DNA of 41,548 nt from a virus, in IMG/VR virus record IMGVR_UViG_3300049927_000157, positions 1-41,548 of that record; one strand, 5' to 3'. The notes below the pieces were generated by a model. The model worked only from the letters and a program-made list of their open reading frames with translations. It did not search any database and was not told the origin of the DNA. Shown here in pieces: positions 1 through 41,548 of the stretch; position 1 is the stretch's first letter, and the number at the start of each line of letters is the position of its first letter. Position numbers and translations under genes: made by a program.

Positions 1-43
1 GGAGGCCCCGCACGTGCTCTGGGAGGACGTCGTCGTGCTTCAC
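1..43 (-). CDS. Holin-like XhlA-type protein, 5' fragment (duplicate of 41055-41300)
   Basis: The first 14 codons of the holin-like gene, cut by the window edge. The GTG start is at 43, equivalent to 41300. The full-length gene lies at 41055-41300. This shows that the gene directly follows the proteasome-like gene (stop at 62) in one leftward operon once the circle is closed. Confidence 0.85.
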   Translation of the reverse strand, partial: MKHDDVLPEHVRGL

Positions 44-291
44 GGACTGTATACTGCCTGGCTAGCGCCCGGAGACTATCCTGCGGGCCAGGGCCTTCTC
101 TTCTGGCGTGTATAGCACGGTCTTTACGAAGGAGATTTTCCCGCCCACGTAGTTGGTTGTGGCAGTCGCGGCCTCGATCGCCATCGTCGCGATCCCCTCG
201 AGCCTGGCGTCCCCGACGGGGGAGCGCGCGTCGTCCAGGACGCCGTGGATCGCGCCGACCGCTGTCTCCGCGCCGGAGCCGATCGACTCCC
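1..291. repeat. Left copy of terminal direct repeat (permutation overlap)
   Basis: Bases 1-291 match 41258-41548 with no gaps and only three differences (104 T/C, 158 T/C, 164 A/G). This is what an assembler leaves when it closes a circular or circularly permuted genome, so the unique length is about 41,257 bp. The mismatches argue against a simple copy and suggest two closely related phage variants. Confidence 0.95.
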
Positions 292-688
292 AAGGGAGCA
301 CGTGCTCGTCGACGCCGAACTCGTTGTTGACGAGGAAGAGGCGCCCGCGCACGGCGAGCAGGAACTCGCTCGGGCCGAAGGTCTCGACGTTGTGGTGGAT
401 CTCGAGGTGCCCCTGGTCGGTCATCACGTCGCGCAGCTGCTGCACGAACGTCCTGACCACCCAGCGCTGCTCGTCCTCCAGGAGCGGCGGGTCGTCGAGC
501 GTGTCCATCACGTGGTGCTGAAGGATCTGCCCGAAGCGCCCGGAGCCGCAGTGCTCGACGGCGAGCACGTCGCTCAGCTGGTAGACCTTGGTCGACGCGT
601 CCTCGCGCTTGATCCACTGCGTCGAGCCCTGGGCGTCGCCGGCGATGAGCACGCCCTTCTTGCCGACGATGCCGACGATGCAGGTCAC
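62..688 (-). CDS. HslV/proteasome-beta-like N-terminal threonine hydrolase
   Basis: Predicted 208-aa Ntn-hydrolase of the proteasome beta/HslV fold. The GTG start at 688 overlaps the upstream TGA (GTGA) and has AAGGGG upstream. Removal of Met would expose Thr1 directly, with no propeptide, as in HslV. Counting from that Thr, the sequence has Asp17 (IAGD), Lys33 (STKVY) and Gly47 (CGSG), the canonical catalytic positions, and an IGSG motif near 135-138 matching the family's Ser-Gly element. The length is nearer to a proteasome beta subunit (about 200-230) than to HslV (about 175). It lies between a MazG-like gene and a holin-like gene. No cognate HslU, Mpa or ClpX-type unfoldase was recognised; the only AAA+ protein (3418-4395) lacks a C-terminal HbYX motif. 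Fold assignment is strong, substrate unknown. Confidence 0.85.
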   Translation of the reverse strand: MTCIVGIVGKKGVLIAGDAQGSTQWIKREDASTKVYQLSDVLAVEHCGSGRFGQILQHHVMDTLDDPPLLEDEQRWVVRTFVQQLRDVMTDQGHLEIHHNVETFGPSEFLLAVRGRLFLVNNEFGVDEHVLPWESIGSGAETAVGAIHGVLDDARSPVGDARLEGIATMAIEAATATTNYVGGKISFVKTVLYTPEEKALARRIVSGR

Positions 689-1275
689 GCGAGGCACCCC
701 TTCTGGCACCCGCGGATGATGCACAGTTCTGGTGTGGTGCACGGGACCGTGTTCGGCTCACAGTCTAGCGGCCCTGCCTGCCACTCGCGAACTGGGCAGA
801 TGCCGCCATGCTGGAGCTCGGCGAGCCCCTCCGGGTCGTCCATCTGGTTGGAGATGCCGTCGATGTCAATGACGATGAGCTTGCGGCCGCCGGCGATCGC
901 GTTGGCCAGCCACTCTGGGACAGGTCGCGGTTCGCAGTACATGCCACTCGCGGGCCTGGCGTCGAGGGCCTCGACCCAGCGGCCCGCGACGGCCATCACC
1001 TGCACGAGCTCCTCGCGCAGCTTGACGACGTCGGTCTCCGCGAAGGCCTCGTAGACCTCCTCGCGCAGGACGTGGCGCCAGGTGATCGTGCCGTCGGCCG
1101 CGGCCCTGTCGCAGGCCATGCGGTGAGAGCCGGCCAGGTGCGACCAGTACTCGTGCGTGCCGTCGGGGTAGCCGTCGGTCTCAGGGTGCTTCGCGTTCTG
1201 GCGGGCGCGCTCCGCGATGAAGTCGTTGACGACGCGCGTCGTGCCGTTCAGGAATGATCCGCTGCCGTGCGCCAT
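685..1275 (-). CDS. MazG-like nucleotide pyrophosphohydrolase family protein
   Basis: 196 aa. Residues from about 18 to 105 fit the all-alpha NTP pyrophosphatase (MazG/dUTPase-like) pattern of phages: an ER.RQ..K helix, a basic/acidic helix, then HVLREEVYEAFAE and KLREELVQVMAVAGRWVEAL, whose paired Glu/Asp residues would bind Mg. Such enzymes cleave (d)NTPs to NMP plus pyrophosphate. The C-terminal 90 residues are an extra part ending in a Cys-rich segment (CEP, CTTPELC, CQKGC) that may bind zinc. The ATG follows GGGAGGAAG and the upstream TAG. Translationally coupled by GTGA to the proteasome-like gene. With the dCMP-type thymidylate synthase relative in the same operon it could supply a dNMP substrate; this is inferred. 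Confidence 0.75.
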   Translation of the reverse strand: MAHGSGSFLNGTTRVVNDFIAERARQNAKHPETDGYPDGTHEYWSHLAGSHRMACDRAAADGTITWRHVLREEVYEAFAETDVVKLREELVQVMAVAGRWVEALDARPASGMYCEPRPVPEWLANAIAGGRKLIVIDIDGISNQMDDPEGLAELQHGGICPVREWQAGPLDCEPNTVPCTTPELCIIRGCQKGCLA

Positions 1276-1419
1276 CTACTTCCTCCCGTGTAGTGCGCAG
1301 GACGGGTCCCACGCGTGCTTGCGACACGTGCACTTCTCGTCCTCGATCGCAGCCTCGAACGCCTCGATGGGCGCGAGCACGACCTCGCGAACGATCCTGC
1401 CGATGAGCCGTCCGAGCAT
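1276..1419 (-). CDS. Small conserved-looking Cys-containing protein
   Basis: 47 aa. An amphipathic N-terminal helix (MLGRLIGRIVREVV) is followed by an acidic stretch and a C-terminal CTC...H...C...H pattern that could form a zinc site. The stop abuts the ATG of the MazG-like gene, whose ribosome binding site GGGAGGAAG lies inside this gene's end. It fills the gap between two operon members in the same direction. Function unknown. Confidence 0.65.
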   Translation of the reverse strand: MLGRLIGRIVREVVLAPIEAFEAAIEDEKCTCRKHAWDPSCALHGRK

Positions 1420-1435
1420 GGGAGAGACCCTCTCG

Positions 1436-1657
1436 CTACAGCGAGAAGGTCTTGCTCCCGGACAGGATCACGTTGTGCTGCTGGGTCGCGGGCGGCGTGT
1501 TGTCGACCTTATGGTCGCGCGCAGCCGCGTCTCCCCACTTCTCGGCGGCCTTGCGGTCGCTGAGGCCCTCTGTCGCGTCGACGGTCACGCCGTCGAAGAG
1601 CAGGAACGCGCTGACGTTGCCCGGCGCGCCTGAGTACGTGAGACGGTAGTGCATCAT
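1436..1657 (-). CDS. Small hypothetical protein
   Basis: 73 aa. Two consecutive ATG codons (1657 and 1654) follow AAGGAGGC. The first overlaps the upstream TGA as ATGA; the second has the better spacing from GGAGG, so true length is 72 or 73 aa. The sequence starts as beta strands (HYRLTYSG, VSAFLLFDGVTVD), then an acidic/alanine-rich helix and a polar tail. No family recognised. It lies directly downstream of the thymidylate synthase-family gene. Confidence 0.65.
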   Translation of the reverse strand: MMHYRLTYSGAPGNVSAFLLFDGVTVDATEGLSDRKAAEKWGDAAARDHKVDNTPPATQQHNVILSGSKTFSL

Positions 1658-2544
1658 GCCTCCTTCGTGTACTTGGACAGGACGTTGTCGTACAGGAGCT
1701 CGCTGGTGGTCACGTACCCACTCGGCAGCTCGCCCCTCAAAAGCTTGGCCGCGCGCTCCCTTATCTCCGGCCACGTGTCGCCGACGCGGCCGACTCCCCA
1801 CGGGCGCACTGCAGGCTCGAAGTCCGCGGCGTACTGTAGCTCGCCGGCGCGCTCCCAGTGCTGCTCGTACAGGTGGAGGCTGTTCGCGGTGTGCACGTAC
1901 TTGCCGACGTCCGCGCCTAGCGCGTTCGCGAGCGAGCACTGCACCTGCGCGAACTGGAAGAGGTCGTACGGGAGGCCGTGCCACGCGTCGTTCGACCGCA
2001 TGTGCACGGCCATGTGCAGCTCGCGCGGTGCGCGGTTCGGGTCGCTGGGCGAGTCGCGCAGGAGGAACTGGAGCCCGATCGTGCACAGGTTGCTGGCCTG
2101 CCCGGCCGTCATGTCGTCAGCGTGCCAGATGAGCGCGACGGCCTGGCGACAGTCCGGGTCCCCCTGGAGCTTGTCGACGATCGTGCCGAGCTGGTCTGAC
2201 TCGCCGAGGCGCTCGCCGTAGGTCGGCACGTCGTCCGCCCACCTGGAGCTCGGCTTGGGGAAGCCGCTCGAGATGTCGGCCATCAGGCCGGGGGCGCTCA
2301 CGCCGCTGATGCACTGCAGCGCCTCGCCGTAGCCGATCGCCGGCAGCAGCCCCTTGCGGCCGATCCCGTCAGCGACCGTGTCGGTCGGGCTGTCGATCGT
2401 GATGCGCGCGAACAGGATCTCCTTCGTGCGCTTCCCGCGTGGCGCCGTCTCGACGCCGTCCTCGAGGATCGCGCTGCAGGCCTGGAGCACTGCCTGGCGT
2501 CCGCTCCCCGCTCGTATGTCGCAGCCGAAGGCTTCTGATCTCAT
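1654..2544 (-). CDS. Thymidylate synthase-family enzyme, dCMP-type active site (putative dCMP hydroxymethylase/methylase)
   Basis: 296 aa, ThyA fold. Matches to the family: Glu74 in the conserved helix, GDPDCRQ (phosphate-binding Arg loop), catalytic Cys154 in NLCTIG, MRSND (Arg183, Asp186), GLPYD, and HLY (His224, Tyr226), which binds the ribose 3'-OH. The residue matching E. coli ThyA Asn177, which reads uracil, is Asp194. The same Asn-to-Asp change is the hallmark of T4 dCMP hydroxymethylase and converts thymidylate synthase towards dCMP. The likely reaction is therefore transfer of a one-carbon unit to dCMP. ATG at 2544 chosen; GTG at 2583 would add 13 residues, and neither has a clear ribosome binding site. 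First gene of the leftward operon. Confidence 0.8.
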   Translation of the reverse strand: MRSEAFGCDIRAGSGRQAVLQACSAILEDGVETAPRGKRTKEILFARITIDSPTDTVADGIGRKGLLPAIGYGEALQCISGVSAPGLMADISSGFPKPSSRWADDVPTYGERLGESDQLGTIVDKLQGDPDCRQAVALIWHADDMTAGQASNLCTIGLQFLLRDSPSDPNRAPRELHMAVHMRSNDAWHGLPYDLFQFAQVQCSLANALGADVGKYVHTANSLHLYEQHWERAGELQYAADFEPAVRPWGVGRVGDTWPEIRERAAKLLRGELPSGYVTTSELLYDNVLSKYTKEA

Positions 2545-2879
2545 GGCCGCAAGAGTGCCGGCGCCCACTCCCCGGAAGGACACGACCGCGCAATCTCAGA
2601 GGGGACGGGGACTGGGGCCCACACTCCCCACCGCGCACCGCTTGTCTAACTCCGCCAATCTAGCTCGCGGCGACTACGGACTGATTCCAGCGCGGTTGTC
2701 CCCTCGCCTCACCTCACGCCGTTGAGCCGGACTCACGCTCCGTTCGGCAGCCGCTCGTGTGGGACGTGGCGCCAGGTAGAATGCTGGCGCCCGCCCACTT
2801 TCGGAATACGCCTTGCAAACCGTGGCGGGCGGGCGAGACTCGACGTACGATCAGCATGTAACCAACCGAAGGGAGCACC
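2545..2879. other. Divergent control region, early leftward/rightward operons
   Basis: 335 bases without a convincing gene between divergent start codons. The rightward side carries the box A promoter (2813-2851) and the leader of the 2880 gene. No box A copy was found for the leftward operon. A TAGATT hexamer on the minus strand near 2657-2662 is a weak -10 candidate. ORFs here lack ribosome binding sites and are Arg-rich shadows. Confidence 0.6.
2813..2851 (+). promoter_or_regulatory. Box A early promoter, copy 1
   Basis: TTGCAAACCGTGGCGG (2813-2828) followed by GACGTACGAT, with the TACGAT hexamer at 2846-2851. Box start to hexamer start is 33 bases. The same architecture occurs at 10086 (minus), 18444 and 21168. 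The TGGCGG part sits 17 bases before the hexamer, where a -35 would be. Confidence 0.75.
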
Positions 2880-3110
2880 ATGACCACCGCAGCTAAGACG
2901 GAAGGCAAGGCGCCGGCGAAGGCGAAGAAGGTCTCCGCCCCCAAGCCCGAGAACAGCGGCCTCATCGCCAAGTTCACGAGCGCCGGCACGCAGTACACGA
3001 TCGTGCGCCTGACGCGCGACGTGGGCGACAAGCTCAAGGCCGGCCAGCGGTACGACGTCAAGAAGTCGGACGCCGGCGTCATCACCCTCACCCCCGCGAA
3101 GGGCGCGTAG
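2880..3110 (+). CDS. Small basic protein, possible AbrB-like DNA-binding protein
   Basis: 76 aa. A Lys/Ala-rich N-terminal tail (residues 1-27) precedes a compact beta-rich domain: TQYTIVRLTRDVGDKLKAGQ, then YDVKKSDAGVITLTP. The strand-'L..G..Y.V'-strand layout resembles swapped-hairpin AbrB/SpoVT-like domains, but the match is weak. Good ribosome binding site GAAGGGAG. First gene after the box A promoter, so probably among the earliest expressed; a DNA-binding or host-takeover role is plausible but unproven. Confidence 0.75.
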   Translation: MTTAAKTEGKAPAKAKKVSAPKPENSGLIAKFTSAGTQYTIVRLTRDVGDKLKAGQRYDVKKSDAGVITLTPAKGA

Positions 3111-3116
3111 GCGGTA

Positions 3117-3190
3117 GGGCGCTCGCAGCGGGGTTCGCGGATGTGTCGTGCGTAGCGATCCATGTCCGGGGAACCCCGCTGCGAGCGCCC
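3117..3190. repeat. Perfect 20-bp inverted repeat (large hairpin)
   Basis: Arms 3117-3136 and 3171-3190 are exact reverse complements (20 of 20), with a 34-base loop. It starts 7 bases after the stop of the 2880 gene and ends 40 bases before the next start. No T-run follows, so it may be a processing or mRNA-stability element, a partial terminator or a structured RNA rather than a standard terminator. Confidence 0.85.
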
Positions 3191-3229
3191 CTCCGCGTGC
3201 ACCAACCCCCCCACGGAGAGAGGTCAACC

Positions 3230-3421
3230 ATGTTCCAAGTAGGCGAGGTAGTCAACGTCATGACACTTGACGGCACGATCCTCCGCGGTCGCGTGTTCGT
3301 CGCGTACCACGGCCAGGCCGGAGAGCCGGTCGTGCTCAGGAGGGTGCACGGGCGCGCTCTCGACCGCGTGTGGATGATCGTGCCGGCGAGCAACGTCTCG
3401 AGAGTCGAGCTCACGAAATGA
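3230..3421 (+). CDS. Small hypothetical protein
   Basis: 63 aa. Beta-rich: GEVVNVMTLDGTILRGRV, then VWMIVPASNVSRVEL, resembling a small SH3-like barrel. The ATG at 3230 has GGAGAGAGG upstream, preceded by a CCCCCCCACGGAG stretch also seen in other early leaders. Stop overlaps the ATPase start as ATGA. Function unknown. Confidence 0.7.
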   Translation: MFQVGEVVNVMTLDGTILRGRVFVAYHGQAGEPVVLRRVHGRALDRVWMIVPASNVSRVELTK

Positions 3422-4395
3422 GCATCCAGGAGTTCGTCAGGGACTACGTCATGCGCAACCCGCACGCCAGCAACGAGGAGATCGCGGCCGCGTGCCGGCG
3501 CGCGATCCCGGGCTCGTCGACGACGGCGCAGTCCGTGTCGTCGATCAAGTCGCGCCTGAAGGCCGACGGGCGCGAGGCGCTCCCGTGGGTCGGCGAGGTC
3601 GAGGCCGAGACCGACGAGACGGTCGAGGAGGCGGCGCGCAGGATCTCGGTCAGGTACGGGGCCCTGGAGCGCATGACCCTGCGACTCGCGCTCGGGCAGA
3701 TGCCGTCGCTGATCGTGTCAGGCCCCCCCGGCCTCGGCAAGTCGTGGACGATGAGGCAGGCGCTCACGGCCGCGGAGACTGAGCCCGCGTTCGACGGCAG
3801 GGTCGTGCAGTGGATCGGCGGCGCCTCGAGCGCGGTCGGCCTCTACAAGGCGCTGTGGGACTGCCACAACGGCGGGATCATCGTGCTCGACGACTGCGAC
3901 GACGTCTTCCGCGACGAGGTGAGCCTCAACCTCCTCAAGGTCGCGCTCGACTCGTCGCCGCAGCGGCTCGTGTCGTGGCGCCGCGAGGCCCCGTGGATGG
4001 GCGACGACATCCCCGACGTGTTCGACTTCCAGGGGCACGTGTGCTTCATCACGAACATCGACTTCGAGGCCGCGATCGACACGGGGCGCGCGAGCGCGGA
4101 GCACTTCAAGGCCCTCATAGACCGCTCCATGTACCTTTGCCTCACCTTGCGGACGCGCCGCGACTTCATGATCCGCATCCGCGACGTGGCCGCCGGCCCG
4201 GGCGGGATGCTGGTGCAGTCGTTCGGCCTCGACGTCGCGCAGAGCGAGGAGGTGCTCGCGTTCGTCGAGGACAACAAGGAGCGCTTCTACAACCTGAGCC
4301 TCCGCCTCTGCGGGCAGATCGCAATCTGCATGCGCGCCGACCCGGACGGCTGGCGCGAGGACATAGAGGCCACCAAGATGCGGACGCTGTCGTGA
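3418..4395 (+). CDS. AAA+ ATPase with N-terminal helical domain
   Basis: 325 aa. Residues 1-50 form a helical, HTH-like segment. Walker A SGPPGLGKS is at about 101-109 and Walker B IIVLDDCD at about 154-161, followed by a sensor-1-like FITN and an Arg-rich region. The compact single AAA+ module resembles phage DNA-handling ATPases more than protein unfoldases; the C-terminus (KMRTLS) lacks the HbYX motif that docks proteasomal ATPases. ATGA overlap upstream and GTGA downstream place it in a tight operon. Probably helps replication or genome processing; the exact role is unknown. Confidence 0.8.
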   Translation: MSIQEFVRDYVMRNPHASNEEIAAACRRAIPGSSTTAQSVSSIKSRLKADGREALPWVGEVEAETDETVEEAARRISVRYGALERMTLRLALGQMPSLIVSGPPGLGKSWTMRQALTAAETEPAFDGRVVQWIGGASSAVGLYKALWDCHNGGIIVLDDCDDVFRDEVSLNLLKVALDSSPQRLVSWRREAPWMGDDIPDVFDFQGHVCFITNIDFEAAIDTGRASAEHFKALIDRSMYLCLTLRTRRDFMIRIRDVAAGPGGMLVQSFGLDVAQSEEVLAFVEDNKERFYNLSLRLCGQIAICMRADPDGWREDIEATKMRTLS

Positions 4396-4607
4396 GCTTC
4401 AGGCACCTCCAGCACGACGCGACCGGCACTGTCAAGTGCAGCAAGTGCTGGGCGGACGACCTCCACAAGACGGCCAGCGGCGAGTACGTCGGCGACGAGG
4501 CCGTGCGCTTCGAAGACCTCACCCTCATGGACGAGGGCGAGCCAATCCAGTGCGACGACTGCCTCGAGCAGAACGCCGCCTATGACGAGATCGGAGAAGA
4601 GCTATGA
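4392..4607 (+). CDS. Small zinc-ribbon protein
   Basis: 71 aa. GTG start overlapping the ATPase stop (GTGA). Two knuckles, CSKC near residue 17 and CDDC near residue 54, suggest a four-Cys zinc ribbon; the rest is acidic. Stop overlaps the next start as ATGA. May bind nucleic acid or a protein partner; no family assigned. Confidence 0.7.
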   Translation: MSFRHLQHDATGTVKCSKCWADDLHKTASGEYVGDEAVRFEDLTLMDEGEPIQCDDCLEQNAAYDEIGEEL

Positions 4608-4879
4608 GCGGTTATCACTTGACGGTAATCACGTGGAGCGGCAGCGGCGTGCAGTTCAGGCAGGCGGAGACGTACAGCGCGAGCGTGATCGGCGACGTGC
4701 CCCAGATGGGCGAGATCCTGACCGTGCACCCGGACGGCAAGCCGTCGGAGAGGTCGTTCACGTGCGACGTCACCGGCGTGCAGCGCGTCATCATGGGCGA
4801 CCCCGTGCGCCCGGAGATCTACCACATGGCGGCGAGCGTGCACGTGACCGGGAAGATCAATGGTGCGCTTCCATGGTGA
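4604..4879 (+). CDS. Hypothetical protein, paralogue of the product of 39339-39626
   Basis: 91 aa. Beta-rich small protein. The core GEILTVHPDGKPSERSFT followed by TGVQRV has a clear counterpart in the protein of 39339-39626 (GELLTVHPTGEPSDESWT, TGVQHV), so the two are paralogues in opposite early operons. ATGA start overlap. No recognised domain; a duplicated beta-barrel-like fold is the likeliest reading. Confidence 0.7.
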   Translation: MSGYHLTVITWSGSGVQFRQAETYSASVIGDVPQMGEILTVHPDGKPSERSFTCDVTGVQRVIMGDPVRPEIYHMAASVHVTGKINGALPW

Positions 4880-5031
4880 CCGGCGAGCGGCTGCTCATCC
4901 AGACAATCAGGCGCCAGATCTCGCGCGCAGGGCGCGGGCTGCCGGTGACGTTCACCAGGACGCACGTGCGAGCGATCGAGAGGGCGACGTCGATGGCGCG
5001 CACGCTCGCGGAGATGCTCAGGAACGCTTGA
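4873..5031 (+). CDS. Small basic helical protein
   Basis: 52 aa. Arg-rich (IRRQISRAGRG, RTHVRAIER), predicted helical. ATG at 4873 or the in-frame GTG at 4876, which gives the GTGA overlap with the upstream stop typical of this genome. Could contact nucleic acid; no homology recognised. Confidence 0.6.
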   Translation: MVTGERLLIQTIRRQISRAGRGLPVTFTRTHVRAIERATSMARTLAEMLRNA

Positions 5032-5033
5032 CG

Positions 5034-5062
5034 TTTACAACCTCCCCGGGTCGGCGTATGAT
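5034..5062 (+). promoter_or_regulatory. Sigma-70-type promoter
   Basis: TTTACA (5034-5039), 17-base spacer, TATGAT (5057-5062). It lacks box A but shares GGCGTATGAT with the box A promoters and the downstream leader CCAACCGAAGG (5073-5083) with the 2880 gene. Confidence 0.65.
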
Positions 5063-5094
5063 CCGCCGGTACCCAACCGAAGGAGGCTGGTGTT

Positions 5095-5271
5095 GTGGAG
5101 CGCTACGCGCTCGTTACGATCGAGGGCCAGAACGAGGAGAAGCTCGTCGGGCCCTTCCACAGCGAGGACGCCGTGAAGGCGTTCGAGAGCAAGCTCCAGG
5201 GGTCGATCAGCGGCATCCGCACGTGGGAGCCGGTGACGACGCAGGAGCTAGAGCGCCTCGTAACCGCCTAG
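5095..5271 (+). CDS. Small hypothetical protein with own promoter
   Basis: 58 aa. GTG start after GAAGGAGG. Pattern YALVTIEGQ, GPFHSEDAVKAFESKL, then ELERL resembles a small alpha/beta domain. Has its own promoter (TTTACA/TATGAT), unlike the coupled genes before it. Its TAG overlaps the TAG of the convergent lytic gene within the palindrome CTAG, so the two operons meet with no space between. Confidence 0.7.
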   Translation: MERYALVTIEGQNEEKLVGPFHSEDAVKAFESKLQGSISGIRTWEPVTTQELERLVTA

Positions 5272-5732
5272 CGGGGACGCGCTAGCTGGCGGATTGGCGG
5301 GCGGTGCCGCAGGTTCACGTGGTGCCGCTCGCTTCCCGCCGGGTACGGGCGGAAGGCCTGGACTCCGCGCTTCGCGAGGTGCCAGATGAAGGAGTCCACG
5401 TGCGCGTCGTCTATGTCCATGCCGCACTGCCACCACTGGAGGTCGCTGCCGGCCGGCCACAGGATCTTGCTGTAGGCGACGCCGTCGGACTTGAGCTCGT
5501 GCGTCGACGTGCCGGGGCGGTTCGCGGGGTTGAACCCAGGCCTGTGGAGCACGTAGCCGCGGAAGAGCTCTGCCTGCGACGACTTGCCGAGCCGGTGCAG
5601 GAGCTTCAGGCCGGCTGGGTCCTGCCCCCTGTAGCACGACTCCAGCGTCGCGCCGCTGTCGTGGAGCGAGTGCGCGATCGTCCTGGCGAGCAGCAGCGGG
5701 ACCGGGCATCCGTGGAGCGCGACGAACCTCAT
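5268..5732 (-). CDS. Putative peptidoglycan peptidase (M15-like), lytic enzyme
   Basis: 154 aa. Contains THELKSDGVAY, QWWQCGMDIDD and, near the end, ERHHVNL. A His-x(n)-Asp pair followed by a C-terminal His, with a GVQAFRPYP segment before it, fits the M15/VanY-type D-Ala-D-Ala or L-Ala-D-Glu peptidases of actinophage lysins. Zinc ligands are inferred from this spacing, not from an alignment. The ATG at 5732 overlaps the upstream stop (ATGA). It follows the transglycosylase-like gene in the same operon, consistent with a two-enzyme lysis set. No signal peptide; needs a holin to reach the wall. Confidence 0.65.
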   Translation of the reverse strand: MRFVALHGCPVPLLLARTIAHSLHDSGATLESCYRGQDPAGLKLLHRLGKSSQAELFRGYVLHRPGFNPANRPGTSTHELKSDGVAYSKILWPAGSDLQWWQCGMDIDDAHVDSFIWHLAKRGVQAFRPYPAGSERHHVNLRHRPPIRQLARPR

Positions 5733-5803
5733 GCCTTGCGCCAAGCCAATGCGGCCACCCACTGCGCCTCGCGCGAGGGATAGTCTCGAATGTGAAAGGT
5801 CAC
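5729..5803 (-). CDS. 24-aa micro-ORF between lytic genes
   Basis: GTG start at 5803 overlaps the lysozyme stop (GTGA) and the stop at 5729 overlaps the next start (ATGA). The peptide MTFHIRDYPSREAQWVAALA continues for four more residues. Perfect coupling at both ends suggests it is translated. It may only keep ribosomes moving to the peptidase gene, or be a vestige of a linker between two lysin domains. Confidence 0.45.
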   Translation of the reverse strand: MTFHIRDYPSREAQWVAALAWRKA

Positions 5804-6327
5804 CGGCAGACCCTCTGCCACTTGGCGAGCTTGATCGCGACCTCCCTGGCGTAGCGGTCTGCGGCCGGCCCGGACCCGTTGTAGGCCTTCACGCCGAGCG
5901 TCATGCCGTAGCGGCGCACGTTGTAGGCCAGCGTCTCGACCCCGACCCTGATGTTGAAGCGCGGCACCCAGCACCCGCCGTATGAGTCGGCCTTGTCCTG
6001 GGTAGACCACCACGTGAGCTGCAGCGGGCCCACGCCCTGCATGCGCGTCGTGCCGCGCTGCGTCTTGTAGGCGCGGTACGAGGTCATGGTCACGACGGAT
6101 CCCCAATGCTTGTCGTTGTTGCGGTCGTAGCCACCCACGAAGATGGTCGGGTCGTGTCCCCAGACGTTGTGCCCACCCCCGGTCTCCTGGTCCAGCACGG
6201 CGCACACCAGGGGATAGGGGACCCCGGCGCGCCTGGCCTCCTGCCAGGCCACCAGCGGGTTGACTATGCCGGCCGCGCGCGCGCGCCTGATGCGCGCTAG
6301 GTCCTTGGGTCCTGGGACGGGGAGCAT
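5800..6327 (-). CDS. Lysozyme-fold lytic transglycosylase (endolysin)
   Basis: 175 aa. SLT/goose-lysozyme-like features: LVCAVLDQETGGGHNVWGHD with catalytic Glu and Gly-rich turn, MQGVGPLQLTWW, then a tandem ETLAYNV and AYNGSGPAADRYA typical of the fold's last helices. Predicted to cleave MurNAc-GlcNAc bonds. No signal peptide or cell-wall-binding domain is seen. ATG at 6327 has no clear ribosome binding site. First gene of the lytic operon, downstream of a 358-base non-coding stretch. Confidence 0.8.
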   Translation of the reverse strand: MLPVPGPKDLARIRRARAAGIVNPLVAWQEARRAGVPYPLVCAVLDQETGGGHNVWGHDPTIFVGGYDRNNDKHWGSVVTMTSYRAYKTQRGTTRMQGVGPLQLTWWSTQDKADSYGGCWVPRFNIRVGVETLAYNVRRYGMTLGVKAYNGSGPAADRYAREVAIKLAKWQRVCR

Positions 6328-6685
6328 GTGGCTAGCACCATGTCCGCGCCTTCCCTCGGGTGCCGGCGCGACTCACACCTGCTTCCCCCTCCCCATGCTG
6401 CACGCGGCGAGCACTAGCGTGCGCGGCGCGGTAGCGTGCGCGTGGATACGCGCGGCCGCCAGCCCGCGGCGTCGTCGCTGCTGCGTACAGCGAAGCGCGC
6501 GCGCTGCTGCTAGCGACGTGCTGCCTCGCGACACGCGACGGCGCGACCACGCGAGCGCGAGCACGCAGCACGCGCGACGTCACCGCGCCGGGTGGGGTAG
6601 GCAAATGCGACAAGTTCTCCGCTTGGCGTGCTCCGGCCCACTTGACGCAGCCTGCAAAAGGGCTTAGGCGGTTGCCCAGCGCGCG
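6328..6685. other. Non-coding CpG-dense region
   Basis: 358 bases with no credible gene; ORFs here are low-complexity Arg/Ala/Ser. The segment about 6400-6590 is unusually rich in GCGCGC, ACGC and AGCA words and holds two direct copies of TAGCGTGCGCG (6415-6425 and 6432-6442). Composition differs from flanking genes. It could carry an origin, a packaging site or a regulatory RNA; nothing specific is recognised. Confidence 0.6.
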
Positions 6686-6889
6686 CTAAGCGAACGTGTC
6701 GAAGACGACGTCGCGCGCTGTGAGTGGCGGCATGACGCACGTCGCAGCGCGCAGGTAGAGCGCAACGTCGCGCCAGTACACGCTGACGCCGTTCGCGTCG
6801 CGAGTCTCGCCAAGCGCGCAGGCCTGCGGGTACGTGAACCCCATCTCCACGTAGTGCTCGATCCTCCAGCCCTGGGGGTCAGTCCCCAT
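6686..6889 (-). CDS. Small hypothetical protein
   Basis: 67 aa from ATG 6889, overlapping the upstream gene's end by 11 bases. Contains GWRIEHYVEMGFTYPQACAL, a short helical motif that resembles a bipartite helix-turn element, and a hydrophobic middle (DVALYLRAATCVMPPL). No family recognised. Confidence 0.6.
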   Translation of the reverse strand: MGTDPQGWRIEHYVEMGFTYPQACALGETRDANGVSVYWRDVALYLRAATCVMPPLTARDVVFDTFA

Positions 6890-7064
6890 GGCGCGAGCAC
6901 CCCGGCCTGTGTCGCCGGCGGCCGCCGCACTCCATGCACGTGATCCATCCGGAGCCCCCGGGGCTGAAGTCAGCCATGAGACGCCACATGACGAAGAGCA
7001 CGGCCACGTAAAAGGGCGTCGAGGTGTGGAGCAGCCAGGCCGGTGCCATGGCAAAGCTTAGCAT
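6879..7064 (-). CDS. Small membrane protein with C-terminal Cys/His cluster
   Basis: 61 aa. One predicted transmembrane helix at about residues 5-30 (FAMAPAWLLHTSTPFYVAVL and onward), then GWITCMECGGRRRHRPGCSR, a Cys/His-rich cytoplasmic tail that could bind zinc. ATG 7064 used; ATG at residue 6 is an alternative. A holin role is possible from size and proximity to lytic genes, but a single helix plus Cys cluster is not diagnostic. Confidence 0.55.
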   Translation of the reverse strand: MLSFAMAPAWLLHTSTPFYVAVLFVMWRLMADFSPGGSGWITCMECGGRRRHRPGCSRHGD

Positions 7065-7076
7065 GGAGCCCGCCGG

Positions 7077-7589
7077 CTAAGGCTTGACGGTGAGCTCGCC
7101 GGCTAGGAAGGCGGCGTCGAGGGCCGCCGCGGTCGGGTACTTGACGCGGATCAGGGAGCAGAAGTCCGCCCGCGACCACAGCGACCTGACCTCGGCCGGA
7201 GCGCGCCTTGGCCGGGCAGCCGGCACGTGGTCCGCCCACCTCGCGGCGGCGCCTAGGCGGCCCTTCTCGGAGGCCGACATGGTCACGGAAGTGCCGGCGA
7301 GAGCTCGCGTCCTCTTGACCTTTGACCCCCACTCAGGAGGCCTCACGGGCTTCCCGAGCTCGAGCCGCCGGCAGCGCTTGTAGTCTCGCTGGTAGGTGCG
7401 GTTCGCCTCGGTGCCGCTGGCGGCCGCCGACTGCCGGCGCCACCTCTCGCGGCAGGCCTCCGCGTAGGCTGGGTCGGAGGCCATGCGCTCCTTGTGGCGC
7501 TTGGCGTCGTTAGCGCGCTCCCTGGCGCGGTAGGCCGGGTCGAGCCTCTTCCTGCGCTTCTGCTCGCGGTGGTACTCGGTGCGCGTCAA
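7077..7589 (-). CDS. Basic Arg/Lys-rich hypothetical protein
   Basis: 170 aa. TTG start overlapping the upstream TGA (TTGA). The N-terminal half is a highly charged helix with two DPAY repeats (LDPAYRARERANDAKRHKE and MASDPAYAEACRERW). The C-terminal part (from about 115) has KGRLGAAARWADH and a helical end. Likely nucleic-acid binding from its charge. No HNH or other catalytic motif found. Confidence 0.6.
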   Translation of the reverse strand: MTRTEYHREQKRRKRLDPAYRARERANDAKRHKERMASDPAYAEACRERWRRQSAAASGTEANRTYQRDYKRCRRLELGKPVRPPEWGSKVKRTRALAGTSVTMSASEKGRLGAAARWADHVPAARPRRAPAEVRSLWSRADFCSLIRVKYPTAAALDAAFLAGELTVKP

Positions 7590-7849
7590 GCTGCCATCCG
7601 GCGGCCGGTGCGCTCGCGGCCCTCGAGCTCGTAGCCCTCGTCATCTACGGTCGAGACGACGAGCGAAGCCATGCGATCGCCCTTCCTGAGGACGACCGAG
7701 CCTCGCGTCGTGGATCCGTAGGCCTTCTCCCAGCCGGCGGCTAGAGCGCGCTCGAGCTCCTCCTTGAGCGCCGCGACGGCCGCGCCCCTGGACGGGAACG
7801 GGCGGGCTGGCTTGTCCGTGCGCTGGAGCCATGACGTGTTCTTGGCCAC
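7586..7849 (-). CDS. Hypothetical protein
   Basis: 87 aa. GTG start at 7849. N-terminal basic segment, a helix (GAAVAALKEELERALAAGWE), then beta strands (GSVVLRKGDRMASLVVSTV). The layout resembles a small alpha/beta domain. An ORF in another frame (7741-7905) overlaps it but is Arg/Ser low-complexity. Confidence 0.55.
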   Translation of the reverse strand: MAKNTSWLQRTDKPARPFPSRGAAVAALKEELERALAAGWEKAYGSTTRGSVVLRKGDRMASLVVSTVDDEGYELEGRERTGRRMAA

Positions 7850-7901
7850 GACGACGACTCTGCCGGCGCGTGCCTGAGCTCCTGGGAGTAGCGGGTGCGG
7901 C

Positions 7902-8081
7902 TCATCCGTACGGCTTCCAGCGGTATTCGACGTCGACCTTGCTCGCGTCGGCGTAGCGCGGGCATTCGGCGCGCAGGCACCACTGGTACGTCGTGACCTT
8001 GACGCGCCACTGCTCGTGGTCGACCATGGTGCCGAAGCCCCAGCGGTGCACGCCGATCCAGCACAGCACGCGCCCGATCAC
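7902..8081 (-). CDS. Small hypothetical protein
   Basis: 59 aa. GTG start at 8081 in a GTGA overlap. Begins with a short hydrophobic stretch (IGRVLCWIGVHRWGF) like many tiny phage proteins, then TTYQWCLRAECPRYA, a Cys pair that may bind metal with the earlier Cys/His. Unknown function. Confidence 0.6.
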   Translation of the reverse strand: MIGRVLCWIGVHRWGFGTMVDHEQWRVKVTTYQWCLRAECPRYADASKVDVEYRWKPYG

Positions 8082-8263
8082 TCGCCCTCGATCCTGAACG
8101 CGACGACGTGGCGCGTGACTAGCGTCCATGGCGGCCGGTCGCACTCGATCGTCGGTCGCTTCCAGAAGCGATCCGCGATCTCCTCCTCCGTGAGATCTCG
8201 CGGCACATCCTTCTCGTAGAGCTTGCCGTCGACCGCCCACATCGCAAGCACGAAGCCGGCCAC
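8078..8263 (-). CDS. Small hypothetical protein
   Basis: 61 aa. GTG start one base after the upstream stop. Contains VDGKLYEKDVPRDLTEEEIA, suggesting a small alpha/beta fold with an acidic helix. Coupled to neighbours on both sides. Unknown function. Confidence 0.6.
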   Translation of the reverse strand: MAGFVLAMWAVDGKLYEKDVPRDLTEEEIADRFWKRPTIECDRPPWTLVTRHVVAFRIEGE

Positions 8264-8264
8264 G

Positions 8265-8546
8265 TCAGTCCACGACTCCGGGAATGATCGCGTCGCGGTG
8301 GACTATCACGGGGAAGAACGAGTCCGCCTCGTCGACCTTGGTGTCGGCCTCGCACCGGAAGAGCACGGCCTGGCTGCCGTACGCGGCCGCGACCTCCGTG
8401 TCGATCCCGGTCGCCGCGCTGATTACGACAGCCGCGTACAGCGCGGAGCCGATCTCCGTCGGTGCGGAGCTGAGCATGCGTCCGCTCGCCGCCTCTCTTA
8501 CGCTGTGCATCGCGTTTCCCTTTGTTGAGAATATCGACTCGTGCAT
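8265..8546 (-). CDS. Hypothetical protein with two in-frame ribosome-binding-site/start units
   Basis: 93 aa from ATG 8546 or 81 aa from ATG 8510. Each start is preceded by nearly the same unit (AAGGGAAGCGCGATGCAC and AAGGGAAACGCGATGCAC), 36 bases apart, so two isoforms may be made. The protein has a central helical/beta segment rich in Ala and Val. No family recognised. Confidence 0.6.
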   Translation of the reverse strand: MHESIFSTKGNAMHSVREAASGRMLSSAPTEIGSALYAAVVISAATGIDTEVAAAYGSQAVLFRCEADTKVDEADSFFPVIVHRDAIIPGVVD

Positions 8547-8628
8547 CGCGCTTCCCTTCGTGGAAGGCGGCCCCGCCCCTGCCGTGCGCCGTGGCGTCGG
8601 AACTGGGGGCGGGGCCTGGGGAGGAACC

Positions 8629-9219
8629 CTAGCGCCAGACGGCGTAGAGGTTGAGCGGGATCGCGTAGTACGCCCTGAAGGCCGCGACCCACGCCGGCGA
8701 CATCAGCGTGTCGTCGGAGCCGTTGAGCGCGTACCCCGTATCGATACGCGATGCGCCGGGGTTGCACGCGAGGTGGTACGCGCCGATGTTGTCGCCGCTC
8801 GGGTCGTTGCCCGGGACTGCGACCGGCAGGAACACGCGCCCCGTGCCCCAGAGGTCGACCGCCATGCCGAAGTCGAACACGGCCGGGGTCGTCTCGACGC
8901 CGAAGCGCGAGTAGCACAGGAATGTCTGGGCCGGGCCTGACTGCACGAGCTCGGTCGGCGGCGGCACGACCGGGTTGTCTCCGCCGCCGCCGCCGTTGTC
9001 GCCGCCGCCGCCGTTGTCGCCTCCGCCGCCGTTGTCGAGCGAGGCCTCGCAAAGCGCCTTCGTCTCGAACGGGCCGGCGAGGCCGTTGTTGCCCTTGTCG
9101 CACACGATCGAGCCGTTGCCGCTCAGGTGCGTGTACCACTGCTGCGGGGCGGGCTTGGCCGCCGACGCCTGGCCGGCGAGCGCGAGAGCCGCGACCGCCG
9201 CGATGAGGAACCTCTTCAT
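8629..9219 (-). CDS. Secreted protein with Gly-rich repeat linker
   Basis: 196 aa. A textbook signal peptide (MKRFLIAAVAALALAGQASA, AxA cleavage site) precedes a short domain with two Cys, a linker of DNGGGG repeats (about residues 65-86), and a C-terminal domain (about 110 aa) with two further Cys and a PVAVPGND core. ATG 9219 has GGAAGGAAGG upstream. Few phage proteins carry Sec signals; export to the envelope suggests superinfection exclusion, a cell-surface binding role or interference with another phage. No family recognised, and no cell-wall anchor motif is visible. Confidence 0.75.
   Translation of the reverse strand: MKRFLIAAVAALALAGQASAAKPAPQQWYTHLSGNGSIVCDKGNNGLAGPFETKALCEASLDNGGGGDNGGGGDNGGGGGDNPVVPPPTELVQSGPAQTFLCYSRFGVETTPAVFDFGMAVDLWGTGRVFLPVAVPGNDPSGDNIGAYHLACNPGASRIDTGYALNGSDDTLMSPAWVAAFRAYYAIPLNLYAVWR
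8970..9040 (-). repeat. GGC-rich tandem repeat encoding the Gly linker
   Basis: Three to four imperfect 15-18-base units encode D-N-G-G-G-G repeats. Such a tract can change length by slippage, which would vary the linker between the two domains. Confidence 0.75.
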
Positions 9220-9257
9220 TGCTGCCACCTTCCTTCCTGTCGTGTTGCGTTGCAAAC

Positions 9258-9518
9258 TCATACGACCGCGCCGTCGCGCAGGCAGACGCCCATCGCGATC
9301 TCGACCGTGTTGATCCCGTACCAGTCCTCGAGCGAGGCCGCGAACGGCTTGCCGGCGTAGCGGCCCAGGTCGGTCTCCTCCGCCCACTGCTTGGCGCTGG
9401 AGCCGTACTCCACGAGGTGGCGCTCGAAGCCGGCGACGACGTGGGCGCGAGCGCTGGACTTGCTCATGTGCGCGGCCACGAACTCGAAGTGCTCGGTCTT
9501 GAGCGTGGCGAGGATCAT
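9258..9518 (-). CDS. Hypothetical protein
   Basis: 86 aa from ATG 9518, overlapping the upstream stop as ATGA. Alpha-helical start (EFVAAHMSKSSARAHVVAGF) and an acidic middle. The stop lies next to the promoter-proximal region of the secreted protein gene. Unknown function. Confidence 0.6.
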   Translation of the reverse strand: MILATLKTEHFEFVAAHMSKSSARAHVVAGFERHLVEYGSSAKQWAEETDLGRYAGKPFAASLEDWYGINTVEIAMGVCLRDGAVV

Positions 9519-9646
9519 GACGCCTTCTTCGCGTCGATGATCTTGACGAGGGACGCGAGCGCGGCGGCGTGGCCGTACGCCTTCCACGGCGTCCAGGACG
9601 GGTCGAGCATGGGGCTCGGCTTGCCGGTCGTGTCGAGGGCGGCCAT
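9515..9646 (-). CDS. Small hypothetical protein
   Basis: 43 aa. ATG 9646 lies one base after the upstream TAA; the stop overlaps the next start as ATGA. Helical C-terminus (HAAALASLVKIIDAKKAS). Kept because of tight coupling on both sides. Confidence 0.5.
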   Translation of the reverse strand: MAALDTTGKPSPMLDPSWTPWKAYGHAAALASLVKIIDAKKAS

Positions 9647-9647
9647 T

Positions 9648-9845
9648 TTACGCACCCGCCGCCGAGCGCAGGATGTTCCCGCGCTCGATCCAGTAGGCGA
9701 GGTCAACGCCGGTGGTGACGAGGTTGGCGATCACGCCGTCGACCCGCGTCGCCTCCGCGCGCAGGGCGGGCGTGCTGCCGGCGGCGAACTCGCCACTGGC
9801 GATCGCCTCTCGGAGCGCGTCGTTGTCGTATTCGTCGAGGTACAT
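9648..9845 (-). CDS. Small acidic helical protein
   Basis: 65 aa. ATG 9845, one base after the upstream TAG. Acidic N-terminus (YLDEYDNDALREAIASGE), then a helix with a hydrophobic face. Unknown function. Confidence 0.6.
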   Translation of the reverse strand: MYLDEYDNDALREAIASGEFAAGSTPALRAEATRVDGVIANLVTTGVDLAYWIERGNILRSAAGA

Positions 9846-9846
9846 G

Positions 9847-10008
9847 CTAGACGCCCCAGACCTTCAGGACGGCCTCTTCGATCGTGCAGCCGGTCTCGCT
9901 CGCGATCGTCTTCGCGAGCTCCAAGCGCTTCGCGCGATCCGCTGCGAGCTGTGCTGCCGCGGAACCGAGCTTCGTGGTGGGATCCTGGACTGCCTCTCCG
10001 TACGTCAT
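9847..10008 (-). CDS. Small hypothetical protein, first gene of leftward operon
   Basis: 53 aa. ATG 10008 with a strong ribosome binding site (AGGAG, 7-base spacing) and the box A promoter upstream. Alanine-rich helix followed by ETGCTIEEAVLKVWG, resembling the end of a small helical bundle. As first gene it is probably abundant early in infection. Confidence 0.65.
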   Translation of the reverse strand: MTYGEAVQDPTTKLGSAAAQLAADRAKRLELAKTIASETGCTIEEAVLKVWGV

Positions 10009-10047
10009 CTTGGGGCTCCTAGTTCGTGGGGGTCTTCGTACTCTCTA

Positions 10048-10086
10048 AGTATAGGCCGCCTCGGGGCGGAACGCCACCATTTGAAA
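10048..10086 (-). promoter_or_regulatory. Box A early promoter, copy 2 (leftward)
   Basis: On the minus strand TTTCAAATGGTGGCGT (10086-10071) matches the box A consensus at 13 of 16 positions, and TATACT begins at 10053, exactly 33 bases downstream. Drives the 10008-5268 operon; leader contains CCCCCACGAAC and AGGAG. Confidence 0.75.
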
Positions 10087-10274
10087 GTCATGTTGTGAAG
10101 TACACCCAAAAGGGTTAGTCCGGATCCCAGCCCCCCACTAGGACTAGGATCCGGACCTGGGGAAGAGGCCGGGACCGGGAGGAAGCTGCGGCCCACCTCC
10201 GATCTCGACCACCTGGTTATAGGCCGGTTCGGAGGGGTTGTAAACCCCCGAGCCTCGCACACGTATACCCTTTG

Positions 10275-10334
10275 GTGAACTGGTGAACTGGTGAACCAAG
10301 CGTTTTCACTAGGTTCACCAGTTCACCAGTTCAC
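10275..10334. repeat. Perfect 23-bp inverted repeat of GGTGAACT units
   Basis: Arms 10275-10297 and 10312-10334 are exact reverse complements around a 14-base loop. Each arm is three tandem copies of the octamer GGTGAACT or its complement, so six sites face each other. Candidate operator, iteron array or hairpin. Confidence 0.9.
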
Positions 10335-10380
10335 TGATTCGGGAGCCCCCACGCGTGACCCGCGCGTAACGCGCGCGGCG

Positions 10381-10668
10381 ATGGGGCCTGGGAGGCCGCG
10401 CCGACAAGCTCTCGGCGTGGACCTCTTCGAGGAGCTCGACCTGGCGCCCCAAGACGCGATGATCTCGCGCCGGCCGCCGTCCCGCGCGCAGCGCGACGCG
10501 ATCGCCAAGAAGCAGAGGGAGGCCAAGCTGCGGATGGACGAGGCCGACCTCCCGCGCAACGTGGACTGCGGGCCGTGCCTCGGTGCCGGGTGCCCCACCG
10601 TCCTCGACGCGGTCGGCCCGCACTGCCTCATGTGCGAGGCCGCGCTCGGGCGGGCGCGGGCAACCTGA
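10381..10668 (+). CDS. Small zinc-knuckle protein near SSB
   Basis: 95 aa. Basic N-terminus, an acidic DLFEELDLAP motif (residues about 14-23), a Lys/Arg helix (RDAIAKKQREAKLRMDE), then CGPCLGAGC and CLMC, a likely zinc site. ATG 10381 chosen; a longer GTG form would start inside the inverted repeat. First gene of the rightward replication operon. May bind DNA or a replication partner. Confidence 0.6.
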   Translation: MGPGRPRRQALGVDLFEELDLAPQDAMISRRPPSRAQRDAIAKKQREAKLRMDEADLPRNVDCGPCLGAGCPTVLDAVGPHCLMCEAALGRARAT

Positions 10669-10739
10669 TCGACGCGGCCGCTGAAGACAGCGAGGCCCGG
10701 CCGCCTCAGATCCACTCGCTGCAAGACAAGGAGGTTTCA

Positions 10740-11282
10740 TTGGCAAGAGAGACCGCTGCCGAGAAGAAGGCACGCATCGCCAAGGAGGAGGCCAAGGCCA
10801 AGCGCGACGCGGCCAAGACGACGGTCGCACCCGTCGCGTCTGAGGAGACCGACCTCTTCGACAAGCTCGACCAGGAGCCGGCGAGCAGCTGGGTCCCGGA
10901 GGACGGCGACAAGCTCGTCGGCACCGTGACGTCGATCGGCTCGTGGACCGGCGACTACGGCACATCGACGACCGTCACCATCGAGGTCGAGAAGGGGAGC
11001 ACCGAGGAGGGCGAGCAGATCGACGCCGGCGAGCTGAGGACGTTCTACGCCTCCAGCACCGCCGCCGCCTCGCAGCTCGAGCGCGCGAACCCGTCCGTCG
11101 GGGACCGCATCGGCGTCGCGTACAAGGGGAAGGCGACCGGCAAGTCCGGCCGCGAGTACCACGACTACCGCGTCGCGGTCGACCGCAAGGTCCCGCTCGC
11201 GGCAGCCGCGGCGATCGCCCCCCGTGAGCCCGCGGGAGATGAGCCGGCCGCCGAGGCCGAGCCGCTGGGCGACGACTGGTAG
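10740..11282 (+). CDS. Single-stranded DNA-binding protein-like (OB fold)
   Basis: 180 aa. TTG start with an excellent AAGGAGG site. N-terminal charged helix (1-30) and a DLFDKLD stretch, then an OB-like core (about 50-155): KLVGTVTSIGSWTGDYG, TVTIEVE, FYASSTAAASQL, VGDRIGVAYKGK, EYHDYRVAV. The acidic C-terminal tail ends GDDW, like the acidic, aromatic-tipped tails of SSBs that recruit partners. It stands before the HNH and primase genes. Assigned from pattern rather than alignment. Confidence 0.65.
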   Translation: MARETAAEKKARIAKEEAKAKRDAAKTTVAPVASEETDLFDKLDQEPASSWVPEDGDKLVGTVTSIGSWTGDYGTSTTVTIEVEKGSTEEGEQIDAGELRTFYASSTAAASQLERANPSVGDRIGVAYKGKATGKSGREYHDYRVAVDRKVPLAAAAAIAPREPAGDEPAAEAEPLGDDW

Positions 11283-11286
11283 GAGC

Positions 11287-11601
11287 GTGCTGAGCGAGCG
11301 ACAGCAACGTCGCCTGCTCGTTGAGGCGTTCAAGGATCGGCCGTGCGAGAAGTGCGGCCGATCCTTTCCGCCGTTCTGCATGGATGCGCACCATGCGCGT
11401 GGCATCAAGCTGTTCGACATTAGCGAGGCATGGCCAGGACGAGGTAGCTCCGCAACGTCAAGGTCGCTTAGCAACTATCTTGGACGCAAGCCAACCGCGC
11501 TAGACACCGAGCTGGAGCTCGCGAAGTGTGACCTTCTATGCGCCTGCTGCCACCGCATCGTGCAGGTCGAGGAGCGGGTGCTGGCAAAGTCGGCGAGCTG
11601 A
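11287..11601 (+). CDS. HNH-type endonuclease
   Basis: 104 aa. Two zinc knuckles (PCEKCG and CACCHR) frame a MDAHH motif and a KCDLLC segment, the pattern of small phage HNH nucleases of beta-beta-alpha-metal fold. GTG at 11287 follows AGGAG closely. Lies between the SSB-like and primase genes and overlaps the latter by one base (TGATG). It could be a free-standing homing nuclease or a recombination nuclease; the integrated operon spacing favours a resident gene. Confidence 0.75.
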   Translation: MLSERQQRRLLVEAFKDRPCEKCGRSFPPFCMDAHHARGIKLFDISEAWPGRGSSATSRSLSNYLGRKPTALDTELELAKCDLLCACCHRIVQVEERVLAKSAS

Positions 11602-13496
11602 TGGATCCACGCGCAGAAGCCCAGGAGCTCGCAAGGCTGTGGGCGGATCTTGACTTTGCCGTCTGGTGGACGGACACCAAGGAGGGCGTCGGCGCGAAGC
11701 AGTGCAGCAAGACGTCCTGGAAGAAGGCACAGCGGATAGCCGAGCTCGAGCTCGACGCTGCCGCAGGGATGATCGCGCACCGCATCGCGAAGAAGAACCC
11801 GATCCTCGTCGCCAGCCTCTCCAACCTGATCCTGATTGACTGCGATAGCGCGGAGGACGTCGCGCTCTTCAAGTCTTTCGCCCCGCCCAAGACGCGTAGT
11901 GTCGCCACGTCGCAGGGGCGGCACTTCTACTACAGGCCAGACGCCGACGACCTCCCCGGTGGGATCTACTTCGAGGCCGGCATCATCACACCAAAGAGCG
12001 ACTGCTACCTCGTCATGCCGCCCGCGATCCATCCGTCCGGTCGCGTCTACGCTTTCGAGAATGAAAACGAAATCGCCGTCCTGCCTTCGGCAGTCCGGAG
12101 GGCCATGTTCGCAGCCGCAGGCGTCCAGGCCCAGGAGACCGACGAGCGCTTGGAGGATGACGACGAGGTGGTCGAGAAGGGGGCCCGTCACGGATGGCTA
12201 GCCCGCAAGGTCGGCAAGCTCGCCAACGCCGCCGTGAGCGAGGCCCGTCTCGTCGAGGATGCGCTCGCGTTGAACCAGCAGTGCAACCCGCCCAAGCCGG
12301 AGGCCGAGGTGAAGCGCATGGCCAAGGACTTCTGGAGGCGGCGGAAGAGCCCCATCGACACTGCATTCCTCGAGGAGGACGAGTCCCGCAAGGACGTCGA
12401 TGAGGCGCCCCGGCCGAAGCACAACTACGACGCCGACGACGTTCGCGTGTCCGACGCTAAGTCCCGTCACGTGCCGTGGCTCGACAAGCCGTTCATCCAG
12501 GGCGCCGCATTCCAGATACTCGCGGCCAAGGGCTCGACAGGCAAGGGGCTGTGGACCGCGATGCTCGCGATGCAGATCACCCTCGGCCTCCTGCCAGGGC
12601 AGTCGGAGCCAGGCAACGTCGCATTCATCACGTCGGAGGACACGGTCGCGCAGGACGTGAAGCCGCGTCTGCAGGTCGCTGGCGCCGACATGGACAGGTG
12701 CTTCGTCCTCCTGCGCGACTTCAGCATGCCGACAGACGAGGACTGGCTGCGCGGATACATCGCGCACCGCAACCTCGCCGCCGTCATCATCGACCCTGTC
12801 TCCAACCACATCGGCGGTGTGGACGGCAATGACGAGGCTGCGATCAGGCATGCGCTCAAGGGTCTGAACATCGTCGCCGACGAGCTAAACTGCCTCATCC
12901 TTGGAGTGCGCCACATGCGCAAGGACGCAGAAAGCGGCGCCCTCGCTGGCGTCCTGGGCTCGACCGCGTGGGTCGACCTCCCGCGCCAGGTGACAGTCGC
13001 TGTGCGCGACCCGGAGGACCCGTCGATCGTGCACATGGACGTGCTCAAGCAGAACCGCGCCAAGATGGGTGAGTCGGGGCGTGCGTATCAGATCGACGGC
13101 GTGGACATAGTGCTCGATGACGGTGTGACGGACAACATCGGGCGCATGACGCTCGCCGTCGACGTCGAGTTCCGCGACCTGGACTCCATCGTCGGCAGGC
13201 GCAAGAACACGCAGAAGGACGCGATCCGCGCCGCCATCATCGCCACGCTCGAGGCCAACAACGGCGAGATGTTCGTCGACGAGCTCGACTCCAACGTGTC
13301 GGCCCGCATCGGCGCGCCGCAGGGGTCCGTCAGGAACGTGCGCTCCGCGATGACGGTCGAGTACAAGCACTCGCCGACTGAGAACTGCCCGCTGGAGAAG
13401 ATCGTGCCGTCGCAGACGACTGAGGACAAGAGGCGGCGCGTGAAGCTCGGCTTCGTCGCGATGAGGGAGGAGCAGCCGAATGTCGAAGACTTCTGA
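11601..13496 (+). CDS. Primase-polymerase/RepA-like helicase fusion
   Basis: 631 aa. N-terminal prim-pol domain (about 1-170): metal-binding ILIDCDS (Asp80, Asp82), SQGRHFYY (His108) and VMPPAIHPSG, as in bifunctional primase/polymerases. A linker domain (about 190-290) follows. C-terminal RecA-like ATPase of the RepA/AAA_25 type: Walker A AAKGSTGKGL (Lys315), Walker B AAVIIDPVSNH (Asp398), LGVRHMRKD and GSTAWVDLPRQ. The last 110 residues contain a winged-helix-like end. It probably primes and unwinds the phage genome at the origin. No DNA polymerase gene was recognised, so host polymerase is likely used. Confidence 0.9.
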   Translation: MDPRAEAQELARLWADLDFAVWWTDTKEGVGAKQCSKTSWKKAQRIAELELDAAAGMIAHRIAKKNPILVASLSNLILIDCDSAEDVALFKSFAPPKTRSVATSQGRHFYYRPDADDLPGGIYFEAGIITPKSDCYLVMPPAIHPSGRVYAFENENEIAVLPSAVRRAMFAAAGVQAQETDERLEDDDEVVEKGARHGWLARKVGKLANAAVSEARLVEDALALNQQCNPPKPEAEVKRMAKDFWRRRKSPIDTAFLEEDESRKDVDEAPRPKHNYDADDVRVSDAKSRHVPWLDKPFIQGAAFQILAAKGSTGKGLWTAMLAMQITLGLLPGQSEPGNVAFITSEDTVAQDVKPRLQVAGADMDRCFVLLRDFSMPTDEDWLRGYIAHRNLAAVIIDPVSNHIGGVDGNDEAAIRHALKGLNIVADELNCLILGVRHMRKDAESGALAGVLGSTAWVDLPRQVTVAVRDPEDPSIVHMDVLKQNRAKMGESGRAYQIDGVDIVLDDGVTDNIGRMTLAVDVEFRDLDSIVGRRKNTQKDAIRAAIIATLEANNGEMFVDELDSNVSARIGAPQGSVRNVRSAMTVEYKHSPTENCPLEKIVPSQTTEDKRRRVKLGFVAMREEQPNVEDF

Positions 13497-13710
13497 GTGC
13501 GAGACATGCCTTGGCGTGAACGCCGAGTGCGTCGATTGCGGTGGCTCGCCCATGGCTGATGACGTCGAGATATGGAAGCACGCCGGCGAGGGCAAGTGCG
13601 CCGGATGCGAGCGCGTGGTCAGGAACAGGTGGTCGAAGGGCCGCGGCGCAGCGTGCCTACCGTGCCTGTGGACAGCATGGGGCAAGCACGCGCAGGGTGA
13701 GACGCCATGA
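13480..13710 (+). CDS. Small Cys-rich zinc protein
   Basis: 76 aa with four CxxC pairs (CETC, CVDC, CAGC, CLPC), enough for two zinc sites. Overlaps the end of the primase gene by 17 bases; stop overlaps the next gene as ATGA. May be a DNA- or RNA-binding adaptor. No family name assigned. Confidence 0.7.
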   Translation: MSKTSECETCLGVNAECVDCGGSPMADDVEIWKHAGEGKCAGCERVVRNRWSKGRGAACLPCLWTAWGKHAQGETP

Positions 13711-13877
13711 AGGAAGCATGCGACAAGTTTCGGCAGACCGCCTGCACTGCCGTGCCGCCGTGCGACGACTGCAGGGGCTGGTGCGTGTGCGGGTTCACGT
13801 ACGCCGACCACTTCCGCGGGTTCGGCTCAAACGTGCAGCAGCTAAGCGGCAGGGTCAAGAGGGTCCCGAGGGCCTGA
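13707..13877 (+). CDS. Small Cys-rich protein
   Basis: 56 aa. ATGA overlap with the previous gene. Cys residues at CDK, CTAV, CDDC, CVC could form a zinc site; the C-terminus is basic (GRVKRVPRA). Ends one base before the terminase small subunit start. Confidence 0.6.
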   Translation: MKEACDKFRQTACTAVPPCDDCRGWCVCGFTYADHFRGFGSNVQQLSGRVKRVPRA

Positions 13878-13878
13878 C

Positions 13879-14394
13879 ATGGCGCCGGCCCCCAACGGCA
13901 AGCTGACGAAGGCCAACCACGCCGTGCTCGTGAAGGCGATCCGCAAGGGCGCCTACCGCGGCCAGGCCGCCGCGCTCGCTCGCGTGAGCCGCAGGTCGCT
14001 CAACCGCTGGCTCCAGGAGGGCGGCGACGAGAGCGACCGCGAGGTGCCGTTCGCGAAGGCCCGCTACCGCGCGCTCTACGAGGACGTGATGATCGCGGAG
14101 GCGGAGTTCGAGCAGGAGTGCCTGGACGCGATCAGCGCTGCCGGCAAGGCGAGCCCGCAGAACTGGACGGCCCTAGCGTGGCGCCTCGAGCGCAAGTACC
14201 CGGAGCGCTACGGGCAGAGGCAGCAGCTTCAGATCGAGGGCGACGCTCCGCTCGTCAACATCAACGTGCTGGGCAACGGCGCCGCGCTCAGCCTCGCGAA
14301 CCAGCTCCTCGAGAGCCTCGCTGCTCCGCCGCCGATGCTCGAGCTCCCGTCTGGCGACGAGATAGACGGCGAGGTCGTCGACGAGAGTGGCTGA
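13879..14394 (+). CDS. Terminase small subunit
   Basis: 171 aa. N-terminal HTH (RGQAAALARVSRRSLNRWLQ, about residues 27-46) for packaging-site recognition. A coiled helical middle follows with NWTALAWRLERKYPERYG (about 94-111), a signature of phage small terminases. The C-terminal tail is Ala/Leu-rich. Overlaps the large subunit start by 8 bases, the usual TerS-TerL order. Confidence 0.85.
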   Translation: MAPAPNGKLTKANHAVLVKAIRKGAYRGQAAALARVSRRSLNRWLQEGGDESDREVPFAKARYRALYEDVMIAEAEFEQECLDAISAAGKASPQNWTALAWRLERKYPERYGQRQQLQIEGDAPLVNINVLGNGAALSLANQLLESLAAPPPMLELPSGDEIDGEVVDESG

Positions 14395-15829
14395 CGGCCT
14401 CGGGATAGAGGAGCTCACCGCGCTCGCCAGGTCGTCGCCGGCTGGCCTCGCGTACGTGGCGAACCTGGACACTGCGTCCGGCGTGTCCGGCTTCCAGCTG
14501 CCCGCGCACCTCTCGATGCTCAACCGCGAGATCCAGGCTGCGGCCATCGGCGAGCTCCGAGCGCAGGGCTACCGCGGGATCATCTTCACCGTCGGACCGC
14601 GCCACGGCAAGTCGTTCCTGACTTCGCAGTACACCCCTGCGTGGTTCCTCGGCTCGTTTCCTCACAAGTCCGTCGGGCTCGCCTCGTACGAGGCCGACTT
14701 CGCAGCGACGTGGGGGCGGCGCGCGCGCGAGGTGCTCGAGGAGCACGGGCCGCAATACTTTGGCGTCAAGGTCGACCCCGGGAGCCGTGCCTCGAGCTAC
14801 TGGCGAGTGCGCGCGATGGCGAACCGCGAGGTCGACGCGAACGCGATCGATGTCGGCTCCATGGTCACAGCCGGCATCGGCGGCCCGCTCACGGGCCGCG
14901 GCATCCACTGCCTGATCGTCGACGACCCCGTGAAGAACGCGATCGAGGCCCACTCCAAGACTAAGCGCGAGAGCGTGTGGAGCTGGTGGACGTCGACGGC
15001 CGCGACTCGGCTGGAGCCGGACGGCTTCGCGATCATCATCATGACGAGGTGGCACGACGACGACCTCGCCGGCAGGCTGCTCCGTCGCCAGGACGAGGAC
15101 GGCTGGAAGTGGAAATACGTGAACATCCCGACCCTCGCCGTCGAGGACGACCCGCTGGGTCGCGCGCCGGGCGAGGCGCTGTGGCCGGCGCGCTACCCCG
15201 CGACTGAGCTGCACGCGATCCGCGCGGGCCTCGGCTCGTACGTGTGGAACAGCCTCTACCAGGGCAAGCCGTCAGGGCAGACCGGCGGCTACTTCGACGC
15301 GGACTGGCTCAAGGTCGTTGACGCGCCGCTGGACGGCGCAGTGAAGGGCGCCGTCCGCTACTGGGACCTCGCCGGCACCGAGCAGGACGGCGACTACCTG
15401 GCCGGCGTGAGGATGGAGCGCATGGCGAACGACAAGTACGTCGTCACCGACGTCGTCCGCGGGCAGTTCTCGTCAGCCGGCGTGGAGGCGTCAATCTGCG
15501 ACACGGCCAAGCTGGACGGCCCGGGCACCAAGATCAGGATCGCGCAGGAGCGCGGAGCGGCCGGCAAGCTGTTCGTCGACATCATCAAGCGCAAGCTGCC
15601 AGGCTTCAACGTGCGCGGCGACGTGGAGCACGGCGACAAGGGCCTGCGCGCGAGGCCGCTGTCAGCGACGGCGGAGCGCGGCGACCTGTACGTCGTGAAC
15701 GGCCCATGGACGCAGAAGTACCTCGAGGAGATGGTGCAGTTCGACCACGGCGCCAACGACGACCAGGTCGACGGATCATCCGGCGGATTCAAGGCGCTCC
15801 AGCGCGGCGGGCAGGCGGTCTCCTTCTGA
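14387..15829 (+). CDS. terL: Terminase large subunit
   Basis: 480 aa packaging motor. ATPase domain: Walker A VGPRHGKS (Lys75), Walker B CLIVDDP (Asp179/180), motif III IIIMTRWHDDDL. RNase H-like nuclease domain: YWDLAGTEQDGDY (Asp327), and HGANDDQVDGSSGGF near the C-terminus. GTG start at 14387. Pumps DNA into the prohead and cuts it. Confidence 0.96.
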   Translation: MADGLGIEELTALARSSPAGLAYVANLDTASGVSGFQLPAHLSMLNREIQAAAIGELRAQGYRGIIFTVGPRHGKSFLTSQYTPAWFLGSFPHKSVGLASYEADFAATWGRRAREVLEEHGPQYFGVKVDPGSRASSYWRVRAMANREVDANAIDVGSMVTAGIGGPLTGRGIHCLIVDDPVKNAIEAHSKTKRESVWSWWTSTAATRLEPDGFAIIIMTRWHDDDLAGRLLRRQDEDGWKWKYVNIPTLAVEDDPLGRAPGEALWPARYPATELHAIRAGLGSYVWNSLYQGKPSGQTGGYFDADWLKVVDAPLDGAVKGAVRYWDLAGTEQDGDYLAGVRMERMANDKYVVTDVVRGQFSSAGVEASICDTAKLDGPGTKIRIAQERGAAGKLFVDIIKRKLPGFNVRGDVEHGDKGLRARPLSATAERGDLYVVNGPWTQKYLEEMVQFDHGANDDQVDGSSGGFKALQRGGQAVSF

Positions 15830-15843
15830 GGGCGCCGCGCGCT

Positions 15844-15849
15844 TAGGGT
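15844..15849 (+). promoter_or_regulatory. Leaderless-type -10 hexamer, gene 15857
   Basis: TAGGGT, then 7 bases to the ATG at 15857; no Shine-Dalgarno. Confidence 0.5.
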
Positions 15850-15856
15850 GGGACGC

Positions 15857-16093
15857 ATGCTCGGGAAGGACAAGCTCACCAAGCTGATGGACAAGGCTTT
15901 CGAGACGATGGACGGCGACAGCCCGCCCGACGCCACGATCGGCGCCACGCTCCTCATCACGGAGGTGCGCCTGCGCGACGGCTCGGACACGGCGACCGCG
16001 TTCTACGTCTTCTCGTCCGACCCGAGGGGCTGGATCCAGCGGGCGCTCCTCGACGAGGCCAGGACGGCCCAGATGTTCTCGGGCGGCGAATAG
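15857..16093 (+). CDS. Small protein between terminase and portal
   Basis: 78 aa. Helical start (LGKDKLTKLMDKAFETMDGD), then beta strands (ATLLITEVRLRDGSD, TATAFYVFSSDPRG). ATG 15857 chosen because the TAGGGT hexamer sits 7 bases before it; GTG at 15848 would place the hexamer inside the start region. Unknown; perhaps a head accessory protein. Confidence 0.65.
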   Translation: MLGKDKLTKLMDKAFETMDGDSPPDATIGATLLITEVRLRDGSDTATAFYVFSSDPRGWIQRALLDEARTAQMFSGGE

Positions 16094-16099
16094 TAGGAT
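16094..16099 (+). promoter_or_regulatory. Leaderless-type -10 hexamer, portal gene
   Basis: TAGGAT, then 9 bases to ATG 16109; the longest spacing of the set. Confidence 0.4.
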
Positions 16100-16108
16100 G
16101 TTGCGCAG

Positions 16109-17491
16109 ATGAACGATCTCGAGTGGGCAGTCTCTGAGCTATCGGGCGCAAACCCGCGCCAGAAGCGCTACAAGGACTACAAGAAGTACTACGACGGGGA
16201 CCACCCGCTCGCGTTCGCGACGCGCAAGTTCCGCTCGACGTTCTGGGGCATCTTCAGCCAGTTCGCGGACAACCTGTGCGCGAGCGTCGTCGACGTGCAG
16301 TCGGAGCGCCTCGAGATGGTCGGCTTCACGGCCAGCGATGCGACCACCGCGATGGACGAGGCGACAGGCGTCGTCACTGTCAGCGACAAGACCGGCGACG
16401 CTGCGTGGAACCTGTGGGAGGACGAGGACCTCCACCTGGTGGCCGACGAGGTCCACAAGGACGCGCTCCAGTACGGCGACGGCTTCACGATCACGGAGAC
16501 CGACGGCTCGGTCTGGCCGCAGGAGCCGCAGCAGATGGCAGTCCGCTACTCGGAGGAGCGCCCCGGCGAGATCGAGGTCGCGGCCAAGATCTGGAAGGAC
16601 CCGGGAACGGGATACATGCTCCTGAACCTCTACTACCCGCAGCGGATGATCTCGTACTCGACGACGCGCAAGCCGCAGCAGGACGGGGCGATCAGCGCGA
16701 AGATGTTCCAGCTCATCACGCAGGAGGTCCTGACTGCGATGCCAGTCTCCCACTTCCCCAACCGCGCGTATTCGTGCTACGGGCGCTCCGAGCTCAAGCC
16801 GGTGCTGCCGCTGCAGGACGCGCTCAACAAGTCGATCATCGACATGCTCGTGTCGTCCGAGTACCAGGCGTTCAGGCAGCGCTGGATCACCGGCCAGGAC
16901 GTGCAGCTCGACGAGAACGGGCGCCCCAAGGCGTTCGCCGCGGCACACGGGCCCGGCGAGTTCCTCGCAATCCCGGACGCGGAGGCGACCGTCGGCGAGT
17001 TCGGGCAGGCCGACCTCAGGCCGCTGCAGGAGGTCGTGAACGACTTCCGCGGCGAGGTCGCGCGCGTCTCCGGCATCCCGCTCCACTACTTCTTCGTGTC
17101 AGGGCAGACCGCGCCATCCGGCGAGTCGCTGAAGACCTCAGAGCTGCGCTTCACGCGCAAGGGCAAGAGGCAGCAGCGGTGCTTCGGCAAGGGCTGGGAG
17201 AACGCCGTCCTCGCAGCGCTCGTCGTGACCGACGAGGCAACCCCGTCAGTGGACCTCAACGCCGTCTGGGACCCGATCACAACGCGCTCAGAGTCCGAGC
17301 AGCTCGACGTGCTCGTGAAGAAGCAGGCGCTCGGAGTCCCGAACTCTCAGCTGCAGAAGGAGGCCGGCTACGACCCCGACCAGATCAGGCAGTTCGCCGC
17401 CGAGGCCCCGCCCGACGTCCACGAGAACACTGTGATCGACGAGGCTGCGCCAGCCCCCGACGCACCGCCGGCGCTCCCGCTCCCAGCGTAA
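16109..17491 (+). CDS. Portal protein
   Basis: 460 aa. Size, position after TerL and sequence pattern fit SPP1 gp6-like portal proteins: YKDYKKYYDGDHPLAFATR at the start, FADNLCASVVDV, PQQMAVRYSEE, an alpha-helical stem region around VPLHYFF-like VSGIPLHYFFVSGQTAPSGE, and an acidic, Pro/Ala-rich C-terminus. Forms the dodecameric DNA entry ring bound by terminase and tail connectors. Confidence 0.9.
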   Translation: MNDLEWAVSELSGANPRQKRYKDYKKYYDGDHPLAFATRKFRSTFWGIFSQFADNLCASVVDVQSERLEMVGFTASDATTAMDEATGVVTVSDKTGDAAWNLWEDEDLHLVADEVHKDALQYGDGFTITETDGSVWPQEPQQMAVRYSEERPGEIEVAAKIWKDPGTGYMLLNLYYPQRMISYSTTRKPQQDGAISAKMFQLITQEVLTAMPVSHFPNRAYSCYGRSELKPVLPLQDALNKSIIDMLVSSEYQAFRQRWITGQDVQLDENGRPKAFAAAHGPGEFLAIPDAEATVGEFGQADLRPLQEVVNDFRGEVARVSGIPLHYFFVSGQTAPSGESLKTSELRFTRKGKRQQRCFGKGWENAVLAALVVTDEATPSVDLNAVWDPITTRSESEQLDVLVKKQALGVPNSQLQKEAGYDPDQIRQFAAEAPPDVHENTVIDEAAPAPDAPPALPLPA

Positions 17492-17507
17492 GGGGGGAGA
17501 GCGCGCG

Positions 17508-17513
17508 TTAGAT
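17508..17513 (+). promoter_or_regulatory. Leaderless-type -10 hexamer, scaffold gene
   Basis: TTAGAT, then 7 bases to ATG 17521. This supports 17521 rather than the in-frame ATG at 17512, which overlaps the hexamer. Confidence 0.5.
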
Positions 17514-17520
17514 GCGCCTC

Positions 17521-18165
17521 ATGCACACACACGGAATGACCCAGGAGGAGCTCATCGCTGCCGGACTCCTGCGCACGGACGGCTTCCCAGTCATCCGCGG
17601 CGGAGCACCGACTGCCGAGGAGACCGCCGCCGCCGAGAAGGCCGCAGCGGACAAGGAGGCCGCGGACGCAGCGGCCGCCGAGGAGGACGAAGACGACGAG
17701 GACACGATCGAGTCGCTGAAGGCGGAGCTCGAGGAGTCCCGCAAGGATCAGGCCAAGCTCCGCCGCCAGGTCGCCGCCAACAAGGGCGCGACGACCCGCG
17801 CGAAGAAGACGCCGGCCAAGACGGCAGCGGACGAGGACGACGGTGAGGCCGCGCAGAAGCTCGAGGCCGCCGAGAAGCGCGCCGCTGAGCTCGAGTCGCG
17901 GTTCCAGAAGACGCAGGCGGAGACGATCGCCGACAAGCTCGGCTTCCTCGACGCCGAGGACGCCGTCAAGCTGCTCGACTGGGACGAGATCGGCGACCCG
18001 GATGACAAGGCTGAGGTGCGCGACGCGCTCAAGCGCCTCAAGAAGGACAAGCCGCACCTCGTCGGCGAGAAGGTCGCGCTCGGCGGCGGCAAGGGCCGAG
18101 GCGGCGAGGGCGTCAAGCGCACGATGAACGACGTGATCCGCGACGCCGCGGCCAGGCGCGGGTAA
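17521..18165 (+). CDS. Capsid scaffolding protein
   Basis: 214 aa. Acidic Ala/Glu/Asp/Lys-rich coiled coil over most of its length (DKEAADAAAAEEDEDDEDTI, LKAELEESRKDQAKL, LEAAEKRAAELESRFQK), then a shorter, more ordered C-terminal part (GFLDAEDAVKLLDWDEIGD, a helix and a Gly-rich basic tail) that would contact capsid. Composition and position after the portal fit scaffold proteins. Confidence 0.8.
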   Translation: MHTHGMTQEELIAAGLLRTDGFPVIRGGAPTAEETAAAEKAAADKEAADAAAAEEDEDDEDTIESLKAELEESRKDQAKLRRQVAANKGATTRAKKTPAKTAADEDDGEAAQKLEAAEKRAAELESRFQKTQAETIADKLGFLDAEDAVKLLDWDEIGDPDDKAEVRDALKRLKKDKPHLVGEKVALGGGKGRGGEGVKRTMNDVIRDAAARRG

Positions 18166-18168
18166 GGT
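18163..18168 (+). promoter_or_regulatory. Leaderless-type -10 hexamer, gene 18175
   Basis: TAAGGT, then 6 bases to ATG 18175. The hexamer overlaps the scaffold stop codon. Confidence 0.45.
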
Positions 18169-18174
18169 CGGAGC

Positions 18175-18396
18175 ATGAACACACTCCGCAAGTTGATCCA
18201 GAACGCGACGTTCCGGCTGGCAGCCAGGGCCGTCGTCGCGGGCGCGACCGTCATCGCGACGGCGTACCTGCACACGGGCAGCGTCACCAGGGCCATCGTC
18301 GTCGGCGCAGCCCTGGCCGCGGTCGAGGTCTTCACGCCGCTGAACTCGCTGGTCGGGCTCTTCAAGGACCTGGCCAAGCCCGCGCCTGCCACGTAG
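18175..18396 (+). CDS. Small membrane protein, possible holin
   Basis: 73 aa. Basic N-terminus, then two hydrophobic stretches (about residues 19-33 and 40-66) separated by a short turn (HTGSVTR). Two-helix topology and size fit a class II holin, but the position between scaffold and capsid modules is unusual for one. The XhlA-like gene at 41055 is another candidate. Confidence 0.55.
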   Translation: MNTLRKLIQNATFRLAARAVVAGATVIATAYLHTGSVTRAIVVGAALAAVEVFTPLNSLVGLFKDLAKPAPAT

Positions 18397-18432
18397 GGCA
18401 ACATCGCTTGCAAGCGGTATTGCTAACCGCGT

Positions 18433-18463
18433 CGAAATGCCACTCGCAAAGGGTGGCATTTCG
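18433..18463. repeat. 11-bp hairpin overlapping box A
   Basis: CGAAATGCCAC (18433-18443) and GTGGCATTTCG (18453-18463) form a perfect 11-bp stem with a 9-base loop. The right arm contains the GTGGC of box A. It may terminate upstream late transcription, or be an operator over the early promoter. Confidence 0.75.
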
Positions 18464-18482
18464 CTTTGGGCCGGCGTACATT
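18444..18482 (+). promoter_or_regulatory. Box A early promoter, copy 3
   Basis: TCGCAAAGGGTGGCAT (12 of 16 to box A) starts at 18444; TACATT starts at 18477, again 33 bases on, preceded by GGCG. Leader has CCCCCACGAAC (18498-18508) and GAAGGAG before ATG 18524. Confidence 0.7.
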
Positions 18483-18523
18483 TAGCTCAGCAAGTCACCC
18501 CCACGAACGAAGGAGTGCGCACC

Positions 18524-19018
18524 ATGAAGAAGTCAGAGGTTGAGAAGCACCTGATCGCGGGCACCGAGGTCGCGATCGTGCAGAGCGAGAACTTCAGCCC
18601 GTACTTCGGCGTCGTCACCGCGATGCACGCCCCTCGCCGCGTTCACCACGGCAGCCGCGACTTCCGCGGTTCGATGGTCAACGACGGCGTGGAGGTCACG
18701 TTCGAGAACGGCAACAAGCAGGTCTACCCGCTCAACCAGATCAAGGACGCGCAGGAGACGCGCGAGGCGCAGCAGAACAAGCATGATCGGCGCAAGTCGC
18801 TCGAGAGCAGTGCGCAGCAGTCGCTCGAGAGGTGCAACGCCGCAGCGGCGTCGCTCAAGGCGACCATCGAGGAGAACACGGGCGAGACTCTCTCCCCGTA
18901 CGCCATCGAGGTCAAGGGCAACGGCTTCTCGAACGGCAGCTACTACCAGCCCACCACGGCGTACAACGTCGTGCTGTCCGCCGGCGTCGCTGAGACCCTC
19001 GCCTCGGTGCTCGCATGA
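18524..19018 (+). CDS. Hypothetical protein, first gene of inserted early block
   Basis: 164 aa. N-terminal beta part resembling a small barrel (GTEVAIVQSENFSPYFGVV, DGVEVTFENGNKQVYPLNQI), then a helix with Gln/Arg/Ala and a C-terminal strand region. Strong ribosome binding site. Its own promoter separates it from the structural genes around it. Stop overlaps the DUF2786 gene as ATGA. No recognised family. Confidence 0.7.
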   Translation: MKKSEVEKHLIAGTEVAIVQSENFSPYFGVVTAMHAPRRVHHGSRDFRGSMVNDGVEVTFENGNKQVYPLNQIKDAQETREAQQNKHDRRKSLESSAQQSLERCNAAAASLKATIEENTGETLSPYAIEVKGNGFSNGSYYQPTTAYNVVLSAGVAETLASVLA

Positions 19019-19776
19019 GCCCCGCCGACATCGCATCCAAGTACGCGGACAAGATCGCGAAGCTGCTCGAGAAGGCACAGAGCACGACGCCAGAGGAGGC
19101 CGAGTCTCTCGTCTCCAAGGCGCAGGAGCTCATGACCAGGTACGCGATCGACCAGGCGCTCGTCGACGAGGCCCGCGGCGCCAACTCGAAGGAGCGTGAG
19201 GAGATCATCGAGGCCATCGTCGAGTACGCCGGCACGTTCAGGATGGCGACGTGGCGCCTCGCGCACACGATCGCGAGGAAGAACGGGTGCACGACCGTGC
19301 TCAACGACGACACGAGGGCGCGCATCACGCAGCTGCACATCATCGGCTTCGAGACGGACGTGGAGCGCGTCCGCATCCTCGACGCCTCCCTGCAGATCCA
19401 GATGGCGTCCGCCCTTAACACGTGGTGGAAGGCAGACGACGCGCTCGGGCTGCTCGACCGCAACAGCAAGTTCGCGGCCCGCAGGCAGTTCATGTTCTCC
19501 TTCACGCAGGGCGTGAGCGAGCGCCTCAAGGTCGCCGTCGCGGCCGGCGAGACAGCAGCGACGAAGGAGCACGGCACTAGCGTCGCCCTAGTCCTGAGGT
19601 CGCGCAAGGACCGCGTGCAGGATTGGATGGACCAGGAGTACGGCAACACGCTGCGCTCCGTCAAGCGCAACTACAAGAGCGGCACCGCGGGATCGCACGC
19701 CGCCGGCTACGCGGCCGGCCAACGCGCGGACGTCGGGCAGCCGCGCTTCGACAAGCGGAAGGAGCTCGGGTCATGA
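19015..19776 (+). CDS. DUF2786-domain protein
   Basis: 253 aa. Residues 12-45 (KIAKLLEKAQSTTPEEAESL, SKAQELMTRYAID) match the DUF2786 signature of small helical domains in actinobacteria and their phages. A longer helical region follows with conserved-looking Trp/Arg positions and a basic, Gly-rich tail. ATGA coupled to the next gene, which has a HExxH motif. Function unknown in the family. Confidence 0.75.
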   Translation: MSPADIASKYADKIAKLLEKAQSTTPEEAESLVSKAQELMTRYAIDQALVDEARGANSKEREEIIEAIVEYAGTFRMATWRLAHTIARKNGCTTVLNDDTRARITQLHIIGFETDVERVRILDASLQIQMASALNTWWKADDALGLLDRNSKFAARRQFMFSFTQGVSERLKVAVAAGETAATKEHGTSVALVLRSRKDRVQDWMDQEYGNTLRSVKRNYKSGTAGSHAAGYAAGQRADVGQPRFDKRKELGS

Positions 19777-20237
19777 GCGAGCGCACCTGCCAGCAGTTCG
19801 AGCTCTACGCCTCGGAGGGGACCGTCCCGATCGGGATCGAGTTCGAGACGGTCGACGAGGCGCAGAACTTCGTCGACGCGATGCGCGAGACCGCGGTTTG
19901 GCGGCGCCAGTACGCCAACGTCCTGCGCATCGAGGCCTGCTGGCGCGACGCCGGCGACTCGTCGGTCGGAGCGTGGTACCCTGACGTGGCCGCCGGCGTC
20001 GTCGAGATGCTCCCGGCGCACAGGAACGAGCTCACGCTCTGCCACGAGGTCGCGCACGTCCTCGCGTCCGCCAGGTACGGGAGCCACTCGCACGACCCCT
20101 GGTTCGCGAGGACGTACCTCGAGCTCGTGCACGCGATGATGGGCCCGGACGCCTACCTGGCGCTGTACGAGGCCTTCGAGGCGCACGGGATCGACCACAC
20201 GCACGACAGCTCGACGCCTGCCGGCACGGAGCTCTGA
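19773..20237 (+). CDS. HExxH zinc-metallohydrolase-like protein
   Basis: 154 aa. LCHEVAHVL gives the zincin HExxH at about residues 90-94, and HSHDPWFARTYLELV lies downstream with a possible third ligand. Small cytoplasmic protein with no signal peptide. DUF2786 proteins next to small HExxH metallohydrolases occur in actinobacteria as I recall; here the two genes are coupled by ATGA, suggesting a joint role. Substrate unknown. Confidence 0.7.
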   Translation: MSERTCQQFELYASEGTVPIGIEFETVDEAQNFVDAMRETAVWRRQYANVLRIEACWRDAGDSSVGAWYPDVAAGVVEMLPAHRNELTLCHEVAHVLASARYGSHSHDPWFARTYLELVHAMMGPDAYLALYEAFEAHGIDHTHDSSTPAGTEL

Positions 20238-20251
20238 GGGACGGGTGCGGT

Positions 20252-20257
20252 CACACT
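20252..20257 (+). promoter_or_regulatory. Leaderless-type -10 hexamer, gene 20265
   Basis: CACACT, then 7 bases to GTG 20265; weak, with C in place of T at position 1. Confidence 0.3.
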
Positions 20258-20264
20258 TCTGTGT

Positions 20265-20852
20265 GTGAAGAGCGACTCGCACATGCCTCCGCAGACGGCA
20301 GCGCGCCTCGGCAATACGCTGACTCATGGCGCGCGGTATGTCGACCCGCTGCTCCTGTCTATCGACGACATAGACATGCGCGACATCGCACACTCGCTGT
20401 CTAACATTTGCCGGTGGAACGGCCACGGGCGCTTCTTCTCAGTCGCACAGCATTCCGTGCTCTGCTCAGAGGTCGCACGTAGCCACAAGTTCGAGCTCCT
20501 CCTTCACGACTCGTCTGAGACGTACATCTGTGACCTTTCAAGCGCGATCAAGCACGGTTCGCCGCTCGGTGAGCTCTATCGCGAGATCGAGGCCGGCGTC
20601 GAGGCGATCATTGAGGCTAAGTTCAACCTCACGCCGGGCGCATTCAAGCTCCCAGCCGTCAAGGCTGTAGATGACCAGCTGCTGCACGCAGAAGCGTTCC
20701 ACTTGTTCGCTGAGCCGTACTGGTGGGCCGACCCGACGCCAGCACTTCGCGAGATGCGCATCGAGTCGTGGTTACCAGAGGAGGCAGAGGCGCGCTTCCT
20801 CAGCCGCTTCGACGAGCTACATGCCGGCCGGGCGAGCGCCGGCAACATTTGA
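20265..20852 (+). CDS. HD-domain phosphohydrolase (YfbR-like)
   Basis: 195 aa. Starts with metal-binding His in SVAQHSV, followed by ELLLHDSSETYICDLSSAIK, the HD motif of phage-type HD hydrolases related to the YfbR 5'-deoxynucleotidases. GTG at 20265 or ATG at 20283. Predicted to dephosphorylate (d)NMPs and so shape the nucleotide pool together with the MazG-like and thymidylate synthase-family enzymes. Substrate is inferred. Confidence 0.75.
   Translation: MKSDSHMPPQTAARLGNTLTHGARYVDPLLLSIDDIDMRDIAHSLSNICRWNGHGRFFSVAQHSVLCSEVARSHKFELLLHDSSETYICDLSSAIKHGSPLGELYREIEAGVEAIIEAKFNLTPGAFKLPAVKAVDDQLLHAEAFHLFAEPYWWADPTPALREMRIESWLPEEAEARFLSRFDELHAGRASAGNI
20844..20849 (+). promoter_or_regulatory. 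Leaderless-type -10 hexamer, gene 20856
   Basis: AACATT, then 6 bases to ATG 20856; overlaps the end of the HD gene. Confidence 0.35.
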
Positions 20853-20855
20853 AAC

Positions 20856-21164
20856 ATGGATGTACTCGATGAAGCACGCACTTTGGTCTGCGGCCCGCGC
20901 CGTCACCACTACGGCGATCCGCGCAGTAACTTCCAGAACATCGCTGCCATGTGGAATGCGTACATGGCCAACAAGCCAGAAGACTGGGACGGCCAGCTCA
21001 ATGCGTACGACGTCTCGCAGCTCATGATCCTCCTCAAGATCTCCCGCGGCGCACGCGGCTACCATCGCGACTCTGTTGTCGACACGTGCGGCTACGCGGT
21101 CCTGGCAGAAGTCATCTGCGACGATGAGGCGTACGAGATCTACAGACTCCCTGTCGAGGAATAG
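20856..21164 (+). CDS. DUF6378-like phage protein
   Basis: 102 aa. Pattern EARTLVCGPRRHHYGDPRSNF, IAAMWNAY, AYDVSQLMILLKISR, DSVVDTCGYAVL corresponds to a widespread small phage family (DUF6378-like) often near nucleotide-metabolism genes. All-helical with conserved Asp/His that could bind metal. Biochemical function not established as far as I know. Confidence 0.7.
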   Translation: MDVLDEARTLVCGPRRHHYGDPRSNFQNIAAMWNAYMANKPEDWDGQLNAYDVSQLMILLKISRGARGYHRDSVVDTCGYAVLAEVICDDEAYEIYRLPVEE

Positions 21165-21167
21165 CAC

Positions 21168-21206
21168 TTGCAAACGGTGGCGGATCCCCCTTCCACGACG
21201 TAAGAT
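21168..21206 (+). promoter_or_regulatory. Box A early promoter, copy 4
   Basis: TTGCAAACGGTGGCGG at 21168-21183, then GACGTAAGAT with TAAGAT at 21201-21206, 33 bases from box start. Differs from copy 1 at one base in the box. Leader carries CCCCCACGAA (21221-21230) and AAGGAAAGG. Confidence 0.75.
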
Positions 21207-21244
21207 TCGAGGGAGAAGTTCCCCCACGAAGGAAAGGAAACGTC

Positions 21245-21466
21245 ATGTACGAACTGATTGACAAGCAGCCGCACGAGAGCGACGTCACGCTCCTCGCGCA
21301 GGCTGAGACCATCGCGGAGGCCCGCTACGCTGCCCGCACGATGGCCGACGAGGGCACACCGTGCCCCATTTACATCACGCTCGACGACGTCGTGCGCGAG
21401 ACGCTCGTCGATGGCCCGCACGGGCGCATGATCCAGACTGGCGACCACAACAGGCTCCTGCGATGA
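21245..21466 (+). CDS. Small hypothetical protein
   Basis: 73 aa. Own box A promoter and a good ribosome binding site. Acidic/helical start (AQAETIAEARYAARTMADEG), then CPIYITLDDVVRETLVDG and a hydrophilic end. Stop overlaps the next start as ATGA. Confidence 0.65.
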   Translation: MYELIDKQPHESDVTLLAQAETIAEARYAARTMADEGTPCPIYITLDDVVRETLVDGPHGRMIQTGDHNRLLR

Positions 21467-21741
21467 GCTCCACCACGGCCATCTTCCACATGCGCGACGT
21501 CAACGTTGGCGACTCGCTCGTGCCCTGGGGCGACGAGATCCCCTCGTGCGTCGTCACGAAGAAGGACGAGCGCGCCAAGGAGATCGAGGTCGAGTTCCTC
21601 CGCGACGACGCAGCAACGCAGCGTCGCAAGGGCGAGCGCGACGTGTTCCCCTGGGACAGCAAGCGCTCGCGCGGCTACAACAAGGTCAAGGTCGTCGTCG
21701 AGGAATACGAGATTGGCGACGACGTAAGGCGGACCTCATGA
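21463..21741 (+). CDS. Hypothetical beta-rich protein
   Basis: 92 aa. Strands FHMRDVNVGDSLVPWG, SCVVTKKDERAKEIEVEFL, then basic KGERDVFPWDSKRSRGYN and an acidic end. Could be a small OB or SH3-like domain. ATGA at both ends. Confidence 0.6.
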   Translation: MSSTTAIFHMRDVNVGDSLVPWGDEIPSCVVTKKDERAKEIEVEFLRDDAATQRRKGERDVFPWDSKRSRGYNKVKVVVEEYEIGDDVRRTS

Positions 21742-22229
21742 GCGAGCCAGCCGTCCTCGTGGAGCGTCGCTCCGCGCTCCGGTCGCGCATGGACGAGATC
21801 GAGGTCGCCATCCAGACGACGACGGCGGCGCGCGAGCGGCTGCGTGACGACGACGAGGACGAGCACGTTCGCCTCTCGTTCAGGCTCGGGGAGCTCCTGC
21901 AGGCTGCGGCCCGCCAGAGCGACCTGCTCCGCGACCTGGAGCGCCCGTCCATGGTGCTCATGTACGAGAACGAGGAGCGCGCCGCCGTGCAGAGGTCGAT
22001 CCGCGAGACGCCGGAGGGGCATGTCGTGGTCGTCCCGGACGCCCCGGCCGGCCTGGAGTCGAAGTCGCGTGAGGAGATCATCCACGTGCTGCGATCGAAG
22101 CAGAAGTGCACGTGGCAGCAGATCGTCGACTTCCTCGTCTCCAACGGCGTGCCGACCGCCAAGGGCGGGAAGTGGACGACGTCAGGCGTGTACCAGATGC
22201 ACAAGAAGGGCTTCCGCACCACGGACTGA
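21738..22229 (+). CDS. Coiled-coil protein with recombinase-like C-terminal HTH
   Basis: 163 aa. N-terminal charged coiled coil (about 1-75). The C-terminal segment (about 112-163) has TWQQIVDFLVSNGVPTAKGG followed by KWTTSGVYQMHKKG, the pattern of the helical DNA-binding part of large serine recombinases, without any catalytic domain. A DNA-binding regulator, perhaps of late transcription given its place just before the capsid gene; inferred. Confidence 0.6.
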   Translation: MSEPAVLVERRSALRSRMDEIEVAIQTTTAARERLRDDDEDEHVRLSFRLGELLQAAARQSDLLRDLERPSMVLMYENEERAAVQRSIRETPEGHVVVVPDAPAGLESKSREEIIHVLRSKQKCTWQQIVDFLVSNGVPTAKGGKWTTSGVYQMHKKGFRTTD

Positions 22230-22253
22230 CGCGCGCTCACGGGGGGCTGCGGC

Positions 22254-22259
22254 TAATAT
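22254..22259 (+). promoter_or_regulatory. Leaderless-type -10 hexamer, major capsid gene
   Basis: TAATAT, then 7 bases to ATG 22267; no Shine-Dalgarno. The closest to the TATAAT consensus among the set, with the same hexamer and spacing as at 25355. Confidence 0.65.
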
Positions 22260-22266
22260 CCCCGCC

Positions 22267-23196
22267 ATGAGCTACAACGAGACGATCGACAGGACGGGCG
22301 CGGAAGCGCTCATCCCGGAGGAGTTCAGCAACGACGTGATCTCGGCAGCGACCGAGGCCTCGGCGGCCCTGAACCTCTTCCCGCGGGTGACCATGTCTTC
22401 CAAGACTCGTCGCCTGCCGGTTCTCGCAGCCCTCCCGGTCGCGTACTGGGTCGACGGCGACACCGGCTACAAGCAGACCACGAAGGCCGAGTGGGAGAAG
22501 AAGATCCTCACAGCTGAGGAGCTCGCCACGATCGTCCCGATCCCGGAGGCCGTGCTCGACGATGCGGACTTCGACATCTGGGGCGACCTCAAGCCTCGCA
22601 TCGCGGAAGCGATCGGGCGCCTCGTCGACTCCGCGGTGCTCTTCGGCACCGACAAGCCGGCGTCCTTCGGGCAGGACCTGTACCACGGCGCGGAAGGCGC
22701 CGACAACGTCGCGTACCTCGGGACCAACTCCCAGGGCGACGGCGGCGTTGCGCAAGACCTGAACGACGTGATGGCGCTGGTCGAGGCCGACGGCTTCGAC
22801 GTGAACGGCTTCATCGCGCCCCGCACGTTCCGCGCCATCCTTCGTGGCGCACGCGACACGCTCGGGCAGAAGCTGCTCGACGTCTCGCAGAACGAGATCG
22901 AGGGGCAGCCGCTGCGGTACGTGGCGTCTGGCCTGTGGGACAACGCCGACCTCTTCGCCGGCGACTTCACGAAGGGCGTCCTCGGCGTCCGCCGCGACAT
23001 CAGCTACAAGATGCTCACGGAGGCCGTCATTCAGGACCCCGCCACGGGTGACATCGTGTACAACCTCGCACAGCAGGACATGGTCGCACTTCGCGTGACC
23101 TTCCGCTGCGCCTGGCAGGTCGCGAACCCTGTGACGCGCTCGAACCCGGACGAGGCCACGCGCTTCCCGTTCGCGCTCCTGCACGCACAGAGCTGA
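22267..23196 (+). CDS. Major capsid protein (HK97 fold)
   Basis: 309 aa. Typical HK97-type sequence: IPEEFSNDVISAATEASAAL, hydrophobic strand LPVLAALPVAYWVDGD, IVPIPEAVLDDADFDIWGDL (spine helix region), IGRLVDSAVLFGTDKP, and a C-terminal beta region with RVTFRCAWQVANP. No separate protease gene or prohead propeptide recognised; the scaffold is a separate gene (17521). Followed by a strong hairpin terminator. Confidence 0.92.
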   Translation: MSYNETIDRTGAEALIPEEFSNDVISAATEASAALNLFPRVTMSSKTRRLPVLAALPVAYWVDGDTGYKQTTKAEWEKKILTAEELATIVPIPEAVLDDADFDIWGDLKPRIAEAIGRLVDSAVLFGTDKPASFGQDLYHGAEGADNVAYLGTNSQGDGGVAQDLNDVMALVEADGFDVNGFIAPRTFRAILRGARDTLGQKLLDVSQNEIEGQPLRYVASGLWDNADLFAGDFTKGVLGVRRDISYKMLTEAVIQDPATGDIVYNLAQQDMVALRVTFRCAWQVANPVTRSNPDEATRFPFALLHAQS

Positions 23197-23221
23197 TCGA
23201 CCTGACACGACAGCAGTAACG

Positions 23222-23251
23222 GTAGGGGCGCTCAGGGATGGGCGCCCCTAC
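23222..23251 (+). terminator. Hairpin terminator after the capsid gene
   Basis: GTAGGGGCGC (23222-23231) and GCGCCCCTAC (23242-23251) form a perfect 10-bp GC-rich stem with a 10-base loop, 25 bases after the capsid stop, followed by TATT. The 3' arm overlaps the TACTAT hexamer of the next gene, so termination and re-initiation meet here. Confidence 0.75.
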
Positions 23252-23254
23252 TAT
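23249..23254 (+). promoter_or_regulatory. Leaderless-type -10 hexamer, glycosyltransferase gene
   Basis: TACTAT, then 6 bases to GTG 23261; first two bases lie in the terminator arm. Confidence 0.5.
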
Positions 23255-23260
23255 TCGCGG

Positions 23261-23998
23261 GTGGAACACGAGCTCTGGCTGGTCACGCCGGCATTCCAGC
23301 GCCTGGCGATGACCGCCGTCTGCCTCAGGCAGCGCCGCGAGCTTTGCGACGCACTCTCCGACGCCGGCATAGCGGCCACGTGCGTCGTCGTGGCCAACGA
23401 CGAGAACCTGGAGCTGGCCGCAGAGCTGGGCTTCCACACCGTCGAGGTCAACAACTCGTGGCTCGGGCGCAAGTTCAGCGCCGGCTACAAGTACGCGCTC
23501 GCGAGGGGCGCGACCCACCTGATGCCGATCGGCTCCGACTCCTGGATGGACCCGGCCGTCGTCCTCGCGCTCGACCTCTCCCTGCCCGTCCTCTGGGGCA
23601 CCGAGCGGCTGACCTCGGTCCGCCCAGACGGCCAAGAGCGGCTGGAGCTGAGATTCCGCAACACCATAGGCTTCGGGATCGCCTCGGTCTATCCCAGGGC
23701 CTCGATGGCCGACGTGCCCTACCCCTGCGCGCCGAACATCAAGCGCGGCTGCGACACGTCGACCTACAACCGCACCGCTCGAGCCAAGGGAATGGAGACG
23801 CGCTACAGCGACGTCCACCCGCACGAGTACACGGACTTCAAGTCGCCAGACGTCCAGGTCACGAAGTACGACGTGCTAAAGGCTCGCTGGCGCAGGAACA
23901 CTGTCAAGAGCGTGACCGGCGACGAGGTCTTCGACGGGCTGGTCCCGACGTACGGCGCCGAGCTAGTCGCCGAGCTACGTGGCGTGTATGGACTCTGA
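23261..23998 (+). CDS. GT2-like glycosyltransferase (GT-A fold)
   Basis: 245 aa. N-terminal nucleotide-sugar-binding half: LWLVTPAFQRLAMT, CVVVANDENLELAAELGFHT, then NNSWLGRKFSAGYKYALARG and MPIGSDSWMDPA, where GSD replaces a classical DXD metal motif (Asp93). The overall pattern fits family 2 glycosyltransferases. The C-terminal half has Trp/Arg-rich acceptor-binding candidates. Directly follows the capsid gene terminator and overlaps the acetyltransferase-like gene by 11 bases, so it heads a three-gene sugar cassette. Donor sugar and acceptor are unknown. Confidence 0.75.
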   Translation: MEHELWLVTPAFQRLAMTAVCLRQRRELCDALSDAGIAATCVVVANDENLELAAELGFHTVEVNNSWLGRKFSAGYKYALARGATHLMPIGSDSWMDPAVVLALDLSLPVLWGTERLTSVRPDGQERLELRFRNTIGFGIASVYPRASMADVPYPCAPNIKRGCDTSTYNRTARAKGMETRYSDVHPHEYTDFKSPDVQVTKYDVLKARWRRNTVKSVTGDEVFDGLVPTYGAELVAELRGVYGL

Positions 23999-24620
23999 GA
24001 CCCGGCGCGCATTCGTCGGCCTCGAGCCGGGGTGCACAGACGCGTGCGCGACCCACGTCGCACGCGAGTACGGTGAGAAGTCCTTCTACCACTCGCCCAG
24101 GCACCCGCTATCGCTGGTCGACCTACCAGCCGCCGGCACGAGGGTGTCGCGCTACAACTCGCGCCGCTGCGAGCGCCTCGGCTACCGGCACGAGATCATC
24201 GACCGCGCCGACTGGGCAGACGACCTGCACGCGCTCCGCTCCTCAGCGCCAGAGCGCCAAGGGCGCGCAATGCCGCTCGCCTACCTCGAGCGCCAGGAGT
24301 ACGCGCACGACATCCTCTCCGGCTGCCAGCAGCACACAGCCGTGATCCACGGCGTAATAGGCGAGGACGGGCACCTGGCCGCGTACGCGCAGGTCGTGCA
24401 GTCGTCGGAGGTGGCCAGGGTCAACACGATCCTCGGGCACGACGCCAGGATGCGCGACGGTGTGGTCTGGCTCCTCGTGCGATCGTTCCTCGACTGGCAC
24501 CAAGCTAGGGGCGCGACCTTCGGCCTCTACTACACGCACGCGTCCGGGCACGGCGACGGGCTGCGGTACTTCAAGGAGCGCAACGGCTTCTATCCCGCCA
24601 CGGTAGAGTGGGCGCTGTGA
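23988..24620 (+). CDS. GNAT-like acyltransferase
   Basis: 210 aa. YNSRRCERLGYRHEIIDR and the central strands (HTAVIHGVIGEDGHLAAYAQ, VARVNTILGHDARM) followed by VVWLLVRSFLDWHQARGATF and RYFKERNGFYP fit an N-acetyltransferase (GNAT) fold, with the last part resembling the acceptor end of the fold. No classic Q/RxxGxG/A loop is obvious, so the family assignment is moderate. ATG 23988; coupled by GTGA to the deacetylase gene. With that enzyme it could exchange acyl groups on an amino sugar. Confidence 0.6.
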   Translation: MDSETRRAFVGLEPGCTDACATHVAREYGEKSFYHSPRHPLSLVDLPAAGTRVSRYNSRRCERLGYRHEIIDRADWADDLHALRSSAPERQGRAMPLAYLERQEYAHDILSGCQQHTAVIHGVIGEDGHLAAYAQVVQSSEVARVNTILGHDARMRDGVVWLLVRSFLDWHQARGATFGLYYTHASGHGDGLRYFKERNGFYPATVEWAL

Positions 24621-25351
24621 ACGAGTGCGCGCCATTCTCCCCCAGCGACCTCGCCGAGCTCGACCACCAGATCCTCGCGCCCGCGGGCGCTGTCATCCCG
24701 TGCCGCGAGGCGTTCTCAGGCAACCTGCGCTCCGATACGGTCGTGCTCAGGCACGACGTCGACGCGAACGAGGGGTCGTTCCAGTGCGCGGTCGACCTAG
24801 CGCGCTGGGAGGCGGACCGCGGCTACAGGTCAACGTACTACATGCTCCACACCGCGCCGTACTGGATGGCTAAGGGCTTCTACCACGGCGTGCGCGAGAT
24901 AGCCAGGCTCGGGCACGAGATCGGCATCCACGCGGACGCAGTCGGGTTCGCCGTGGAGTTTGGCGGCTCGCCGGACGAGATCCTGCGCCAGGCGCTGGAC
25001 GAACTCAGGCGCTCGGGTGTGGTCGTCACAGGCGTGGCGGCGCACGGCAATGCGCTGTGCAGGAACGGCTCGCGGCTACTGTTCGTGAACGACGAGCAGT
25101 TCCTCGACTGCCCGCGGCCGGAGGCCGGAGCACCAGGGCGCACAGTCTGCGGCGTCGCGCTCGACCCACGGCCGCTCGCCAGCTACGGACTGGCGTACGC
25201 CGCGGAGCGCATACCACACGGCTGGAGGCTGAGCGACAGCGGCGGCCGCTGGTCTGTCCCGTTTGCTGAGGCGGCAAACAGTCTCGCAGAGGGCGACCGC
25301 GGGCAGCTTCACTTCCTCATGCACCCAGACCACTGGACCCGGGCCCTCTGA
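24617..25351 (+). CDS. Polysaccharide deacetylase-like (CE4/NodB homology) protein
   Basis: 244 aa. NodB-type features: VVLRHDVDANEGSF (motif 1, HDVD at about 46-49), LGHEIGIHAD (His at about 100 and 105, metal ligands), VAAHGNAL and, near the C-terminus, FLMHPDHW. These carbohydrate esterase 4 relatives remove N- or O-acetyl groups using a metal Asp-His-His triad. No signal peptide, so it acts in the cytoplasm, unlike most wall deacetylases. GTG start overlapping the GNAT stop (a TAGAGT hexamer also sits 7 bases before). Confidence 0.75.
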   Translation: MNECAPFSPSDLAELDHQILAPAGAVIPCREAFSGNLRSDTVVLRHDVDANEGSFQCAVDLARWEADRGYRSTYYMLHTAPYWMAKGFYHGVREIARLGHEIGIHADAVGFAVEFGGSPDEILRQALDELRRSGVVVTGVAAHGNALCRNGSRLLFVNDEQFLDCPRPEAGAPGRTVCGVALDPRPLASYGLAYAAERIPHGWRLSDSGGRWSVPFAEAANSLAEGDRGQLHFLMHPDHWTRAL

Positions 25352-25354
25352 CCG

Positions 25355-25360
25355 TAATAT
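25355..25360 (+). promoter_or_regulatory. Leaderless-type -10 hexamer, gene 25368
   Basis: TAATAT, then 7 bases to ATG 25368; identical hexamer and spacing to the capsid gene. Confidence 0.65.
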
Positions 25361-25367
25361 TCAGGGC

Positions 25368-25736
25368 ATGACGGTCCTCACGTCGCAACAGCAGCTGGAG
25401 CTAATGCTCGCGAACACGCTCCAGCCGGTCCTTGACCAGGACGCGCTAGACACGCTGCTCGCCGACGCGCAGATTCGCGACACGCACGGCCGGTGGGTCG
25501 ACGATCCAGACTACGTGGAGACGTACGACCTCAACCGCGCCGCCGGCAAGGGCTGGCGCATCAAGGCCGGCATGGTCGCCGCCGACTACACGATCACGGT
25601 CGAGGGCCGCGCCCTGAACCGCGCCGAGATGATCGAGCACTTTCTCACGATGGCGAAGCAGTACGAGAAGAAGGCCGGCGTGCGCAGTGCCAAGCTGACG
25701 GACGACGCCGACCGAACGACTCTCTGGACCCGGTGA
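25368..25736 (+). CDS. Head-tail connector (adaptor) protein
   Basis: 122 aa. Helical N-terminus, then NRAAGKGWRIKAGMVAADYT and a long charged helix (IEHFLTMAKQYEKKAGVR). Size and place directly after the capsid module and before tail-completion genes suggest the adaptor ring on the portal. Assigned by synteny. Confidence 0.6.
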   Translation: MTVLTSQQQLELMLANTLQPVLDQDALDTLLADAQIRDTHGRWVDDPDYVETYDLNRAAGKGWRIKAGMVAADYTITVEGRALNRAEMIEHFLTMAKQYEKKAGVRSAKLTDDADRTTLWTR

Positions 25737-25737
25737 C

Positions 25738-26118
25738 ATGCTGCACGACTGGGAGATCGCACGCGCTGCGACCGAGCTCGCCCGCACGATGCCGGACCTC
25801 TGTGACATCTACCGCCGGTCCGGCGGCGATGGCTTCGGCGGCGGCGGCTCTGACTTCGGCGACCCGCACGCTGAGGGCGTCGCGGTGAGCGTCGAGCCAC
25901 TGGCAGTCGGCCCGTTCAAGGACCACGTCGGCAGCGCCGGCCGCGAGTTCACAGACGAGGTGCAGTTCGAGCTCGCGTTCCCGCTCGGCACTGACGTCGA
26001 GGACGGGGACATGATCGACGTGAGCTCGATGGGCGACGCGCAGATCACCGTGCGCATGGTCGAGCACCCGGAGTCCTGGGACATGATGGTCAAGGCGCAG
26101 GGGACGCTCACGCGATGA
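25738..26118 (+). CDS. Head closure/stopper-like protein
   Basis: 126 aa. A helix (WEIARAATELARTM), a Gly-rich loop (GGDGFGGGGSDFG) and a beta barrel-like part (VAVSVEPLAVG, VQFELAFPLGTDVEDGDMID, AQITVRMVE). SPP1 gp16-like stoppers have this size and character. Overlaps the next gene by ATGA. Confidence 0.6.
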   Translation: MLHDWEIARAATELARTMPDLCDIYRRSGGDGFGGGGSDFGDPHAEGVAVSVEPLAVGPFKDHVGSAGREFTDEVQFELAFPLGTDVEDGDMIDVSSMGDAQITVRMVEHPESWDMMVKAQGTLTR

Positions 26119-26996
26119 CCGACCTCATCCCAGACGAGTACGAGGCCGGCGAGTGGATCCGCGCGACGCTGGAGGCCGCAGGCGTGATCGGATCCGACGC
26201 CCTCGCGACCGGCGCGTTCCTCGACGTCATCCCGGGCGAGGCCCGGCTGCCGGCCGTGCGCTTCGGCGTGCAGGCCAGGAACGACGTGCGCACTAACTCG
26301 CAGCACATCGCCGTCTCCAAGTGGGACTTCCTCGTGCTGGGCTGCGTCGAGGCGCACAACGTCGCCGACTCGTCCGCGCTCGCGAAGGCGATCCACGCGG
26401 CGCTCCACAGGGCCAACGGGAGGACCGACAACCTGCGCGTCGTCGCGTGCACGAGGACCTCGACGTTCTCGTTCACCTCCAAGGAGGCCGGCAAGCTGTT
26501 CCGCCTCGGCGGGGGAGTGTACGAGATCATCGGGCAGGCCGTCGCGCCGGAGCCGGCCACGACAATCGTCGAGTTCGACGCGGGGCCGGTCGCGCTCCCG
26601 CCAGCCCTCGCGGCCGCGATCCAGCAGGTGCTCACCAACAACGCGGAGGACGAGCCCTCAATCCCAGGCCTCGGGATGGGCTTCGTGTTCGTCGATACAG
26701 GGAGCGGCTCATTCCAGGTCGGCTGGCAGGGAGCCGGCACAGGCCAATGGGACTCGACCCCGACCGGCGTCACAAGCGGCGACGTGACGGCCTCCCGCGC
26801 GACCATGGAGGCTGCCATGCTGACGAACGCTGCCGTCCCATACGGCGCGGAGGGGATGGGCTTCCTCGGCACTATCACGACCGCATACGGCGAGTGGATC
26901 GTGTACGCCACGCGCCCGGGCGTCGCGGTCAACAACGACACGTACGAGGTCGACTCCACGACCGCCGACACGGGCGACTTCCCCATCACGCCATGA
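26115..26996 (+). CDS. Tail completion protein with extra C-terminal domain
   Basis: 293 aa. The first 150 residues fit a tail-terminator-like fold (EWIRATLEAAGVIGS, AVRFGVQARNDVRT, KWDFLVLGCVEAHN, RVVACTRTSTFSFTSKE). The C-terminal half (from about 155) is separate: GMGFVFVDTGSGSFQVGWQG and ASRATMEAAMLTNAAVPYGA, a beta-rich add-on that could decorate the connector. Longer than ordinary terminators (about 130-150 aa). ATGA at both ends. Confidence 0.6.
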   Translation: MTDLIPDEYEAGEWIRATLEAAGVIGSDALATGAFLDVIPGEARLPAVRFGVQARNDVRTNSQHIAVSKWDFLVLGCVEAHNVADSSALAKAIHAALHRANGRTDNLRVVACTRTSTFSFTSKEAGKLFRLGGGVYEIIGQAVAPEPATTIVEFDAGPVALPPALAAAIQQVLTNNAEDEPSIPGLGMGFVFVDTGSGSFQVGWQGAGTGQWDSTPTGVTSGDVTASRATMEAAMLTNAAVPYGAEGMGFLGTITTAYGEWIVYATRPGVAVNNDTYEVDSTTADTGDFPITP

Positions 26997-27301
26997 TCCA
27001 GATGCGCCTCGTCATGAACCGCGTGCCGCAGGTTACCGCCAGCACCGTGGCGAGGGCTGAGGAGGCCGCTGTCGCGACGCGCGAGCTGATCGCGAAGAAG
27101 GCCGAGGAGAACGCCCCCGTCCTGACCGGCGAGCTGGAGCGGTCGATCGACGTCGAGGGCGACGAGGTCCGCGTCAAGTCAGACCACGGGCTGGAGGTCG
27201 AGTTCGGCACTGTCTTCATGGCCGCGGAGCCGTTCTTCAGGCCTGCGATCCGGGACGGCGAGAAGCTGCTGGCCGCCATGGTGCGTGACCTCATCGTCTA
27301 G
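26993..27301 (+). CDS. HK97 gp10-like tail protein
   Basis: 102 aa. Features of the HK97 gp10 family: long N-terminal helix, then APVLTGELERSIDVE, a strand, and LEVEFGTVFMAAEPFFRPAI. It helps complete the tail-to-head junction. ATGA overlap with the previous gene. Confidence 0.85.
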   Translation: MIQMRLVMNRVPQVTASTVARAEEAAVATRELIAKKAEENAPVLTGELERSIDVEGDEVRVKSDHGLEVEFGTVFMAAEPFFRPAIRDGEKLLAAMVRDLIV

Positions 27302-27312
27302 GGCCCCGCAGA

Positions 27313-27318
27313 CAGAAT
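27313..27318 (+). promoter_or_regulatory. Leaderless-type -10 hexamer, tail tube gene
   Basis: CAGAAT, then 7 bases to ATG 27326. Favours 27326 over the in-frame ATG at 27317. Confidence 0.4.
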
Positions 27319-27325
27319 GGCTGGC

Positions 27326-28327
27326 ATGACTGAACGCGCATTCGTAACCCAGGGTGTACAGCTCGGCGTCGAGGCCACTCCGGGCGACGGCGCGGCGGCT
27401 GACCTCCTCATCAACAGCTTCACGATCGAGCCCGGAGTCAAGGTCGACATGGCGCGCTTCCGCCCGACCGGACAGAAGCTCGAATCGATCATCACCCCGA
27501 GCAAGGAGTGGATCGAGTGCAAGGTGAAGGGCCTCGCGTCGTACAGCGAGCTCCAGTACCTGCTCGCAGGCGTGCTCGGGCCCAACCAGGTCTCGCACCC
27601 CGAGGCGGACGGGGCCGCCGAGCTCTGGAAGTTCAAGCTCAACGCCCGCGACGTCGACGACGTGCAGACGTACTCGTTCGAGCAGGGCGACAGCGTCAAC
27701 GCCCACAAGTTCGCCTACGGGCTCGTGACCGAGCTCGACATGACGTTCTCGCGCTCGTCCTGCGACGTCGGCGGCAACCTGATCGCCCACGCGCTCGAGG
27801 ACGGCATCACGCTCACCGCCGACCCAGTCTCGATCGAGGAGGCGCCCCTGCTCCCCGCAGAGGTAGACGTCTACCTCGACGCGACGCACGCCGGCCTGGG
27901 CACGACCAAGCTCACCCGCTCCTTCAAGGCGGACCTCAAGATGGGCGACAAGGCCGGCCCGGTGTGGACGCTTAACTCCGCGGTCGACGGCTTCGCTTCG
28001 CACGTCGAGAAGGCCCCGAAGCTGGAGCTTAAACTCCTGGTCGAGGCCGACGACGAGGGCATGGGCATCCTCAGCGAGATGCGCACGGGGAGCACGCTCT
28101 TCGTCCGCATCCAGGCGACGAGCCCGACCGAGGCGGCCCCGGGTAAGCCATACCAGCTGAAGCTGGACGGCTCCTACAAGGTCTCCGACGTCGCCCCGTT
28201 CTCCGACGAGGACGGCGTCTACGCGATCGAGTACACGCTGGCCGCGGTATACGACGCGGCGAGCGGTCTCGCCTTCGAGGCGACGCTCCGCAACAAGGAG
28301 ATCTCCCTCGCCACGCCGGTGACGTAA
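27326..28327 (+). CDS. Major tail tube protein
   Basis: 333 aa. Beta-rich, acidic, with FVTQGVQLGVEATPGDG at the N-terminus, typical of phage tail tube proteins, and a later repeat-like strand pattern (KLELKLLVEADDEGMG, LFVRIQATSPTEAAPGKPYQ). Its place right before the frameshifted chaperones and tape measure supports the call. Large for the family, suggesting an added external domain. Confidence 0.8.
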   Translation: MTERAFVTQGVQLGVEATPGDGAAADLLINSFTIEPGVKVDMARFRPTGQKLESIITPSKEWIECKVKGLASYSELQYLLAGVLGPNQVSHPEADGAAELWKFKLNARDVDDVQTYSFEQGDSVNAHKFAYGLVTELDMTFSRSSCDVGGNLIAHALEDGITLTADPVSIEEAPLLPAEVDVYLDATHAGLGTTKLTRSFKADLKMGDKAGPVWTLNSAVDGFASHVEKAPKLELKLLVEADDEGMGILSEMRTGSTLFVRIQATSPTEAAPGKPYQLKLDGSYKVSDVAPFSDEDGVYAIEYTLAAVYDAASGLAFEATLRNKEISLATPVT

Positions 28328-28328
28328 G

Positions 28329-28586
28329 TTGCCCAACTCGCACATCGAGAGCTCCGCGCCCGACGACGACCACCTCCAGGTCGAAGCGGACGCGGAGTTC
28401 TCCGCTTACCACGCCGAGCAGTACCCCGGCCCGCGCTCAATCTACGAGAACTGGGTGCCCATCATCGCGTTCTTCGGGCCGCAGCCGTACGACCAGGAGC
28501 TCAGCGAGCTGGACGCCAAGGTCGAGCAGACCAACGGCCGCCCCGGCGTGAGCGCCGGCGGGCCAACAGAGCGCGTCGACCGCTGA
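28329..28586 (+). CDS. Small acidic hypothetical protein
   Basis: 85 aa. TTG start just after the tail tube stop; no ribosome binding site and no clear hexamer. Acidic N-terminus (SSAPDDDHLQVEADAEF), a hydrophobic middle (NWVPIIAFFGPQPYDQEL), low-complexity end. Translation start uncertain. Confidence 0.5.
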   Translation: MPNSHIESSAPDDDHLQVEADAEFSAYHAEQYPGPRSIYENWVPIIAFFGPQPYDQELSELDAKVEQTNGRPGVSAGGPTERVDR

Positions 28587-28598
28587 GGCGAGCGCGGG

Positions 28599-28604
28599 CA
28601 GAGT
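28599..28604 (+). promoter_or_regulatory. Leaderless-type -10 hexamer, chaperone gene
   Basis: CAGAGT, then 7 bases to ATG 28612. Confidence 0.35.
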
Positions 28605-28611
28605 TACCCGC

Positions 28612-28932
28612 ATGAAACTTTCCGACGTATCCAAGCCCCGCACGGTCACGGTCGACTTCGGCGACGGAGACGAGCTCAACGTCACCTACTTCGCCGACCG
28701 CCTCACCCCGCGCATCGAGGCCGACCTCTCGAGCGCGACGGACTCCGCCCAGATGGTGGGCATCCTGCTGCTCGTCGTGTCCGAGTGGGACCTCCTCGAG
28801 GATGACGGCGTCACGCCGGTGCCACTGACTGAGGAGCGCCTCCGCGACCTCCCGCTGATCGTGCTCGCCCAGGCGATCCGCGCAGTGTCCGGCGACCTAG
28901 CGACAAGCGTAAAGGCCGACTCAAAAAACTGA
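28612..28932 (+). CDS. Tail assembly chaperone, short (G-type) product
   Basis: 106 aa. Acidic alpha/beta protein: VTVDFGDGDELNVTYFADRL at the start and GILLLVVSEWDLLEDDGVTP in the middle. It ends three codons after TCA in AAA AAC TGA, inside a classic slippery site. Lambda gpG-like position, between tail tube and tape measure. Binds the tape measure during tail assembly. Confidence 0.85.
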   Translation: MKLSDVSKPRTVTVDFGDGDELNVTYFADRLTPRIEADLSSATDSAQMVGILLLVVSEWDLLEDDGVTPVPLTEERLRDLPLIVLAQAIRAVSGDLATSVKADSKN

Positions 28933-29114
28933 CGAGGTACCTCGCGACGGAGGGCGCCATCGGGGAGCAGCCCGACTGGTACCCGCTGATCGCCGTGGCG
29001 AGGTACATGGGCATCGCACCGTGGGACCTGCTCGACCGCCCCTCGTACTGGCAGCGCATGGGCCTCGGCGCGATGAACGCCGAGGGCGAGGCCAGAAGTC
29101 ACAGGAGCAGCTGA
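28612..29114 (+). CDS. Tail assembly chaperone, -1 frameshift (GT-type) product
   Basis: Slippery heptamer A AAA AAC at 28923-28929, just before the zero-frame stop. A -1 slip joins the short form to KLTRYLATEGAIGEQPDWY and a further 44 residues ending at TGA 29112-29114, with YMGIAPWDLLDRPSYWQRMG typical of the T domain. Fusion length about 167 aa. This is the conserved G/GT arrangement of long-tailed phages. Confidence 0.9.
28923..28929 (+). promoter_or_regulatory. Programmed -1 ribosomal frameshift site
   Basis: AAAAAAC read as A AAA AAC in the short product's frame. Standard X XXY YYZ heptamer directly before the stop. Confidence 0.9.
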
Positions 29115-29115
29115 G

Positions 29116-29121
29116 CAGAAT
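29116..29121 (+). promoter_or_regulatory. Leaderless-type -10 hexamer, tape-measure gene
   Basis: CAGAAT, then 8 bases to ATG 29130. Confidence 0.3.
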
Positions 29122-29129
29122 GGCCCTCG

Positions 29130-31220
29130 ATGATTACCGTCCAGGAGCTCGTCGCACGGGTCACAGCTGAGACCACGCAGTTCAGGTCCGAGATGGCCGG
29201 CGTGGAGGGCACGACCTCCAAGGTCGCCAAGGCCGGCACGATCGCCGGGCTCGCGCTCGCCGCCGGGCTCGCGGTCGGCATCTACAAGGCCGTCGAGGCG
29301 GGCCAGGAGCTCCAGGTCTCCGAGGCCCGGCTCACGGCGGCGTTCGCCGCCGCCCACCTGAAGGCCTCCGACTACGAGGAGGGCATCAAGGGGGCGGAGA
29401 CCGCCGCGCGCAAGCTCGGCTTTACCAACAAGGACGTGCGCGACTCGCTCGGCTCACTCGTGGCAGCCACGGGGGACGGCGCAGCCGCGCTCCGCGACAT
29501 GAACACGGTCGAGGACCTGGCGAGGTTCAAGCACATCGGCCTCGCCGACGCGTCCAAGATCGTCACCTCCGCGATGGCAGGATCCGCGCGCGCCGCCAGG
29601 CAGCTCGGCATCGTGGTCCTCCCGCTCCACGACCACGTGCAGGCGCTCAAGGACGCGCACACCGACCTCACCACGCAGCTGGGGCGCGCGGAGCTCGCGA
29701 CGGCGACGCTCGCGGACAAGCAGGCCACGGCGGCGAAGGTCATCGACACGGTCTCGCAGCACGTCAAGGGGCAGGCCGACGCGTTCGCGGCCACGTCATC
29801 CGGCTCGATGGCGCAGTTCCACGCTCAGCTCGGCGCGATCACGGAGGACCTCGGCAAGAGCCTGCTCCCGGCCATCACCGCCGTGACCAACGTCCTCGCT
29901 ATCCTCGCGGGCTTCTTCGCGGAGCACCAGGGCCTCGTCAAGGTGCTCGTCATCGGGCTCGGGCTCCTGTCCGCGGCCCTCCTCGTGAGCGCGGCCGCGA
30001 CCTGGGCCATGAACTCAGCGCTCCTCGCCAACCCTCTCACATGGATCATCCTCGCGGTCGCGGCCTTCGCTGTCGGCATCGTGTACGCGTACGAGAAGAT
30101 CAAGGTCTTCCGCGAGGTCGTGACCGCCGGCCTGGACGCAGTCAAGCTTGCGATCGGCCTAGTCGTCGACATCATCACCGGCAACTGGGTCGGCGCGTGG
30201 AAGAAGATCGCAGGCGCGCCGCAGGCAGCGCTCCTCGCGGTCCTCGACGCGATCGGAGCAGCGGAGGCGTTCATCGTCGCGAAGGCGATCGCGCTCGGCA
30301 AGGGCATCGCAGACGGCATCATCCACGGGGTCGAGGGCCTGCCCGGCGTGCTAGGCAACGCGCTTAAGGACGCGATCAAGGGCGCGCTCGACGGCGTCAT
30401 GGGCTTCTTCGGGATCCACAGCCCGTCCACGTACACGGCCGACACGATCGGCAAGCCGCTGGCCTCCGGCGTCGCCGCCGGGATGACGGCCGGGCAGCAG
30501 CAGATCTTCGACGCGACCGGCGGGTGGACGCAGGCGATGGCCGACGGGATCGCCAAGGGCGGCCACGTCGTCTTCGACGCGACCGGGAAGCTCGTCCTGA
30601 TCGTCGCCAAGGACTACACGACCTTCGCGCAGAAGTACTGGAAGGACGCGGCGAACCAGGCCGCCTCGAGCCTGACGCCAGACAACGCGAAGCTCGAGTC
30701 GGTCGCGCAGCAGTTCGGCCTCCAGGTGCACACCAAGTTCCTCGACTCCATGATCGCGGCCAACGAGGCCCTCGCCGCCGACATGAAGTCGACCAACCCG
30801 AAGTTCCTGCACGACTATGTCACGTACGCGATCGACCAGATGAACCTCGCGCTCAAGCAGCACAACAAGGCGCACGCCGACGCGTGGCGCGCCCTGGCCA
30901 ACGACGCGCTAAAGGCGTACACCGACAAGATCCAGGGCATCAAGGACGCCGCCGCGAAGGCCGCCAAGGACGCGACCGCCGCCGTGAGCGCGACCGCGAA
31001 GGTCACGACGATCTACCAGCCGCTGAACGGAACGGCCAACCAGGGCTCAACGACCGGCTTCGGCGGCGTTGGCGGGTCGCAGCCGCCCGGCGGTTGGTTC
31101 CCGCCAAACCTCACTCCTGCGGCGCCGACGGTCGTGCAGGTCAACAACCCGACCTTCCTCTCCGGTAACCGCGAGGAGCTCCGGCGCTTCGCTGACACAC
31201 TCACGGAGTTCCTGCCGTGA
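29130..31220 (+). CDS. Tape measure protein
   Basis: 696 aa. Helical N-terminal half with Ala-rich segments, then strongly hydrophobic stretches (about 240-330: LVISAAATWAMNS-like LVSAAATWAMNSALLANP, WIILAVAAFAVGIVYAYEKI) that could enter the host membrane. A FGIHSPSTYTADTIGKPLAS motif lies near 425, common in tape measures. The C-terminus ends in a Gly/Pro-rich linker and an ordered tail. Length implies a tail of about 100 nm by the 1.5 A per residue rule. Confidence 0.9.
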   Translation: MITVQELVARVTAETTQFRSEMAGVEGTTSKVAKAGTIAGLALAAGLAVGIYKAVEAGQELQVSEARLTAAFAAAHLKASDYEEGIKGAETAARKLGFTNKDVRDSLGSLVAATGDGAAALRDMNTVEDLARFKHIGLADASKIVTSAMAGSARAARQLGIVVLPLHDHVQALKDAHTDLTTQLGRAELATATLADKQATAAKVIDTVSQHVKGQADAFAATSSGSMAQFHAQLGAITEDLGKSLLPAITAVTNVLAILAGFFAEHQGLVKVLVIGLGLLSAALLVSAAATWAMNSALLANPLTWIILAVAAFAVGIVYAYEKIKVFREVVTAGLDAVKLAIGLVVDIITGNWVGAWKKIAGAPQAALLAVLDAIGAAEAFIVAKAIALGKGIADGIIHGVEGLPGVLGNALKDAIKGALDGVMGFFGIHSPSTYTADTIGKPLASGVAAGMTAGQQQIFDATGGWTQAMADGIAKGGHVVFDATGKLVLIVAKDYTTFAQKYWKDAANQAASSLTPDNAKLESVAQQFGLQVHTKFLDSMIAANEALAADMKSTNPKFLHDYVTYAIDQMNLALKQHNKAHADAWRALANDALKAYTDKIQGIKDAAAKAAKDATAAVSATAKVTTIYQPLNGTANQGSTTGFGGVGGSQPPGGWFPPNLTPAAPTVVQVNNPTFLSGNREELRRFADTLTEFLP

Positions 31221-32428
31221 TCCACCCGCTATACCGCGTGCGTGTGGCCTGGGGCGACTACGTGCGACCGACGCACTTCAGGGTAGGGCGCTCGACGATC
31301 GGCGGCACCGACGAGATATTCGCGAGCGACGCGTGGAGCATCGACTTCCTCGGCTCGGACGACGACGTGACTGACGACGTTAAGACCGCGGTGCTGCAGC
31401 GCAAGCTCTCAGCCGACGGCACAGTGGACGGGAGGCTCGACCTCACGTTCAACGACCCGTGGCCAGGCAAGTACAACTCGCGCAACCCGGCCTCGCCGCT
31501 AACCGGACTCATCCTCCCGATGCGCCGGTGCCTGGTCGAGGTCTCGTTCGACGCGGGCGGCACGTGGGACTCGCTCTTCGAGGGCTTCCTGGACGACGCG
31601 TCGTCGACCCCAGACTGGGACGCGTCGGAGTCGAAGCTCTCCTTCCGCGACGGCATAGTGTGGTCCGAGCGCAAGGCCAGCTCCATAGTCATCCCGTCCA
31701 CCGGCGCGACCACGGTCGGCGCCGTGCTCAACCTGATCCACGACGCCATGGGGTGGCCGAGCGGCAGGCGCGACTTCAACACTGGTTCGCGGCTCGCGGA
31801 CTTCAGCGCCGACGGCACTGTCTCCGCCAGGCAGCTGATCGCCAACCTCCTCGCCGTCGACCTCGGCGTCTACTACTGCGCGCGCTCAGGGTACGCGACA
31901 TACCGCGACCGCTACGAGTACGCGCGCCGCGTGAGCGTCGGGTCGTTCACGGACGCGACCGCCTCTGTCCCAGGCGTGTCGCTCTCCACGATCTACAACC
32001 GCGCGATGGCGCAGAAGACCGGCGGCCCGATGCAGACCTTCACGAACATACCGAGCCAGGACGACTACGGCTCTCAGGACGCGGCCACTGTCACCTCGCC
32101 GTGGTTCTTCGACGACAGCGCGGCGCTAGGCAACGCCGCGTGGCGAGTCATCACGCAGGCACAGCCCGCGAGCCCGACGTGGCAGTTCGAGCCCATCACC
32201 GAGGACACGGCCACGCTGAAGTCGATCATCCTCGCGGACATAGACGACCTCGCCACGATGCACCCACCGGGCCTCCCCGCCGACGACCAGTCGATCGAGT
32301 GGGTAGTGCAGAACTTCGGCGGCGGGTCGGCTCACAGGACGTCCTGGAGGCTCCGCGAGCGGGCCCTGAACCCGTTCATCGTCGGACGCTCACTGGTGTC
32401 CGGGCCCGCCGTGGTGGTCCCAGGCTAA
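31217..32428 (+). CDS. Minor tail protein (distal tail/baseplate hub-like)
   Basis: 403 aa. GTG start overlapping the tape-measure stop (GTGA). Beta-rich with RVGRSTIGGTDEIFASDAWS, DGRLDLTFNDPW, EVSFDAGGTWDSLFEGFLDD, and a Trp-rich end. Position after the tape measure fits the distal tail or hub protein that starts tail tube growth and carries fibres. Confidence 0.65.
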   Translation: MIHPLYRVRVAWGDYVRPTHFRVGRSTIGGTDEIFASDAWSIDFLGSDDDVTDDVKTAVLQRKLSADGTVDGRLDLTFNDPWPGKYNSRNPASPLTGLILPMRRCLVEVSFDAGGTWDSLFEGFLDDASSTPDWDASESKLSFRDGIVWSERKASSIVIPSTGATTVGAVLNLIHDAMGWPSGRRDFNTGSRLADFSADGTVSARQLIANLLAVDLGVYYCARSGYATYRDRYEYARRVSVGSFTDATASVPGVSLSTIYNRAMAQKTGGPMQTFTNIPSQDDYGSQDAATVTSPWFFDDSAALGNAAWRVITQAQPASPTWQFEPITEDTATLKSIILADIDDLATMHPPGLPADDQSIEWVVQNFGGGSAHRTSWRLRERALNPFIVGRSLVSGPAVVVPG

Positions 32429-32431
32429 GAT
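32426..32431 (+). promoter_or_regulatory. Leaderless-type -10 hexamer, first fibre gene
   Basis: TAAGAT, then 6 bases to GTG 32438; overlaps the TAA stop of the hub gene. Confidence 0.5.
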
Positions 32432-32437
32432 TCCGAC

Positions 32438-33337
32438 GTGACGACCAGGCTCAACACGATCGCAGACCTCGCCGCCGGCGACGCCATCCCCGAGTCCTGG
32501 GTGGACGCGGTGCGCATCGACGCGAACTACCTGTCGATGCCCGGCGCGACGCTCGCGAGCGCGGCAACCCTGACCATCACGGCGGAGTACCACTCCGTCT
32601 CGGGCACAGCGACGATCGACAACCTCTCAGACGCGCTCGGTGCGGTCGCCGGGCAGCAGGTCAAGCTCTTCACGACCGGCGCCGCGACGATCAGGAACAA
32701 CGGCGCCGGCACGGGGAACATCCGCACCGCCTCGGGTGCCGACTTCGTCGCGGTCGCCAACACGCTCTACTCCTTCTTCTACGATGGGGCCCTCTGGAGG
32801 CAGTTCGCCGCGGGCGGTGGAGGTGGCGCCGCCTCGAGCGTCGTGTACGACAACACGCTCGCCGCGCCGGCAACGAAGCTAGACTCAGGCGCGGTGATCG
32901 TCGCCGGGTGGGCAGCGGTCGAGATCGACTTCTCGTTCAAGTCGGTGGCCGCGGGCACGTTCGACAACGCGTGGATAAACTTCAACGGCGACACCGGCGC
33001 GAACTACGACGGAATCCGGCGCACGTTCACGTCCGGCGGCACGAACGGCGACAACGCCGGCGTCGGAGCCGTGGGGATCCTGATCCCGCAGGTCCCTGGC
33101 GCGACGGGGCTCGCTAGCGCGTACTGCACCGGGCGCATCACGCTCATAAACTACGACAACACGGCGATCCACAAGCAGGTCTCCTGCCTGTCCGTGAGCG
33201 CCGACGGCACGGTCGTCTACCAGCAGATCCTCAGCGGCCGCTGGAAGAACACGGCCGCGATCACCAGCGTGCAGATCGTGGGCGCGGGATCCAACATCGC
33301 GACCGGCGGGCGCCTGATCGTGAGGAAGATCCTGTGA
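32438..33337 (+). CDS. Tail fibre/receptor-binding protein, paralogue 1
   Basis: 299 aa. Shared N-terminal module of three tandem paralogues (LNTIADLAAGDAIPESWVDA, ATLTITAEYHSVSGTATIDN, and NNGAGTGNIRTASG). The C-terminal half differs from the other two: after a Gly-rich linker (AAGGGGGAASS) come strands VEIDFSFKSVAAGTFDNAW and RRTFTSGGTNGDN. The C-terminus is probably the receptor-facing part. Confidence 0.7.
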   Translation: MTTRLNTIADLAAGDAIPESWVDAVRIDANYLSMPGATLASAATLTITAEYHSVSGTATIDNLSDALGAVAGQQVKLFTTGAATIRNNGAGTGNIRTASGADFVAVANTLYSFFYDGALWRQFAAGGGGGAASSVVYDNTLAAPATKLDSGAVIVAGWAAVEIDFSFKSVAAGTFDNAWINFNGDTGANYDGIRRTFTSGGTNGDNAGVGAVGILIPQVPGATGLASAYCTGRITLINYDNTAIHKQVSCLSVSADGTVVYQQILSGRWKNTAAITSVQIVGAGSNIATGGRLIVRKIL

Positions 33338-34230
33338 GCAGGCTCACGGCGATAGCCGACCTTAACAACGGCGACATCATGCCGGAGTCGTGGGTTGACG
33401 CTGTGCGCGTCGACCTCAACTATTCGATGGTCGCAGGCGCGGCGCTCGCCTCCGGCACGACGCTCACGATCACGGCCGCGTTCCACTCCGTCACAGGCGT
33501 AGCGAACATCGACACGATCACTGACTCCCTCGGCCAGGTCACGGGGCAGAGCGTCTTCCTCGTATTCGCGGCGGCCGCGACGGTCAGGAACAACGGCGGC
33601 GGGACCGGCAACATCCGCACGCGCTCCGGGCTGAGCCACATCACTGTCGCGGGGGAGGTCATGGAGCTCGTCTACGACGGCTCGCACTGGATCCAGGTAA
33701 CGTCGCAGCTGATGCAGGACGCGTCGGGCAACGCGGTGCTCCCGGGTGACCTCCTCACGAGCGGCGGCACACTCGCGTTCAGCGGCCTGTACGCTGCCTA
33801 CAACCCGGTGATGGGCGCGTCCGTCACGCCGCCCACGCCTGGCACCGGAGCGGTCTCGCTCGGGCGCTACACGCAGATCGGCAAGATCGTCCACTACCGC
33901 GGACTGTGGGCCATCGGCGCGGGCGGCCCGATCAACGTCGGCTCTGGCACGTACCGCATCCCGCTCCCAGTCGCGGCCAACACCGCGATCGCGGACGCGC
34001 GCCTCGGCGGCTCGGTCCACGCGGTGGACGCGTCCGGCAACGCCTACGCCGCCATCCTCGGCGCCAAGCTCGACGGCACGAACTCCGGGTACTTCGTCAT
34101 CGGCGACGAGAACACCCCGGCGGGCGGGCTGCAGACCGAGCTCGTGATCGACACCACGCACCCGAGCGCCGGCTTCTGGAGCACGAACGGCGGCAGCATC
34201 CGCTGGTCAATCCAGTACGAGGCGGCGTGA
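33334..34230 (+). CDS. Tail fibre/receptor-binding protein, paralogue 2
   Basis: 298 aa. Same N-terminal module (TAIADLNNGDIMPESWVDAV, TTLTITAAFHSVTGVANID, TGNIRTRSGLSHITV). The C-terminal part (YNPVMGASVTPPTPGTG, GLWAIGAGGPINVGSGTYRI) is shared with paralogue 3 but not 1. GTG start in a GTGA overlap. Confidence 0.7.
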   Translation: MSRLTAIADLNNGDIMPESWVDAVRVDLNYSMVAGAALASGTTLTITAAFHSVTGVANIDTITDSLGQVTGQSVFLVFAAAATVRNNGGGTGNIRTRSGLSHITVAGEVMELVYDGSHWIQVTSQLMQDASGNAVLPGDLLTSGGTLAFSGLYAAYNPVMGASVTPPTPGTGAVSLGRYTQIGKIVHYRGLWAIGAGGPINVGSGTYRIPLPVAANTAIADARLGGSVHAVDASGNAYAAILGAKLDGTNSGYFVIGDENTPAGGLQTELVIDTTHPSAGFWSTNGGSIRWSIQYEAA

Positions 34231-35138
34231 GCAGGCTAGCGGCACTCGTGGACCTCGCGGACGGCGACATCCTCCCGGAGTCCTGGCTCGACATCGCCCG
34301 CGCCGACGTCAACTACGGCGTTGTCGCTGGGGGCTCGCTCGCCTCGGCATCGACGCTCACGATCACGTCCGGCTTCCACCAGGTGACCGGCGTAGTGAGC
34401 ATCGACACGATCACGGACCCACTCGGCGCCGTCCCCGGGCAGCCGGTCGTCCTCGCCTTCACCGGCACGACGACGGTCGTGACCGGCACCGGCAACATCC
34501 GCCTGCGCTCCGGCCTCAACTACATCACGCTTGCCGGCGACGTCATGAAGCTCGTCTACGACGGCGCCAACTGGGTGCAGGTCACATCGCAGCTATCGCA
34601 GAACTCGCTCGGGCAGGCGGTCCTCCCGGGCGGCCTCATCCTCGACGGCGGCGCGCTCAACGGGGCCGGGCTCTACTCGGCCTACAACCCCGTGATGGGC
34701 GCATCCGTCACGCCGCCGACTCTGGGCACGGGCGGGTCGTCTGTCGGCCGCTACGCGCAGCTCGGCAAGTACGTCCGCTATCGCGGCAGGTGGTACATCG
34801 GTGCCGGTGGTCCGATCAACGTCGGCTCGGGCACGTACCGCATACCGCTCCCTGTCGCGGCACAGGTCGCGATCACTGACGGCAGGCTCGGCGGATCGGT
34901 CAATGTCTCGTGCCTCACTGGCGGCTTCGGCGGCACGCCGTCAAGCTACGGCGCGGTTATGGGAGCCAAGCTAGACGGCGTGAACTCCGGGTACTTCATC
35001 GTCGGCGCCTTCATCACGATCAGCAACTACGGCGGGTTCGAGACAGAGGGCGCGATCGGTTCCACGTTCCCCGGCGGCACGTTCTTCAGCGCTCAGGGCG
35101 GGATCATCGCCTGGGACATCACGTACGAAGCCGCCTGA
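34227..35138 (+). CDS. Tail fibre/receptor-binding protein, paralogue 3
   Basis: 303 aa. N-terminal module (AALVDLADGDILPESWLDIA) and a C-terminal part very close to paralogue 2 (YNPVMGASVTPPTLGTG, YIGAGGPINVGSGTYRIPLP). Differences cluster in the last 70 residues. GTGA overlap with paralogue 2. Last gene of the late rightward operon. Confidence 0.7.
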   Translation: MSRLAALVDLADGDILPESWLDIARADVNYGVVAGGSLASASTLTITSGFHQVTGVVSIDTITDPLGAVPGQPVVLAFTGTTTVVTGTGNIRLRSGLNYITLAGDVMKLVYDGANWVQVTSQLSQNSLGQAVLPGGLILDGGALNGAGLYSAYNPVMGASVTPPTLGTGGSSVGRYAQLGKYVRYRGRWYIGAGGPINVGSGTYRIPLPVAAQVAITDGRLGGSVNVSCLTGGFGGTPSSYGAVMGAKLDGVNSGYFIVGAFITISNYGGFETEGAIGSTFPGGTFFSAQGGIIAWDITYEAA

Positions 35139-35217
35139 GGCCACCAGGAGCCCCGGTTCGTCACGCCCAAGGGCATTGGGACAAGCACCAGGGTCTGGCA
35201 ATCCGTGACCTCTCGGG

Positions 35218-35406
35218 TCAGGTGGGCTGGCACATGGAGGCCAGGCGGGCCAGCAGGCCTGGGTCGTTCCGGCCAGCGAGCACCCCGAGCCCAAACGCGA
35301 GCCTGGCGACCGGCCACGTGAGCGGGTCGAAGGGGCCTGCCCCGGCTGCATCCCACGCGTCGCGAAGCTGCAGATCCAGCTCGAGCTCGAGCTCAGCGGT
35401 AAGCAC
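35218..35406 (-). CDS. Small hypothetical protein, end of leftward operon
   Basis: 62 aa. GTG start with GGAGAGG upstream, overlapping the previous gene by 14 bases. Leu/Glu-rich helix (LTAELELELDLQLRDAWDAA), then a Pro turn and another helix (ARLAFGLGVLAGRND). The stop is 79 bases from the convergent fibre gene. Confidence 0.55.
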   Translation of the reverse strand: MLTAELELELDLQLRDAWDAAGAGPFDPLTWPVARLAFGLGVLAGRNDPGLLARLASMCQPT

Positions 35407-35566
35407 GCGCCATCCTCTCCTCGACTAGCTCCGCGTGCTTCCACCACCGCGGGCCGTGCCTCGAGCACTGCAGCTCGCGCACGGCGGCGTCTACGAGGAG
35501 CCTGGCCGCCTGCAGCCGCGTGAGGTTCTCCCTCCGCGGCGGCTGCAGGGTCGGCTCGAGGCTCAC
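35393..35566 (-). CDS. Small basic helical protein
   Basis: 57 aa. GTGA overlap with the metallophosphoesterase stop. Helical Arg/Leu-rich (RLQAARLLVDAAVRELQCSR) with a C-terminal Trp pair (GPRWWKHAELVEERM). Unknown. Confidence 0.6.
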   Translation of the reverse strand: MSLEPTLQPPRRENLTRLQAARLLVDAAVRELQCSRHGPRWWKHAELVEERMARAYR

Positions 35567-36762
35567 GCCTGCGACAGGTCGAGGATGCAGGTCTCGGTCA
35601 GCCCTCGGCGCGGGTGGTAGACCTGCAGGAGCTGGCTCGCGTCGTGCCCGCCGCCGAACTGCAGCAGCGAGTACTCGTCCGGGCCCTTCACGGACCCGTT
35701 CATCAGGATGCGCCCGGCCTCCACGATGTTCGGGTTGTGGAAGTGGCCGACGTGGAAGCGCCTGATCGGCGTCCCGATGCGCGCGTACTGGTTCGTCATC
35801 TCGGCGACGCGGCGCATGACCCCGCCCCACGGGACGCCCGGCATGGTGGAGCGGATGCCGTCGCCGTGCATGAGGAGGTGCGTCTCGTCGAACACCCGGA
35901 TGACATGGTTCGCGGAGCGCGGGACGGTCACCGAGATGTGCGCCGAGTCCTTCAGGCGCAGCTTCATCACCTGGTAGACCATCCAGTCGTAGTTGTCGTA
36001 GCGGTTCTTCATGCCCTGCTTGTGCGTCGTGCGCGGGTGGTTGCCGATGACGCCCGAGAGGTCGATCGTCTCGAACACCTCGCCGAGCTTCGAGACCCAC
36101 TCGCTCATGTCGAGGCCTAGCTGCAGGGCGGCCTCCATCAGCGGGCGGTCGTTCGTCTCCTTGAGCTCCGGGTGGATGTTCCCGCTCAGCATGTCGCCGA
36201 GGCCGTTGATGATGAGGTGGCGCACCGGGTACGGGCGCTTCTCCTTGAACGAGATGATCGACTTGAGCATCGCGTCGTGGCGCCTGAGCATCACGTCCCA
36301 GTCGTACTCGTTGATGCCGTTCATCTGCTCGCTGCTCACGACCTCGGACGCGTGCAGGTCCGACCAGTCGAGCATGAAGACGTGCTCCGTGCTCTCGCCG
36401 TCGATCACCGGCGTGGCCGGCGCGTAGATCGGCTCCATCGTCGGGACGAGGCGCTCGAGCACGTGCACGAGCTCGGCGTTCGTGACGTCTGCCTTGCGCG
36501 ATCTCGCGAGTCGCGAGCGGAGATCCTTGTTCTCCTTCTCGAGCAGCTCCTCGCGGGAGACCTCGCCGTCCGGCTGGGCGACCGCCCGCCCGCCTGCCTT
36601 CCCGCCCGGCGTCTGCCTCGGCAGTCCGTGCCTGGCCCACCATGTGGAGATCGTCGACTGGCTCATGCCGTGCGCGTTCGCGCAGGCGGTGAAGTTTCCG
36701 TCGTGCTTGGCGACCTCCGCTAGGAGTCGCTTCTTGTCGCGGTAGAATGGCTCTGTTTTCAT
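35563..36762 (-). CDS. Metallophosphoesterase with N-terminal HTH
   Basis: 399 aa. The N-terminal part (about 1-45) is an HTH (NFTACANAHGMSQSTISTWW) and a coiled region (SREELLEKENKDLRSRLARS). Calcineurin-like motifs: DWSDLHASE, NGLGDMLSG, GVIGNHPR, LLMHGDGIR, HVGHFHNPN, giving the usual Asp-His-Asn-His metal set. Mre11/SbcD-type and other phage phosphoesterases share this. With the Cas4-like nuclease in the same operon, a recombination or DNA-processing role is likely. ATG 36762 or 36771. Confidence 0.8.
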   Translation of the reverse strand: MKTEPFYRDKKRLLAEVAKHDGNFTACANAHGMSQSTISTWWARHGLPRQTPGGKAGGRAVAQPDGEVSREELLEKENKDLRSRLARSRKADVTNAELVHVLERLVPTMEPIYAPATPVIDGESTEHVFMLDWSDLHASEVVSSEQMNGINEYDWDVMLRRHDAMLKSIISFKEKRPYPVRHLIINGLGDMLSGNIHPELKETNDRPLMEAALQLGLDMSEWVSKLGEVFETIDLSGVIGNHPRTTHKQGMKNRYDNYDWMVYQVMKLRLKDSAHISVTVPRSANHVIRVFDETHLLMHGDGIRSTMPGVPWGGVMRRVAEMTNQYARIGTPIRRFHVGHFHNPNIVEAGRILMNGSVKGPDEYSLLQFGGGHDASQLLQVYHPRRGLTETCILDLSQA

Positions 36763-36787
36763 GACGGTCATCCTGCCGGCGCAGGCC

Positions 36788-37273
36788 TCAGGCGACTGCG
36801 CGCCACGTGGCGACGCACAGCTTGCGCGCGGAGACGACGATCTCGCGCCCGTGGTCGATGCACGCCCACGCCGTCTCGCCGACCGGGCCGACGAGGAGCA
36901 TGATCCTGCCGTCCTCGTGCTGCACCATCGGGCCGGTCGGCGCCTCCGGCTTCGGGTACCACTCCGCCCACTCGTCGAACCAGAGCCCCGGGCGGTTGAG
37001 CGCGATCGCGATCCTGTCCGCGAGCTCGAAGGCCACGCCCTCTGGGTCCCTGTAAGGCGTGCCGTCCTCGTGCACCTGGTCCCTGCCCTCGCGCCTGCCG
37101 CGGGCTATCGAGACGATGCTGGACGGGACTATGCCGTGCCGCGGCTGCTTGCCGGTCGCCGGGTCCGGCGGCGTCGCGTGCAGGCCCGCCCACTCCGTGG
37201 CTGTGTTGACGGAGTCGACGCCGTGCTCGGCGAGCGTCATGCGCACAACCTTGCCTGGGATCGTGTGCTTCAC
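36788..37273 (-). CDS. Hypothetical protein
   Basis: 161 aa. GTG start with GGAAGGAG, 7-base spacing, and a CCCCCAC stretch in the leader (37290-37298, minus). The first half resembles an HTH region (PGKVVRMTLAEHGVDSVNTA, VSIARGRREGRDQV, then FELADRIAIALNRPG), the second is beta-rich (GRIMLLVGPVGETAWACID). A DNA-binding protein is possible; no catalytic motif seen. Confidence 0.6.
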   Translation of the reverse strand: MKHTIPGKVVRMTLAEHGVDSVNTATEWAGLHATPPDPATGKQPRHGIVPSSIVSIARGRREGRDQVHEDGTPYRDPEGVAFELADRIAIALNRPGLWFDEWAEWYPKPEAPTGPMVQHEDGRIMLLVGPVGETAWACIDHGREIVVSARKLCVATWRAVA

Positions 37274-37296
37274 CTGTGGCTCCTTCCTGGTGGGGG

Positions 37297-37719
37297 TCAC
37301 GCCGAGTCGGCGAGAAGTGCGTCTCTGAGCTCCTGTACCTCGCGCCTGAGGTCTACGACCTCGCGCATGATGGCAAGCAACCAGCGCGCGTTGACGATCA
37401 CGCGCCACGGCTGCTGAGACTTGCGGAAGCAGACCCACGACTCGACCGCGATGCCGGTGGCGCGCGACTCGCGCTCGGAGTCCATCTCGGACTGCGACAG
37501 CCACTTGTCGATGAGGTAGGTCTCCTGGCGCTTGACCTCGGTGTGCACGCCGGGGATGTCGTGGCGCACGTCGAGGTTGGGGTCGCCGGAGTAGCGCGCG
37601 ACCCGCGTCTGGCCGTCGCGCTCGGCTGTGAAGCCGAACTCGCGGATGACGTCGCGAAACTCGCGCTCGCCGTTCGCGCCCTTGGTGCGGCTGTAGCGAG
37701 GGGAACGGGTCTTAGCCAC
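37297..37719 (-). CDS. Holliday-junction-resolvase-like PD-(D/E)XK nuclease
   Basis: 140 aa. KGANGEREFRDVIREFGFTA, GQTRVARYSGDPNLDV, then HTEVKRQETYLIDKWLSQ: the catalytic pattern E...D...ExK of phage resolvases related to Hjc. A C-terminal coiled helix (LLAIMREVVDLRREVQELRD) may support dimers. GTG 37719 overlaps the end of the upstream gene by 8 bases. Would cleave branched DNA before packaging. Confidence 0.75.
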   Translation of the reverse strand: MAKTRSPRYSRTKGANGEREFRDVIREFGFTAERDGQTRVARYSGDPNLDVRHDIPGVHTEVKRQETYLIDKWLSQSEMDSERESRATGIAVESWVCFRKSQQPWRVIVNARWLLAIMREVVDLRREVQELRDALLADSA

Positions 37720-37891
37720 GCGACTTCTCGCGCTTCGCGAAGTCGAGCCACGCCACGATCGCGTGCCTGTAGCCGACGACTCCTGACCCGGGGACCGTCT
37801 TGAAGCCGCGCTTGCGGAAGAGGTCTGCCCTGCGCCCCGCGCGCGTGAAGCCGCCGCTGTGCGACTGCCTGAAGCTGGCCCTACGACTCAT
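37712..37891 (-). CDS. Small basic protein
   Basis: 59 aa. ATG 37891, overlapping the upstream gene by 11 bases and the downstream by 8. Very basic N-terminus (MSRRASFRQSHSGGFTRAGR) then VPGSGVVGYRHAIVAWLDFA. Possible DNA or nucleoprotein contact. No family recognised. Confidence 0.6.
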   Translation of the reverse strand: MSRRASFRQSHSGGFTRAGRRADLFRKRGFKTVPGSGVVGYRHAIVAWLDFAKREKSRG

Positions 37892-38129
37892 CGCTCATCA
37901 CTACCTCGAGAGCGGAGCGGTAGCCGAGCTCGAAGAACGCAAAGCCGGCGAGCGCGAGCGGGTATGGCTCGGTGCCCATGCGGATCGCCGTCGTGTTTGC
38001 CCATGCGCTCAGGAACTGGAAGAACTCGTCGTGGTCGACGTCCCACGCTTCGAGCTGCGCGCGGACGTCGCCGCCCGCCACGGAGCCGGTCTCGTCGCAG
38101 AAGCGCGAGAGGACCTCGAGGCCTACCAC
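37881..38129 (-). CDS. Small hypothetical protein
   Basis: 82 aa. GTG 38129, overlapping the Cas4-like stop by 7 bases. Acidic and aromatic (QLEAWDVDHDEFFQFLSAWA) with a helical end (ALAGFAFFELGYRSALEVVM). Unknown. Confidence 0.55.
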   Translation of the reverse strand: MVGLEVLSRFCDETGSVAGGDVRAQLEAWDVDHDEFFQFLSAWANTTAIRMGTEPYPLALAGFAFFELGYRSALEVVMSDES

Positions 38130-39091
38130 CTCGTGCCCTTCTTGTTGACCACGTCGTGCGCAGGCCTGACCGCGGCGAACTCCGCGAACGTGCGCGTAGA
38201 GCGGTGCAGGCGGTACGAGCCGGACGGCAGCAGGTGGATCACGACGCGCCACTGTGTCGGCGCGTACCCGGACTCCAGCCGGAGCCCCTCGTAGCCCTCG
38301 AGCTGCAGGAAGTGCGTCTGGTACACGCTCTTCGCGGTCTTGACGTCAAGCAGGCACGGCTCGCCGGTGAACGTGCGCCGCTCCAGCGGCGACAGCTTGG
38401 TGACTAGCTCGCCGACGAGGTTGCACTCGAAGTCGTAGCGCCCGGCGACGCGCAGCTCCTTGCTGCCGACGATCACCTCCGTCTTGCGCCCGTACGAGCC
38501 ATCGGCGTCCTGGCAGAACTTGACGAGCGCATCGACCCGGCCGCGTTCGTCGTCCTCCTCGATCTGCGACGGGTCGGGCATGACGCCGAGCTGGGCCCAC
38601 GCCTCGAACATCGAGTGCGCGTTGGTGCCGTGGCGGCCGCGCTCGTCGCGCACGTGGTTGGTCGTAAGCTTCTCGCGCGTCAGGGCGGCGACCATCGAGT
38701 CCATGGTCGCGCGCTCCCAGCGCGCAGGCAGCTTCTTGGCGGCCTTCGCGAGCCATAGGTCCCTGACGATCCCCGTCATCCTCGACCACGGCGTCCTGAC
38801 CTCCTGGAGCTCCTTGGCGATCGCGCGCGCCTCCTTCTCGAGCTCGGCGGCCGTCGGCTCCCAGAGCACCTGGAGCTCGCCCTTGAGCGTGCGCAGCTTG
38901 CCCCTGGCGTGGAGCTCCTCGACGCCGGCGGCTCCGATCTTCATGCCCCACCAGACGAGCGCAGGCTTGTCGAGCGCGCCAAGGACTGTCGAGACGGACG
39001 GGACCGGCTCGCCGTCGATCTTGTACGTGTGCGTCGGGTCGTGGTACTCGATCGTGAACCCCGCCGGCACGGTGACGACCTGGCTGCTCAT
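38123..39091 (-). CDS. Cas4/RecB-like PD-(D/E)XK exonuclease
   Basis: 322 aa. RYDFECNLVGE (motif II Asp), CLLDVKTAKSVYQTHF (motif III D-x-K) and QLEGYEGLRLESG (Q-x3-Y helix) are the three core motifs. The N-terminal 200 residues are helical, with HTYKIDGEPVPSVSTVLGAL typical of phage Cas4-like exonucleases. Works in recombination or end resection; paired with the metallophosphoesterase it may make an SbcCD-like system without a kleisin-like SMC subunit. ATG 39091, ATGA overlap. Confidence 0.8.
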   Translation of the reverse strand: MSSQVVTVPAGFTIEYHDPTHTYKIDGEPVPSVSTVLGALDKPALVWWGMKIGAAGVEELHARGKLRTLKGELQVLWEPTAAELEKEARAIAKELQEVRTPWSRMTGIVRDLWLAKAAKKLPARWERATMDSMVAALTREKLTTNHVRDERGRHGTNAHSMFEAWAQLGVMPDPSQIEEDDERGRVDALVKFCQDADGSYGRKTEVIVGSKELRVAGRYDFECNLVGELVTKLSPLERRTFTGEPCLLDVKTAKSVYQTHFLQLEGYEGLRLESGYAPTQWRVVIHLLPSGSYRLHRSTRTFAEFAAVRPAHDVVNKKGTRW

Positions 39092-39342
39092 ATCGTCCAC
39101 TCCGGCGCGTCCGACTCCAGCATCGCGTCGACACTGCCACCGCGAAAAGATGCGACCGCCTCGAGCTGCTCCGTGCGCGTCTTGAGTACGTAGCGCGCTA
39201 CGTAGGCGTCTGCCTCCTCGCGGGTGACAGTGCCCTTCGCGATCAGTGGCGCGAGCGCGAGGTTGACCTCGGTCGCGATGCGCTTCTGCCTGCGGGTCGG
39301 GGCCAGGATCGTCTTCTCGACGATGTCGTCGAGGGGGCTCAC
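39088..39342 (-). CDS. Small helical hypothetical protein
   Basis: 84 aa. GTG 39342 in a GTGA overlap. Helices LDDIVEKTILAPTRRQKRIA and ATEVNLALAPLIAKG, then YVLKTRTEQLEAVASF and an acidic tail. Unknown function. Confidence 0.6.
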   Translation of the reverse strand: MSPLDDIVEKTILAPTRRQKRIATEVNLALAPLIAKGTVTREEADAYVARYVLKTRTEQLEAVASFRGGSVDAMLESDAPEWTI

Positions 39343-39626
39343 GTCGCTACCGCCGTGACTATCGCGACGGACGTCCAGCGCTCGCGTGGGACCAGCGCGC
39401 TGGGGTCGTCGGCCGTGACGCCTGCAACGTGCTGCACGCCCGTGATCTGCACGGTCCACGACTCGTCGCTGGGCTCGCCGGTCGGGTGCACCGTCAGGAG
39501 CTCGCCGGCCCGCGGGCACGCCTCGAGGTCGAGCTGCACGTTGTCGATGTGCTCGCCGACCGAGGCGATCATCGAGCCGTCGCGCACGAGCAGCTTGCGC
39601 TCGTGGCGGCTTACGACGACCCTCAC
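39339..39626 (-). CDS. Hypothetical protein, paralogue of the product of 4604-4879
   Basis: 95 aa. GTG 39626 in a GTGA overlap. The core GELLTVHPTGEPSDESWT plus TGVQHV matches the product of 4604-4879. The rest is diverged. Presence of one copy in each early operon suggests an ancient duplication kept for a function in both transcription units. Confidence 0.65.
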   Translation of the reverse strand: MRVVVSRHERKLLVRDGSMIASVGEHIDNVQLDLEACPRAGELLTVHPTGEPSDESWTVQITGVQHVAGVTADDPSALVPRERWTSVAIVTAVAT

Positions 39627-39778
39627 GCCGTCGCGATCTTCTCGAGGAGGTCGCAGTGCGCCCCCACCGAGCTTGGGCCGGTGCCACGCTGCGGGAGCGG
39701 GCCGTCGGCGCCCTTCGCCGTTGCGACCCAGTACGAGCCCTCGCGGAAGACGCGGATGACGAACGCCTGGGCCCTCAC
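39623..39778 (-). CDS. Small hypothetical protein
   Basis: 51 aa. GTG 39778 in a GTGA overlap. FVIRVFREGSYWVATAKGAD, then GPLPQRGTGPSSVGAHCDLL: distantly reminiscent of a HicB-like fold but too short to call. Unknown. Confidence 0.5.
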   Translation of the reverse strand: MRAQAFVIRVFREGSYWVATAKGADGPLPQRGTGPSSVGAHCDLLEKIATA

Positions 39779-40578
39779 GCGGCGAGGACTGTGTCGAGGA
39801 ACGCGGGCCAGGACTTGAAGCGCCTCATGATCGAGGACTCCGCGGCCATGACCCCGCCCCGCACGGCGCGCTCGGCGGCGTACCGCTTGCGCGACACTCG
39901 GCCGGTGGGGCAGATCGACAGCAGGATCTCGCGGTGGTCGGCGTCCGTCCAGCGGCGCGTGTTGGAGCCCTTCTCCTTGATGCATGCCACGACCTTGCCG
40001 ATCGCGGTGGCGCACCCCTCGGCGTGCTGCCCGATGCTCTGGCCGCACTCGATGCAGAGGTTGAGCGTGCGCCGCACGTGGGCGTCCCTCTCGAACCTCG
40101 CGTGAACTCTCTGGTCCTGCGTCATCTCGTCTCCCTCGTCGTCATTGTGATTGACGGGGGCCACGATGTCAGCGCCCACCCCCCGGATGAACGCCATGGC
40201 GAGCTCGACGTTGGCCGGCTCGTTCCACCACATGTTGATGCCGCTCGGGTGCGGGAACGTGCATACGCGCCTGCCGCGGCTCTCTCCCCACTCTAGGTAC
40301 GCCCCGCGCCAGCCGTCCGCGGCGGCGACCCGCTTGCCCATGTAGACGAAGGCGACGCGCCTCGGCGTCCTCCTCCACAGCCGGTCTAGGCCGGCCCTCG
40401 CCTCCTGGAGTGGGAAGCTCGCCCCCTTCCCCGAGCGCGCGGGGAAGCGTTGGATGACGTTCGTGCGCGGTAACCCCGCGCCGCCGAGCAGCGCGAGTCG
40501 CCTGCCGGACTGCGTAGTGTTGGCCATGCGGCCGCGGCCAGATGCGTTCGGCGCCTCGCCGACGAGTAGCAACTCCAT
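39775..40578 (-). CDS. Uracil-DNA glycosylase-like domain fused to homing-endonuclease-type DNA-binding repeat
   Basis: 267 aa. N-terminal part (about 1-135): LLLVGEAPNASGRGRM, LLGGAGLPRTNVIQRF, RVAFVYMGKRVAAADG, CTFPHPSGINMWWN, the motif order of the uracil-DNA glycosylase superfamily (family 4-like). The C-terminal part (from about 155) has a CIEC...C Cys cluster and RRWTDADHREILLSICPTGR with SSIMRRFKSWPAFLD, resembling homing-endonuclease-associated repeats. An internal ATG near residue 152 could make the C-terminal part alone. First gene of the leftward repair operon. The fusion is unusual. Confidence 0.65.
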   Translation of the reverse strand: MELLLVGEAPNASGRGRMANTTQSGRRLALLGGAGLPRTNVIQRFPARSGKGASFPLQEARAGLDRLWRRTPRRVAFVYMGKRVAAADGWRGAYLEWGESRGRRVCTFPHPSGINMWWNEPANVELAMAFIRGVGADIVAPVNHNDDEGDEMTQDQRVHARFERDAHVRRTLNLCIECGQSIGQHAEGCATAIGKVVACIKEKGSNTRRWTDADHREILLSICPTGRVSRKRYAAERAVRGGVMAAESSIMRRFKSWPAFLDTVLAA

Positions 40579-40675
40579 GCGTGGTCTCTCCCCGAGTGCA
40601 GCGGTGCATTTACCTGGACATGACGTGCGGACGGACGGGGCCAGTGGCTCGCCGCGTCGTGGGGCGCTCGCGTAT

Positions 40676-40750
40676 TCCGCAACCGCTGCTCCTAACCTAT
40701 ACCCATCCGGTCGATCCGCAAACCGGCCAACAGGCCCATTTTCGCAACCG
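40676..40750. repeat. Three CGGTT(T)GCGGA-like direct sites flanking a promoter
   Basis: On the minus strand CGGTTGCGAAAAT, CGGTTTGCGGAT and CGGTTGCGGAAT occur near 40750-40738, 40726-40714 and 40687-40676, on both sides of a TATAGG hexamer. Spacing is roughly 20-40 bases. Candidate operator sites for the repair operon. Confidence 0.5.
40696..40724 (-). promoter_or_regulatory. Candidate promoter of the leftward repair operon
   Basis: Minus strand GGTTTG, 17 bases, TATAGG (40701-40696). About 110 bases of leader to ATG 40578. Does not carry box A. Weak -35. Confidence 0.35.
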
Positions 40751-40761
40751 ATAAAGTTGCG

Positions 40762-41058
40762 TCAGCGCGGAGGGGGCGGCCCGTGGTTCGGGAGCGGCTT
40801 CGCGCGGCACGGGAGCGAGAGTACGGTCTGCAGCGTCTCGGCGTGCGCAGCAGATAGCGCGCGGGGGTGTTCCTTGAAGTAGTCGTACGTCGCCGACCCC
40901 TTCACGCCGAGCTGGCTGTCCGCGAGCTGGATCCTCTGCGAGAGCACGATGCACAGCTGCTGCGCGGTGAGCTGCGTCTGCGAGAAGGCCCACACTCCGA
41001 CTACCGCCACGAGGGCGACCGTAGCGACCGCGGCGCCGAGGATGGACTTGTTCATCAT
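40762..41058 (-). CDS. Membrane-anchored protein, possible spanin or lysis accessory
   Basis: 98 aa. N-terminal transmembrane helix (about 6-28, AAVATVALVAVVGVWAFS), then an extracytoplasmic part with two Cys (LTAQQLCIVL and SLPCRAK) that may pair, a helix, and a Pro-rich end (NHGPPPPR). Starts in an ATGA overlap with the holin-like gene. An N-in, C-out accessory lysis protein is likely; type not determined. Confidence 0.65.
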   Translation of the reverse strand: MMNKSILGAAVATVALVAVVGVWAFSQTQLTAQQLCIVLSQRIQLADSQLGVKGSATYDYFKEHPRALSAAHAETLQTVLSLPCRAKPLPNHGPPPPR

Positions 41059-41300
41059 GAGAACAGCCCCGCTATCGCGCGCGCCGCTGTCGAGGCCGCG
41101 TGCGGCCCGACCCACCCCGACGCGACGGAGATGACTGCGCCGGCGACCGCGATCAGCACGGTCGCGATGCTCCCGAGGATGATCGTCTTCAGGCCCTTGA
41201 CGTCCTCGCCGAGGTTTCCGACGCGCTCGTAGAGCACGGCGACCTGCGTCTCCAGCGGGAGGCCCCGCACGTGCTCTGGGAGGACGTCGTCGTGCTTCAC
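41055..41300 (-). CDS. XhlA-type holin-like protein
   Basis: 81 aa. N-terminal amphipathic part with LETQVAVLYERVGNLGEDVK coiled coil, then one transmembrane helix (about 40-63, TIILGSIATVLIAVAGAVIS) and a Ser/Ala tail. This is the haemolysin XhlA/holin layout. GTG start 41300, 18 bases after the proteasome-like stop. Would deliver the cytoplasmic endolysins (5268-6327) to the wall. Confidence 0.75.
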   Translation of the reverse strand: MKHDDVLPEHVRGLPLETQVAVLYERVGNLGEDVKGLKTIILGSIATVLIAVAGAVISVASGWVGPHAASTAARAIAGLFS

Positions 41301-41548
41301 GGACTGTATACTGCCTGGCTAGCGCCCGGAGACTATCCTGCGGGCCAGGGCCTTCTCTTCCGGCGTGTATAGCACGGTCTTTACGAAGGAGATTTTCCCG
41401 CCCACGTAGTTGGTCGTGGCGGTCGCGGCCTCGATCGCCATCGTCGCGATCCCCTCGAGCCTGGCGTCCCCGACGGGGGAGCGCGCGTCGTCCAGGACGC
41501 CGTGGATCGCGCCGACCGCTGTCTCCGCGCCGGAGCCGATCGACTCCC
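41258..41548. repeat. Right copy of terminal direct repeat
   Basis: Second copy of the 291-base terminal repeat, covering the start of the holin-like gene and the 3' part of the proteasome-like gene. The three differences from the left copy all fall in third codon positions of the proteasome-like gene. Confidence 0.95.
41319..41548 (-). CDS. Proteasome-like hydrolase, 3' part (duplicate of 62-291)
   Basis: C-terminal part of the same gene as 62-688, cut by the window edge. Compared with the left copy it has three synonymous changes: a Pro codon CCA/CCG and two Thr codons ACA/ACG and ACT/ACC. Confidence 0.9.
   Translation of the reverse strand, partial: ESIGSGAETAVGAIHGVLDDARSPVGDARLEGIATMAIEAATATTNYVGGKISFVKTVLYTPEEKALARRIVSGR

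Follow-up and report, generated by a model that had tools for sequence, protein, structure and literature searches.

A recurrent three-gene set beside a phage major capsid gene as a probable short form of a virion-glycosylation cassette

The window analysed here is a 41,548-base virus record of IMG/VR (IMGVR_UViG_3300049927_000157). Three genes, P1, P2 and P3, fill the whole interval from its major capsid gene to the genes of the connector region, all of them on the plus strand (Table 1). An earlier note, written from the sequence of this DNA, had described three overlapping genes in this part of the virion gene block. Their coordinates were confirmed, with overlaps of 11 nt between P1 and P2 and of 4 nt between P2 and P3, and the trio is bounded by the PF05065 capsid gene upstream and the connector-region genes downstream. 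Alternative upstream starts exist at GTG 23979 for P2 and at GTG 24608 for P3, the latter giving a protein of 247 residues from which P3 residue numbers are counted below. The gene directly downstream of the trio is conserved: about 40 related loci have it after their capsid gene.

Table 1. Features of the capsid-to-connector interval of the window and its flanks.
Feature	Position	Strand	Evidence
Major capsid gene, candidate acceptor	22267-23196	+	PF05065 E 1.3e-26; PHROG 10 major head protein E 1.6e-56
14-bp hairpin, possible terminator, after capsid gene	23221-23252	+	Fold -29.1 kcal/mol, z -4.3; no T run
TACTAT, putative leaderless-type -10 of trio	23249-23254	+	Pattern search
P1, GT-A/GT2-like glycosyltransferase, 245 aa, GSDSW motif	23261-23998	+	37-member family
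P2, GNAT-fold transferase, Fem/MprF-like branch, 210 aa	23988-24620	+	Model, Foldseek, profile comparison
P3, CE4 (NodB-fold) deacetylase, 244 aa	24617-25351	+	Invariant residues, model, PDB matches
TAATAT, putative leaderless-type -10 of next unit	25355-25360	+	Pattern search
Connector-region genes: conserved gene, then weakly Hc1-like gene	25368-26118	+	Weak PHROG 18149 head closure Hc1

The three genes are real. Homologues with invariant residues were found for each of them, and their third-position G+C is coding-like, at 0.87-0.90 against 0.68 overall. In codon usage, however, they are less typical of the phage than their neighbours (0.19-0.30 as against about 0.46-0.48 log-odds per codon), and this lesser likeness to the virion genes suggests that the trio was acquired later.

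The trio was proposed to be expressed from a hexamer overlapping the capsid terminator. The hexamer TACTAT does overlap the 3' arm of the hairpin that follows the capsid gene, and 6 nt separate it from the start codon (GTG) of P1; yet a promoter scan found no sigma-70 pair upstream of P1, and a terminator scan found no T-tailed terminator after the capsid gene, so that promoter and hairpin terminator alike are putative. In a pattern search, TAATAT was found 7 nt ahead of an ATG start both at the capsid gene and at the gene after the trio. By this spacing pattern, the trio looks like a leaderless transcription unit of its own. At 22254-22269, 23249-23263, 25355-25370 and 32426-32440, TA-rich, -10-like hexamers lie 6-7 nt before start codons, which suggests that this phage has leaderless transcripts.

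Elsewhere in the window, a minus-strand gene at 62-688 has a weak match, just above the Pfam cut-off, to proteasome beta-subunits, and another at 39775-40578 (minus strand) a weak match, below the cut-off, to the uracil-DNA-glycosylase superfamily. Three consecutive plus-strand genes of about 298 residues at 32438-35138, after the tail genes, have no PHROG match; they have in common the N-terminal pattern ADL..GD..PESW.D..R.D.NY and are apparently tandem paralogues. No tRNA gene was found in the window.

Searched singly against Pfam, PHROG and PDB sequences, P1, P2 and P3 gave no significant match; a PdxJ match of P1 was at chance level and was discarded. Single-protein scans of viral contigs likewise returned no relatives, and these were recovered only by alignment-based searches. 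By tblastn against 50,697 cultured-phage records, the three proteins were absent, as they were with other family members as queries (from locus L131 for P2 and P3 and from locus L088 for P1). Profile searches of the PDB with the three families gave weak matches only, and the structures of P2 and P3 were therefore predicted.

P1 is, by its family profile, a GT2-like glycosyltransferase. Whereas the window protein itself has no match to PF00535, 4 of the 37 family members do (best 1.9e-07, in L088, above the cut-off), and the best PDB match of the family profile, albeit a weak one (E 0.009), is the GT2 protein 3bcv. Residues G91, D93 and W95, which form the acidic donor-site motif, are invariant. 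No membrane segment was found in either the P1 or the P3 family.

P3 is predicted to be a deacetylase of the CE4 family (NodB fold) and retains the catalytic residues. Its model (pLDDT 96.3) has CE4 proteins as all of its ten best PDB matches, PdaC among them at E 3.3e-5, while no member of the family reaches the cut-off for PF01522 (best member 0.08). Across 40 family sequences, R48, H49, D50, D52, E68, H103, E104, H108, H146 and H239 are invariant, and these include the CE4 catalytic aspartate, the metal-binding aspartate and histidine, and the C-terminal catalytic histidine (D50, D52, H108 and H239, 40/40). The second metal histidine of the HxxxH motif is the exception: no phage member inspected has histidine four positions after H108, and H146 may take its place.

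For P2, the model (pLDDT 93.1) has a GNAT fold, but the description of the protein as a GNAT-like acyltransferase was too general as to its branch. The 25 best PDB matches found by Foldseek all belong to aminoacyl-tRNA-dependent families, including the streptothrisamine synthases Sbb17/Sba18, MprF/LPG synthases and FemX, and the first ordinary GNAT appears at rank 26. Profile comparison gave the same order, with scores of 40.0 for FemAB and 39.2 for MprF (over about 154 columns) as against 30.4 for ordinary GNATs and 25.0 for the PF13480 set. Furthermore, K196 is invariant in 41 of 41 P2 sequences and falls on the FK lysine of Fem proteins in the alignment; a count of residues, and not a displayed alignment, appears to match it to the catalytic Lys305 of FemX (PMC12945691). 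A YK lysine is frequent among PF13480 proteins as well. The glycines of the acetyl-CoA loop are absent from P2 at their usual place; this loop pattern is unspecific alone, strand 4 having matched it in 11 P2 rows, and neither it nor the FK lysine was ever used singly as evidence. Together, model and profiles place P2 nearer to the Fem/MprF branch, whose members mostly use aminoacyl-tRNA, than to the acetyl-CoA GNATs. A firm claim of a tRNA donor is nonetheless weakened on three counts: the 210 residues of P2 make up one full GNAT domain with an N-terminal extension, and not the two domains of Fem/MprF-type enzymes; a comparable lysine occurs in PF13480 proteins; and PF13480 itself is weakly matched by six P2 members (best 0.0017). 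At the level of fold, the three enzyme classes first assigned to the trio (GT2-like, GNAT and NodB-type) hold, and the predicted structures of P2 and P3, two of the three which that note had called for, agree with the latter two.

A search for the same trio in other phage head modules had also been suggested, and such loci are numerous. Using a separate profile HMM for each family, we mapped 43 viral loci with a strong P3 match (the window included, and some of them near-duplicates), of which 40 have P2 and 41 have P1; among the 35 that are non-redundant, with the window removed, all three genes are present in 31. Distances among P1, P2 and P3 are also correlated (Mantel r 0.44-0.58). The cassettes sit in virion modules (capsid, connector, tail) with three different capsid types. 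As a unit, the trio thus recurs together, but it is usually part of something larger, namely an operon of four to six genes comprising a methyltransferase-like gene, P2, up to two more glycosyltransferase genes (GTb and GTc), P3 and P1. In phages with the PHROG 2263 capsid, the order is methyltransferase-like gene, P2, GTb, GTc, P3, P1, following a tail-terminator-like gene, whereas in those with a P22-like capsid it is capsid, P1, P2, methyltransferase-like gene, GTc, P3. The window has no methyltransferase-like gene by that family's profile and no GTb, and its trio would be a short form of this larger cassette. Proteins with Ala/Thr/Ser-rich repeats occur near the cassette in several phages (L127:1875-2849, L091:10484-11575 and L085:7931-9751); it is possible that these are glycan acceptors.

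Several loci depart from these arrangements. In L042, L025 and L033, the capsid gene is directly followed by a P1 relative, and in the first two of these the connector gene comes next, with neither P2 nor P3 in between. The cassette can also be split: on the 47.6-kb contig that holds both L042 and L143, P1 adjoins the capsid gene and P2, P3 and GTc are elsewhere. A PIG-L deacetylase fused to a methyltransferase is encoded at L088:8844-9857, in a phage with P1-type genes beside its capsid gene. No P3 was found in the stretch of L088 examined, and a different deacetylase family appears to stand in its place. In L087, a WbqC gene lies between two P1 genes.

These observations lead us to propose, at a probability of roughly 0.6, that the trio is a short form of a phage virion-glycosylation cassette in which the amine of an amino sugar is exposed by P3 and capped again by P2. 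The scheme that we infer, as regards acceptor, sugar, order of steps, P2 donor and effect on the particle alike, would run as follows: P1, joined in the fuller versions by one or two further glycosyltransferases, would place an N-acetylated amino sugar on a virion protein, most likely the capsid protein or a co-produced tail protein; P3 would remove the N-acetyl group to leave a free amine; and P2 would give this amine an acyl or aminoacyl cap. Co-occurrence in 31 of 35 loci, the correlated distances among P1, P2 and P3 and the retention of catalytic residues all support this reading, as do the GT2 relatives of P1, the CE4 fold of P3 and the Fem/MprF-like fold and profile of P2. The PIG-L substitution in L088, the WbqC gene beside P1 in L087, and the fact that most P3 relatives belong to gene clusters for polysaccharide synthesis (in haloarchaea, Spirosoma and Sphingomonas) also speak for it. 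The virion is favoured as the target because the cassette keeps its position in virion blocks with three capsid types, because GTb weakly matches mycobacteriophage glycosyltransferases, and because of the gene placement in Thibault and Corndog and the reported virion glycosylation of Che8, Corndog and Myrna. Decoration of the virion, one of the functions that the earlier note had offered, is the leading candidate. Against it stand the distance of P2 and P3 from the capsid gene on the L042 contig, the weakness of the GTb match (E 7e-3) and the absence of GTb from the window, the loss of the classical second CE4 metal histidine from P3, and P2-P3 pairs that occur without any phage context on Chloroflexota chromosomes.

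The Chloroflexota pairs bear in particular on a second explanation, in which a host envelope glycan, or a precursor of it, is altered by the enzymes in the infected cell, for example to block superinfection or change a receptor, and the virion is left untouched. P2 and P3 lie side by side in four contigs of Chloroflexota MAGs (L157:6112-8720, L155, L156 and L158), one of which its neighbouring genes, a GroEL-like gene among them, mark as chromosomal, and the pair is once found beside GT4-like genes. P2 is rare in this phylum (4/301 genomes, one of them marginal), with P3 adjacent in the three clear cases, and the two apparently form a cellular pair. Together with the cell-envelope clusters from which WbqC and the P3 relatives come, these chromosomal pairs count in favour of an envelope function. 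On the other side are the retention of the cassette in virion modules with three capsid types and the lack of membrane segments in the P1 and P3 families, and no carrier-lipid or flippase genes were seen in the mapped cassettes. We consider modification of the host envelope unlikely.

Modification of DNA had been raised as well; the cassette would then hypermodify phage bases with a sugar or amino-acid group. The window does encode a protein of the thymidylate-synthase family (1654-2490, minus strand), possibly a base hydroxymethylase, whose best PDB match is the CMP 5-hydroxymethylase MilA (E 1.1e-14). Yet PF00303 occurs in 0/29 records with the cassette or with P1-family genes, many of these records being fragments, and the cassette lies among virion rather than replication genes. 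DNA modification is therefore disfavoured, and we rate it as very improbable.

MshA, MshB and MshD carry out the same three reaction types as are predicted for P1, P3 and P2, respectively, and a small, soluble amino-sugar product resembling mycothiol can be imagined on that basis. MshD is found among the weaker fold matches of P2, and L088 has its PIG-L deacetylase. Such a product would leave unexplained the one to three glycosyltransferases and the methyltransferase-like gene of the cassettes, as well as their position in virion modules, and no MshC-type ligase was seen; there is little likelihood that the trio makes one. Least probable of all is that three unrelated cargo genes occupy a variable slot after the capsid gene, since the range of the capsid-to-connector interval among relatives (about 130 bp to several kb) and the less adapted codon usage of the trio are outweighed by its conservation in 31 of 35 loci, its overlapping genes, its retained catalytic residues and its correlated distances.

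Virion glycosylation by the trio can be given a more specific form, in which an N-acetylhexosamine, attached to a virion protein by P1 and deacetylated by P3, receives on its freed amine an amino acid that P2 takes from charged host tRNA. This form is tentative, and we would sooner doubt it than rely on it; if true, we know of no earlier virus-encoded modification of a virion glycan that depends on tRNA. Use of aminoacyl-tRNA by P2 would tie substrates of translation to the surface charge of the virus particle, and would provide a new enzyme for the modification of glycan amines. More generally, virion glycosylation has been reported for a few mycobacteriophages, with glycosyltransferases and methyltransferases, and what the cassette would add is a predicted deacetylation and a predicted Fem-like capping step. 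Recurrence with three capsid types, combined with absence from the cultured-phage records searched, implies that virion modification may include a sizeable chemistry that has escaped notice.

The best fold and profile matches of P2 are FemX, MprF, Sbb17/Sba18 and Orf11. Its invariant K196 falls on the FK lysine, which PF13480 proteins have too, and the Fem/MprF enzymes possess two GNAT domains to its one. Orf11, from the BD-12 pathway, acylates the amino-sugar compound streptothrisamine with Gly-tRNA as donor (PMC12945691), and thereby offers a precedent for the capping step. P3 shares with the CE4 enzymes PdaC, chitin deacetylases and NodB their fold, the DxD motif, the GHEIGIH motif and the C-terminal catalytic histidine; unlike them, it lacks the second histidine of HxxxH, is cytoplasmic, and falls below the Pfam cut-off. 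The likeness to NodC, NodB and NodA on which the trio was first explained extends to the reaction logic of glycosyl transfer, N-deacetylation and N-acylation, but not to family membership. NodC has a membrane segment, whereas P1 is not membrane-bound; no result links P2 to NodA; and no Nod-family model was matched in Pfam scans of the window proteins and of the P1 and P2 families. Moreover, the nod genes are symbiosis genes, whereas the trio belongs to a virion module.

The closest parallels in genomic setting are the mycobacteriophage sets of Che8, Corndog and Myrna, with similar ones in Thibault and Tweety, where glycosyltransferases and a methyltransferase likewise lie in or near the virion genes. 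In Corndog, a methyltransferase and three glycosyltransferases are located between portal and protease (PMC4351075). Virion proteins of Che8, Corndog and Myrna are stated to be glycosylated in a passage of PMC12363180 that cites Freeman 2023. In Thibault, the slot between capsid and adaptor genes, which is also that of the window trio, holds four glycosyltransferases along with a kinase and a methyltransferase. The only cultured-phage matches of GTb are weak ones (E 7e-3 to 7e-2) to mycobacteriophage glycosyltransferases, for example those of DeadP, Tweety, Dante and Thibault, and GTb of the fuller cassettes may be their distant relative. In the mycobacteriophage regions examined, unlike in the trio, the annotation includes neither a CE4 deacetylase nor a Fem-like GNAT. 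The fuller cassettes combine glycosyltransferase and methyltransferase-type genes within a virion module, as actinophage-type cassettes do, whereas the window has the former without the latter. The window trio would be a recurrent, and within the reach of our searches undescribed, variant of the actinophage virion-glycosylation cassettes.
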